Below are positions 1 to 64,000 of a stretch of DNA of 64,000 bases, one piece after another. Each line of letters starts with the position of its first letter. The first letter of the stretch is position 1. The position numbers and the translations under genes are program-made. The DNA is from Cannabis sativa (lineage: Eukaryota > Streptophyta > Magnoliopsida > Rosales > Cannabaceae): assembly GCF_029168945.1 (NCBI RefSeq), contig NC_083610.1, forward strand, positions 76,747,580-76,811,579, in the 5' to 3' direction. The notes under the pieces are model-generated. The model searched no databases. It was not told the origin of the DNA and was given only the letters and a program-made list of their open reading frames with translations.

Positions 1-758
1 CATGAATTTTCACTAAGCAAGGGCGAAATTGTAAAGAAAAGAGATTTTAGGTTTATTTATTGATTAAGAGACTTTATATGTCTAAATTAATAAATACATT
101 AAATGGCAATATTATTTAATAATTATTTTCAAGTTATTAAATAATTAGAATTGGCATTTAAATGGTTAAATTAGAGAATTGGCATTTTTGAGAAAATAGG
201 AATGGAAAATAACAAAATGGGAAAGTTGCAAAGTGAGGCCCAATACCCTTTGTATGACCGGCCCTATGCATAGGAAATTCCATTTGTAGTTTCCATTATT
301 TTAATACCATACAATTCTAACCTAAACCTATAGGGTTTTCTATAAATAGAAAGTGTTGGCTTGAGGAAACATACACACATCTTTGATCACTTTGTTTCTC
401 TCAGAAAAAGCCTCACACGCCTGTCTCTCTTCTTCTCTCTAAATTTCAAAACTTTGAGTGAATGAGTAGTGCCCACACACATCAAGTGGTATCTCAATCA
501 TAGTATGTAAGACTATGGAATTTCTGCATCAAAGAAGGAGAAAAGAATATCCAGATTCAGATCTTGGTGATGCTCTGCTACAGAAAGGAATCAAGGGCTA
601 GAGATCTGAACGGAAGGAGTCATATTATTCCGCTGCACCCACTGTAAGGTTTTCTAAACTTTATATGTGTTTATTTTCGTTGTTTTAGAATTCATATTAG
701 GTTGTTAATCCAACATACTTGTTAGTAAATCTAGATCCTAGTAAAATAATTTCCAACA
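1..758 (+). repeat. 5' LTR (3' portion) of the Copia element
   Basis: Nearly identical to the last ~750 bases of the LTR at 6824-8670, apart from a small indel around 128-136 and scattered substitutions. It ends in TTCCAACA, matching the end of the 3' LTR. The high similarity points to a fairly recent insertion even though the internal coding region is decayed. Confidence 0.92.
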
Positions 759-760
759 AG

Positions 761-775
761 TGGCACCAGAGCCAT
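761..775 (+). other. Primer-binding site (initiator tRNA-Met type)
   Basis: TGGCACCAGAGCC follows the LTR end after two bases. It resembles the usual plant TGGTATCAGAGCC site complementary to the 3' end of initiator tRNA-Met, with two substitutions (GTATC to GCACC). Confidence 0.75.
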
Positions 776-1039
776 GGTAATGATTTACTTTCATGTAATA
801 TGAATTAAAACGATGATTTGCATGTTTTTGTGTTGATTTGGATGGTTTCATGTTGGTTTATGTGCTTATGTAATGAATGTTAATGTTGTACGAAATTTTT
901 CCATGAAATATATTTTTTCAATTTTTGAAAATATTTTATTTGGATTCCTTGTGAAAAATTAAGCAATTTTGTTTTTTACGGAACTCGATTCCGATAAAAA
1001 TTGAGAAGGTTATGAATTTTGGAAAATCGGGATTTCGGG

Positions 1040-1140
1040 TATGCATGGGTGCTCAATCGCGAGCACCAGGCACTCGGTGCAGCTCCCCTTGTCCGCGCGC
1101 GTAGGAGGCTGCGTGCAGCCTCCTGGGCTGCCTTCCCCAA
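1040..1140 (+). other. GC-rich structured island in Copia leader
   Basis: A ~100 base GC-rich island sits inside a leader that is otherwise about three-quarters A+T. It contains a perfect hairpin with AGGAGGCTGC (1103-1112), loop GT, and GCAGCCTCCT (1115-1124). A CGCGCGCG-like palindromic stretch precedes it, and GCACC/GGTGC arms lie near 1061-1081. Position and structure suggest an RNA packaging or dimerisation signal; this is inference. The ORFs on both strands here look like by-products of the GC content. Confidence 0.5.
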
Positions 1141-1205
1141 AAGTGCGATTTTTTGGAATTTTTTCCCAAAAATCCAATTTTTCCATGGGATTGTTTCCCA
1201 AAATT

Positions 1206-1330
1206 CATTTTTCCATTTTTAAATATTTCTAAATTGAAATGTTTCCAATTTTAAATATTTTCAATTTGGAATTTTTCCAATTTTTAAATATTTCTATTTT
1301 GGAATGTTTCTAATTTTAAATATTTCCTAT
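1206..1330 (+). repeat. ~33 bp minisatellite in Copia leader
   Basis: About four degenerate tandem copies of a unit resembling TTTCCAATTTTTAAATATTT followed by CTAATTTGGAATG. The copies differ by small indels. Non-coding. Confidence 0.6.
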
Positions 1331-3760
1331 TATGGTCAGATTTAAAATTTTGTTAACTTCTTTAATATTTATTTATTATTTAATTATAAGATTAGATATT
1401 TTGATATTTAAGATATTTTAAATTAAAAGATAACTTTGTCTTTTTATTTAAAATCTTATATTAAAATTATCTTATATGACAAATTAAATAATTAATAAAT
1501 TTGAAATTAACATAGATATTTTTATAGATATACTTACCATAATGTTTTTCAAATTCAAAAATTTGTTATTTTGTTAAATATTTAATTATTTATAAATTAT
1601 AAGTATAAAAATGATAATTTTTTCTATATATATCATTTTTTTTCTTATTAGAAATTTATAAATCATATCTTAAATATTTAAATAACATAGATATTTTTGT
1701 AGAGATTTGAATATTGCTTAATTTGAGATATTTTGACATATAATTATGGTAATTATTATTCATTTATTATTTTATTCCTAAAATAATAATTATCTAACCA
1801 AATTATTTTAAAATTGGTTTATTTTATTAAATTATAAGATCTAGAAGTGATATTGAAGATTCTTTCCTTTCAAATCATTGATCTTATTAGATATTTATTT
1901 TGATTCAAATAAACCTAGATATTTTAAAATTAGTTTCCTTTATTTGGTTAGTTTAAGAATAATAATTTAATTATATTAATATCTTATTTCACATCTGTTA
2001 CATGGACAATGTTTGTTTATTTATATTGTTTATTCAAAAACTCTTTTTAACAAACTAAATTGGTATGATTAACTTGTTGACAGATCTAATGATCTGATTT
2101 TAATCATAGTCCAATTGTCAATAAATCTTATAAATAATTTGTAACAGGTAAATTTTGTACTTCTTTCATCTGTGTAAACCTAGTAACATGATAAGGCCCA
2201 TCCAAATCATTTGACCTGTGTGAGCCTATATGTTTGCTATTGGGCTTAGATGCATATAGGAAGCCCATTTAAGTTTTTACTAAGTAAATGGACTAGGTTG
2301 CTAAAATAAATTTTGACATAAGTAAATTTATTTAGGCCCAATTAGATTTGGGCTTATTCAATGAATAACAATTGTTTATTTTAAGGTTAAATTCCTCTCT
2401 TTTGGGCCTTGTGTGAGAGTTGGGGGCCATAGAAGTGGGTACGACATACTGAACCCAGCTCCCCCTCACATGAACTACCCCAATTGTGAAGGCCCATTTG
2501 CCTTATTTAAATAATTGTATTAGGTTAATTATATTAGTCTAACCTAATTAAAATTGAATTAGCAACATAATTAACTTTTAAAATATATAAAATTTATTTT
2601 TCATGTAATATTTTAAAGTTAATTTTAGAAAAACACTTAGTCAATGATATATTCTAGATAGTTATTTCTAGTACTAGTTATTATTTCTAATATTAAATAG
2701 GAAAATATCATTGATTGTGAAATTAATTGTCTCATAATTAATTTTGGTACAATCTAAGTTTAGAATATTTTACTAGTATTAAACTAGAATTAATAATTAA
2801 GTTTCCTCTTTACTTAATTATTTGTTTCTTGAATTTAATACATTTAATTAAATTGAAAATTTCAATATCTAAGTTGATTTTCATCATGATACTTTAATAT
2901 TGTTATTTTCATGTTATTTAATTAAAGTTGAAAATTATTTTAAGTTTGGAATTTTATTTCAGAATAACTTAAGTTTGAATAATTTTCAAAATATATTTTA
3001 TTTTATTTTATTAATCATTTCCCAAAATTTCGAAATTGCATCACCTTGATGCAGAAATTTCGAATTTTATTTGAAAAATAGATTAAAGTTGAAAATTATT
3101 TATTTAATTTTGGACCAACTTAAATCATTGATTTTTTCATTTAATGATTAATTAAAATAAATGAACTAAAATATATTATAATTAGAAATTGGATTAATTA
3201 GTCAATGAAAGTCTAGATAGTTATTATCTGTTTTGCTTGAAGTATTTTTCTAGTGTATTTAATTAAATAGAAAATTAATATTTAAGTTGATTTTTTAATC
3301 ACGATACTTAAATATTTGAAATTTTTCTTAGATATTTAATTAAATAGGAAAATTATATTTTTTTGTTGAAAATTAATTTTTTAATTAATTTTGGGACAAC
3401 ATAAAATTAGAGTAATTTTCCAGGATTTATTTTATTTTGTTTTAAAGCATTTTCGAAATGCAATATATATTTATAGAAAATTAAATTTGAGTTGTAAATT
3501 AATTTAAATTAATTTTGAAACAACTTAAATTGAATAATTTTCTAAATATTTATGGAAATTATTACTAAGATGGAAATAATTCACGTTATTTTCATATCCA
3601 TCTATGTATAATTTATAAATATTAAATTAAAATTTATATTTGGAATTTTTCATTCCAAATTGGAAATTTTAATTAAATAAATATATATTTAAAATAGATT
3701 GATTAAAATAAATATTAGAAGAAAATACAACCCTTCATTAAATAATGAGCTTTATTATAA
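1331..3760 (+). other. AT-rich internal Copia sequence, no coding signal
   Basis: About 2.4 kb of extremely AT-rich sequence with no long open frame on either strand. The stretch 2160-2500 is less AT-rich and carries recurring GGCCCA-type words. I see no gag motif (no CCHC knuckle). Confidence 0.5.
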
Positions 3761-3764
3761 AGAT

Positions 3765-4520
3765 ATTCGATCTCCATTGTTGGTTTTACATAGCTATTGT
3801 TTTAGTGAGTAATCCTCCCTAATGGAGGAACGTTCATTAGCAAGTTAGCACCGTTTAATCTCGAAAGATAAGTAATCTTGTAAGTGTTTTATATAGTTTA
3901 TGACCACCCTAATGGTGGCGACTGTATAAGACTTGCAAGAATATGAAACAATGGTGGAAGCTCATAAGATAGAATAGCCTTGACTCTTGCCTAAACGGGA
4001 CAACGCGGATTTCAATCTTTATCGAATAAAAGGTTGCTAGAATGTTGATCATTTTAGATGAGCTGACAACTCTATTCAATGGATGGTAGCTTTGACTCTC
4101 GCCTAAACGGGACACTGATATCATTTTGTTGAAAACCTTGGAAATTATTTAGGATTGTATGTTTTAGTATTTTCACTTGTCATTCCTACTTGCTATGTGC
4201 TTCATAATTTCTGAATTGTGTATGAATTTGTATTGAACCATGTTATTTTCTGTTATTAAATTGTAGTTTAATTTCGAATCTTCATTGTTGGTCTAACTTA
4301 GCTTGTTTTTCTAATGAGATAAATCCCTAATGGATTTTCACCATTAGACTAACATAATAGTGTTAGATCTCGAAAGATAAATATTGTATATGCAACATCT
4401 AGCTGTTCATCAATTGATGACACCTTAGACTAGTGTTTTACAATATGAAACAAGAAGATTGTATAAATAAGATTACTTTGACTCTCGCTAATCGGAGTAT
4501 CGTTGGATTCTTATTTAAAA
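3765..4520 (+). repeat. Diverged internal duplication in Copia
   Basis: The block starting near 3770 (CATTGTTGGTTTTACATAGC) is repeated in diverged form from about 4283 (CATTGTTGGTCTAACTTAGC). Shared landmarks include ATCTCGAAAGATAA, AATATGAAACAA and the phrase TTGACTCTCGC. The phrase GACTCTYGCCTAAACGGGAC occurs near 3979 and 4093, with a shorter version near 4480. Function unknown. Confidence 0.6.
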
Positions 4521-4929
4521 CAAAATTATCCTAATTCCTCTTAGCTTATTCATTTCGAATTAGCTTAATGACATATCATTGGATGAATGGTCTATAAATC
4601 ATATAAAGTCTTATTTTCTCTTAAGAAATTAGATGACGCATATGATTATATTCCCGGAATTCTATTCCAAAATGATATAAATCCTCAATCTTAGATATCT
4701 CCTACTTGTATAGGCAAATCATAGAGTTAGATTAGTAGTGGTGGTCCAAGAAAGAGTTACTAATTATACAGTTACACTTTCACAAGTGTTTAATAACCAT
4801 TTTCTTTCAATGGATTTATACTGTATGAGTTTAGTATTCTGTGACTAGAATCCACTTGCACTATTCTAAGAACTCTTTGATGTAACTAAAGTAAGTCATC
4901 AAAAGATACAACCACATATTTTATAAATC

Positions 4930-6800
4930 TATGGCATTTGTATCTTGTTCATAGTGATTTTGACAAGATCATTCTCTGCAAAGAGTTAATATGCCTATAT
5001 CCACTGAAAGTAATTTCATCTCATTCGCAGATGGATGTACATTCAGGGGTGGATATGAGTTTTCGTTGTATTCTTAAAACGATCACTCTAGATTTTACCT
5101 TATGCAAAAGAAATTTGAAATATTTCATGAATTTCTAGCAATGGAAAGTGGTTAAAGATCTTGCGAACTGATAGGGGTGGAGAAAAAGTTAGTAGATATG
5201 CAGTTCAAAGATCATTAATTTGATTTTGAATTATATCCAAACTTACCTCCCCAGAAATTCGAATTGCATATTGATGATTAGTTACAAGTCGTTGCCTAAA
5301 TCCTTCTATGGTAATTTCAGAATGATGCAATGGTTGTATACTTTATGTAAATCATTACTAGATTCATGGATGACCTAATCGAAATCTTAAGAAAAGCTAG
5401 AACTGCTAACCTTGGTTTGCATGTTTGTTAGCTATTCTAAGTGATTAGGGGTGGAGCATCCCATAGTCATTAGATAAGAAAGTGTTTGTTTAAACAAATA
5501 CCACTTTTTCTAAGAAAATGACTAAGTCTGAAAGTAAAGTGGCAGATAAAGGAAATATTTTTTCTTGATTCCAAAAGTGTTCTATCATCTTATTTTACAA
5601 GATAATCCCACTGCCTCTGTTGTCTTAACACAACTGAAGAGGTCTATACCATTTAGTTTTCTTTGACATAGTTCACGGTACCTTGTTGTAGTGGGAGAGT
5701 TTCTAGGAACTCACCTTCTTATAACTTGGAAGACACTAGTGATTAAAATCCATTGTGAGTTTAAACAAATAATGGATTGTCAAGATAAGAAACTAAGAAG
5801 AAAGCCAAGAGAACTATGGGTTGATCCATTCACATGGAGTAACCTAAAGTTTTCTATTACAAGGACATGAAAGGAAATTTTCGTTACTAAGTCTATTCAA
5901 AGGACTTAACAAAACTTCCTGTTCCTAGTATTATAGGTTTGAGTTTATCTAAACCTATGGCTTGTGGTATACCTGGTAATTACTTACTCTAATGCAAGCA
6001 ACTTACTTTAATAAGATGCTGGAGCATTTTTCTTTCCAATGGCAATCTATAGAAGCTTCACAACTTCTTAGATATATATTTTATTTATCTAAGGAAAAGT
6101 ATCAACTATTCCAGAGAAGATAAAGCCATGAAAGAATTTCTTGAATCAACAGTGAGAGGTCTCAGATATGCTTTAGTATGCCTTAGACCAGACACCTACT
6201 GTTGAGTGGGAGTAATGAGTAGGTATCAGATTAATCAAGGAGAAGAACATTGGAAGACAATCAAGTAAATCTTAAGATTAAGAAGAGGAACTATATGTTA
6301 GTCAATAAGGGTGGTTTTGAAACTCTTAGACTACACCACATCAGATTTCGTGATTTGCCTGTGTGCTAGAAAGTCTGCTGATGAGATGGTGATTACTTTG
6401 GGGGTGGAGTAGTGATTTTGGAGAAGTGTAAAAACCTATCTGAAATCTCTTGGTCTACCAGAAAGAGACTGAATGTTAAAAGTTGCAGGAAAGATACTTA
6501 TTCAGTCTAAGGAAAGTTCTATACATTTGTGGCACTGTTCCAAATTGCCTTAACTACTAGGGTTACTTCCTGAATAACCAAAGAGTAGTTGCCCAAAAGT
6601 ATAGAATCCAGTATCCCAAGAAAGTAGACATATAGAGAGGAATTTCACATTATCAAGGATTTTGTGATTAAGGAAGAGTAATGGTGGAGAAGAGGTTGTT
6701 GTTAATTCAACATGTCAGATCCTATTACGAGGAGTTTACTACTATTACACTTGATTGGTATATCAAGGTGTTAATGATTATTTGAAATGCACTTTTTGTT
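4930..6800 (+). pseudogene. Decayed Copia pol (integrase, RT, RNase H traces)
   Basis: Short conserved blocks survive in shifting frames. RTDRGGE, a Copia integrase-core motif, is at 5164-5184. VGVMSRYQ, from the RT/RNase H junction, is at about 6206-6229, followed by an EHW..IK block. A KFHxIxDFV-like block from the RNase H C-terminus lies near 6640-6680, and an xDPITR block near 6718. Stops and frameshifts are frequent, so no functional product is expected. The same 3' segment recurs at 23670-24280. Confidence 0.75.
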
Positions 6801-6810
6801 TTATATTAGT

Positions 6811-6823
6811 GCAAGTGGGAGTT
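6811..6823 (+). other. Polypurine tract
   Basis: GCAAGTGGGAGTT lies immediately before the 3' LTR start (TGTTGAG), in the position of a plus-strand primer. The matching site in the related copy is at about 24270-24282. Confidence 0.7.
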
Positions 6824-8670
6824 TGTTGAGTTTTATGCCCTAAATAAAACTCATTTCATATAATCAGATTTACTTATTAATAAAGATCAGAAATAACATT
6901 TTATGTTGCATGGTTCACATGATTTATTTCATGATTATATGTATATAATGTATGAATTCCTTTTAAGTCCAGAACATATGTGTTTGTTAAAGATTATAGT
7001 GTTGTCAGCACAGTGGAATATAATCTTTATTATATGTTCAAAATTTTATTCCCTGATTTGTCAGAACACTGGATTTAGACTGACATGGTATAATCAGTGA
7101 TAGATATTCTTACACCTTGGAAAAGTGTTATGTCCTTTCCAGGACATTGGCAAAGTTTACCAGTATCGGATGTATGGAGTATACATCGGAAGTGACCGAT
7201 ATTGAACTTTGATTAGATATGTTAAAATTTACCGTAATATCTATTCAATTCAATATCACGTGTTGATCCTAGATCAAATGATCTCAATCCTGATATGGTT
7301 AGGCTCAATCTCAAGAGTGTTATACGTGTTCTTTGATTTGTTAGTTAAGCCTAGTTTTGTGTCAGGGTAATACATACATTTTGGGAACACGGTAATGCAA
7401 TTGAGTGGGAGCGCTAACATAAATATGGAATCTATAGCTTCTATTTGGCAAATAGAAGTAAAGGATGATTTCCTTCGAGCTTAACCAAACGAAGATAAAT
7501 GGTGGAGATCTCATTTCACTTAGGTGAAGTATCATTTATACAGGGTTAAGTGTTTTAAGGATAAAATACATTGAAGGTTTAGCGGTAACAGTAGTGCCTT
7601 TTCAATGTAGATCATCTATATAGAGGATCATTGATCACATTAGGGTTATAACAATGGATAACTAATGACGTGTCTATATCATGGAACATATAGAGCGTTC
7701 TATATGTCTGAGAGTGCAATTCCAAGTTCTAAGTGTGGATTCAATGAGGAATTAATAAGTTAGGGAATTTACTTGGTAAATTCGGTTCGACTTATTGGAA
7801 TCTTGGTTATATAGACCCATGGTCCCCATACTAGTTGAGACCATACTGCTTGTAAGACTCGGTTAATTGATTTTAATTAATCAATTATAATTCTTAAAGT
7901 TAGACTATGTCTACTTTATGAATTTTCACTAAGCAAGGGCGAAATTGTAAAGAAAAGAGATTTTAGGTTTATTTATTGATTAAGAGACTTTATATGTCTA
8001 AATTAATAAATACATTAAATGGCAATATTATTTAATAATTATTAGTTATTAAATAATTAGAATTGGCATTTAAATGGTTAAATTGGAGAATTGGCATTTT
8101 TGAGAAAATGGGAATGGAAAATAACAAAATGGGAAAGTTGCAAAGTGAGGCCTAATACCCTTTGTATGACCGGCCCTATGCATAGGAAATTCCATTTGTA
8201 GTTTCCATTATTTTAATGCCATACAATTCTAACCTAAACCTAGAGGGTTTTCTATAAATAGAAAGTGTTGGCTTGAGGAAACATACACACATCTTTGATC
8301 ACTTTGTTTCTCTCAGAAAAAGCCTCACACGCCTCTCTCTCTTCTTCTCTCTAAATTTCGAAACTTTGTGTGAATGAGTAGTGCCCACACACATCAAGTG
8401 GTATCTCAATCATAGTATGTAAGACTATGGAATTTCTGCATCAAAGAAGGAGAAAAGAAGATCCAGGTTCAGATCTTGGTGATGCTCTGCTACAGAAAGG
8501 AATCAAGGGCTAGAGATCTGAACGGAAGGAGTCATATTATTCCGCTGCACCCACTGTAAGGTTTTCTAAACTTTATATGTGTTTATTTTCATTGTTTTAG
8601 AATTCATATTAGGTTGTTAATCCAACATACTTGTTAGTAAATCTAGATCCTGGTAAAATAATTTCCAACA
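6824..8670 (+). repeat. 3' LTR of Copia element (1847 bp)
   Basis: Begins TGTTGAG after the polypurine tract and ends TTCCAACA. Its last ~750 bases match 1-758. The stretch GGGTTTTCTATAAATAGAAAG (about 8247) holds a TATA-like element; the expected transcript would start some 30 bases downstream, placing the U3/R boundary near 8280. The following sequence changes abruptly to a Gypsy LTR remnant. Confidence 0.92.
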
Positions 8671-9228
8671 ATCAGTACGGTTGGAGTATGACTAGCGTAC
8701 CGAGTATAGGCTGATGCTTTGGTCAATAATACCGTCGTACGAACGTTCTAAACTCAGTACCGTGTGGGACACAGGGTTTAGGGTTATGGTCAGGGGTATG
8801 GAGGTTTGATCATAAACCGGGATATATGTATGTTATATGATTTATGCTTTTCTTACTGAGTCTGTCGACTCACAGTTCTATGTTTATGTGTAGGTAAGGG
8901 CAAGGCTAAAGTTGAGGAACCGTGAGGACGAGCAGATGATGATTGTACATGTTGAGGCGGTTAGGCCTGAAGCGTACGATCCTCGGGACATCAGGGCTAT
9001 TATTTTTAGTTGCTGGGCGACAAATATTTTGTAAATGAATAGCAAACTTTTGTAAAGTATTTTGTAAATGGGATCCCAAAATATTTTGTATGTAACACTA
9101 TAAGTTTTTTTAATTAAATAAACAAATTTTAATTAATAACGATTTTCATTAACCTCGTTGATTAGCAACGAGCTGCACAGTATGTTTAAAATCACGTTAA
9201 CACGCCTATGCTAGTTAGGGTGTTACAT
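8671..9228 (+). repeat. Gypsy LTR remnant (3' part)
   Basis: Higher-GC sequence with the phrase CTTACTGAGTCTGTCGACTC (about 8853) followed by GTGTAGGTAAGGGCAAGG. This is a layout I associate with Tekay/Del-type chromovirus LTRs. It ends AGGGTGTTACA at about 9228. The sequence at 36440-36713 has the same kind of ending. The Copia element above is inserted into it. Confidence 0.6.
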
Positions 9229-9424
9229 TATCTATCATGGTCCAGGCCACTATTTTGTTTGCTATCTATACTTCCATGACCAAGGGATAATTGTGTGGGA
9301 AGTGTACGTAAATAGCATCTGCTTCAGTGAATGTTATAGTGAGTTCCCCTACCCGTGGTATTTTTGGCTTTCTCTCCTCTACGGCTAAGACTACTTCCTT
9401 TTGCTCGTGTTGTAAGGCTCAGGC

Positions 9425-11325
9425 TGTTGGAAACTATTTTACCAGGATCTTAGATCTACTCACAAGTATGTTGATTAACATCCTAAATATGAACTTCTAA
9501 AACGATTATAAAATAAACACATATAAAGTATGAGAAACCTTACATTGGGTGCAGCGGAATATTATGTCTCCTTCCGTTCAGATCTCTAACCCTTGTATCC
9601 TTTCTGTCGCAGAGTATTATCAAGATCTGAACCTGGATCTCTTTCTCTCCTTTCTTTAGTGCTGAAACTCCTTCTTGTTGAATGTCTTTCTTCACGATCT
9701 TCCTCACTATGATTGAGGTATTACTTTCTGTGTGTGGGCACTACTCTATCCCTAAGAGGTTCGAAATATTCAAGGAAGAAGAAGAGTATAGGTGGCGGCT
9801 AGGGTTTAGAAAGAGAAGGCTCAGGTTTTCTCTGAAGGAAATCAAAAGTAAAGTGTTAATTTCCTGAAGCCTTCACTATCTATTTATAGCATTCCACTAG
9901 GGTTAGGTTTGAATTATTTGGCATTAAAATAATGAAAATATCAGATGATAAACCCTATAAAAGTGGCCGGCCATGGCTATGTGGATTTGGGCCTCACTTT
10001 TTGTAATTTTGTAGTTTTATCATTTATGCATCTCATTTTCTCAAAAACGCCAATTTTCAAATTCAACCATTTAAATGCAAATTCTAACTATTTAATAACT
10101 ATAAATAATTATTAAATAATATTGTCATTTATCATATTTATTAATTGAACCATACAAAGTATCATAATTAACAAATATGCCCTAAAAACTCTTTCTTTAC
10201 AATTTCGCCCTTACTTAGTGAAAAATTCACAAATAGACATAGTCTAATTTGAGAATTATAATTGATTAATCAAAACCAATTAAATGAGTCTTACAAGTAA
10301 TATTGTCTCAACTAGTGGGGGGACCATGAGTCTATATAACCGAGCTTCCAATAAGCAGATCAAGAATTTATAACCTAAATTCACTGATTTATTAATTCTT
10401 CGTTGAATCCACGCATAGAACTTAGAATTGCACTCTCAGTATATAGAATGCTCTATATGTTCCACCATATAGACACATCATTAGTTATCCATTGTTATAA
10501 TCCTAATTTGATCAATGATCCTCTATATGAATGATCTACACTGTAAAGGGATTAGATTACCGTTACACCCTACAATGTATTTTATCCTTAAAACACTTAA
10601 CCCCGTATAAATGATATTTCAGCTATGTGAAATGAGTACTCCACCATTTATTTTCGTTTGGTCAAGCTCGAAGGAGATCATCCTTTACTTACTATTCGCC
10701 AGATAGAAGCTATAGATTCCATGTTTATGTTAGCGCTCCCACTCAATTGCACTGCCGTGTTCCCAAAATGTACGTATCACCCTGACCTAAAAGTAGGCTT
10801 AACTAAAAAATCAAAGAACACGAATAACACTCTTAAGATTGAGCCTAATCATAACAGAATTAAGATCATTTGATCTAGGATCAACTAGGCGATATTGACT
10901 TAAATAGATATTACGGTAAGTTTGATAAATCTAAGTCAAAGTTCAATATCGGTCCCTTCAAATGCATACTCCATGCACCCAACCTGAGCTTTAATTTAAC
11001 CAATGCTCTGGAAAGAACATAGCATTTCTCCAAATGCAAGTAAACTCTGTTGTAGATTATCATATCAGTAAAACCCTGTGTCTGATAAATCTAGGAATCT
11101 TTATTCACATAGTCATGTTTACTTTCCAATGTGTTGACAACACAATAAACAAGATCAAGTATGTGAAAAGGGTTTCAGATGAATTTATAAATCAAATAGA
11201 CAAGCAATTGATAAGATGAACCAAAACATACACAAATGAATGAAAAATACTTCTGTTTCTTTATTGATGTAGAATAAAATGGATTAAATTGAAATGGAGT
11301 TTTATTTAGGGCATAAAACCCAACA
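9425..11325 (-). repeat. Solo LTR of the Copia family, inverted, with TSD
   Basis: Reverse-complement copy of the 1-8670 Copia LTR. It starts TGTTGGAAACTATTTTACC and ends GGGCATAAAACCCAACA. It is flanked by perfect five-base duplications CAGGC at 9420-9424 and 11326-11330. No internal sequence is attached, so it is a product of LTR-LTR recombination. The open frames at 9682-9867 and 10658-10873 lie inside it and are not genes. Confidence 0.93.
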
Positions 11326-11720
11326 CAGGCATACTTTTCCCGGGCTTTTCCCAAGTCTCCAGCTAGGTGTGGGTACGCAATAATGACTTGCAAATGTCTG
11401 TCCCCTAGTGGAGGAATTAGTAGATCTTGATTATTGTCTATTTGGGCAGCCCGTTGATTCTAGTCTGCCTTGACATATTTCTGCAAGTGCGGATTATTCT
11501 TTCTGATTAAGAATTCAATTTCTCGCTTCAGGTTGTTTCATTCATTCGTGTCGTGGCCCTAGTGTGCATGAAAATGGTAGAACTTGGACGTGTCTCTTTT
11601 ACTTACGTCCTTCTTCATGGGAGCAAGTTTTTTGTCCGGGACCATAGACTGAGTTGTTACGTAGATCGTCTCTAGGTCGTCAGTTAGGACAAAGAAGGCA
11701 GTGAACTTGGAGGCATTTTC

Positions 11721-12154
11721 TGTAACGCCCCCGCTTCAAGCCTCCATTGGGTCCTTACACCCACGGAATGAATGGCTCTTATACACGAGTACGTCACTCT
11801 GGCTGGTTCATGGACTGATGACTGACCCTACAGACCAACACGAGTGTTTCCAGCATGCTTTGTCCTCACTCGCACGCTTCCTGGGAAAACTTCCCAGGAG
11901 GTCACCCATCCTAAAATTACTCCCAAGTCAAGCTCGCTTAACTGTGGAGTTCTTTCGTGATGGGCTACCGAAAAACAAGATGCACCTTGTTGATATAGGT
12001 AGTACCAATCAATCCATTTAAGCTCTCTACAACTGTGTAGTCCCATACCTACACAGTCTCAGAATCATCCCACTTGACCTTCCCCAGGCGGTGTGGGATT
12101 GCACAGCTTACCCGGTATATCCCCTTACGGATCACGGGACTACTTACTGTCACA
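11721..12154 (-). repeat. Cassandra LTR 1 (minus strand)
   Basis: On the minus strand it runs TGTGACAGTAAGTAGTCCC to GGGGGCGTTACA. It carries the 5S-derived core with AGTTAAGCGAGCTTG and GGATGGGTGACC. It resembles the plus-strand LTR at 12672-13095 more than LTR 2; for example, it shares the block CTGATGACTGACCCTACAGA. Confidence 0.88.
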
Positions 12155-12226
12155 ATCACCCCCCATTATGGGGTCCGACGTCCTCGTCGACCACACTTCC
12201 GGCTGGGTCAAGGCTCTAATACCATT
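12155..12226 (-). other. Cassandra internal domain with PBS and PPT
   Basis: Only ~72 bases. GGCTCTAATACCA at 12212-12224 is the reverse complement of a TGGTATTAGAGCC initiator-Met primer-binding site next to LTR 2. ATCACCCCCC at 12155-12164 is the complement of a GGGGGGTGAT polypurine tract next to LTR 1. These fix the element on the minus strand. Confidence 0.85.
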
Positions 12227-12653
12227 TGTAACGCCCCCGCTTCAAGCCTCCATTGGGTCCTTACACCCACGGAATGAATGGCTCTTATACACGAGTACGT
12301 CACTCGGTAGTTCATGGATCGATGACGACCTACGGACCAACACGAGTGTTTCCGGCATGCTTTGTCCTCACCGCACTCTTCTGGGAAAACTTCCCAGAGG
12401 TCACCCATCCTAAAATTACTCCCAAGTCAAGCTCGCTTAACTGTGGAGTTCTTTCGTGATGGGCTACCGAAAAACAAGATGCACCTTGTTGATATAGGTA
12501 GTACCAATCAATCCATTTAAGCTCTCTACAACTGTGTAGTCCCATATTTACACAGTCTCAGAATCATCCCACTTGACCTTCCCCAGGCGGTGTGGGATTG
12601 CACAGCTTACCCGGTATATCCCCTTACGGATCACGGGACTACTTACTGTCACA
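12227..12653 (-). repeat. Cassandra LTR 2 (minus strand)
   Basis: 427 bases, same ends as LTR 1. It has several private differences around 12298-12395 (for example GATCGATGACGACCTACGGA). The 5S-like A-box and C-box regions are present. Confidence 0.88.
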
Positions 12654-12671
12654 AAACAGGGGCATTCCGAG

Positions 12672-13095
12672 AAGTAGTCCCGTGATCCGTAAGGGGATAT
12701 ACCGGGTAAGCTGTGCAATCCCACACCGCCTGGGGAAGGTCAAGTGGGATGATTCTGAGACTGTGTAGGTATGGGACTACACAGTTGTAGAGAGCTTAAA
12801 TGGATTGATTGGTACTACCTATATCAACAAGGTGCATCTTGTTTTTCGGTAGCCCATCACGAAAGAACTCCACAGTTAAGCGTGCTTGGCTTGGAGCAAT
12901 TTCAAGGATGGGTGACCTCCTGGGAAGTTTTCCCAGGATGCGTGTGAGTGAGGACAAAGCACGCTGGAAACACTCGTGTTGGTCTGTAGGGTCAGTCATC
13001 AGTCCATGAAGCAGCCAAAGTGACGTACTCGTGTATAAGAGCCATTATTCCGTGGGTGTAAGGACCCAATGGAGGCTTGAAGCGGGGACGTTACA
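12672..13095 (+). repeat. Cassandra LTR 3 (plus strand, first ~9 bases missing)
   Basis: Inverted relative to LTRs 1 and 2. It starts at AAGTAGTCCCGTG, lacking the leading TGTGACAGT, and ends GGGGACGTTACA. It has the best-preserved 5S segment in the window (about 12866-12930): CAGTTAAGCGTGCTTGG (A-box type) and AGGATGGGTGACCTCCTGGG (C-box type), which are pol III internal promoter elements in real 5S genes. It is not a functional 5S gene. Confidence 0.88.
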
Positions 13096-13984
13096 TTTTC
13101 TCTAGGGGTGTGTTTGGCTTTGCCTGTGAACTTTCCCTTTTTCCCTTTTTCCCGTTGCCTTGCCTACCATTGTTATTGGACCTTTTTCTGCTTGGAGCTG
13201 AGCTGCTAGGGTATTATGGGCTCTGAGTAGGTGCTCCTACTGAGGAGACATGTGGTTGGCCCTGCTTAGGTTCTATGATGTCTACTTGCTGAATAGCCTC
13301 TTTGAGCTTGATAAACCCATCTTCTCGGTCTAGAAACTCCGCAATAGATCCTACGAGGCCACATCTTTTAATGTCCTTCCACAGTTCTCTGAGTACCTCG
13401 ATGCACCCCAGTATGGCGGCCAACCTTCCCACTTCAATTAATCTTGCAACTTTCGTAGCCTGTGTCATGAACCTTCTTATGTAGGCTCTGAGGGGCTCTC
13501 CTAGTCTTTGTTTTACTTCGACCAGGTCTTCTAGATGTAATGGGAGTTAACGAGAGGAGGAGAACTTATCATGAAATTCTGAGGAAAAAGCCTTCCATGA
13601 ATTAAATCTCCCTAGTGGTAGCTTGAAGTACCACTGTTGTGCGGCTTCTGTAAGTGTGGAAGGGAATACCCTACCCTACACATCACCCTGTACTCCTTGC
13701 AGATCCATTTGCATCTCAAAATATTTAAGATGTGACAAGGGATCCTCTTTCCTTGTGTACATCTTCCAGGTCAGCATCTTGAACTTTAGGGGTAGCTCAA
13801 GGATGTTGATCTCGGGGGTGAAGGGTGATCCGTGTGCTCGGTCTACCTGGAGATTAGTGAGTTTTGGGCCGGTCAGGCCTTGAACCATATTTTTCAATTG
13901 ATCTAACTGTGCTTGCATAGATGGATTAATAGTAAGACAATGATGAAGAAAGAATGCAGCCATTATGGTTGGTGTTCCAAATAT

Positions 13985-15010
13985 CTCAATATACTAACTT
14001 CTAAGATTGATCAAGTCCAAGCAATGCTTGAACTTGTTAACTGTTAAGATCTTAGTCCTAACATCAGCATGATTATCTTTAGATCTGGCATTTTCTAATT
14101 CAATCAATCATTCCTCTATCTTCTCTCTAATCCAGTAGAGTCTTATACCTATATGTTTGCTCTTTTCAAGATAAACTAGATTTTTACAAAGATAGATGGA
14201 TGATTAGCTATATGAATACATAGTCATCCCCCTTGATTTGTTTCATAAAGAACTCCAAAAAGCCATAAAGCTTCCTTAAAAGCTTCCATAGTCGCCATGA
14301 ATTCTACTTCCGTGGTGAAAAGAGCGACCACAGACTGTAACTGGGCCTTCCAGCATATACACTTCTAATTTGTCATGAAATAGAAGAAGTGGTTGATTTT
14401 CTCATATCTCTATTTAAAGCATAGTCCACATCCATAAACCCTTTCAATTCTAGTTCTCCTTTAGCTTTCCCATAGGTCAAACCATAATCCCAAATGTCCT
14501 TCAAGTACCTTAATAACCATTTGAGAGCCTTCCAATGTTCAATGCCCAGATCAAACATGAACCGGCTTAGGATGCTTAGAGCATGAGCTATCCTGGTCTT
14601 GTGCTCACCATCACATACATTAAACATCCTAAGAACATAGCATAGGGTACATCTTTTATTTCCTCTGTCTCCTTCGAATTTTTCAGACACTATTCTTTCG
14701 ACAAAGCAAATTATCCCCCTAACGGAAAGGATGTACTTTTTGTGTCTTCCATGTTGAACTTTTGAATGACTTTCTTGATGTACCCATACTGCTTTAAGAT
14801 AATAGTCCCTTCCTTCTGATTCCTTAAAACTTCAATACCAAGTATCTTTTGAACTGGTCCAAGCTCCTTCATCTCAAATTCTCTTTTGAGCTTGGATTTG
14901 ATACTTTTGATCATAGATTTATCTTTGCTCATAATGAGCATATCATCCACATAGAGCAATAAGAACACGACTATCCATTGCTCTAGATTCTTGAAATATA
15001 AAGTAATCAT
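13985..15010 (-). pseudogene. Copia pol fragment (RT end, RNase H)
   Basis: The minus strand encodes an RT C-terminal block with LLYVDDMLIMSKDKSMIKSI (the YVDD catalytic motif) at 14711-15010. At 14373-14690 follow the HWKALKWLLRYLKD block and LKGFMDVDYALNRDMRKSTT, the start of Copia RNase H. Weak traces continue to about 13990 (HADV..K, NKFKHCLDLINLRS). Stops and a frame change separate the blocks. No matching LTR was recognised, so this is an isolated 3' fragment. Confidence 0.8.
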
Positions 15011-15730
15011 ATGTAGATTGTTTGAACTCGATCTATTGTATATACGTATCTATTAATATTTTATTACAATAGAAGAAAATCAAGATACATTACAACTCTA
15101 TCGTAAAATTATACAAGGACTAAACTAAGAGATTAATTAAATATATATTACAATACACATATATACACTATATATATTGCATATATATATAAGGTAGAAG
15201 AAAAAGAATACAACACATATAATATAATACATAGATATAACAAGAGAATAATATATATATATATAATACACTCACTCACAATCTTGTGTGTAGATTAGTG
15301 AGGATCACCATGACTTGAATAAGGTATTACACTTTTGTCCAAAAGCTTATTTCCCCTATCTCTAAGCACTAAGGGAACTCTCATGAAATAATTTTTAGAA
15401 TTATCATGTCTTTTAAGATTTTGTAGCAAAGTGCTTTCTTGATAGAAAATTCGGTCTTTCTCAATATGAGCAACTTAGACCTTTTTATACAGTGTTTAGA
15501 ATATCACCATTTGAAATTTAAACTCATAACCGCTCATGGATGTTATGGACTCAAATGTAACTCATGCACACACCATAACTCCTATAGTATTAAGAATTTT
15601 AAATTAAGATGTGTAACACCTTTTACACACTTAATATTAGTGATAAATGTAGAGGTTACTCATAGTAACAAGTAACTATCTCATATGTTACAAAACGATG
15701 ACAAATAATATCTATTGTCGTATGTTACAT
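15011..15730. other. AT-rich intergenic, nothing recognised
   Basis: Contains TA-rich microsatellite-like stretches (15136-15270) and no supported coding or structural feature. The frame at 15439-15675 has no recognisable similarity. Confidence 0.4.
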
Positions 15731-15732
15731 AT

Positions 15733-15960
15733 TAGGGGACTATTACAGTAGGGATTTGGTATTTTCCCTATCAATAGGGATAGTAATTTATAGCCTTTGA
15801 TTTAATCTAATGGCTCAAATTAACCCTTAAAAACTATAGGATAATTAATATATCTTTTTAATTTATAATTAATCTTGAATATAATTAAAAATAGGTTCAA
15901 CTAACAAACCCCAAACCTAACTCCAAACCTATTTTTTTTTTACTTTTTATTTTATGTCTA
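15733..15960 (+). repeat. Inverted-repeat arm A
   Basis: Begins GGGGACTATTACAGTAGG and includes TTTGATTTAATCTAATGGCTCAAATTAA (about 15796-15823, discontinuous) and CCCAAACCTAACTCCAAACC. A diverged reverse-complement copy lies at 22945-23155. Either these are the two ends of one transposon interrupted by the LINE, or two copies of one MITE in opposite orientation. Confidence 0.6.
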
Positions 15961-16178
15961 TTTAAAATGTAGTTCTAATTATATATATTTTTTTAATTTC
16001 GATTGTGCTTAGAAAAATATTTTAATTAAATTTATTTTTAAAGCAATAATTATACTTTTTTTTTTGAACAAAATGAGCTTTATTCAAAACAAGCAGGAAC
16101 AACCAGCTGAAGGCAAAACAAAACAAAGGCTCAACGAGCCAAAAGGGCTGCTAACACAGCAGCAACCAAAAGACAAAG

Positions 16179-16812
16179 CTACCAGCCCCTAATTACATCA
16201 ATAATGTACTTATCCTGCTTTTTAAGGGTGTTACAAGTCATACTTAAGATTCTAGATTGAGAAATCTTCCTAATTTCCATGCTCAACTTAAAAGGAGAAG
16301 TACAAACTAAATCAAAAATACAACCATTTCTATTTTTCCACAACAAGTAAATCGCTGCTGCAAAAGCAGTGTTTATCACTCGGTTCTTGAAATTAAGGGG
16401 GCCCCGGATACACCAATGCTGAATGTGCTCAGCATCAATCGGAGAATCCACAGATCCCAACCATCTTTCTATTTCAGCAAAAGTTTTCCTGGCATACACA
16501 CAGTCAGAAGATATGGGAGTGTGTTTCTATATCACTCTCACAAACCGGACAAAGGTTCGAGAGGAAACTCAGAAACTTGCTCAATTGATCTCGGGTGAGG
16601 AGTTGAGCATTGCTAGCCTGCCATAAAATAAACCTATGTTTTGGAACAATGAGCTTATTCCCGACAGCTCTACTATGTTTCTCTTCCTGAGCTTCCAAAT
16701 GCATGTTATGAAAGAGTTTAGCACAGAACTTACCTCCCTTTTCAGCAAGCAATAAGGATGCCTCATTTGCGCTTGACCGGAGTTTCATAAACTTTTTGAA
16801 ATAGTAGCTCAT
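16179..16812 (-). pseudogene. LINE ORF2 C-terminus: zf-RVT region
   Basis: Two frames (16504-16812 and 16179-16499) separated by one stop at ~16500. The first contains NKLIVPKHRFILWQASNAQL and CPVCESDIETHSHIF, the zf-RVT zinc-binding block. The second contains CIRGPLNFKNRVINTAFAAA and YLLWKNRNGCIF. It follows the RT frame after a stop at the 16816 boundary. Confidence 0.8.
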
Positions 16813-16815
16813 ATC

Positions 16816-18354
16816 TTATTTGATAGGAAGGCTCCACACATTTTGATCCTTTAGGTATATAGAGTTTATCCACTTCACCCAAAGGCAATCTTGTTTTCTA
16901 GCAATGGCCCAAATGAACTTGGCCATCAAGGCTTTATACCACTTTTTACCCTCACGAAAGCCAACTCCCCCATACTTTTTAGGGAGACAAACCTTCTCCC
17001 ACGAAGCAAAGTACATCTTAGATCGGTTCCCAGAAGTTCCCCATAAGAATTCTCTACATCTCCTATCAATGGCTGCTATGACATGGCTAGGAAGAGTAAA
17101 AATACTCATCCAATAATTTCTAATGTCGAGGAGGACCGAGTGGATCAATTGAGCACGACCCACAAACAAGAGATTTCTGCTAGCCCAGCAGTTTAAGTTC
17201 TTGTTTATCTTGTCTAGAATCACTCCACAGTCTTCAGTCTTCCATTTAGTTGGACGAAGCTTGACCCCAAGGTATTTCAGAGGGAAGGAACCCTCTTCTA
17301 TTTTAACGAGGTCCAAGATCTGAGCTTTGATACCATCCTTTAGCCCACCAAAATAAATGTGGGATTTGGACTTATTAGCTGAGAGACCCGTAGCTTGGCA
17401 GAATCTCAAAAATGCCTCATGTAAGCAACTGACCGAGTTAAGATTCCCCTTGCAAAATATAATAAGATCATCTGCAAAACACATGTTAGTGAGCTTTAGA
17501 TGTTTGCATAAGGGGTGGAACCCAAACCCTTTTCTCCCAGAGTAATGGGCAAGCATTCTTGTAAGGTACTCCATGATAAGCACAAAGATGAGAGGGGACA
17601 TAGGATCTCCGTGCCGCAACCCCTTTTCACCTTTGAATTTACCCTGGATCCTTCCATTCATAAGAAGATTATAACTAGTTCCCTTTAAACAAGTCATAAT
17701 CCAACTGATGAATCTAGCAGGAAAACAAAGGTGTTTCAGAAGATCTTCTACAAACTGCCAGTCAAATGTGTCATAGGCCTTGCTCAAGTCAATCTTCATA
17801 ATGCATCTTACTGAAATGTTTTTCCTCGAATAACCCTTAAGGAGATCTTGGAAAATCATGATGTTGTGAGCAAGAAGCCTACTTTTCACAAAGGCCCCTT
17901 GGTTACTTTGGACAAGAGTAGGAAGCACCTCCGAGAGTCTAGAGCAAATTATCTTCGAGATGCATTTATATATAGTATTGCAGCAGGCAATGGGTCTATA
18001 ATCACTTGCAGATAAAGGATTCACTACCTTGGGGATTAGAGAGATCACTGTTTCATTTAGACTTTTCGGCAGTCTTCCATCTTGGAAGAAACCCAGAACA
18101 ACTGTTGATGTATCTTCACCAATTTCCTTCCAGAGATTTTTGAAAAAACCCGAGCCAAAACCATCCAATCTAGGACTCTTAGAGGAATGAAGACAATCTG
18201 TATTGATTCGGCAAGTCGCTGAACTTTTACTACCCATAAAGTGTTCAAAATGAGCTAAAAAGTGATGTCTCACCTTGTCAAAATCATCTTCAATAATATT
18301 ACCTTGAGAAAAGGTTGTTATTCTGTTCTCAAGCTTTCTTTTTCTCATAGCCAC
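16816..18354 (-). pseudogene. LINE ORF2: reverse transcriptase
   Basis: 512-codon frame with the non-LTR RT order: SDYRPIACCNTIYKCISKII, QGAFVKSRLLAHNIM, MKIDLSKAYDTFDWQF, GLRHGDPMSPLIFVLIMEYL, and the catalytic CFADDLIIF (FADD at about 17466-17477). Then follow the LKYLGVKLRPTKW thumb-type block and the KVCLPKKYGGVGFR block. All core RT motifs are intact, although the full polyprotein is split. Confidence 0.9.
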
Positions 18355-18528
18355 ATGGAAGTAACTAGAGTTTTCATCACAATACTTGACCTACGTAATC
18401 TTGCTCTGCTGTGTGACAAAGCTAGAATAATTTTTCTGCAAATGTTGAAGATGCTGCAATTGTTGGGAAGCTGCCTATTGGAGGCAAATATCAGTGGGAT
18501 TCTTGCTCGCTTCATCTTGAATTCTGCT

Positions 18529-19524
18529 TTATAAATCCTTGGCTTCTCTGTATTTCAATGTGATGTCACCCACTTCACTCTTATTGAACTGAATTAGATC
18601 CTGTCTAACCCGATAAAGCTTCTGCATGATACCATCCAAACCACTCCTAGCCATAGGACTTTCCCAAGCATTTAACACCCTTTGCTTGTAATTAGGATAA
18701 TCAACCCAATAGTTGCAAAATCTAAAGGGTTTGAAACCCACATTACTCTGCTCCTGGTTTCGGATTATGCAAAAACTATGATCCGAAACATTATCCCAAA
18801 TGAAAAAAGCATCTGCTATGGTAAAAATATCCAGCCACAATTTGTTAACAAACACCCGATCAAGCTTAGAGAAAATAAGGTCACCAACCTCATGCTTATT
18901 TGTCCAAGTGAAAAAGGATCCAGTACACTTGAATTCCTCAACTTGACCCATGGCGAGCCAATTTTGAGCATCTTCAATGTCCTTGGCTTGGATTTGTCTA
19001 CCCCCATTTCTATCTTCGTAAGAGAACATAGCATTAAAGTCACCTAAAATAACCCAAGGCAAGTTCGGGTGACCAATACTACTTAGCTTTGCCCACAAAT
19101 TCTTCCTTTTCTCCTTAGAATTACTTCCATACACAGCTGTGACAAGAAAAGTTTCCTTGTGCCCACAAACTTTGATTTTGCAATGGACTAGTTGAGCATC
19201 TTCATGAATTATTTCCACTTGAACAAATTTAGATTGCCAAAGAATTAAAATTCTACCCGAGATGGGATGGCTAGAATAAAACTCCCAATTAGGAATGTTA
19301 TTTTCAACTATCTCCTTAACTTTGTCATGTTTCACCTTTGTTTCAAACAAAGCTCCAAACCCCACTTTATTCAGCCTACATACATTGAGAATCACTTTTT
19401 TCTTTTCTCTCTTATTCATACCCCTCACATTCCAACCTAGCATATTACAAACTTCCATTAAAAGTAACGGAGATAGGAGGAGCCAAAGTCTCATCGTTAG
19501 TCTCTTGTAAGACTGCATAGCCAT
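18529..19524 (-). pseudogene. LINE ORF2 N-terminus: endonuclease
   Basis: 331-codon frame with the endonuclease/exonuclease/phosphatase fold. MLGWNVRGMNKREKK marks the start of the domain. FETKVKH carries the conserved Glu. WVILGDFNAMF carries the GDFN motif, and DNVSDHSFC carries the terminal SDH. These are the metal-binding and catalytic blocks that nick the target site. The likely start is inside the frame at the MLGWN methionine (near 19442). The frame ends shortly before the RT frame, so one or more breaks separate them (18354-18529). Confidence 0.85.
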
Positions 19525-19806
19525 TTTTTATTTTCTCTGTTACTCTTGTCTCAGCTACTGTAGCAACCTTTAGCCCTTTTTTCTTTGGAGTAATCCATTC
19601 ACTTACTTCAGCACCAGCCACCTTCAATGACCCCTGGTTTTTCCCTTTTTGCACCTGCTCATAAGCAAGTGTTTCTTCTACTGCCATATCAGTCCCTGCT
19701 TTGTCACTTACATCAGGTTGTATATCCTCACCAATAGGTTTAGCCAGTTCCTTGTTAGGAGCTGTTGTAACCTTCTTCTTCCAAGCCACCTTTTTATCTT
19801 TGTTGC

Positions 19807-20437
19807 AGTTCACCACTGTATGCCCTAGTAAATCACAAGCAGCACATTTCGTTGGAAGCTATTCATACTCCACCAATTGTTCCACCAACTGTTTCCTCTC
19901 ATTTACGAACGATATGGTCTTTGGAGGTTCATCAGAAATAACCATGTCCACAAGAACCCTAGCAAATTTTACCATTGATCTTTCCATAGTGACTTTGTCC
20001 ACCATTATCGGCTTACCAATCGTACTCACAAGCGCACTGAGGTTGTTCTTACCCCAGTATTGAAGCCCCAATCCGTTCAGCCGAATCCAAACTGGGACAG
20101 ATTGTATCATTCTAGCAGCATCCATATCGGTTGTCCAAGGTCGGAGAACCACAAGTTTTTTGTCAAAATGTATCATACCAGTTTCTAGGATTAAGTCTCG
20201 AGTTGCTTCATCCCTGAATTTCACTAGAGTGAACCCCGAGTTCATCCTAGCCACTTTCTCAATTCCAAGTTTCCCCCAAACCCTGTTTATGAACCCCTCA
20301 AACACCTTAAACGGTGGGTTTGCTCCCAACACTATGCAAACAATAGCATTCTTCCAATAAGAGGCTTCAACCTCTGCTTCCTCAATATCGATTTTAGCAA
20401 CTATTTGATCCCCCACTTTGATGGGTTCAGTAAACAC
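19807..20437 (-). pseudogene. LINE ORF1: DUF4283 and CCHC knuckle
   Basis: Residues from 20437 downward match the plant LINE DUF4283 region: an FEGFINRVWGKLGIEKVARM block, FTLVKFRDEATRDLIL, PVWIRLNGLGLQYWG and ISFVNERKQLVEQLVEYE. One stop codon follows at 19859. Directly after it a retroviral-type knuckle CAACDLLGHTVVNC (CX2CX4HX4C) appears at about 19848-19807. The frame then continues through a lysine/threonine-rich linker to 19445. ORF1 proteins bind nucleic acid in the LINE RNP. Confidence 0.8.
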
Positions 20438-20459
20438 AAGTTTAGTTGAAGGAGTAAGT

Positions 20460-21845
20460 ACTTGTAGAAAGTTATACTTGTAGAAAGTTATAACATGTTA
20501 TAATAATTTTATAATAACCTCTCTTAAAATAATTAAAATGTCACGAGTTCAATACTTTAGAAGTAATATTTTTTTTTCTTTACTTATATTTAATTTAAAA
20601 TTTCAATTAATTTAATAATTTTGAAACTCTATCATATCATATTAATTAATTCTTTTTACATATATTTGAATTCAATTTAATCTCCATAATAACTCAAATC
20701 CAATCCAATCTACAAAAGTACATATTGAATCAGTTATTTTAGATTAGTTACTTTTTAATATTGAATTACTTAAAAATTTTAATTCTTTTTCACATAACTA
20801 ACAACAAAATAAATAAATTGTTGTTGGTTTATGTCTCTGTTATAACCATATTTTGAGCAATAATATAGTGTTGACACGTGTAAGAAAAACCAGCTCGTGT
20901 TATAAAGCAATTAATGTATTCAATAAACTCGCCTTAAGAAATGCATGTGGTAGAAATATTCAAACTCACATTTTAAAAGATAAGGGCGAGCTATGAATAA
21001 TAACTACCGATTGATAAAATTTGTAAAATGAAAGATCAACTTATAGAAGGTTCATCTCGAGAAATACAAAATACACAACAGAATAAAATGCCTGGAAAGG
21101 GTAGATAATGAATTATTTACGAAACTTGCAGCTCATTGACTCATATACTCGCGAGTATTGCTAAGAGACTAAGGGTCACATTCCTAGCATGATTCATCTC
21201 AAAATTATCATATTGTGATGGTGTCTTGCATTTGCTTCGGCTAACACTTATGGAAGGACGCGGGAAGTATTACTTAAAGTATATTTAGGCTCTGAAAATT
21301 GTCTTCAAAATAAAGTATCTTGAGAAGATTATTTGTGTTATAAAATTTCAAAAAAAAATTGTATAAGAATTTTTCCATAATAAAAAATTCAATTAATATA
21401 CTATCATATAAATTTAAAATAGTTTAATTAATTAAAATCAATTTCAAAATTGAAAAGAACATTATAAAAATTGAATTTTGTGGGATCCTGAACTAATAGT
21501 GGATTTGGATTGAGCATGTCATCGTCGTGGTTGTGGAAACTAAAGAAACAACTGTCCCGCTGAATCATTTACTTTATCAAAATATATATATTGGTGAAGT
21601 ATATATCGATCCTTTAATATAATAAGCATCCTATAAGCTTCTCTATCAGGTTGTTGTCTCCCTATCGACTAAACGATAACTCGCCCTTAAAGGAAATACC
21701 CCTCTATACAATCTTAATGTGCCGACGAGATACAATCTTATAATAACCTATCTTGCTACATGTTACAATTTTGATTGCACGTCATACAGGTCAAAATTTG
21801 GGATAACAATTATATTGTGCAATTGTTGATCTTAAAATATAAGAG
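20460..21845. other. AT-rich intergenic, no supported gene
   Basis: No open frame or RNA gene. A less AT-rich piece (20860-21310, 21480-21800) with CTCGCC-type words might be an LTR relic, but I could not pair it with another copy. Confidence 0.35.
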
Positions 21846-22650
21846 TAGCAATTCGATAATTCACTACGTCTAAAACATCTCATATAGTTATCCAAAGTTC
21901 TCATATACTATCCAATTTGAATGAGTTCAACAATAATCGAGATCATTCAGATTTTTTATAGTGCAAATTTTTTCATCTATTTATTATGTATGCTTTTCTT
22001 GACAAAGAGCCGTAACTTTTCGTTTGAATGTTATTTATTAATGCATGCGTTATTTAATTGTTCACTATTATAATTCATGCAATACAACTGTCAATATATA
22101 TTAACAATAAAAATTATAAGACTTCCCACCACGATAATTGTAGCTTAGAAATATAATTTTTCCATACATTATTGTTCAAAATAAGAATTTTAAATTAATA
22201 AATTAATTTAAAAAGTTAAATTAATAATAAATAAAATAAAATAAAGCATGTCTTTGCAAGGTAGCAATTCGATCGTTTAAAATGTCTTTGACGCTCTTCA
22301 TAATTATCTAAAGTTGTAATAGACCATCAAATTTGAACGAGATCGACGGTAAATCGAGATCGTTCAAATATTTTTTTAGTGGATTTTTTTATCTATTTAT
22401 AGTATATATATATATATATTTTTTTGAAAATTTTTATTATTCAATTTTTTTAGATATTATTATTATTATTATTGCATGTGCTATTTTATTGTTCACTATT
22501 ATATTTTATTTAATACAACCATTAATATATATTAACAAATAAAAATTTAAGACTTTCTACCACAATAATTACAAACTTTATATTTTTTTATAGAATAAGA
22601 ATTGTTCCATATTAGTAAATATTAAAGAAATTTAAATTATTGTTTGGAAA
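21846..22650 (+). repeat. Diverged ~414 bp tandem duplication
   Basis: Two head-to-tail copies. GTAGCAATTCGATAATTCAC (about 21846) corresponds to GTAGCAATTCGATCGTTT (about 22261). GAGTTCAACAATAATCGAGA corresponds to GAGATCGACGGTAAATCGAGA. TTGTTCACTATTATA occurs in both, as do ATATATTAACAA and AAGACTT(C/T)C(C/T)ACCAC. The second copy carries a TA microsatellite insertion near 22410. No coding. Confidence 0.7.
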
Positions 22651-22944
22651 AAAATAAAGAAATTAAAATTATTAAATTAATGTAAAAGCTTAAATTAAGA
22701 AAAAAAAGCCCCATGTCTTTTGAAAGGAATGAACTCATGTCATTACACTTAATATAATATAAGTTTACCACTTATACCATAATTATATTATTAGTTGTAT
22801 TGATTATTGTAGGATTAAATAACTTGAATATTTTGTACTTTTCTAGCTACAATTATTGTGTTAAGTAGAAAATAAAATTAATTAAAAATAAATATATAAA
22901 TTCTCAATTAAAAAAGTAATTATTAAAAATTATAAATAGTCACA

Positions 22945-23155
22945 AGGTAAATAAGTAAAAAAAATTATAAGTTTGGAGTTATGTGTAGAGTTTTATTAGT
23001 TAGAGCTAATTAATAATATTTAAAATTAATTATAAATAAAAAAATTATTAATTATATTTAAGTTTTCAAGAATTAATTTGAGCCATTTGATTAAATCAAT
23101 AACTATACCTATCCATAGGTAAAAACTACGATACCTATTGTATTAGCTCCCATAT
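22945..23155 (-). repeat. Inverted-repeat arm B
   Basis: Reverse complement of arm A at 15733-15960. Read on the minus strand it starts GGGAGCTAATACAATAGG and carries TTGATTTAATCAAATGGCTC, then AAACTCTACACATAACTCC. Divergence from arm A is roughly a quarter to a third by eye. Confidence 0.6.
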
Positions 23156-23519
23156 ATATATATATAAGTATGTTATATAAAATTTTTATTTTATATATAT
23201 TTTTAATTATTTTTTTTCTACAGTATAAATTTATATGCATTTGATAAAAATAATTTTTAATACTTTTAAATTATATTTTTATTACTTGTAAAATAAAAAA
23301 TTGTAGTTTATAAGAAACTTTGGTTGATATTTTTTGTTAATAATAAAAATATAAATATAAATATAAAATATTTTTTAAAACAAAATAAAAAGTTAGAAAT
23401 TTAAATATTATTTATTTTAAATATTTTTATTTTTTGTAATATATCATAAATAATTAAATAAATTTATAGTAAAAAATAATTTATTATAGAGTCTTTTAAT
23501 CAAAATAATTTTTTCTAAA

Positions 23520-23669
23520 AGTTGGGTTGTACCAGCTTTAGCTTTTAGCTATAGTTTTTCTATAAATTCTTCAATAAGCTATTTTTTAACTGCTTATCAA
23601 ATACCTTTTTACCACAGCTTTTTTGAAAAGCAGCTTTTAGCTTTTCCAAAAAAAATGTGCCACACGGGC
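23520..23669 (-). mobile_element. MITE terminus (PIF/Harbinger-like), other end not found
   Basis: Read on the minus strand: GGGCCCGTGTGGCACA followed by poly-T/A, then AAAAGCTAAAAGCTGCTTTT and a series of AAGCT-type words. This is a layout common at the ends of Tourist-like MITEs. The flanking TTA fits a three-base target. The left end was not identified; the Copia piece starts right after it. Confidence 0.4.
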
Positions 23670-26169
23670 CCTTATTTTAATCTAGGAAAAGAACATTAGA
23701 AGATAATTAAGTAAATCTTAAGATCAAAAGAAGGAACTATATGTTAGTCGATAAGGTTGGTATTTTTATATACTCTTAAGCTACACCAAATCAGGATTCT
23801 AGACTTGCGTTAATGCTAGAAAGTATACTTATGAGATGGTGATTATTCTGGGGGTGGAGCAGTGATTTTTGAAGAAGTGTAAAAACCAATTCGGAGTCTC
23901 TAACTCTACTAGTGAGACTAAATGTTAAAGTGGCCCAGAAGGCTACTAGATAATCATTCAGCCTATGAAAGGTTCTATACAATTTTTAGCATTATTCCAG
24001 TCATGGATTAACTACTAGTGTTACTTCCTAATAACATAAATATAGTTGCCAAACAGTAAAATCCAATACCCTAAGAGGAGTAAATATATAGAAAGGAATT
24101 TCACAATATCAAGGATTTTGTGACTTAAGGAGATGTAATGGTGGAGAAGGTTGGTATTGAATACAACCTGTCTGTCAGATCCTATTACAAAGATAATACT
24201 ACATACTAAAATTGATCTGATATAAAGGTGTTGAGATTAATTGAAATATACTTTTAGTTTTATGTTAGTGAAAATAGGAGTTTGTTGGGATTTTATGTCC
24301 TAAATAAAACACATTTTAGGATAATCAGATTTACTAATTAATAAAAGATCAGAAATTATTTTATGTTGCATGGTTCACATGATTACTTTAATGATTATGT
24401 TTAATGTATAAATTATGTTAAATCCAGAACATATGGTTATTCACAATTACAGTGATCTCATTACAGTAAAAAATTATTGTGATTATATGTTTCAAAGTCT
24501 TTAGTCCCATGATTTATCAGTGGACTAGATTTACACCGATGTGATAATCAACAATAAAGTTTACTTACACATGATTTATTGTGATTATTCACAATAAAGT
24601 TTATTGGCAAAGTATACTAGTATCGAGTGTATGGAGTATATATCGGACTGGACCGATATTGACAGTGGAAATGATATCATAAACTTATAGTTATATCTTT
24701 CTAAGTCAATATCACTTAGTTGATCTTAGATCAATATATCTTAATCTTGAGATGGTTAGGTTCTAGCTTAACTATATTATTGGTGTTCTTTGACTTATTC
24801 GTTACAACTGACCCAATGGATCGGCTCAATACTTACATTTTGAGAACATGGTAATGCAATTGTGGGAGCGGTAATCATAGTTATGGAATGTATAGCTTCT
24901 ATAACTAATTAGAAATGAAATGACAATTTTCTTTGAGCTTGGCTTAATAGACATAAATGGAAGAGCTCTTACTTTAGTAATTATATTAGTTTATTGAAAT
25001 ATCATTTATAGGAAGCTAAGGATTTTAAGGATAAAATACATTGAGGGGTAGGATGGTAAATTTGTCCCTAATCAAAGTAAATCATCTATAGAGGATCTTT
25101 GATTATTTAGATTGAAACAATAGATAATTCATAACGTATCTATATTTGGAACCTATAGAGCGTTCTATGTAATCAAGAGTACAATTTCGAATCTATAGTG
25201 GAGTCAGGAGAAATTAATAAGTTAAGAAATTTACTTAGTAAATTTTGGATCTACTTATTGGGAGCTTGGTTGCATAGGCCCATGGTACCCACATTGTTTG
25301 GAATAATATTGTCTTGTAAACTCAATTAATTGATTTTAATTAATCAAATAGAATTCTAAATAAGACTATGTCTTGTTTGTGAATTTTCACTAAGTAAGGG
25401 CTTATTTGAGAAGAATAGAGGATTTAGGGTTTATTTGTTAATTAAGAGACTTTATAATATCTAATTAATAAATAATTTAAATGATAATTATATTTGATAA
25501 TCAATTATAGTTATTAAATAAATAGATTCGATATTTATAGAGTTAGAATTGAAATATTACATTTGTGAAAAAAAAAAAGATAAATTGTTAAATAAAATTG
25601 CAAAATTAAAATCCAGTAGGACCCACTAAAGGTTCAACCATAGGGATCACTTAAGAGCCATTATTTTATATTTTTTAATTCCATATAATTCCAATCCTAA
25701 TCCTAGATGAAATTCTAGAAATGGAATAAGATGCTCTTATTTTCTAATCTAATGAGTTTTCACTTTGTTAGACAACTTAGAAAAAAAAAAAAGAGAGCCT
25801 CTATTCTATTTCAAAATCATCCTCCACTTTTCTTCTTCTTAATTTTGAAATCCCTATAGTGTAGTTGAGAAATTACCCACACAATTCAAGTCAATACTCA
25901 GGCCTTTGTGGAAGATTGTGAAGAATTCCAACAATAGAAGAAGATCCAAGTTTAGATCTTGATCATACTCTGCGACAAAAATGATCAAGGGTTAGAGATC
26001 TAAATAGAAGGAGATATTATATTTTGCTGCCCCCAATGTAAGATTTTCTATAACTTTATAAGTATTCATTTTATTATTTTAGAAAATTCATATTTAGAAT
26101 GTTAGATTATAGTTCTATAATCAACATACATGTTAGTAAATCTAGATCCTGGTAAAATAAGTTCCAACA
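23670..26169 (+). mobile_element. 5'-truncated Copia (RNase H end plus 3' LTR)
   Basis: From about 23672 the sequence follows the 3' pol region of the first Copia (compare AAGAACATTAGAAGATAATT with 6244-6263), then a polypurine-like tract and an LTR. The 5' part is missing. The body is more diverged than the 1-8670 copy, so it is older. Confidence 0.8.
24283..26169 (+). repeat. 3' LTR of truncated Copia (1887 bp)
   Basis: Starts TGTTGGGATTTTATGTCC and ends AATAAGTTCCAACA, the same family as 6824-8670 and 9425-11325. Landmarks shared with those copies include GTATGGAGTATA, GAATTTTCACTAAGTAAGGG and the final ACATACATGTTAGTAAATCT. Confidence 0.88.
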
Positions 26170-27086
26170 CTGTGGAGTAGTCATCACTATCCTACGCGAT
26201 TGCAATAGAGTCTTTCCTGGGGTGATGATGTCGGATGTCCCTCCTATCTCCATTGTGAGATTTGTTGAAGCCTTTCTGCTCCTTGTACTTCTTGCAAAAT
26301 CTTTTGCAAGTGTCTGGACCTTCCATAGAAGTAACATTTACGAGTTTCCTTCTCTGTGGACTTCAATCTTGATTGAGAGTGATGGTGTTTACTCTTCAAA
26401 CCTACTTTCTTGGGTGATCTCCCTCATGCCAAATACACATCCTCTTTGTTGGATTCCTTCTCCAATTGTAATTCAAAATCTTTTGACTTAAGTGCGGTAA
26501 GAACATCCTCTAATGTATCACGTCTCTGCCATACTTGATGGCAACCTTGACTTTGTGATATGCGATTGGGAGCAATCTCAACAAAATGATGGCCTGGCTT
26601 TCTTCATCAACCTTGTGATTTAATTAGCCAATCCTACTAATCTCATTAAATATGTCAATATTATCATCTAAAGAAAGAGAATAAATCATTCTAAAACCGC
26701 ATAACCTTTCTAGCAAATTAATCTTGCTAGCAGTTGATGACTTTAAGTATAATTCTTTTCACTTATCCCAAAATCCTTTTTCTGTCTTCTCTGGGATGAG
26801 TTTTCTTCGAACACTGTTTGACAGAAACATGATGATTGTGTAATACACCATCTCCTCCATTTTGCTAGTTCGTCTGGTTTCTTTTTAGCTAGTGACTTTG
26901 CATCTCCAAGAACCTTGAAGACCTTTTGATGCACTAGAATCCCTTTCAAACTTTCTTTCCATAGCGCGAAGTCTCATGTTCCATCAAATTTCTCTAATTC
27001 GAATCTTGTCATTGATGACATAAACCCTTTCTTCAAGAATTATAGCGAAAAGAATCTTGATTGTGCATTCTTAATCGATTACCAAG
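26170..27086 (-). pseudogene. Decayed Copia gag
   Basis: The minus strand shows broken pieces of a Copia gag. LKGILVHQKVFKVLGDAKSL is at 26743-26949 (compare the usual M+AILVxxKV block). A TLEDVLTALKSKDFELQLE-like block lies near 26490-26540. A zinc-knuckle relic (KCYFYGRSRH...) is near 26300-26330. The preceding sequence at 27075-27094 resembles a tRNA-Met primer-binding site (CAAATCAGAGCTTGG). This is a different Copia family from the long-LTR one. Confidence 0.65.
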
Positions 27087-27094
27087 CTCTGATT

Positions 27095-27946
27095 TGAGAG
27101 AAAATTTAGACTAAAGAGTAGAGCCAAAACAACTAAAATTTAAATAATCAAACAGTTAGCAATGAAAAGATTAATTAAACGCAAACAATAATTGGAGAAA
27201 ACAGGGATGACTGAATATTAAGAATCAAAAACGATTTTAGCAATAAAATGATTAAATTAACACCAAGATATATACTGGTTCAAGTTTGATAGATCGTTGT
27301 GATATATGGATCTACTCCAATTCTAGAACACCACCAAATTCTCTCTTTATTGATTGAGCAAGAACAAGGTACATTACAGTCGAGATCGATTCTTTCATGA
27401 GTTCTCTCAAAGTGTTTTAATTCTCACATTCTTACCCAAGAATCTTCTTCATTTTACAAAAGATTCTTCATACAAAACCCAAACTCAATATCTCACTTTA
27501 CTCTTTACCTTTCTCTCTCTACCTCTCAATCTTTTCTCTCTCCATCTCGAAACTCAATTTGATTGTTGTTGTATCTAAAATAGTAAGTATTGGTGGTATT
27601 TATAGGCTTAGGATCAATATTTTAAAGTCGGTGGCTGCAAGAAGCGAGATTATTAAGTTAGTTAGGAATTAAACAAATTAACCAACTCTCCTAGCGAGAA
27701 CTCCACGTCAGCACAAGTAAGGTGCTTCCGGGAACATGCATGAGAGCTTCCAAAAATACAGACTAAAGTTACTCGCTGAAGGAGCTTTTGAATAGGATGG
27801 AGCCAACTTGAGTCGACTATTCGAAACTCTTTTCTAAGAGAAACAACTAGCCATCTAGAACTTCTTCCGGAGAAAGACTAGGTTTCTTGAAGACCTTTTA
27901 TAGAAGGACAAGAAAGTCTTTTAGGACCTACTTCTACAAGTTAACA
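27095..27946 (-). repeat. Copia LTR (5' LTR of the gag fragment)
   Basis: On the minus strand it would begin TGTTAACTTGTAGAAG (27946) and end TTTTCTCTCA (27095), directly before the primer-binding-like site and gag. The middle holds CT-rich leader sequence (27330-27560). No second LTR copy is in the window, so the ends rest on TG...CA and the neighbouring PBS. Confidence 0.55.
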
Positions 27947-28516
27947 ACTTACCATAAATAATAATATTTTTTGGAGATATTTTTATTTGGAAGTACTATT
28001 TAAACATTAATTAAATTATAATAATATGAAGAAGTTCCAAAATGAAAGGGAGAGAGTACGTGAATAAAAATGGTGACTGGTGAGTGAAAAAGAAAAAGTA
28101 AGCAATTCCTTGTATGAAAATAAAGAAAATTACCACAATAGACTGGACAGCTGTGGGAATGAAAGGAATAAAGTTAGTGGTAATGATTAAGGCCATTGGG
28201 CACGCAAGTGTGAACCTGGGCACATGCCTTGGCAGTTGGCTGGTCAGTTACTTTTTCCTTCTTCTTCTTATTTTTATTATTATTTTAATTTTAAAAAATA
28301 AAAAAAATAAAAACGAAAGAAAAATTATAACATTGATTGCCTTTTGGTCTCATCTCAGTATCCATCCACAATTTGGAAGATCACATTTTTAATTCAGGGA
28401 TCAGTTGTAGTAGAGGACCAAACAGTGACACCCTCTTAATCTGGGAACCTTTTAACGTTAGTGCACTGCTTGCTAATTAATTATAAGTAGAAATTACACT
28501 AGCAAAATTATAAAAG
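27947..28516. other. Intergenic, nothing recognised
   Basis: About 570 bases. A slightly less AT-rich patch (28140-28250) has no coding support on either strand. Confidence 0.35.
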
Positions 28517-28758
28517 TGTTATAAATATTAATAATTATGTGGATGTTCAAATTTTTTATTTATTACTATTAATTGTAATCAACATTTCTCTTTTCTTAGT
28601 TTCATTTTTTCTTAATTTCTTAATATTTCACTCTTGTATTTGTATAAATAAGGGTTCACCCCATTGGAATGAACAACTCATAAATTCTCATTCACTTTCT
28701 CTTTCTCTCTTCATCTTCTTCTTCTTTCTTTTCATCTATTTTATATTATTTTATAACA
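28517..28758 (+). repeat. 5' LTR, small-LTR Copia
   Basis: TGTTATAAATATTAATAATT to ATTTTATAACA. It contains TTGTATTTGTATAAATAAGG (TATAAATA box near 28645) and a CT-rich stretch before the end. Confidence 0.9.
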
Positions 28759-28815
28759 CGTTATCAGCACGAGTCGCTGCCCAAGTTTCAAGCATGAGTC
28801 TCTGCCTAAGCTCCA
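28759..28815 (+). other. Atypical primer-binding region with 25 bp repeat
   Basis: The LTR end is followed by CGTTATCAGCACGAG rather than a TGG-initiated site. GCACGAGTCGCTGCCCAAG... (from 28768) is repeated 25 bases later as GCATGAGTCTCTGCCTAAG. Which tRNA, or which tRNA fragment, primes here cannot be decided by eye. Confidence 0.5.
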
Positions 28816-29078
28816 ATATAAGTATTTTGTTAAAGTTCTTGAATTGTTTTAATATCACGATACACTAAATATATATTTATATATATACTTATCTGACTGA
28901 AACAATTTCAAGAATCTTTTGTTTACTTTTTTTCTTTTTATATATATATATCTATATATTATATATGTATGTATATATTTTTATGTGTTTATTATTGATT
29001 ATATATATATTATGTTCTTATTATTTATAATATTTATAATGTGTGTATATGATATAGTAAAGAAAATCTGTATAAATT

Positions 29079-32000
29079 ATACATATATCCTGAAGATTAT
29101 GTATCATTGATAAAATATTGCATATATCTTGATGATTATGCATTCTCAGTAAAATCTTGCATATATATATATATATATATATATATCCTGAAGATTATGC
29201 ATCCTCAATACAATCTTGCATATATCTTGAAGATTATGCAAACGTAATATTCATCATATAGTTGACAGATATATAATGAAAGAGATGAGTACATATTTAT
29301 GTATATGTTCTTGTATCCTTTGAGGACAATGAAAAATAATCTAATATCGATATAGATTTTGACAAACATTTCCTGAAGTAAATGTTTTATATTTGTAAAA
29401 AAAAATGATTGTATTTATGTGAATATAACTAAAGAATCATTAAAAATGATTATTATTGATGCAATTTTATGGTGGGTTTTGAATACCCAAAAAGAATGTT
29501 AAGAAAATTGCATTGAAACATCAAAGTATAAGAATAACAGTGAGCATGACTAATGTTATCTAAATACACGAGACATGTATTTATTGTTCATCATTCCATG
29601 CAGAGAATGATACGAATTGAATTCAACTACTTTTAAAGATTGTTTGTATTAGTCATGTTACTATACATTGTTATTACTTGCAATGTTAGAAATTATTGCA
29701 TGTGACATATATTAAAGATCAAATTTTACATACATCTTGGAGATTATGCAAAAATTGTATTCGTATATTCTTTGAAATATTGTTAAAGAAATTACTGAGT
29801 AATTTTTTTTATATATGAACAAGTAATAAATTTGTAAGAAATTTATAATAATGTTCTACTTATTCAACGTCATTCCCCGAAGTGAATGTAATGATTTTAA
29901 ATAATCAATGGCATTGTTTGCTACTCAAATATTTTCAGAATAAACTGGAAACAACCAAAAGATGAAATACCACACACAATCAAAGTGCATGAAATCTATA
30001 TATCATGTGTGGAATTGAATAATAGTAGTCGCGTACCTGTAGTACGGACACACTTATAATCAAGATAAAAGTATATTTGATTATTGAATAAGTGTGAATT
30101 GTACAAATTTATTGTACATTAGAATATTTAAATATCATTCCCTGAAGAGAATGAATAGACATGAAATTTTATTTCAAAGTATATAGATTTCACATATATT
30201 GGCAATGCCAGAAGCAAATTAATATACACATATTTTATTATTTCTTGAAATCAATAGTTTCAAACTATTGTTGGTACAGAATATGTATATATATAGTTAC
30301 TATTTAATTCAGTTTGCATATTCCCAAAAGTGGATATATAATTTACTAATATTTGTTAGTGATCCAATATAATCAAAGTGATAAAGAATCACAAAATGAT
30401 TATTTGAAAAGCTTCCTGAAGAAGTTTTACATACAATTGCTACTTGGAGTAGTAAAATATCTTTGTATGTACCTAGATGTATAACTTTTATCTAGTTATG
30501 AAAGTGATAAGAAATAACTTATTATATGTACTGGTTGTACATTTAAATATATAATATATCAAGTCATGATAATTAGACTGATGAATAGTCTATTAATAAA
30601 TTAAACGACTTGTTAAAAAGATACCAGAAAAAATGAATGATATATTATGGTTATATCTATTTGACCATTATAACAACATGATGAAGTTATCATGTACATT
30701 TTATATTATACACATCATTGAATTGATGATAGTGATTCCTGAAGAAATATAAAGTTTGATAAACTTAATAGTGACTCCTGAAGAGTGTATATGTTTTGGA
30801 GAATAATATAATTATATTATTCGTGTATATAAAAACGAAACTTGTAATGATTATGTTGTAATGAATTTACATTACCTTTTGAAAGTTTCATTGAAATACA
30901 AATTATAGTGAACCTGAAGTTCATGAATCGAATTATTTTGACATGATCATTCATATGCAATAAATTGTCAAAGGATTTGACTAAATTTTGTTGAAGAACC
31001 AGAAGATTCTTCTCATTGTTAATTTATAAGGCTCAAAAGAAGAATGTGCATATATTTGCACTTAGAAAATATTTAAATTACATTTCTTTAACAATCTTGA
31101 GCCACTGTTAGATTTTTATTGCATAGTTTCATATCGATGTGATAAGATTATATGATCATGCATTTACAAAATGTGTAAATTTATGTATTTCTAATTATAC
31201 ACGTATGACTCATTTTTAGAAATGAATTAAGTTCATAAGTATTGAACTTGAAACTGAAGTTTATTGAACCTGAAGTTCAATGTCATATAGTATATATATA
31301 TATGAGTTTAAATAAATATTGATTTATTGTGATATATTGAAATCCCTACAGGTATATTAATATTATTAGATATCACAATTTTTAAAAAATTCTCTCGATC
31401 AGGGGGAGAGAAGCAGTTGGGATCGATGATAATTTTTGAAAAATGATCCTTGCACAAAGTATATAAGAACGATATAGTTCAAAATGATATATACCAACTG
31501 CAAATCAATATTATTCAAAGTTGAGATAGAATGAGTTGAAAACGCCTGAAGCGTAAATGAACAATGTAGAAATTATTAATAAATGTTCATTTGATTTATC
31601 CTGAAGTTGTTAAATCTAGAGGTACTCATGAAGATACCTTAATGTTATAAAGTATTGATGATTTAAAAATGATAACCGTGATAGAAACGGTACTCTAGAA
31701 GAGACTCCCAAGAGAAGTTAGACATAACACATTTGATCATAAATAAATCCCTGAAGTGATTCTATATAGGTACCTATAAATGATAAACATATTTAAAAAA
31801 ATATGTAATTTAAAGAGATCTCTATAAGTTATGTCAATATGGGAGGAAATTATCATATAATGAAATTTTTGTCGACAATAGATGTTGAATGTTTGCATAT
31901 GCAATAAACTAACATGAGATAGCAAGGATCATGGTATTAGATTTGTCGAGAATTATCGGCATACATTTTGATTTTTGACCAAAATATTATGACGCAGTCC

Positions 32001-32853
32001 AGGCAAATTTACTCACATAAAGTGAAGTAAGACCTGTAGGGTGTGCAAATAAATATTTGTAATGAGAAATTTGCATATATGTATTTGTACATAATGAATT
32101 GTTGTACAAAGTTTGCATAGACATGAGATTGATTGAAGTAAGGCTTAAATATTGAGAAAATATATATAATCATGATTTGATTATAGCCTGTAATATATTT
32201 TATGAGAATTTATAAGCGTCACATAAATGTTGCAACAAAAGGTTATTTATTTGGAGCTCCTAATATAGTGAGAATTTGAAATAAGCCTTATCTAAAAATT
32301 TTAGAAGAGTTTAATACATGTCTTAAGTGATATAAATTCAAAGTCGCGCGCACTATATGACAAAGATCTTTGTATGAAATAAAGACATGTAAGTAAATAA
32401 TTGTTTGAAAAATACGTATGGTTGTCTATGCAGTATAAATACGTAAAGTATACGTTGTGATAGACTCTTGAAGAATTTTTGATTAATTGCAAAACAAACT
32501 TTTATTTCTTTTGTATATCGAGAAATATTAAATGTATAAAGTTTATTCATTAGTATTGAAGTCCTGAAGTACTTCATATGTATCAAGAATTATAGATATA
32601 TGATCATTTGATATGGAAATTAAGATCATACAACAAGATTAAACAAATATATGGTCTTGGAGTACCATCATTGTCACAAATAAAATTTATATTATCATTA
32701 ATGTGTTATGTTCATATCTACTTGAAATTTTAAATTTTCGTATGAACAAAGTTATGTACACACATGAATGATACAATTAGTTGGATAAAGATTAATGTTC
32801 CACGAACCCCTCATCTATAATTTAGAAGTCCATACATACTCTGGAAGAGTTAT
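29079..32853 (+). repeat. Dispersed hairpin family with shared CCTGAAG loop
   Basis: At least 20 short inverted repeats share a loop close to C-CTGAA-G but have unrelated stems. Examples: 29364-29387 (AAACATTT / AAATGTTT), 30135-30154 (TCATTC / GAATGA), 30909-30923 (TGAA / TTCA), 30993-31012 (GAAGAA / TTCTTC, loop CCAGAAGA), 31263-31281 (ATTGAA / TTCAAT), 32557-32576 (TGAAGT / ACTTCA), 32651-32668 (ATGGT / ACCAT, loop CTTGGAGT). Near 29079-29241 four copies share a stem and form a local tandem array. See findings. Confidence 0.8.
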
Positions 32854-32974
32854 AGAAAATATATGATCAAAGAATATATATGGTGATATTTTAAAAGTGA
32901 TAACAATAATCTTATAAGATCTATTATCACCAAAAGAATTATGGATCATATGTGCATGAGGGGGAGACATATTC

Positions 32975-33155
32975 ATGTTGCACTCTTTTTCCCTTAGCTA
33001 AGGTTTTGTCCCACTGGATTTTCCTGGCAAGGTTTTTAACGAGGCAACTTGCAAATAATTATGAATATGAAATATATATTGTACTCTTTTCTCCTTAGCT
33101 CAGATTTTGTCCCACTGGATTTTTCTGACAAGGTTTTTAAAGAGGCAACTTTAAA
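32975..33155 (+). repeat. Tandem pre-PPT motif block
   Basis: The motif TTTTGTCCCACTGGATTTTC followed by (C)TGGCAAGGTTTTTAACGAGG occurs at about 33006-33049 and again, slightly diverged, at about 33106-33149, with ATTATGAATATGAAATATAT between. A third relic (GAAGTTTTTCAGCAAGATTT) sits at 33568-33587 just before the polypurine tract. The inverted copies at 62674-62840 show the same arrangement. Confidence 0.75.
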
Positions 33156-33239
33156 TCATATTAACATACTTGCATTTTATGAAGCAAGTAGAGAATATGT
33201 GGGAGTGAGATCATTGACATAGCATCTTCGAGAAACATA

Positions 33240-33560
33240 TGGATTGCACTCAATAAAGAAGTATCAACCCAAGCAGTTCTCTATGAAGATAATACTGCTT
33301 GCATCGCTCAACTTAAAGGAGGGTACATTGAAGGAGATAGAGTTAGAACACATTTCACCAAATTCTTCTTTATACGTTTCAAGAAAATACACATTGGTGT
33401 TCAACAAATTCAATCAAGTGTCAATCTTGCAAGCTTATTCACAAAGTTATTACCAACATCAACATTTGAGAAGACGGCAGACAAGATCAAAATTTGTCGA
33501 TTAGAAGATCTCTACGAATGCCTAAATGAGGGGGAGTTAGTTTACACTATACTCTTTTTC
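33240..33560 (+). pseudogene. Copia RNase H C-terminal end
   Basis: Reading with one frame change, the sequence gives LYEDNTACIAQLK, YIEGDRVRTH, IGVQQIQSSVNLASLFTKLL, PTSTFEKTADKIKICRLEDL. These are the DNTACI / H+SK / QxSSxNLADLFTKxLP blocks that close Copia pol. It is one of the few recognisable coding stretches of the element. Confidence 0.8.
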
Positions 33561-33610
33561 TTTTGATGAAGTTTTTCAGCAAGATTTTTAATAAGGTAGT
33601 TATTATGGAC

Positions 33611-33623
33611 ATCCAAGGGGGAG
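33611..33623 (+). other. Polypurine tract
   Basis: ATCCAAGGGGGAG immediately upstream of the 3' LTR. The same tract is present in complement at 62200-62213. Confidence 0.85.
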
Positions 33624-33865
33624 TGTTATAAATATTAATAATTATGTAGATGTCTAAATCTTTTATTTATTACCATTAATTGTAATCAACATTCCTCTTT
33701 TCTTAGTTTCTCTTTTTCTTAGTTTCTTAATATTTCACTCTTGTATTTGTATAAATAAGGGTTCACCCCATTGGAATAAACAACTCATAAATTCTCATTC
33801 ACTTTCTCTTTCTCTCTTTATCTTCTTCTTCTTTCTTTTCATCTACTTTATATTATTTTATAATA
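33624..33865 (+). repeat. 3' LTR, small-LTR Copia
   Basis: 242 bp, a few substitutions from the 5' LTR. It ends TTATAATA instead of TTATAACA, so the terminal CA has mutated. Confidence 0.88.
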
Positions 33866-34149
33866 AAAATTTTATTTTTTTTATGGTATAAATAAATAAT
33901 ACTACAGGGTTAAGAAGTTTTGTATTTTTTTTACATTTATATGAGACTTTTATGCCATATTTTTATATAAAAAAAAAGATAGAAATTCTATATTTGTAAA
34001 ACAATAATAAGTTTCACCGAAAAAAGGCACGGAAGTCGAAAAATTCTTCGGTACCGAAAAAATCACTGGAAAAGTTAGTGACACTAGAAAAATCGTTGAA
34101 AAAGTCACTGTCGCCGGAAAAGGTTACTGGAAAAGTTACCAGAAGTAAA
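33866..34149. other. Intergenic with short GGAAAA-rich repeat
   Basis: Between 34020 and 34145 the words CCGGAAAA, ACTGGAAAAG and AAAAATC recur irregularly. No gene recognised. Confidence 0.4.
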
Positions 34150-34423
34150 TGTATGACAGCCAGTAGTCCCGTGATCCGTAAGGAGAAATACTGGCTAAGC
34201 TGTGCAATCCCACACCGCTTGGGGAAGGCCAAGTGGGATGATTTCGAGACTGTGTAGGTATGGGACTACACAGTTGAAGAGGGCTTAATTGGATTGATTG
34301 GTACTACCTATATCAACAATGTGCATCTTGTTTTTCGGTAGCCCATCATGAAAGAAATTTACAGTTAAGTGTTCTTGACCTAAGGTAATTTCAAGATGGG
34401 TGGCTTCCTAGAAAGTTTCCTTA
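34150..34423 (+). repeat. Truncated Cassandra LTR
   Basis: Starts TGTATGACAGCCAGTAGTCC and follows the 12672-13095 LTR for ~270 bases through a decayed 5S-like part (CAGTTAAGTGTTCTTG, AAGATGGGTGGCTTCC). It is cut at about 34423 by the Gypsy pol fragment. It is older than the 12 kb copies. Confidence 0.8.
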
Positions 34424-36435
34424 AGAGCCTTCAAAATCCATTACACAGGCTCGCAACATATCTTTAAGTATCTGTATTGTCCTCTTGGACTGTCCATCAG
34501 TCTGAGGGTGAAAAGTTGTACTAAACTTCAAATTGGTATCCATGGCTCGCTGGATACTTTGCCAAAATTTTGAGGTAAACTTTGTATCCCTATCCAATAT
34601 AATGGACTTCAGAGCCCCATGTAACCTCACTATTTCTTTCACATATAATTCTACATACTGATCCACTGTAAATGTTGTTTTCACTGGTAGAAAATGTGCA
34701 GACTTAGTAAGTCGATCCATCACAACCCAAATAGAATCGTACATTCTCGTGGTTCTAGGTAGTCCAACCACAAAATCCATGGTGATATCTTCCCACTTCT
34801 GCTCAGGAAGACTCAGAGGCTGCAACAACCCTACAAATCTTTAGTGTTCAGCCTTAATCTGCTGACAAGTCAAGCACCGAATACAAATTCTACCACATCT
34901 TTCTTCATCCCGCAACACCAGTAGAAAGGTTTCAAATCTTAATACAATTTGGTAGTGCTAGGATGCAATGAATAACGAGTGGTATGAGCTTCTTCGAGAA
35001 TCTCATTTCTAAGTTCCATTCTGCTTGGAACACAAACTTTGGTTCTAAACAATAACATCCAATTACCTGACACTATAAAATCTTTAGCTTGACCAGCTAA
35101 AACTTCTTCTCAGATCTTTACCAATTCTAAATTAGTTAACTGAGCCACTTTAATTCTGTCTAACAGATCAGATTGCAATGTCAAATTATTAGGTTTGCCT
35201 ACAACAAACTCAAAACTTGATCTGACCATATCAGTTGCTAGCTTGGGTGAAATCAAAATCATGTTGGATACTTTCCCAAGGCCTTTCCTACTAAGGGCAT
35301 CTGCCACCATATTGGCCTTCTCAAGATGGTCAATGATTTCACAATCATAGTCCTTGACCAACTCCAACCATCGTCTCTGACTCATATAGTAATTTTTCTG
35401 AGTAAAGAAATATTTAAGGCTCTTGTGATCAGTGTAAATCTCACACTTTTCTCCGTAGAGTTTCGCCAAATCTTTAAAGCAAAAATTATCACGGCAAGTT
35501 CTAAATCATGAGTTGGGTATAGTTGTTCATACTCTTTTAACTGACAAGAAGCGTAAGAGATTACCCGATCAACTTGCATCAAAACACATCCCAGACCCTG
35601 TCTGGATGCATCACAGTAAACCACAAACTTCTCTTTATCAGATGGTAGGGCTAACACTGGAGCTGTAATCAACCTCTGTTTTCATTCCTGGAAGCTTGCT
35701 TCACACTTGTCTGTCCACAGAAACCACTAATTCTTTTTAGTGAGTTCGGTTAAAAGTGTTGAGATCTTAGAAAACCCCTTAACAAACCGACGATAATAAC
35801 CAGCAAAACCCAGAAAACTTCCGACTTCAGTAGTTGTCTTCGGTCTTGGTCAATCCCTGACATATTCAATCTTCCCTGGATCCACCTTGATCCCATCCTT
35901 ACTGACAATGTGTCCAAGAAAAGACACTTGAGATAGCCAAAACTCACATTTTTTGAACTTGGCATACAGATTATGTTCTCGTAATTTCTGCAGAACCACC
36001 CTAATTAAGGTATTGCTTGTGCTTCGCTTTTGATTGAGAGTACACAAGGATGTCATCGATATATACTATAACACATATACCGAGGAAATCCTTGAATATC
36101 TTATTCATCAGATCGATAAAAGCTGTCGGAGCATTGGTTAGTCCAAAAGGCATAACCAAAAATTCATAGTGCCCATACCTAGTGCAAAAAACAGTCTTTG
36201 GAATGTCCTTCTCTCAGATTCACAACTGATGATAGCCTGAACAGAGATCAATCTTAGATAAGACCATCTTCCCCTGAAGCTGATCGAACAAGTTATCGAT
36301 CCTAGGTAAAGGATACTTATTCTTGATAGTCAATTTATTTAGATCCTTGTAGTTAATGCACATGCGTAGGGATCCATCTTTCATCTTAACAAATAACACG
36401 AGAGCTCCCCAGGGTGACACACTAGGTCGTGAAAA
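34424..36435 (-). pseudogene. Ty3/Gypsy pol fragment (RT, RNase H, integrase)
   Basis: Minus strand from the right: [20 protein letters not shown] and [15 protein letters not shown] (RT, 36220-36435). Then [22 protein letters not shown] RT thumb (35850-36056), [18 protein letters not shown] and [12 protein letters not shown] (RNase H, 35382-35672), [20 protein letters not shown] (35110-35469). The integrase core is LPRTTRMYDSIWVVMDRLTK with TTFHPQTDGQSKRTIQ (34421-34828). The order is that of Gypsy pol, Tekay/Del-like by wording. Frameshifts separate the blocks; both ends are truncated. Confidence 0.88.
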
Positions 36436-36439
36436 CCCT

Positions 36440-36713
36440 AGGGTTGCGATCTTTGGGATAGCACAAACTTAGTTTTATTTGTTGCTAAGTGACACTTTTA
36501 ATATTACGTATGTTGTGTATGTTTTGAAAAATAGATTTTGGAATCCCAAATTCTATACATTTTGTAAATATGAAATATGTTTAGTAATGTTTTAATTATT
36601 ATGAAAATTTTATTAAAAACACTTTTATCTTTAAACCCTTTGATTGACAAAGGTTAGCATAATAATTAAGAAAATATTATAGCGTGCCTAAGCTAATAAA
36701 GTGTTACAGTATG
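36440..36713 (+). repeat. Gypsy LTR 3' fragment
   Basis: Ends GCGTGCCTAAGCTAATAAAG then TGTTACA, parallel to the ending at 9190-9228, with a GGAATCCCAAAT/ATTTTGTAAAT segment comparable to 9060-9090. It abuts the opposite-strand pol fragment, so a rearrangement joined them. Confidence 0.5.
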
Positions 36714-36971
36714 ATATAAAATAAATGGTAAAAATCTAATTGGCCCATTACTATGTAGGGGCGACCAACATTGGGTTTTTCGGCCCAATTTACTTTCCAT
36801 TTATTTATTTAATCAAACTAATGAAAGTTTTTATTTGAAAAAGGGAAACTAAAACCATAGACTTTGGCCATAGAAAGGAAGAAAAGAGAGACCATTATGC
36901 ACACAATTTAAAAGTTTTTGAAAGCCACCAAAGTCTCTCTCTCTCTCTAAAGTGGCACACGCCACACATAT

Positions 36972-37042
<71 letters not shown>

Positions 37043-37348
37043 TTAGCTCACATAGAAACAAAAGATCAAATCTTTGTGTTTTAAGTATTAACCCACACTT
37101 ATCATTCGAGTTTGACCTAATAATTTTGACTCTCACCTACTTTTCATGATACCAATCTGTAATAATTCGTATTGAATTCACGTTGTGACCTAAGTTACCA
37201 CCATTACTCCTAATATGCTTGTGAGTGAGGCAAAGACAACTTTGTTTGCTTTGTCCATATCCATTTCTAAAGGCACCAATTGAAAGAGGTGTTCAAGAGG
37301 GAATTGCAACCCAAAGAATTGTGTAATTTTTTGGATAATATTGATGCA
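36714..37348. other. Intergenic with (TC)n microsatellite
   Basis: Contains an uninterrupted (CT)n run at about 36974-37039 and a shorter one at 36932-36949. Both frames read across it are repeat artefacts. The stretch 37140-37348 is the pre-insertion flank of the MULE and joins 48064 onward. I recognise no gene in it. Confidence 0.6.
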
Positions 37349-38031
37349 AAGAAAATGGGAAATTTACAAAAATACTGTTTTTTTATCAAATGTTTTCAAA
37401 AATACTGGGACACGACAAACTTTACATTTTTACTATCCAAGCCCATTTTTATTTTTTTTATACTGTCTATGCCCAATATATTTATTTTTATACTGTAAAC
37501 AGTAACAAAACACAAACGGCACCTCTCCTTCATGGTTGGGGATGAACAAATCAACACCAGAATCATAGAAACACTAGGAAAAAACCATAAAATCTGACAA
37601 AGAGAAAAAATTACTAAATCAACAACAAATTACAGTTTTGTAGTGTTATTTTACTGTTGTTTGAATATGAAAAAAAGGCCACATAAATGAAATATTGCAA
37701 AAAATGACAGGACATGGAATCTATACCAGTTCTCATAAAGAGCAATGGACAATGGAAAAAAGAACATAATTATTTCAAGAGAATGTGACAATCGTATAAA
37801 AAAAACATAAGAAAACACTACTAAAACAACACAAAAAAAATCAAAAATATAAAAAACAAGCATAAAAAAACTCTGGAATGGTAATATTCCGACCGGGTGT
37901 ACTTGGATTCCCAATCCTATAAAAAAACATAAGAAAACACTACTAAAACAAAACTAAAACAACAAAAAAAATAAAAATAAATAAAGAACATAAAAAACAA
38001 GCATAAAAAATTATTAAAACTAAAATAATGA

Positions 38032-38130
38032 AATGACACACCTCGACAACCCTTTTCCTAATTATATCTTCAAACAAATCAGTTGATTGAACAATCTTCA
38101 CTTGGTGTTACCCTTTCCCTAAGAGTTAAC
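38032..38130 (-). pseudogene. Exon-like fragment captured by the MULE
   Basis: On the minus strand, ...GTTAACTCTTAG (acceptor-like) precedes an open stretch ending GTTGTCGAG before GTGTGTC (donor-like). In the second copy (61090-61172) the same stretch is open and reads GKSKYQVKIVQSTDLFEDII then RKRVVE. In this copy one base is missing near the start, so the frame breaks. The source gene is not recognised. Splice-like borders kept in both copies suggest genomic capture. Confidence 0.5.
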
Positions 38131-38284
38131 AAAATAAAACTAAAACAACAACAAGACACAGAGTCAAACAAACAGAAAACTATAAAATAGGACTAACAAA
38201 AAAAAAACATGCAAAAAAAAAAAAGAAATAGGAAATATAATCAACTTGAAAAAACCCCTAAAACAACACAAGATCAATAGGAAA

Positions 38285-38430
38285 AAACCTTATCATATTT
38301 GGGAGACTTTGGAACTTTGGCTCAAACTCAAAATTAGAGTCGGAGTTCTCCAACACAGATTGAGGGTATTTTTGATTTAGTGTTCTTTGAAGTACCGGAA
38401 CCTATATTTGCAAGAACAGATCTAGAAAAT
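38285..38430 (-). pseudogene. Second exon-like fragment in the MULE
   Basis: Minus strand: an acceptor-like ATATAG at about 38405-38410 is followed by an open stretch including QKYPQSVLENSDSNFEFEPK and FQSLPNMIR, then a donor-like AAG/GTTTTTT at ~38290. In the second copy the matching region (61500-61550) retains only the FKSLPNLIR end. Source gene unknown. Confidence 0.4.
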
Positions 38431-39156
38431 CAAAATAAAAAAACCACTCTTTTATTTCCCCCCAAAAGTGTGACTAGAAATTAGAAAAATTAAAAAAATG
38501 AGAAGAAGAAGAACTGAACAAGAAATAAAATAAAAAATTTATATGTTAATGGAGAGAGTAAGAGAACTTAAGGAGAAAGATAGTGAGAAAAAAGATGATA
38601 AGTGTATGGATTTTGAAAAAAATAAGAAAAACAAAAGAACGAGACCCATGAAGAAGAAGAAGAAGAACAGAAGAAGAGCAATTACTATTACACGACACCT
38701 TATCTTCATGTTCATCATATGAGTTCACCCATCTTCTAAAAAGAACAGGTACTTCATGTTGTTCTTGTTCTGCAAATAGTTTAGAAGGAAAGGTGTTTGA
38801 TAAAATATTTGGTTTGAAAGTTTAATTTGTTTGTGGTTGTGAATGTGATGAGTATGGACGACATGGACCAGTGGCTCATATAATAACATGTGTGATAGGA
38901 GTTGGTGTGTTGTCACTTTCATGGAGTGTGACTCACTTTCATCAAAAAGTAAAATGAAACTCAATTAAAAGTGACAGTTTTTATCGCTATAAAATATATA
39001 TATATATATATATATAAAGGTTTAAAAAAAACGCTGCCATATACTGTCAAAAAAAAGAAAAAGCCTGCCGTATGAAATTTAAATAATATACACAGTAAAA
39101 ATATAAACATTACCGCCTCACAGTATATATGTAAAAAAATGACAACAATAAGTATA

Positions 39157-39290
39157 GGGAAATTTTAATTTTTGGCCTTAATAATACAAGCCATATCAAA
39201 ATTTATACCCTTCCTTAATTTGTACAAATTTAGTCCATTAATTACATGAACTTCCCATTTTACCCTTTTTTTTAAAAAATAAAAAATAAA
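39157..39290 (+). repeat. Left terminal inverted repeat of the inner MULE
   Basis: GGGAAATTTTAAT...; shares CCTTAATAATAC, ATCAAAATTTATACCCT, TAATTTGTACAAATT with the right end in complement. Similarity is partial, roughly 70-75% by eye. Confidence 0.75.
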
Positions 39291-39521
39291 ATAGCTAAAA
39301 TCTGAAATTGATCTTTCTCTCTCTCTTCCCTCTTCCCTCTCTCTCGTGCACCACTCTCTCTCTCTAGAAAAAAACTGAAAAATTTATCAAAAAAATTCCC
39401 TCTATCCGTCCCACTCTCTCGTCACTCTCTTTCTTCCCTCTTGAATGGTTGTTTTCTCGGTGGGTGTTGGTGGAAAACCGAAGCACAACTCAATATCACT
39501 CAAGAATCTTACAGCATTATA

Positions 39522-39525
39522 ATGG
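39522..39525 (+). CDS. Predicted first exon of MURA transposase (start codon)
   Basis: ATGG is followed directly by a strong donor GTAAGT (39526). Joining it to the acceptor TTTGCAATTGCAG at 41052 gives ATG GGA GAC AAA, in frame with the transposase N-terminus (MGDKVFLVVSYDGVW). The 1527-base intron would hold two site arrays and the antisense small gene. The alternative start at 41007 encodes an unlikely hydrophobic leader (MFFPLLTLFFWF). Confidence 0.5.
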
Positions 39526-39674
39526 GTAAGTTGTATTTTAAGCATTTTGTTTGACTTTATGTAGTTTAAAATTGTTATATGTGTGTTTTTTGTTGGAACT
39601 GCTGTTTTTTGGTCTGAAATTGTTGAGATCTGGCAGATCTGGTTTTCAGTCGAATTCTGGGTTTTCCAGTGTTA

Positions 39675-39918
39675 TCGATGATATATCGATACTATGTCGA
39701 TGGTTTGTCGATGATTACAAAAGGAAAGGTCAGTGACGACCATTATCGACGTTATGTCGACATAATGTCAACGTTATGTCGACATTATGCAACAAACATA
39801 TTGTTTCCAATTTGTCGACATTTTGTCGACGTTATGTCGACAGCATGTCGACAACAAGCATTTATCTCATTTTAGAAGTTGTCGATATTTTGTCGACACC
39901 ATGTCGACAAAATATCGA
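39675..39918. promoter_or_regulatory. GTCGAC array 1: four tetrads with 11 bp period
   Basis: TCGA cores start at 39675, 39686, 39697, 39708; 39746, 39757, 39768 (TCAA), 39779; 39815, 39826, 39837, 39848; 39882, 39893, 39904, 39915. Within each tetrad the step is exactly 11; between tetrads the gap is 38, 36 and 34. Unit consensus is ATGTCGACATT with palindromic core TGTCGACA. It lies downstream of the left terminus in the predicted transposase intron. Confidence 0.9.
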
Positions 39919-40104
39919 TGCAAATGAAAAAAAGCCGTAAATAACATAACATAACATTAAAATAACATAAAATAAAAGGGAAATTTCATTAAAATAAGAA
40001 AAAAAACATAACATAAAAAAACATTAAAAAAAACATAAAATAAAGTTCATAAAAAAAAAAAACAAACATTAAATAAAACTCACCACAAGCCATAACATAA
40101 CAAA

Positions 40105-40434
40105 TTATTTTTTTTTAAATTCTTTGGCTTGTGGGTGAGCCTTGCAATACTTGCATAATGTTCCAGGCTTCACCGGTTTACCGTTAAAGATGCCTAGTTT
40201 GCAACGACGGCATCCTTCGGGGAACCCTGGTGGTGGAGCCGGCCATACACCAGTTTTGCAAAAATGTGCTTCAAGTTTCCTGAACCTGAACTCGTTCCCA
40301 CATCGTTCTCTTTCGAAAGCTCTTTGGGCGTCAAAAACTTTCTGCATTTCAGGAGTAACTATGCCAACATCAGGCTCCTTGACTCTTCGGGGAGTTAAGA
40401 TGGGGAATTTGCCTTTGTTCTTTCTTGGGGCCAT
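40105..40434 (-). CDS. Small basic zinc-ribbon-like protein encoded in the MULE (109 aa)
   Basis: Starts MAPRKNKGKFPILTPRR and ends KYCKAHPQAKEFKKK. The C-terminal half has C-x2-C-x15-C-x2-C (GCRRCKLGIF...GTLCKYCKAH), a likely zinc-binding ribbon. A further Cys and a charged central helix-like region (ERERCGNEFRFRKLEAHFCK) precede it. Lysine-rich at both ends, so probably nuclear and nucleic-acid binding. It lies on the minus strand between the first two GTCGAC arrays, inside the predicted first transposase intron. It has its own TATA box ~85 bases upstream of the ATG. The frame is intact, in contrast to decayed surroundings. I do not recognise the family. Confidence 0.65.
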   Translation of the reverse strand: MAPRKNKGKFPILTPRRVKEPDVGIVTPEMQKVFDAQRAFERERCGNEFRFRKLEAHFCKTGVWPAPPPGFPEGCRRCKLGIFNGKPVKPGTLCKYCKAHPQAKEFKKK

Positions 40435-40518
40435 ATTTAGAACTTAAGAATAAGAGAAATTTTTAAGAGTAAGAGAGAAGTAGAAGACAAGAGCACTTAT
40501 GAATAAGAAAGGGATTTG

Positions 40519-40526
40519 CTTTTATA
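40519..40526 (-). promoter_or_regulatory. TATA box of the small MULE gene
   Basis: TATAAAAG on the minus strand (CTTTTATA on plus), 85-92 bases upstream of the ATG at 40434. The expected start would be near 40493, leaving a CT-rich ~60 base leader. The second GTCGAC array begins ~90 bases further upstream (40615). Confidence 0.6.
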
Positions 40527-40614
40527 GAGCAGTAAACATGTTGGGAATGTATGAAAATTTAATGGTCATTAAATGCGTAACTGTACAGGTAAAACGCATG
40601 AAATGGTGTATTTG

Positions 40615-40990
40615 TCGACTGAATGTCGATACTATGTCGACATCATGTCGACAACATGCCAATTTAGTGTCACTGCTAACTCATTTGTCGATGCCATGTC
40701 GACGTCATGTCGGCTTGACTTGTCGATAGGACACGTGTCTGACATGCAACGTGTCAGTTGGGAAGGGTTGTTGGGAACGTAGGTAAAATTTATTAACATT
40801 AAATGTGTAACCGTTGTTAATTGTCGATTGAATGTCGATGGTATGTCGATATTATGTCGATGGCGAGCATGCTTGGTGTGGTTGTCGACGTTATGTCGAT
40901 AGTATGTCGACACAATGTCGACAATCAGTGCCCTTATTTCTGCTGTTGTGATTATCGACATTATGTCTATTGATATCGATGGGATGTCGA
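40615..40990. promoter_or_regulatory. GTCGAC array 2: five tetrads
   Basis: Cores start at 40615, 40626, 40637, 40648; 40688, 40699, 40710 (TCGG), 40723; 40824, 40835, 40846, 40857; 40885, 40896, 40907, 40918; 40955, 40966 (TCTA), 40976, 40987. Nearly all steps are 11. The array sits between the small minus-strand gene and the transposase coding exon, so it could control both. Confidence 0.9.
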
Positions 40991-41052
40991 TTTTTATTTT
41001 TTTTGGGTGTTTTTTCCTTTACTCACCTTGTTTTTTTGGTTTGCAATTGCAG

Positions 41053-43641
41053 GAGACAAAGTGTTCCTTGTTGTATCGTACGATGGTGTTTGGTTATGTG
41101 AGAATTATAATTGGATCTACAAAGCAAATAGCAGCTTGACGTTGACAGTTACAAATGAGACAACCCTACAAGAACTGCGACAAATTTTATATGAAGAGTT
41201 GGAAGTTGATCCGGTAGCGTATGATTTAAAGTTGGAGATTTGTTCCTTGTACATGAAGGGAAAAATGGTTGCGCCAGAGGTTATTAAGAGAGAACGCCAA
41301 CTGAGAACGTTTTTAGAGATGAGGGCAACAATGTCAAATACAGAGTTTATGCCATTATTCGTGACCAAGGTGAGAAAAGTTGGGAATTCGGAGCCTACGC
41401 CGCCTACTAATCCTCTCCCTCGGAGTGTGGTAGGGTCTTGCGTTCCCAAAACAGATGTTGGGATTGGTGTGAATGAGGAGGTTCCGGCCAATTTAGAGGT
41501 TCCGACCAATTTAGAGGTTCCGACCAATGTAGGGCAAGAACAAGAAGCGACAGGATTTCATCAGTTTGAAGAGTTCGATACACCCTTCTACAATAACGAT
41601 CCTATTGTAGATTTGAATATGGACGATGAACATGATTTAGCAGTCGATGAAGCCGTAGCGGGACCATTGTTGAGGTTAGAGTGTGTACCGAGTAACCAAG
41701 GTACACAGCGAGAACGACAACCTCGTAGTGAAAATCGCACTACACCTGGAACTAGCGATAGTCGACCGGGCGGGCGAAGAACATGCTCGTCATGCAACGT
41801 TCTCAACGTTCTCCTCTTTTGAAGTTTGTACCAAGTTCAAAGCTCCCATGTGGACAAAGGAAGATATAATGGAAAATCATGAGCTAACTACTTGTTTACA
41901 AAGTAAGGAAGCAGGGGTGATAGAGCTTGGTAATTTTTATGAAAACAAGGAAGAACTGAGACAAGTAGTGGCTAGGTTTGCACTTAATAACAATTTCGAG
42001 TGGATGGTGAAGAAGTCATCCCCTGATGTGTTGTACGTTACATGCAAGGCTCCAGATTGTAAATGGAGATTGAGGGGGAGGAAGAAGATGCATTCTGACA
42101 ACTTTGAGGTCACTGTATTTCACAATGAACACACATGTAACTTGAATGCGAGACGTTCAGATCACCGTCAAGCAGCACCATGGGTAGTTGGCCACCTTAT
42201 TAAGGGGAAGTACACCCAAGATGGAACTAAGTACAAGGCTAAAGACATACAGAGGGACATGTTTGACAACTACGGTATCAGTATGAGTTATGTGAAGGCG
42301 TGGAGGTGCAGGGAGATGGGACTTACGTATGCTAGGGGTACGCCACGAGTTTTCATACATGAAGCTTCCCGGGTACTTGTACATGCCGGAACGAAGAATC
42401 CGGTACCATTACCTGACTTGTACTTAGAGGACGAGCGGTTCAAGTACTGTTTTATATCACTCGGTGCATGTAGAAGGGGCTTTTCTTTTTGTCGTCCTGT
42501 TTTGAGTATCGATGGCACCTTCTTGAAGACGAAGTACGGCGGTATAATGTTAGTTGCTGTGGCATACGATGCGAACAACCAATTGTTGCCGGTTGCTTAT
42601 GGTATCGTTGACAGTGAGAATAACGACTCCTGGACGTATTTCTTACAGAAGTTGAGGGTAGCAGTTGGCGTGGTTGAGAACTTAGTGTTTGTGTCAGATA
42701 GGCATCAAAGCATTGATCATGCTGTTAAACTCGTTTTTCCCGAAGCAGTCCACTGTGCATGCTATCACCACATTGTTATGAACGTGAACGCCAAATTCAA
42801 GACTGATGCTTTTCACAACCAAATATATAATGTTGCTTACGCATGGTCGAAGACTGAATGCGATAGAGAGTTCGAGAAGCTTAGAAAGATGAATCCGGCC
42901 ATTGCTGCATATGTGGAGAGTATAGGGTTTGAGAAGTGGGCTCACCCTTATTGTTTGGGCGATAGATACAACATCATGACGAGCAACGCTGCTGAAAGCT
43001 TCAATAGTGTCACAGAAGAGTTCAGGAAATATCCAATAACTACTTTGGTTGAATTTATCAGGTTCACACTCCAATCGTGGTTCGCTGATCGCCTCGAAAA
43101 TGCTGACAAATGTGCCACCCCTTTGGCCACGCTCTTTGAAAAAAACTTGGCAAAAATTCATGAAAATGCAAGGTACAGGCGCGTCCAACGAAATGGAGCC
43201 AATTTGTATAACGTTGGTAGGGGACCTAACGGTGAAAGAGGTGGTGATGTGAATCTAGTTGAAAGAACATGCACCTGCGGCGTGTTCACGTTATTGAAAC
43301 TCCCTTGCCTTCATGCATGTGCCGCGGCATTGAAAACGAACACAAGTGTGTACACGCTTTGCTCACCTTATTATTCAAAAGAAACGTGGAGGAAGATTTA
43401 CGATGATACCATCAATCTTGCTGGTGACGAGGATGATTGGGTTCTCCCAGAACACATCAAGAATATGAAAGTTGGGGTACCTGTGGAAAAGAAGCCTGTA
43501 GGTCGTCCAAGAAAAAGCAACGCTGGAAGAAGACGGGAGAACCGTTTCCCGTCTGGTGATAAAAAGGTTCTCGTACCACGAAACTGCAGCCGCTGTGGCA
43601 GTTCAGGCCACAACAGAGCAACATGCAAAGCCCGCATCTGA
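41053..43641 (+). CDS. MURA-type MULE transposase, one frame break
   Basis: The N-terminal part (41053-41822) has a VVSYDGVWLCENYNW block, an acidic linker and three copies of a six-residue VPTNLE-type repeat (41479-41535). The main part (open from 41683, numbering from there) has an N-terminal Mu DNA-binding domain and the DDE core: D277 in SIDGTFLK, D339 in VSDRHQSIDH, E438 in TSNAAESFNS. It ends with a SWIM finger C530-x-C532-x9-C542-x-H544 and a C-terminal CCHC knuckle CSRCGSSGHNRATC. All catalytic residues are present. The two frames differ by one base and meet near a TTTT run at 41817-41820, where the first frame hits a stop at 41820. It cuts and inserts the element by DDE chemistry in the nucleus. 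Confidence 0.9.
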
Positions 43642-43904
43642 GGCGTCTTGTACGTATTCGTTGGGAAATTTGATATATTGTAATGATGCATATTTTGTCA
43701 TACTTATTTTTGTTGAGGTTGAATATTTTTCAAATATTTTAATTATTTTTAGGTTTAATAGTTATTTTTGTTGAATAATATTGATATTTTATATTTGAAA
43801 CCACGAATAATTATCAAAATTTGAACGAAAAGAAAATCTATATATACATAACTGTAATGTTAATTACACAAAATATACAATGTCCCAATAATTACACATA
43901 TAAT

Positions 43905-46748
43905 CAGCCGACATTTTGGTAAAATAAATCAACACACCACCGTTGACGAAACATAGCTATCCGGTCTGGCGTCACATCGGTCAATCCACGCTGCATCATG
44001 AGATGCTCCACATACTCAATGCAATAGACGCCACAATCACCACTAAATGCAAAATAAAATGTAAAGTCAGTCTAACGTAAAACATATTTTAATACTATAG
44101 TACTTTTTTATCGCTATGTACCTGGTTGCTGACTTCGGAACTAAGTCGTGAGTGGCTCGAGTCGAGTGCATTTTTGGAAGCACCGTGATGTCACAGTTAG
44201 CTAACGCCATGATCTGGTTGTTATGTGGAAATTCCCCGGTTGCAAGGATTAGCGAGGGCAGCAGTTCTGCCCAAACCTTCAGGATGGGTTCCAAGGCGGT
44301 CCAATGACAGACGCTGGAATCACAGTCGTAGACATTAATTTTCCACAGCTCTATGTCGACTTCAACTGTGACCCAGTGCCTTGCCTCGGGAAGGTTCAGA
44401 ACGAAGTAAATAAACTCGTTACCCCTCCATCTCTCAAAGACTTGGGACTGTAATTACAGAGAACAACGAAACAATTAACAAACCATAATAATCTTCCCAA
44501 ACAATTAACATTTAAAATCTTACTAAAACAATACCTTATGAACCCCTCTGCAGTAGTCCAGGATATAATCCTCCCACACAAAGTTTTTCCTCGGACCCTT
44601 GTGGCTCGTCCATGCACTGCTGATCATGGCGGTCACGAATGTGGAGAGAATGACACCCTTCTGAGGAAATGTCAGTGGATAGTCGGTGCGTCGCCTCCTC
44701 AGCATATGCATTGCTGCATCTATATGCTGCATATAAAGGGAAATGTCAGTTAGACATAAAAATATATTAATTGCACATAAAGTTGTAAAGTGAAGTAATA
44801 TACTTTACTTACGTCATCTGTAAGCCATTCCTTTGGTGTGAGCATTGTCCAAAAGAATCCTGGACCGTAATCACCACTTCTCAAATCCCGAAGTCGGTGG
44901 TTCGGAATGAGTCCAACACACCACTTTCGGAAAGTGGTTAACAATTTCTCATCCGGTGGCTCCAGGGGATCAAAATTCGAAGATGGCCTATGTCTCCTCT
45001 TCATCTTCGTATAGTCACCGAACCATACAGGAGGCTTTCTCTTCCTCTTCCGACTCTTAACCACTGCAGGTTGTGCCTCTATCGACAGAATCTCACCCTG
45101 CGACTCGGTGTCATGTACATGGATAAGAGGTTGTGCCTCGATCGGAGTCGCTGGAGCTCCCTCATAAGGATCGTAATCGTCGGGGAAGACCTCATCCTCT
45201 TCTACTGGGGGTGAAGCAGCTGGTGGTGGGGTAGATGGATCTGCTGGGGCCTCCGGTGCTGAAGCTGTCATTGGCGGACGATTCAACATGACCAATATGT
45301 CTCTGAGCTGCTCCATAATTACGTTCTGACCACCCTTCAGCTCTACATGGCTGGTCTCGTATGCCTTCTTCAGCTCGACATGAGCAGCATACAGACCCTG
45401 AGTGTCAGCCTCGATCCTATCCAACCTCGCCACTAAATCAGTGTACTCGGCACCCCGAACGCCTGATGAAGATGGTGCACTGGGCTGAGGTTCTGAACCA
45501 GTGGCCTGAAAAAATATATATAAAAAAAATACGGTAAGCATACGATAATTCCACAATGTAACAAATATCACAAAACAAAAACAATAAAAAATAAAGACAT
45601 AAAAAAAAAGTTCCAAAATTGGTACCTGAGTGTCTGTTTCCTGAGTCTCTGGTACCTGACTACCTGCCTCAGCCTCTGTGTCATCCACAACATCATCAAC
45701 CAGGTTCTCCACACCATCGTAAGATATGGTCCTCACAAATGCCTCCTCCTCTGTCCGTGGAAGTAGCCCCTTCACAACTTCAAGATTCTGTTTATGGTTC
45801 AAAAAATATCAAAATAAAACCATTTAGCATTTATTACAAGCATTTATGTTAAATAATTATTCTGAACATAAGTGAAAATCATACCCGTCTAGAAAATAAT
45901 GCGCTGACGTCTTTCTTCCCAATATCGCCTTTGCTCGTCCAGCTAAGCATCCTGGGGAACCGAATCCCGTGGTTCGTGCCATACCTCTTCCCAACCTCCA
46001 AAATGGCCTCGTACGCCCAATATTGTACCGCAGTGCGAAGCCATATGCCGTGTATTTGCACTCGTGCTGAACATCCGAACTCAGCTTCTTCTCGTAGTTG
46101 GCCTTCTGTTTCAACATGTCTTTCTGAAGCGAGTGCATGAGTCTGGCGAATGAGTGCTTCCCCCAAGGAATCCGGAAGAAGAACTCGAGGTCTTCCACAT
46201 ATCTAAGTATGTGAGGCGTAATCAGCGTGTTTGCCTCGCGGCCCAGAAGCACTGACTCCACAAACAAGCACAAGCCGAGCTTGTACAAGTCTTCCGGGTT
46301 CTGACAGTTTGTGAACTGAAGTTGGAGTGCTTCTGTCTTCACACTATCAGACCGGTTGAAATATCTGTTGATCAATCGTTCTGACCCCGAGCGCGCGACC
46401 TGCGCAGCCTTCTCCTCTTCTGTTGGCCCCGAGGAGAAGTCCAGGCCTGTAATGAGTGCAAACTCCAGCACCCCGAATCTGACCTCCTTCCAACCAACAT
46501 AAAACCGCATCCTCAACTCCTCCTGAGCATCCACTTTCATTTTGTGGAGCATCAGCTGGTGAAATAACACCGAGGAGAATGTCAAGGGTACGGCATTCCA
46601 GAAGCTCCCGAAACGGCTTTCCTTCGCCGTGTTATTAAGGTTGAACTCCTCAAACCGAGCTTTGATTTTTGCAAAAATTCCAGTGCCTCTATATGTGACG
46701 CGGCCAAGAAATGCTCGGTGTCTTTGGAATAATGAGTCTGGGAGCCAT
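43905..46748 (-). CDS. DUF1985 / Ulp1-like (C48) cysteine protease gene of the MULE, multi-exon, one frame break
   Basis: Predicted exons (minus strand, GT-AG borders): 46748-45885, 45787-45626, 45505-44813, 44726-44535, 44447-44122, 44042-43905 (stop TGA at 43905-43907). All downstream junctions keep frame (phase 0 except AG/T before the last exon). Exon 1 carries DUF1985 (SFWNAVPLTFSSVLFHQLML, LRMRFYVGWKEVRFGVLEFA). The middle is acidic/proline-rich with a KSRKRKRKPP basic patch, a possible nuclear signal. The C-terminus has the ULP catalytic triad: H at 44376 (EARHWVTVEVD), D at 44325 (VYDCD) and C at 44033 (SGDCGVYC). In DUF1985 a one-base shift near 46030 breaks the frame between the YTAYGFAL block and the VQYWAYEAILEVGKRY block. 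Members of this family cleave SUMO-like tags; the role in transposition is unknown. Confidence 0.8.
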
Positions 46749-47521
46749 CTGAAAAAACAAAAAACAAATCAATATAACTGCCAAAAAAATTAAAAAATGG
46801 TCGACATAACATCGACATCATGTCGATATTCTGTCGACATTATCAAACAGTAAGTAAACAGAAAATTTGGTCGACAAACAGTCGATATACTGTCGACATG
46901 TTGTCGACATTATCACAAAAACAGTAACAAAATAACTTTGTGGACAGCATATCGACAAACTGTCGACATCCTGTCGACATGTTGTCGACATTATCACAAA
47001 AACAGTAACAAAATAACTTTGTGGACAGCATATCGACAATCTGTCGACATCCTTATCGACAATCTGTCGACATCCTGTCGACATACAAATATATTTGCTG
47101 AAAACAACAATCGTCGACATAAGGTCGACATCATGTCGACATGCCATCGACATTATCAAACATATATCAACTACATAACAATGGTCGACAAGATATCGAC
47201 ATAAGGTCGATATGCTATCGACATTATAGACCTCCACTTTTATTCCAAAAAAGGTCGACATCCTATCGACATACCAATGATATCCTATCGACATACACTA
47301 ACAACACAGACTCAAACACTTTCAATCTTGTCGACATTATATCGATAACCTATCGATATGTCATCGACAACTTGTTTGAACAATAAAACACTACTGATTA
47401 ACATGCAGAAAAACAAGCACAAGTTCGTATACACATCCTAAAACAATCTAATCAGAATAACATACACAAATTCCCATCCAAATCTATGAAAATTCTATTT
47501 TTTAATAAGAAAAAAACTTAC
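46749..47521 (-). other. Predicted first intron of the protease gene
   Basis: Donor CAAAG/GTAAGT at 47521 and acceptor TTTTTTCAG at 46749 bracket the third GTCGAC array. The upstream exon (47522 to about 47640) is open in the joined frame (ACC AAA ACC ... AGT CAA AGA TGG) but I see no ATG in it. Translation start is therefore uncertain. Confidence 0.5.
46801..47367. promoter_or_regulatory. GTCGAC array 3: eight blocks, 37 bp gaps
   Basis: Cores: 46801, 46812, 46823, 46834; 46871, 46882, 46893, 46904; 46941 (TGGA), 46952, 46963, 46974, 46985; 47022 (TGGA), 47033, 47044, 47056, 47067, 47078; 47114, 47125, 47136, 47147; 47185, 47196, 47207, 47218; 47255, 47266, a decayed site near 47277, 47288; 47331, 47342, 47353, 47364. 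Gaps between blocks are 37, 37, 37, 36, 38, 37 and 43. It lies in the predicted first intron of the protease gene. Confidence 0.92.
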
Positions 47522-47904
47522 CTTTGACTGTTCGTGGTTTTGGGGGCTACGACCTCTGTTCTGGTTTTGGTGGCTACGACCTCTGAAAATTTGTTGGGTT
47601 CCAATGTCGGCCGTGGGTGTGGGTGGGTTGGGTTCCAATGTCGAGAGCAATAGACAGAGAAAGAGAGAAAGAGAGAACGAGAACAGTAGATAGAGAGAGG
47701 GTTGGGTCAGGGTCGTGGGTGGGTGGCCGGAGTGGGGTCGTGGTCGTGGACTGCGTTGTTGGGTCGTTGGGTCGTCGTCGTGGGGCAGCGTTCGAAAGTT
47801 GTAAACGACAGAGAGAGAAAGAGAGAGGGAAAGAGAGGGAATAGCAAACGACAGAGAGAGAAAGAGAGAGTGAAAGAGGGAAAGACGGAAAGAGAGAGAG
47901 AGAA

Positions 47905-48032
47905 TAGGAAAATTAAATTTGAGGGGTATTTTGGGTAGAAATGAGTAATAGTGGAATTAATTTGTATAAATTAGTGGAGGGTATATATTTTGAAATGAGG
48001 TATTTTATTAGGGTCAATTAATGAAATTTCCC
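47905..48032 (-). repeat. Right terminal inverted repeat of the inner MULE
   Basis: Minus-strand reading GGGAAATTTCATTAATTGAC, then TTTCAAAATATATACCCTCC and AATTTATACAAATT, mirroring the left end. A GA-rich stretch (47640-47905) lies internal to it, as CT-rich sequence lies internal to the left repeat. Confidence 0.75.
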
Positions 48033-48063
48033 TAAGTATATTATGTAAATTTTTCAAGAAAAT

Positions 48064-49367
48064 TTAATTATTTAGCTGACAATCCTGCTTGATGGGCTAA
48101 CATTACGAAAAAAATGAGGATGTACACTTTCAATGTGTTCCCTTTGCTGTGCTTTATAATGACCAACCTTAGTCCTTCTAATTTCATTCCATGAAATCAA
48201 ACATTGCTATATATATATAAAAAAAAAAAGTATGACAATAGTCACTAAATTCATGTTTTATTTAAAGGATAAGAGTATGGGGTTGGATAATATAATCCAA
48301 ACTAATGTAAACTTTTTTAAGTTTAGAGGGATTGGATAAAATTATTCCAAACAAAGGTAAAGTTAAAATTAAAATTACGCTAAGACAATTACATATTTTT
48401 ATATTACGTGAAGATTTAAAGTTTTAATAAAACTTAAGCAATTACATATAATCAAATGTAAAATAATATATAATTTTTACACCTACACTCGAAATAGTTT
48501 ATGACCAGTCCTATTTTTAGGTGGGGAGACCTCCCCACTCAGTCTACATGTAGCTTCGTCCTTGATCTCAAGCTATTATTTTATCGAGGAAATTAGATTT
48601 TATACTCTTTTTATATTGTCATCTTTTATTTTTACTCTATTTTTTAAAGTCTATTATTATTACTTCTTTTTTTAAATATTGTACCAATTTTGCCCCTATC
48701 ACTTCAAGATACTCTTCATGTGACTCTCTTATGTTAGGATATTTTTGGGTACAGTATATATAAAAAGAGGTATGTTTCAATTAAATAAAAATTAGAGGTA
48801 AATTTGGTTAATTAATTAATAAAAGAAGCATTTTTCAACTTACCTCTATTTTATCCCTCTTGATTGAGACTATTTTAACCTAGCAAGAGGATGGGTTAAA
48901 ATAGTGCCAAGTGGACTTTTTTTTTTAAAAAAAAAAATTATATTTAAAAGATTTATATACATATAGTGCACTTTTAATGAATATTACCAGTATTATTATG
49001 AAAATTTAAATTATTATGCTTAATTTTACAATCTAATTAAAAGAATCTTTAGTGTTTGTATTATATGGTTGAGGTTGTTCTATCGAGACAAAAGAGATAA
49101 AAAAAATTGAGTTTGAGTTAGAGAGAGAAATAAAAATAATGTTAACTATACACATATTTTGGATATAGTGTAAAAAAAGAAATTTTTTTAATTAACTAGT
49201 AAAATTAAGCACATAAATTATAATTTTTCTTTTAATATCAGCCATTGGATTAAAATTTCGTTCTTAAAAAATTAATATTTTTAAAATTGACATTTAATTA
49301 TAGTTATTTTTAAAGTTTCCATCAATGGGTATTACCAATTGAAAAATAATCCATATATATATATATA
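48064..49367. other. AT-rich intergenic, nothing recognised
   Basis: Right flank of the MULEs. No gene or known repeat end seen until the Helitron terminus. Confidence 0.4.
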
Positions 49368-51475
49368 CTAGCAAAAAGTATGTGCGAGGCACGTATACTA
49401 AATTTTATGTTAGTTTTTTTTTTCTATATTATTTAAAAGTGATACAATTAAAAATTAAAGAAAAAAATTATTAGTTATTAGGTGAGATTATTATTACGTG
49501 TATCTAAATAATATATTTTATAATTTAGATATAGTGCGTGGAATCCGTAGTCCATTGGATGCTTGGCAACATCTTCAGGCTCGATTCTAGCAGTGTTCTG
49601 AATTTACAAAATGAATATTAAGAGTATAAATAAATATACAACTCCTAAAGTCATAACCCCAAGGTGAGAGGTAAAACTGAATATTTTAAATGGAATGCCA
49701 CCGGTAAGTACCTTTATTATAAAAACTAAGCTCGTTAAAAATGCGACCAGGAGAAAACAAAATATTCTCAATGGAAAAATGTTATAATTACCACTGGATG
49801 AGAAGGAAAATATGGTGCCTAAGTGTTTCTTCACACCAATAGGACCACCTCCTCCACGTGGAATACAAAATGTTTTATGAATTGAAGATTGAGATGGCAA
49901 ATATCAACTCCAATCCAAATTACTGAATGAATTTCAAAATCAAAAAATAAATTAGAAATATGATAAAATAATGAATGAATGAAAAATGAAGCCAAAAAAA
50001 AAAAAAAAACTATTTTAAATGATTCGTCTATCTTTTTTAACTATTTCAAATGAATTTGTTCAATGTAATTCAACCATCTAATTATAATTTGGATGATTAT
50101 CAAGGAGCATTGAAGCTTGTTTCTCATGTTTTGGTATCTTAGAACTCGATATCGATCTACTTGAGCTTGCAACCCCCTTTGATGCAATATCAATAGAAAC
50201 GAAGATAATCCGCACTAAACATGTAGCAATAAATTATATATACACATAGAGTTTATAGATATTCCATTAAATTAATAAACATATATAGGGTGATATATCA
50301 AATAAAACAAGTGTACCTTAACAAAAAAAAAAAACAAATGGGTTGTACAAGTTATATTGATACTTGAAAATCTGATTTGTTTGGGCTCGGTTTTGTTCCA
50401 ATCAAAAGAGGTAAATGAACCACATAATTAATTTCTTTCGTTCCGATTAGTTCTCTATTTTTGTTTCCATTGAGAAGAGATTAGAATTTGACGCCTAAAT
50501 CTTGATCGGAGATTCGCCATACTCTGAGGAAATCGCTTGATGTGGCTCGGAGACGGGTTTTTGGCACTCCTTGTCTGGAATGAAGATTGTTTGGTCGGAG
50601 GGTATGGGTGTTAGAATGAGAGAGGCAGAACGGAGCAAATATCGCCATTGGAGTCGTATGTGTAGATCTCTGAACGTTTTTGCTACTTCAAAAGCTTAGT
50701 GAATAAATGATTTAACAAAAAGGAAAAGGAAGAAGAAATAGTTGGGATTTCACCAAGAACCAGGACAAAAATAGCTAAAAATAATTAAATAAAAAAAACA
50801 ATATAAATAAATACATATTCATACCAAAAATTAAAAAATTTATAAATCAAGAATGCTTTAAAAAAAATCAGAAAATGTAATTCTACATAAAGCCCTAATC
50901 TATCCACTAAACTAAATTAGATTTGTATGAAGAAAAGGGATTAGGGTTTGATTCCGTCTAAATAAAGCCCCATCTTTCTACTAAACTAAACTACATTTGA
51001 AAATCAGAAGTAGATATTGGGATTTTAGTTTATTTTTGCTAAATTGGGTTTTAGTTTCGATTTCCACGTGAGATCATTTTGATTACATAGTTTAATTTGT
51101 ACTTTTATTTTTTATTTATATTTATTTTAAGAAAAAATTAAAAACTTAACAGACGTTACGTTAGCTTAGGCATTCAAAATTGTTAAATAGTAATTGGAAT
51201 AAAGTCACCCAAAAACTAAAATTCTGTTATATAGCTACATTTTATATAAAACAGATATATATATATAAAAATTAAATCAGAAACAAATTACAAATATCAA
51301 TTCAAATATTAATGAGATTTGTTTTATTTTTATTTTATTATATATAAATAATATTTTATTATTTTATTAAATATAAATAAAAAGTCACCCATGAATTTCT
51401 CATAAACCAAGAAATTTAGTTATTTCTCATAAACCAAGAAATTTAGTTATATAGGCACACTTTATATAGAATAGA
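49368..51475 (-). mobile_element. Helitron (non-autonomous), 3' end at left
   Basis: On the minus strand the 3' end reads GCACATACTTTTTGCTAG followed by T, with a stem GCACGTA/TATGTGC, loop GAG, at about 49379-49397. Two possible 5' ends occur: TCTGTTTTATATAAAATGTA ending at 51255 (plus) and TCTATTCTATATAAAGTGTG ending at 51475, both flanked by A. So either end or a nested pair. No Rep/helicase coding. Inside, 49780-49860 (minus frame IPRGGGGPIGVKKHLG) and the GC-richer 50440-50690 could be captured gene fragments. Confidence 0.6.
51398..51450 (+). repeat. 26-27 bp tandem duplication
   Basis: ATTTCTCATAAACCAAGAAA plus TTTAGTT is present twice in direct succession, next to the outer Helitron end. 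Confidence 0.7.
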
Positions 51476-51779
51476 TATAAATATAAGGGATTTATACTAT
51501 TTTTAGATTCTATATTTTATTTTTGGTAACTATAGTTTTAAAAAAATTACTTTACACTTTGTGTTTCATATAAAATTATAATTAGGACCCTAAAATTAAA
51601 ATATTTTTAAATATAACCAAAATATCTTTAGTGATTAAAAGAGTTATAATGTCTAGAGGCTAATCCACGTAGAGGGAAGGGGCAATTATCCCTCTTAAAA
51701 AAAATGTATATATATTTTAGTTAGTTAGACAATAATAATAATTAGAGCTGGAAGCAAATTTATAAGGTGAAGAATAGAT

Positions 51780-52260
51780 TTAAGAATTGTACTGAGCTTC
51801 GTAATTGTTCTACTTTGCTATACAAAATTAATGCAAGAGACAATATATATATGCTTAGCCTCCCTAGAATCAAAGTTGTTTTGAGGAAAGAAGTGTAAGA
51901 AAGGCTTAACCTTCGAAAGCATCGTTTTATTCTTTGGTTGGCTATGCTTGATTACAAACAGAAGAGAAATTGTACAAGATGGGTTCTATTTTGGACCCAT
52001 GGTGGGTAATGTGTAGAAGCCAAGAAGAGACGATTCAACACCTTTTCTTTTTCTGTCCTAGCAACAGAATACGTATAGAAGTGCTCAAAATTTGGCTGAA
52101 CTAGAAGACTTAAGTGTTCATGATTTAGCAGCTTATAAAATGGATAAGGAAGAGGAAGAGTTCGAAGAGCAAAAAATAGGTGCTTGCTTCTGTTATGGCA
52201 GCAACAATATAACACGTTTGGAAAGCGAGGAGTCAAGCTTATTGGCCCCAAATTAGTGTA
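51780..52260 (+). pseudogene. LINE zf-RVT fragment
   Basis: Plus-strand pieces read KHRFILWLAMLDYKQKRNCT (51922-51981), then MCRSQEETIQHLFFFCPSNR in a second frame (52014-52073), and the start of an LxVLKIWLN block. This is the zinc-binding region after RT in plant LINEs, as at 16504-16812. Upstream RT is missing. Confidence 0.65.
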
Positions 52261-52649
52261 ATGGGGGCTTCAGTAATTAGTGTAATGGGGGCTTCAGAAT
52301 AGAAATTCAAATACCAAAAAATACATCTAGTATAGATAGAGATTGGATTTCTCAATTGTAAATGATAGTGGAGTTGGAGCTTTCAGGCTATTTGTTCAAT
52401 ATACCTTGGTGATTCATAAAAAAAATGTGATTAAGCTCACTTACAAATATAATAGAATTCAAAGCTTCAAACCCTGAAAGCATTTTTTTTTAATATTTAA
52501 AATTTACTTTTTGAACCATGATCATGAAGCAAATTTTTTATTATGTTATTTTTTAAAAAAATTATATTTAATACTATAATGATAAACTTGTAACCCCTCA
52601 ACTTAAATTTTGGATCCATCATTGCTTTGGTCCCTACATTTTAGTATAA

Positions 52650-53704
52650 CTAGTGGAGTCTCACGTGCTTCGCACGTGTAGCTCATTTAGGCACAATTAT
52701 TTTAAAAAAATAATTAATATTTTATCTACAGAATTTATAACACTATCAAATTGTATACTCTAAAATATACATTATGGTGATAAAATTTTGTGAACTCTTC
52801 AATTTACAAACATATAGTACTTTTGTTAACTTTTGTTCTTTTTTATCATTTCACAGTTCATGTGTCGTTGTAAATTAATTACTTTTCTCCTGAATATTGA
52901 CCACTACTAAATTATGCCTCTTCTTAAAAAAATTAATTAAATATTTTTTTTCTAATAATTAAAAAAATCCAACCAAAAATATATTATTGTTGATTCATAT
53001 AAGAAATTTACACCTTCAATTCTTATGTTTTGAGAATAGCAATTTAGTACGTAAAGAATATGAATATGATTGGTAAATATGAAAAAAAATTAAATCTGAT
53101 TTGTTTAAGTGAACTTAATTTTTGAAAGAAAGAATTTTAAATATTTAATATTACTTTTTAAAATAATAGTTATTAGATATAATAGTATTATTTTTAAAAT
53201 CTAATATAATTTCTAATACTAAAGGGAATATAGGCTTTTAAAAAAAATATTCATAAATCACAAAATATATATGTGTTATCAATTTAATTATATATACACA
53301 TATATAATTTTTTTTTATTATATTATATGCTTATTAATATATAGGCATGGTTTCATTCAAAATATATATATATATAGAGGTATGGTTATATAAATAATAA
53401 TTATTAGTAAAATTAGCTTAAAAAATAAAGAGGCATTATTTATTTGAAAATATACTTATTGATAGCAATAAAAAAAAAACATAAGACAAAATAATCATTT
53501 TCACAAATATTTACAAAAAATAAAATGTTAATTAGGGAGAAGCTTAGTTTAGAAAAATAAATAAATAAATAAATAAATAAATAGTGTACATGTTTCAATT
53601 GCTTAGTTAAAATTTTTTATGCTTGAATATATAGTAAAGGCTAATTTTGTAATTCAATTAGTGAAAGCCCAAAAAGCTATTCTCACTTTTATATAGGTTA
53701 TAGA
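52650..53704 (-). mobile_element. Helitron (non-autonomous, 1055 bp), 3' end at left
   Basis: Minus strand: 5' TCTATAACCTATATAAAAGT ... 3' GCACGTGAGACTCCACTAG. A perfect seven-base stem CACGTGC/GCACGTG with loop TTC lies at 52662-52678, ~12 bases from the CTAG end. It sits between A and T as Helitrons do (A before 52650 and T after 53704 on the plus strand). The body is AT-rich with no coding. Confidence 0.75.
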
Positions 53705-54039
53705 TAACACTAATTTTTTTAAAAGAAAAATACAAGTAAATGACCCTATTTTTAATTTTATAGATAGTTAATGTCCTTTTTTTAAAATAATAAAACAAAT
53801 GTCATTTTTTACTTTTTAATACCTAAAATACCCTTCATTATATAAAATGTATTATATGTTTTATTCCTTTAATAGAAATTATGAAAAAAATAGATCAAAA
53901 CCACTCTACTAAATTTTTGTCAACTATTTTTTCATTATATAAAATGTATTATATGTTTTGTTCTTTTAGATTTTGCTGTTGTTGTTGGTGTCTAATATGT
54001 TATTTAAGCATGTAATTAGTTTTTTTATTAATATATCGT

Positions 54040-54900
54040 ATGATATACAAAACAATATACCTTAAACTAATATACATATATCACAAACTTAAACCAATAT
54101 ACTATAAAATGAATTGTTTTTCACAATATACAGTAACATACAAAAACTTATACCACAATCATAAGCAAATATACCATAGTCAAAAATTAATATACCACCA
54201 GCATAGTGAAAAAACATTATACAAAAAACATAATTTAATATTCCATAAGTTTTTTTTTCTTGTTTTTTCTTCATGAAATACCAATGAACATAAAATTAAT
54301 ATACCTCAGTCAAATATTAATATACCTCATACTTAAATTAATATTTAATAGTTTTTTTTTCCTTTCTATCCTTCACGATATACATATCACATACAAATGA
54401 TATATCTTAGACCAATATAAATATACCATAAACTTAAACTAATATACTATTAATTATTAAATAATTTTTTTTTCACGATATACAATAGCATATAAAAATT
54501 ATATTCTGCAATCATAAACATAAATATTACGGTGAAAAATTAATATACTACCAGTATAGTGGAAAATATATATATACCAAAAACTTAATTTAATATTCCA
54601 CATGTTTTTTTTCTTTTTCTTTCCTTCATGATATACTAATGAACATAAAGACAATATTTCCTAGTGAAATATAACTATACCTCAAACTTAAACTAATATT
54701 CCATATTTTTTAATTTCTGTCTTTCGTTCATTATATACCATAGCAAATTAAAATAATATACTACAATCTTAAACTAATATACTACCTTTCAGTTATTTCA
54801 AAAATATATATAAATATATGTATACTACCTTTTAGTTTTTTTAATATATTATTGCACATAAAAACGATATACTATTGTGCAAAATAACTATACCAAATAC
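54040..54900 (+). repeat. Diverged ~350 bp tandem repeat with TATACC words
   Basis: TTTTTCACAATATACAGTAA (about 54117) matches TTTTTCACGATATACAATAG (about 54468). TTTAATATTCCATAAGTTTT corresponds to TTTAATATTCCACATGTTTT, and ATACCAATGAACATAAA to ATACTAATGAACATAAA. The smaller word ACTTAAACTAATATAC recurs throughout. No coding. Confidence 0.65.
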
Positions 54901-55194
54901 TTAATTATTCAAGGTTATTATTGTAATTTCATTATCAAACTTTTAACAGAATGGACATTTTGTTAATTTTTTTTAAAAATGGACATTCATTAACTTTATT
55001 GTTAGATTTAAGGTCATTTTGCATCTTCGCCCTTTTTAAAATTTTATTTTGGACCTCACTTTATTTTTCAAAAAAAGAAAATAAGAAGAACAAGAAGAAG
55101 TTAAAATTAGGAACAAAAATCCATTTTTGATCAAAATATTTTCAAATATAACAAAACTACTTTTCAATTTATAGTTGAATGAATGACTTAACAA
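54901..55194. other. AT-rich intergenic
   Basis: No feature recognised. Confidence 0.35.
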
Positions 55195-55199
55195 AAATA

Positions 55200-56300
55200 A
55201 AACTTTTAGTGTACAAAGTAATAATGAAAGTTTTGGTGAACCGTATGAACTCCTCATCTTCGATAATGTTCTCATTTCTTTTGAATTGCTTCATTACTTG
55301 AAGAGGAAGAGGGAAGGAAAAGAGGGTTTTATAACTTTAAAGCTAGACATGTGTAAAGCTTACAACAGAATAAAGTAGAATTTCTTAGAGGCTATGCTCC
55401 GTAAGTTAGGATTTGAGATCTGGTGGATCCATTTACTGTTGAAGTATGTGTCTTCTACCCGTTCTACGGTGGTTCATGGAGATCGTGAGATGGGACCAAT
55501 TCTACCTTTTCGGGGTATAAGACAAGGGGACCCCTCTCCCCGTACCTCTTCATTTTGTGCACAAAAGGCCTTTCCGCTTTAATTTGTCGTTTTGAAAAAT
55601 GAGGCCTTTTACATGGCTGTAAGTTCGCTAATGGGGCTCCTCGAATATCCTACATGCTATTTGCTGATGATAGCTACCTTTGTTGCAAGGTAACCTTATC
55701 GGAAGCTACACGAATTCAAGAAGATTTGGGCAAATTTGAAGCAGCTTCTGATCAGAAAGTTAATCTCTCTAAGTCCTCCATTTTTTTCAGTACGAACACG
55801 ACCTTGGCAACTCGTAACAGCATCAGTAATTTGCTTGGCATGACAATTGCGGGAGATAACATTTTGTACTTAGGCTTGCCGAGTACTATGTCTAGGAACA
55901 AGTCGGCAGTGCTGGGATTTCTAAAGGAAAGAGCTTGAAAACATATTCAAGAGTGGGAATCGTAGTTTTTCTCTCGAGTAGGGAAGGAAGTTCTCATTAA
56001 GATAGTCTCTCAATCCCTTCCAAGTTATGCGATAAGTTTGTTTTACTTCCTTTAGACATTACTCGTGATATGGAGAGGGTGATGTCTAAGTTTTGATGGC
56101 AATCCTCTGGTAATACTGAGAAAGGAATTCACTGGCAATCTTGAAATCCACTTTGAGTTCATAAAACAAAGGGTGGAATGGGTTTTCGTCACCTTTAGAA
56201 TTTTAATTTGGCTTTATTAGAAAAATAAGGTTGGCGCTTGATTTCTCGACCGACTCTTTGGTGGTAAAAGTATTTTAAGGCAAGGTACTTTCCCAATGTT
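55200..56300 (+). pseudogene. LINE reverse transcriptase remnant
   Basis: DNVLISFELLHYLKRKREGK and ITLKLDMCKAYNRIK (55262-55378), then FEIWWIHLLLKYVSSTRSTV and GPILPFRGIRQGDP (55394-55582). The catalytic MLFADDSYLCC and ASDQKVNLSKSSIFFSTN follow (55654-55938). A piece between the KVLVNRMN block and SDNVLIS is deleted near 55240. Stops interrupt the frame. Confidence 0.85.
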
Positions 56301-56329
56301 TCTTACCTCAACTCTTCACTAAGAAACAA

Positions 56330-57000
56330 TCCTAGTATTGTGTGGCGCAGCGTTTGGGAAGCACAACAACTAGTTTGCAAGAGCATTCGCTGGTATGTGG
56401 GGAATGGTCGTGATATTAAAGTAGTTCATGACCCTTGGCTGCCTTGTAATAACAATCCATTTATCATTTCCTTGCACCCAAATTTGATGAGCGCTACTGC
56501 ACACAATCTGATGAGAATAAATGGTGGGGGTTGGGATGTGGAGCTTTTGGAGGATATGTTTGTAGCCAGAGACATAGAGCTTATTAGAAGCACACTTTAG
56601 CTTCCTTCTTTTCCCGAATATAGTTTGACTTGGTATTATGCAACTTCAGGCTTATACTCGGTAAAAAGCACCTACAAACTATTCCAAAATGTTCATGGCA
56701 AATGGAAAAATATTGAAATTGATGCTTCTAAATTTTGAACTTTATTTTGGCACTTAAATGTACCTCCCAAGGTTAAGAACACTGTTTGGCATGCAAGAAG
56801 TAATTGTCTTCCAACTTTATGTCGCTTGCAAATGAAGAGAGTCAATGTTAGCTCTATTTGCCTTGTTTGTAGGTTGGAAGAAGAGACCATTATGCATGCT
56901 TTAGTGACATGTCCGGGTGTTAAACAAGTTTGGAATCAGGTGGATATTGGCACATCAGTTCCAGAGGGTTGTTCTTTTTTGGACGGGTGCATTCTGGTTT
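56330..57000 (+). pseudogene. LINE zf-RVT region
   Basis: VWRSVWEAQQLVCKSIRWYV and GNGRDIKVVHDPWLP (56340-56450), then VPPKVKNTVWHAR and CLVCRLEEETIMHALVTCPG (56760-56920), the Cys/His zinc-binding block. Confidence 0.8.
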
Positions 57001-57189
57001 TTTTGGTGTAGATCGGACAACAAGCTCTTACTATCGACACTCTGCTAGGCAATTTGGAGTGCCAGGAACGACCTTGTTTGGCATAAGAAGGTGGTGGGAG
57101 TGGATGATATTGTAGTATTAGCAAAAGATTATCTTGATTAATGGACAAGTGCTAACAACTCTCTTATTGAGTCGTCATGGTCTGATTTG

Positions 57190-57670
57190 CAGATGAGTGA
57201 TGGTGTTGAGCAATGGTCCACTCCAAATGAAAATAGTATCAAGATCAATGTGGACGCTGGTATATTTAAAGGGTGAAGCAGTTATGGTATTGGATTAGTA
57301 GCACAAGACCACCATGGATATTTTGTAGAAGACCGAATTGATTACTTTTTGGGGCTACAACTCCTAAACTGGTTGAAGCGATTAGTGTCCGTGAAGCCTT
57401 GAGTTGGCCCAAAGAACACGCCTGGCAAGAAGTGGTCATTGAAATCGACTGCTTAACCGTGATTTAAGCTCTTCGTAGTTCAGTTCAAATAATTATATTG
57501 TTTGGTCAAATTATTTCTCATTGTAAACAACTCTCTATTGAGTTGCAAAATATTTCTGTTCTATTTGTAAATCGATCAGCTAATGTGGTAGCTCAGAGTT
57601 TTGCATGAGCTTCTATATTATTCCTTAATTGTTGTTGCGCTGTAGAGTGTGTTCTTACTGAGTTGTTACA
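57190..57670 (+). pseudogene. LINE RNase H-like tail
   Basis: IKINVDAGIFKG, SYGIGLVAQDHHGYFVED, VREALSWPKEHAWQEVVIEI and NRSANVVAQSFA are RVT_3/RNase H blocks (first Asp in NVDAG). Two stops and frame changes. Confidence 0.75.
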
Positions 57671-57730
57671 TTGTTTGAAAATAGATTTTGTTGGTTAATA
57701 ATATCACATGTTCCATTCAAAAAAAAATTA

Positions 57731-58002
57731 ATTATTAAAAATTTATATTTAAATGATACTTTGTTACAACATAGAATTGCAAAAATTGTGTAAGGTTATA
57801 TACTAAAAATATAGTGTTTAAAATGGTATAACTCTAATTATAATTAAAAGTATTTTAGTCATATTTACAAATATTTTGATCTTAGGGTCCTTATTGTTAC
57901 GGAACGGTCATTGTTGCTGTTTATCATAGAAATCCCAATCTTACTTCAGTGTATCATAATATACATTTAGGTACCCAAACCCCTTTTTTATTGCTCATCT
58001 TA
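57731..58002. other. AT-rich intergenic
   Basis: No feature recognised. Confidence 0.35.
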
Positions 58003-58290
58003 GGCCACTCCCATCTGATGCATCAAAACCTTAAGAGAGGCATAAAAAGATACATTCAATCAGATGCATCAAAGACATGTATAACATAAAAATCCTTTGA
58101 AATTCTATGAATGTAGAGAAGCATTTAAGGTTCTTTATATATTATTTTACTATATATTTTCATGTCTTTATACTTTCTCTCTTCCACTAACGACTTTTTA
58201 ATTATTCTTCATAAAGAAATTATAAAAGGACTGATGGATGATCTAATGTAAAAAATTTAATGTAGAGTTTTGATATTGATGTGAGTGGCC
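58003..58290. mobile_element. Tourist-like MITE (288 bp)
   Basis: Ends GGCCACTCCCATC and GATGTGAGTGGCC form a 13-base terminal inverted repeat with one mismatch. The three-base duplication TTA flanks both sides (58000-58002, 58291-58293), as for PIF/Harbinger MITEs. No coding. GATGCATCAAA recurs at 58017 and 58062. Confidence 0.75.
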
Positions 58291-58293
58291 TTA

Positions 58294-59947
58294 ATCTATA
58301 CTATATAGCGGACTAAATTTATGGAAGATGAAAGTTAAAAACTGATAAGGAAAAATCAAAGCGATTGAGCTAAAAAAACTTTGTCGTTGTTGTTGTTTTT
58401 TTTTTTAAAAAAAAAAAGAAAGAAAAACCATAAAATATTATTTAATTCATAAGAGCCATATTGTGTTAATTAAGCCAAATCAATCGAGCTAATTATTTCA
58501 ATCGAGATGTACTTTGTTTTTTTCATTTATTTTGCAAAACATCCGTAATGGTGTCAAATTAATGAAAATATTTGCTACATACAGCGTTGGTCATAATGAA
58601 CAATTGTCGTCGTTCGGCGAATGTTATAATAGATAACTCATTGTCGTTAGCTTGTCATGTCATACATTGAAATTTATGTTAGTACGACGCTAAAGTTGAA
58701 CTTAAACGCTCTTTGTAATATATGAAAAAAAATTGTCACCGCACTTTTGATCATAATAGATTTGGTTTGTTATTTTATGTAGTTCTTCTTATACCTTAGT
58801 CATTCTTTATAATGAGTTTGAAATGTATTTTCGTGTTCGGCTAATACTCTTCATAAATTGACATGATTTATGAGTCGTTCTTCATTAAAATTAGTTCTAT
58901 AACTAAATGTTTTCGTTCATTGTCGTTTATGTAATGTAATGTCATGCTTATTACATAATCACCCTACTCTTCATAAATCGACGATAATAATTCTTATAAT
59001 GCAACTTTGTTTGTTGTTTTTAGTACTTCTTTAATTTAGATAATTCTTTATCAAGAATAAGAATTGTTTCTCCTTTGCAACGAAACTTCTTCGCTATAAT
59101 GTGTTTTTTCGTGTCGTAGCAACGCGAGAAGCAATGGTGGAAAAAGATGCAAGGACTAATGGAAACTCAATGAAGCTATATTACTAAGCAATTTTGTAAG
59201 AGTGATTAGGAGATGAACACTTTCAAATAATTATAAGAGTAATATGCTAATCATTCGCAAAGCTCCTGGTGGGTGATATGCACCAATAATAACAATGCTT
59301 TTATTTTAGTTTATAGTGACTATAAGTTTATACAAGACTGAAAATGATTTAATTATAGCATAGCACCACACCCAAAAATAGCCTATCCCCAATTTTCACG
59401 TCAATAAATAAATACTACCTAGTCTTTTCTTTTCCTATCTAACTAACTTGTTTTATATATAGATTTGATCACATTAAAACATCATTTATTAAATTACCAA
59501 AATACTGAAATATAAATCTCACAACCATCAAACTTATTTTTATTATTTTAAAAAAAAAAACCATTGTTCTGTTACCTCTGTTTATTCCTTCTCAATCTCC
59601 TCAAAACCTTTACTAACTAATTATTGTAACAAATACAATAATAAACTTAAACTTAAATTAAATTACAGTTTTATATCAATAAGTTACAAAACTACTTTTT
59701 TAAGTGACAAAAATTATCTTCCCACACATAGATAATATACTATTGAATGTCAATTAAGAAAATAATAATTTACTTTGGCCACCTTTGGTAAATATTTTAA
59801 TTTTTAATTTTGTAATCACAAAAATAAAAGTGGAATTTTAGTTTACAAAAAAATAAAAAATAAAAGTGTGTTAGATAACTACTTTTATTTTTGTAATTAT
59901 AAAATAAAAATTAAAAATGTATTTTATAACTATTTCTTTTACATGTC
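58294..59947. other. Intergenic, no supported gene
   Basis: The stretch 58590-59110 is less AT-rich with TCGTTC/GTCG words but no phase or coding. No RNA gene seen. Confidence 0.4.
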
Positions 59948-60540
59948 TAGGTTCAGGTTTGGGGTTCGGGTCTGGTTTCGTGTCTGAGTCAAGGTCCGTG
60001 TTGGGGTCCACAATACAAGTTAGGGTTCGAGTTCAGGGTCCGGCTACGAGGCCGGGTTTGGATCCGAGTCATGGTACGAGTCTAGAGTTCGGGTCTAGTT
60101 CTCGGTTTGAGTCCAGGTCTGGGTTCGGTGTTCAGGGTTTAGGTCAGTGTCCGTGTCCGGTCATGGTCCAGGTACGGGTTCAAGGTCTGGGTCCAGGGTT
60201 TGGGGTCTAGGTCCAGGGTCCAATGTCCAGTGTTTGTGCCCAGGGTCTAGGTTCGGGTGCAGGTGCAAGGTCTAGGTTCGAGTCTAGAGTCTTGGTTGAG
60301 GGGCTTGAAGTCATGGTCCAGGGTCAGGATTCGAGTCCGAGTTTGGGATTCGGGTTTGGGTTGTCGTCCAGGGCCGGGATCCAAGGTTTAGGGCCCAGGT
60401 CCAGGTTTGGGTCGGGGTCGAGTCTGGCTCTGAGGTTGGGGTTGGGGTTAGGGTCCGAGTCTGGGGCCTGGTTCGGGTCCAAGTTTGGGTATGGGTTGTG
60501 GCCGAATTCGGGTTGTGGCCAAGTCTAGGTCCGGGGTCAG
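59948..60540 (+). repeat. G-rich degenerate hexamer array
   Basis: About 590 bases made of GGTTCA, GGGTCT, GGTCCA, GGGTTC, GGTTTG and similar words, with marked strand asymmetry (G and T on plus). The patch GGTTGGGGTTGGGGTTAGGG near 60434 could form a G-quadruplex. The long plus-strand frames through it (Gly/Ser/Phe-rich) follow from the repeat and are not treated as genes. Confidence 0.8.
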
Positions 60541-61089
60541 ATTCGAAAATATTAAGGGAAACTTACAAAAATACTGTTTTTTTTCCCAAGTTTTACAATA
60601 ATACTGCGACACGGCAATAATTTCTTTTTTACTGTCCAAACCCCTTTTTTTTTTCTTTCATACTGTCCAAACCTAAAATATTTATTTTTATACTGTTAAC
60701 AGTAATAAAGCACAAACGGCACCTCCTTCGTGGTTGGGGACGGACAAATCAACACCAGAATCATAGAAACACCAGGAAAAAACCATAAAATCTGGCAAAG
60801 AGAAAAAAAATTACTAAATCAACAACAATCCTATAGAAAAACATAAGAAAACACTACTAAAACAATACAAAAAAACTACAGAATATATAAAATAAAATAA
60901 AAAAAAAAAAAAAAAAAAAAAAACAAGCATAAAAAAACTTTAGAATAGTAGTATTTCGATCGGGTGTACTTGGATTCCCATCCTATAAGAAAACATAAGA
61001 AAACACTACTAAAACAACACAAAAAAAAAATTAAGAACATAAACAACAAGCATAAAAAAACATTAAAACTAAAATAATGAAATGACACA

Positions 61090-61172
61090 CCTCGACAACC
61101 CTTTTCCTAATTATGTCTTCGAACAGATCAGTTGATTGAACAATCTTCACTTGGTATTTACTCTTTCCCTAA
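61090..61172 (-). pseudogene. Exon-like fragment in the second MULE copy (open frame)
   Basis: Same segment as 38032-38130. Here it reads GKSKYQVKIVQSTDLFEDII then RKRVVE without interruption between TTAACTCTTAG and GAG/GTGTGT. Source gene unknown; the short length limits certainty. Confidence 0.5.
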
Positions 61173-61220
61173 GAGTTAACAAAATAAAACTAAAACAACA
61201 ACAAGACACAGAGTCAAACA

Positions 61221-61544
61221 AACAGAAAACTATAAAATAAGACTAACAAAAAAAACATGCAAGAAAAAAAAATACTAAATATAATCAACTTGAAAAAACT
61301 CTTAAAACAACACAAGATCAATAGAAAAAAAACCTTATCAGATTTGGGAGACTTTTGAACTTTCTTTCGGCTGTTTGCAACAAACAGAAAACTATAAAAT
61401 AAGACTAACAAAAAAAAAACATGCAAGAAAAAAAAAATAGGAAATATAATCAACTTGAAAAAACTCGTAAAACAACACAAGAACAATAGAAAAAAAACCT
61501 TATCAGATTTGGGAGACTTTTGAACTTTCTTTCGGCTGTTTGCA
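61221..61544 (+). repeat. 162 bp tandem duplication
   Basis: AACAGAAAACTATAAAATAA at 61221 recurs at 61383, and the following ~160 bases repeat through TTTGAACTTTCTTTCGGCTG. Absent from the first MULE copy, so it arose in this copy or its sub-lineage. Confidence 0.85.
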
Positions 61545-61708
61545 TCTTTTATATATATGCTTGTCTATCTTCACTGATCTAAAGAAAACTCAATGTCAAA
61601 TTAAGTTTTTCTTTTAAACCCCTTATATATAGATGGAGAAAAGGTTGAGATAGAAAAATATTTGTGCTACAGGAAAAGGACAGTCAAGAAGAAAAAAAAA
61701 AAGAAACG

Positions 61709-61711
<3 letters not shown>

Positions 61712-61782
<71 letters not shown>
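61712..61782 (+). repeat. (GA)n microsatellite
   Basis: Uninterrupted GA dinucleotide run of ~35 units. Confidence 0.95.
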
Positions 61783-61785
<3 letters not shown>

Positions 61786-61946
61786 AAAAGAAGAGAGGAA
61801 GTGAAAGAGTTTAGGAGGTGGGTTTTGCTAGTGAAGCACTAAACAAGATCTTATGCCTTATAGTAATAGAGACACAAGGATAAAGGAGAGAGAGAAACAT
61901 ATTTTTTTTACATGCAAAGAGGGGAGTTTTATGAAAAAGAAAATTA

Positions 61947-62199
61947 TGTTATAAAATAATATAATATAATATAAAGTAGATGAGAAGAAAGAAGAAAAAG
62001 ATGAAGAGAGAAAGAGAAAGTGAATGAGAATTTCTGAGTTGTTTATTCCAATGGGGTGAACCCCTATTTATACAAATACAAGAGTGAGATATTAAGAAAC
62101 TAAGAAAAAGGGAAACTAAGGAAAAGAGGAATGTTGATTACAATTCATGGTAATAAATAAAAGATTTGGACATCCACATAATTATTAATATTTATAACA
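61947..62199 (-). repeat. 3' LTR of second small-LTR Copia
   Basis: TGTTATAAAATAATATAATA to TATTTATAACA on plus, that is, the same TGTTATAA/TTATAACA ends on the minus strand. 253 bp, slightly longer than the 242 bp copies. Confidence 0.88.
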
Positions 62200-62231
62200 C
62201 TCCCCCTTGGATGTCCATAATAACTGCCTTA

Positions 62232-62600
62232 TTAAAAATCTTGCTGAAAACTTGAACAAAGGAAAAAGAGTATAGTGTAAACTAACTCCCCCTCAGTTAG
62301 GCATTTGTGGAGATCTTCTAATCGACGAATTTCGATCTTGTCTGCCGTCTTCTCAAATGTTGATGTTGGTAATAACTTTGTGAATAAGTTTGTAAGATTG
62401 ACACTTGATTGAATATGTTGAACACCAATATGCATTTTCTTGAAGCGTATAAAGAAGAATTTCGTGAATGTGTTCTAACTCTATCTCCTTCAATGTACCT
62501 CCTTTTAGTTGAACGATGCAAGCAGTATTATCCATAGAGAATTGCTTGGGTTGATACTTCTTTATTGAGTGCAATTCATATGTTTCCCGAATATGCTATG
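62232..62600 (-). pseudogene. Copia RNase H C-terminal end
   Basis: The minus strand reads YQPKQFSMDNTACIVQLK, GDRVRTH, MHIGVQHIQSSVNLTNLFTK, LLPTSTFEKTADKIEIRRLE with small frame changes. Matches 33240-33560. Confidence 0.82.
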
Positions 62601-62659
62601 CCAATGATCTCACTCACAGACATTCTCTACTTGCTTCATAAAATGCAAGTATGTTAACA

Positions 62660-62850
62660 TGATTTATAGTTGCCTCGTTAAAAATCTTGCCAGAAAAACC
62701 CAGTAGGACAAAATCTGAGCTAGGGAAAAGAGTACAATATATATTTCATATTCATAATTATTTGCAAGTTGCCTCGTTAAAAACCTTGCCAGGAAAACCC
62801 ATTGGGACAAAACCTGAACTAAGGGAAAAAGAGTGCAACATGAATATGTC
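62660..62850 (-). repeat. Pre-PPT tandem motif block (second copy)
   Basis: Complement of the block at 32975-33155: two copies of the GTCC(C/T)A(C/A)TGGGTTTTYCTGGCAAG-type motif around 62680-62720 and 62780-62825. Confidence 0.75.
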
Positions 62851-64000
62851 TCCCCCTCATGCACATATGATCCATAATTCTTTTGGTGATAATATATCTC
62901 ATAAGATTATTGTTATCACTTTTAAAATATCACCATATATAATCTTTGATCATATATTTTCTATAACTCTTCCAGAGTATGTATGGACTTCTAAATTATA
63001 GATAAGGGGTTCGTGGAACATTAGTCTTTATCCAACTAATTGTATCATTCATGTGTGTACACAATTTTGTTCATACGAAAATTTAAAATTTCAAGTAGAT
63101 ATGAACATAACACATTAATGGTACTATAAATTTTCATTTGTGACAATGATGGTACTCCAAGACCATATATTTATACCATCTTGTTTTATGATCTTAATTT
63201 CCATATCAAATGATCATATATCTATAATTCTTGATACATATGAAGTACTTCAGGACTTCAATACTAATGAACAAACTTTATACATTTAATATTTCTCGAT
63301 ATACAAAAGAAATAAAAGTTTGTTTTGTAATTAATCAAAAACTCTTCAAGAGTCTATCACAACGTATAATTTACGTATTTATACTGCATAGACAACCATA
63401 CGTATTTTTCAAACAATAATTTACTTACATGTCTTTATTTCATATAAAGATCTTTGTCATATAGTGCTCGCGACTTAGAATTTATATCACTTAAGACATG
63501 TATTAAATTCTTCTAGAATTTTTAGATAAGGCTTATTTCAAATTCTCACTATATTAGGAGCTCCAAATAAATAATCTTTTGTTGCAACATTTATGTGACG
63601 CTTATAAATTCTCATAAAATATATTCCAGGCTATAATCAAATCATGATTATATTTTCTCAATATTTAAGCCTTACTTCAATCAATCTCATGTCTATGCAA
63701 ACTTTGTACAATAATTCATTATGTACAAATACATATATGCAAATTTCTCATTAGAAATATTTATTTGCACACCCTACAGGTCTTACTTTGAGTAAATTTA
63801 CCTGGACTGCGTCATAATATTTTGGCCAAAAATCAAAATGTAAGTCGATGATTCTCGACAAATCTAATACCATGATCCTTGCTATCTCATGTTAGTTTAT
63901 TGCATATGCACACATTCAATATTTATTGTCGACAAAAATTTCAATAAATGATAATTTCCTCCCATATTGACATAACTTATAGAGATCTCTTTAAATTACA

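Follow-up and report, generated by a model that had tools for sequence, protein, structure and literature searches.

Gene content and boundaries of the element

The window (the whole stretch of 64,000 nucleotides analysed) contains a MULE at positions 39157..48032. The transposase coding region of this element (41053..43641, plus strand) reads as two overlapping frames, connected by a splice or a frameshift, and the frame at 41680-43641 gives Pfam matches to MULE, Transposase_mut, DBD_Tnp_Mut and SWIM. It is preceded by a predicted intron 1 (39526..41052, plus strand; ATGG/GTAAGT ... TTGCAG/GAGAC), called from the splice consensus and because the following exon has no ATG close to its beginning. 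Nested in this predicted intron, on the opposite strand, is a frame for a small Cys-rich protein of 109 amino acids with the pattern CxxC...CxxC (40108..40434, minus strand).

A gene with DUF1985 and Ulp1 (Peptidase_C48) domains lies at 43905..46748 (minus strand) and is of the VANC/KIU type, as judged from its domain matches and its homology to VANC21. Its predicted intron 1 (46749..47521, minus strand; AAG/GTAAG ... CAG/ATGGCTCCC) matches the junction ...AQSK/MAPRLIIP in P0003, a protein model from Cannabis; three other models (P0001, P0002 and P0008) run through it from the intron side. The DUF1985 exon carries two frame changes relative to Cannabis relatives and this copy would therefore be served in trans.

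The element has inverted ends (GGGAAATTT...) and an 8-bp target duplication (TAAGTATA). Alignment of the two ends gives a score of 48 compared with 29 or less in 300 shuffled terminal alignments. Target duplications of MULEs are about 8 to 11 bp long, and the features that identify this class (a MULE transposase, terminal repeats and an 8-bp target duplication) are all present. VANDAL is described as a non-TIR MULE (PMC13317346). VANDAL proper was rejected for this element, whose terminal repeats are identical at 81 of 111 aligned columns (73%). Because it has terminal repeats, we have filed it as a VANC-carrying MULE rather than as a VANDAL, an assignment in which the transposase lineage is not placed on a tree.

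Phased TCGA cores in three zones

The first-pass annotation had drawn attention to TCGA cores repeated at 11 bp in 17 groups of four, distributed over three zones, and had predicted autocorrelation peaks at 11, 22, 33 and about 70 bp. These peaks are all present: the 86 TCGA of the element form 43 pairs at 11 bp, 27 at 22, 14 at 33 and 14 at 70. In 200 shuffles the mean number of pairs at 11 bp was 0.12 (maximum 1) and no tetrad was generated, as against 12 perfect tetrads in the element. A satellite spread through the window was also considered and is out. The window outside the element includes 105 TCGA, of which just one pair is spaced by 11 bp and none form a tetrad. The element itself has no blastn match (E 1e-3) in the rest of the window. 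The exact tetrad pattern gave no match in viral contigs, a control of little weight since this collection includes no plant genomes.

All 17 groups were recovered (4, 5 and 8 in the three zones), with 65 intact cores in all. Zone 1 (39675..39918, plus strand) includes 4 groups with 15 intact sites and one decayed slot. Zone 2 (40615..40990, plus strand) includes 5 groups with 18 intact sites and two decayed slots, and is located upstream of the nested small antisense gene. Both fall within the intron 1 predicted for the transposase gene. Zone 3 (46801..47367, minus strand), with 8 groups, 32 intact sites, one decayed slot and two weak extra slots, falls within that predicted for the DUF1985/Ulp1 gene.

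The regularity is strict without being perfect. In the slot layout used here 15 of the 17 groups have four slots, but the earlier description of fours at exactly 11 bp has to be relaxed for four decayed slots (39768, 40710, 40966 and 47277) and for spacings of 10, 12 and 13 bp. With the two degenerate slots (46941 and 47022) taken as group starts, nine of the 14 gaps within zones are of 36-38 bp (five being 37) and the others of 28, 34, 40, 43 and 101 bp. The series originally given for zone 3 (37, 37, 37, 36, 38, 37 and 43) is obtained only if these two slots start groups; measured between intact cores, two of the seven gaps are 48 bp. Slots immediately outside the groups (n = 34) score 3.03 of 8, compared with a background of 2.87.

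An oriented word with a central CpG

The motif is not the palindrome first described. An oriented word, WTRTCGAY, fits all 65 cores when zone 3 is read on the minus strand. A T occupies position -2 in 65/65 cores whereas its mirror image, an A at +5, occurs in 39/65 (Fisher 1.3e-9), which eliminates a plain palindrome; TGTCGACA is found in 22 of the 65. The three zones include 43 of the 44 matches to the word on the plus strand of the element and 43 of 43 on the minus strand. The one match outside them is in the DUF1985/Ulp1 gene block; the small gene, the 110 bases at each end and the transposase block contain no match.

The direction of the word is the sense of the surrounding gene. It is also inward from both ends of the element, as would be expected of subterminal arrays whose words, on both sides, are bound by the transposase of the MULE (or by its DBD_Tnp_Mut/SWIM parts) so as to join the ends. 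In Spm/En and Ac, subterminal repeats bring the ends together. Zones 1 and 2, within about 1.84 kb of the left end, do face inward from it, as does zone 3, within about 1.24 kb of the right end, from that side. However, about 515 bp separate the left end from its closest site and about 665 bp the right end from its own, no site lies in the last 110 bases at either end, and zones 1 and 2 are split by a 697-bp stretch with the small gene. In addition, the element includes a VANC homologue, and binding to arrays of this kind is documented for VANC proteins. We therefore regard a transposase-binding role as improbable.

The zones are rich in CpG, with observed/expected ratios of 1.6-2.1 compared with 0.49 to the left of the element and 0.63 to the right, and the cores account for 65 of the 78 CpGs in the zones. 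The CpG in methylated plant transposons tends to decay fast. Its retention here is one of several observations that bear on whether the array is simply an 11-bp minisatellite, drifting without any binder. The units are indeed head-to-tail, and zone 3 holds a recent 81-bp tandem duplication; slippage or unequal exchange thus happens here and the groups are not all independent. The zone 3 linkers are still alike (0.52 compared with 0.43 for shuffles), while those of zones 1 and 2 are at most one standard deviation from shuffled pairs (3 pairs each); the comparison covers 13 of the 14 linkers, that of the 101-bp gap being left out. Such an array should have a free number of units and drift uniformly, and neither was found. 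The eight positions of the word are constant in 65/65 cores while the spacer bases vary, most groups keep to four slots with flanking slots at background level, and the word recurs at separate sites, where its orientation changes together with that of the host gene. A minisatellite of this type is highly improbable.

The DUF1985/Ulp1 protein as candidate binder

The DUF1985 domain is identified by Pfam PF09331 (1.4e-19). The protein is homologous to VANC21 (chain 9lnj_A; E 5.3e-7 with a single sequence and 6.9e-10 with a profile), which is its sole PDB match at E <= 1. Its Ulp1 domain (PF02902) scores 5.5e-14 on the joined exons of the window and 3.4e-9 in the relative P0008; a VANC gene with an Ulp1 protease domain is the mark of the KIU subclass. 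A structure model of the DUF1985 relative P0002 (mean pLDDT 36) was too poor for use. The first-pass annotation had cited VANDAL elements as an analogy, and this can now be put more strongly: the DUF1985 protein is a homologue of VANC21 and the arrays are placed like VANC21 motifs. To judge from these sequence comparisons, the homology and the array location favour the DUF1985/Ulp1 protein among the three candidate binders.

The remaining candidate is the small Cys-rich protein, which might bind the words and act as the regulator with the DUF1985 protein as partner. Its gene is nested between zones 1 and 2 and its CxxC...CxxC is kept in 5/5 aligned sequences; it has four homologues, three of them named Cannabis sativa. 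But neither the frame nor the homologue P0014 has a Pfam match, the protein has no PDB match below E 0.5 and its structure model is poor (mean pLDDT 56). We know of no precedent for a small Cys-rich protein as a regulator of this type, and consider this assignment of roles distinctly improbable.

Traces of the array were sought in the homologous proteins. In the Cannabis relative P0008, residues compatible with the motif occur at 11, 11, 10 and 11 nucleotides, then after a 35-nucleotide gap and again at 11. This compatible array adjoins the DUF1985 segment, and its number of pairs was reached in none of 5000 shuffles of the first 45 residues. Of the 13 homologous proteins, P0008 is alone in having at least three compatible sites in a row; P0001 has one pair at 11, and the other 11 have none at that distance (a pair at 12 is seen in three of them). 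The test is a weak one since introns are usually missing from proteins. The P0008 traces weigh, weakly, against the refuting condition that relatives lack the motif. None of 93 candidates from a comparison of the translated array with a protein database showed the array.

Proposed function of the arrays

We consider it likely that the arrays serve as a landing platform for the DUF1985/Ulp1 protein of this MULE family, acting as an anti-silencing protein of the VANC/KIU type. One protein unit would bind each WTRTCGAY word. A run of four equally oriented words, 11 bp apart, would place four units on nearly the same helix face and permit cooperative binding, and the spacer of about 37 bp would part one complex from the next. 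With the two 5' introns occupied, silencing marks near the element's own promoters would be removed or blocked and the transposase and VANC genes expressed. The rest of the genome presumably lacks the dense word and would therefore be spared. Several observations count against this reading: the two breaks in the DUF1985 frame of this copy, the three relatives whose models run through the proposed intron 1, the 11 homologues that show no pair at 11, and the empty comparison of the translated array with the protein database.

A more specific version is possible but, in our judgement, unlikely. The grouping in fours could be due to a VANC/Ulp1 tetramer (or a pair of dimers) that fills four equally oriented sites along one face of the helix. 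Since the word has a central CpG, the protein might also read or protect the base methylated by the host. This would constitute a methylation-coupled anti-silencing switch.

If the platform reading is correct, the window provides a motif-directed anti-silencing system with the protein gene and its target in one piece of DNA, from the hemp family rather than Arabidopsis. The exact word, spacing and group size can be tested as oligonucleotides beside a homologue of a solved structure, and the central CpG raises the direct question of whether such proteins sense the methylation that they counter. A word of 8 bases in a fixed layout might also serve as an address at which silencing could be removed in a targeted way.

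Comparison with known systems

In Arabidopsis, a VANC-type protein strips silencing marks off elements of this kind. Sasaki et al. 2022 (EMBO J) reportedly found that the motifs confer specificity through their sequence, their density and their helical periodicity, and that DUF1985, DUF287 and Ulp1 have been acquired and lost by VANC genes. In that case helical phasing has been described before.

Spm TnpA also attaches to short subterminal sites that recur within the element encoding it, and counters methylation. The present system resembles it as a transposon protein acting on repeated short sites of its own element, although here the binding is putative, and differs in that Spm belongs to another element superfamily and its sites are subterminal. 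TnpA is listed among TE proteins that have demethylation activity (PMC10706983).

KIU elements have a VANC gene with an Ulp1 protease domain, whose product is said to recognise specific motifs in their non-coding parts (PMC13317346, summarising Sasaki et al. 2022). The likeness of the Cannabis element to these and to other Ulp1-carrying VANDAL elements is one of domain content and, putatively, of motif recognition.

VANC21 and VANC6 target short, tandemly repeated motifs that lie in introns and elsewhere in the non-coding sequence of their own elements (PMC5735166). The VANC6/VANDAL6 motif class (AGTTGTCC/AGTTGTAC) shares this layout of tandem repeats in non-coding parts; neither VANC6 word is present in the element. 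The resemblance to VANC21/VANDAL21 includes a DUF1985 protein of a MULE, homologous to that in PDB 9lnj/9lnk, and a short motif that recurs outside coding sequence, introns included. The VANDAL21 word is YAGTATTAY and that of the Cannabis element WTRTCGAY; the published VANC21 and VANC6 words have no CG whereas WTRTCGAY has a central CpG. The Ulp1 domain, the recognisable terminal inverted repeats and, perhaps, the tetrads at 11 bp are further differences from VANDAL21.

Neither YAGTATTAY nor AGTTGTMC occurs on either strand of the element (0 and 0). This is expected if words diverge, yet provides no positive link. By its sequence, the array word appears to have a specificity different from that of VANC21 and VANC6. 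The Cannabis element thus extends a known kind of system with a different word and a strict layout.

Periodicity and layout of the TCGA arrays

TCGA positions were autocorrelated using 200 dinucleotide-preserving shuffles of each region as the control. The element, a MULE at 39157-48032, contains 86 TCGA, with 43 pairs at 11 bp, 27 at 22 and 14 at 33, and 12 perfect tetrads (runs of four cores). Its shuffled versions gave at most one pair at 11 bp and no tetrads. This confirms the 11-bp recurrence described in the first-pass annotation, together with the peaks expected at 11, 22 and 33. The remaining 55,123 bases of the window include 105 TCGA, 1 pair at 11 bp and no tetrad. The arrays occupy three zones (zone 1, 39675-39918; zone 2, 40615-40990; zone 3, 46801-47367), which together contain 17 groups and 65 intact cores. 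They are real, orderly and functional-looking.

Using the TCGA cores as anchors, we placed 69 slots manually. The match to the word WTRTCGAY is 8/8 in 65 slots, 7/8 in three and 6/8 in one; the core itself matches by construction because the slots were positioned on it, and the other four positions are independent of placement. The 34 slots just beyond the groups score a mean of 3.03 of 8 (compared with 2.87 at 20,000 positions drawn at random from the element). Three of these score 6 or more: degenerate extras preceding the zone-3 groups 46952 (four slots and a weak fifth) and 47033 (five slots and a weak sixth), and one following the zone-2 group 40615. The proposed grouping in fours holds for 15 of the 17 groups in this layout, although some of the slots have decayed or are displaced by 1-2 bp. 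The proposed gap of about 37 bp between groups applies to most cases: measured from the last slot of one group to the first of the group after it, the distance is 36-38 bp in 9/14 cases and lies outside that range in the other five. Since 37 bp is about 3.5 turns, adjacent tetrads would sit on roughly opposite faces of the helix.

Linkers were compared for 13 of the 14 gaps, the 101-bp one being left out. For pairs inside zone 1, pairs inside zone 2 and pairs from different zones, mean identity is no more than 1 SD from that of single shuffled pairs, mostly slightly above it. In zone 3 it is 0.52 (0.43 when shuffled), a value that includes two identical linkers derived from a recent 81-bp duplication.

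The element and its genes

The element ends are identical in 81/111 aligned columns and the element is flanked by an 8-bp duplication, TAAGTATA. The transposase matches the MULE, Transposase_mut, DBD_Tnp_Mut and SWIM domains. It reads as two overlapping frames (41680-41822), either a short intron or a frameshift, and its N-terminal exon carries an 18-bp tandem repeat (3.1 copies, 41478-41532) encoding EVPTNL-like peptide repeats. A predicted transposase intron (39526-41052, + strand) contains zones 1 and 2. Between them, nested in antisense, is the gene for a 109-aa Cys-rich protein (40108-40434, - strand). This protein has four homologues, three from Cannabis, and a Pfam search gave no match; in the Cannabis protein model P0001, a piece of it is fused behind the DUF1985/Ulp1 part.

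Heading towards the transposase gene is a minus-strand gene with DUF1985 and Peptidase_C48 domains (the latter over joined exons). Its predicted intron 1 (46749-47521, - strand) contains zone 3. A matching junction occurs in the Cannabis model P0003, between ...AQSK and MAPRLIIP; against this intron, models P0001, P0002 and P0008 start on the intron's side of this junction and continue across it. Elsewhere in the window, remains of a LINE-type retrotransposon (16819-20497, - strand) include consecutive RVT_1, Exo_endo_phos and DUF4283 frames.

An oriented word

Per-zone base counts show a T at -2 that is invariant when zones 1 and 2 are read on the + strand and zone 3 on the - strand. Once zone 3 is flipped, both sets (33 and 32 sites) have similar base counts and WTRTCGAY fits 65/65 cores: only A or T at -3, T at -2, a purine at -1 and a pyrimidine immediately following TCGA. 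Conservation does not extend to the mirror positions, A at +5 occurring in 39/65 cores (Fisher 1.3e-9). Because T at -2 is kept and its mirror A is not, the motif is not the palindrome originally described; each site is an oriented word of 8 bp running in the sense of its host gene. The same orientation also points inward from both ends, two readings that are inseparable in one element. Across the element WTRTCGAY has 44 matches on the + strand and 43 on the - strand, all but one of which fall within the zones; the exception is in the DUF1985/Ulp1 gene block. In zones 1 and 2 (39675-40990), position -3 is T in 9/9 first slots of groups and A in 20/24 later intact slots.

CpG content

CpG observed/expected ratios are 2.07, 1.61 and 1.75 in zones 1, 2 and 3, values that are not separate proof because the array itself raises them (motif cores supply 65 of the 78 zone CpGs). 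The main transposase frame has a ratio of 0.85, the DUF1985/Ulp1 gene block with its introns 0.77 and the element as a whole 0.90; the parts of the window flanking the element give 0.49 on the left and 0.63 on the right. The retained CpG suggests selection or an unmethylated state, and both would be compatible with a bound, anti-silenced region.

Relatives of the DUF1985 gene

At E <= 0.001 the search with the DUF1985 frame gave 13 homologues (11 from Cannabis sativa and 1 from Humulus lupulus), the top three with 79-85% identity; Cannabis is therefore the most likely source of the window. The element's own exon shows two frame changes relative to these, and intact copies exist. The arrays of relatives were judged indirectly, by back-translation of protein sequences. 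The start of P0008 admits the word at 37, 48, 59, 69, 80 and at 115, 126 nt, and its count of 10-12-nt pairs was reached by 0/5000 shuffles of those 45 residues. P0001 has one compatible pair at 11; none of the remaining 11 homologues has a pair at that spacing, three of them having one at 12. The translated zone-3 array matched no protein in the protein database.

Comparison with VANC systems

Against PDB, the DUF1985 frame finds one protein at E <= 1, the Arabidopsis anti-silencing protein VANC21 (9lnj, 9lnk; E 5.3e-7, VANC21 residues 85-238); with a 7-sequence profile this becomes 6.9e-10 (residues 97-241). According to PMC5735166, VANC proteins contain the DUF1985 domain, VANC21 binds the motif YAGTATTAY of non-coding VANDAL21 sequence both in vivo and in vitro, VANC6 targets carry AGTTGTCC or AGTTGTAC, and the target motifs form tandem repeats in VANC21 and VANB21 introns and upstream of VANA21. 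Non-coding parts are described as the target of RNA-directed methylation in PMC10398659, and KIU, VANC genes with an Ulp1 domain, as recognising motifs in KIU elements in PMC13317346. Unpublished VANC structures are mentioned in two meeting reports (PMC8756742, PMC12859917), the later of which (PMC12859917) mentions one with target DNA. We found no paper joining Cannabis and VANC in the partial collection of literature searched.

Gene content, array placement and protein homology together therefore point to the same system as VANC. In this Cannabis MULE the arrays are most likely the target platform for an anti-silencing protein of the VANC/KIU type. Systems of this kind are already known; the additions are the word, its internal CpG, the orientation shared with the host gene and the prevalence of groups of four. 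The word itself, WTRTCGAY, is new relative to YAGTATTAY of VANC21 and to the VANC6 words.
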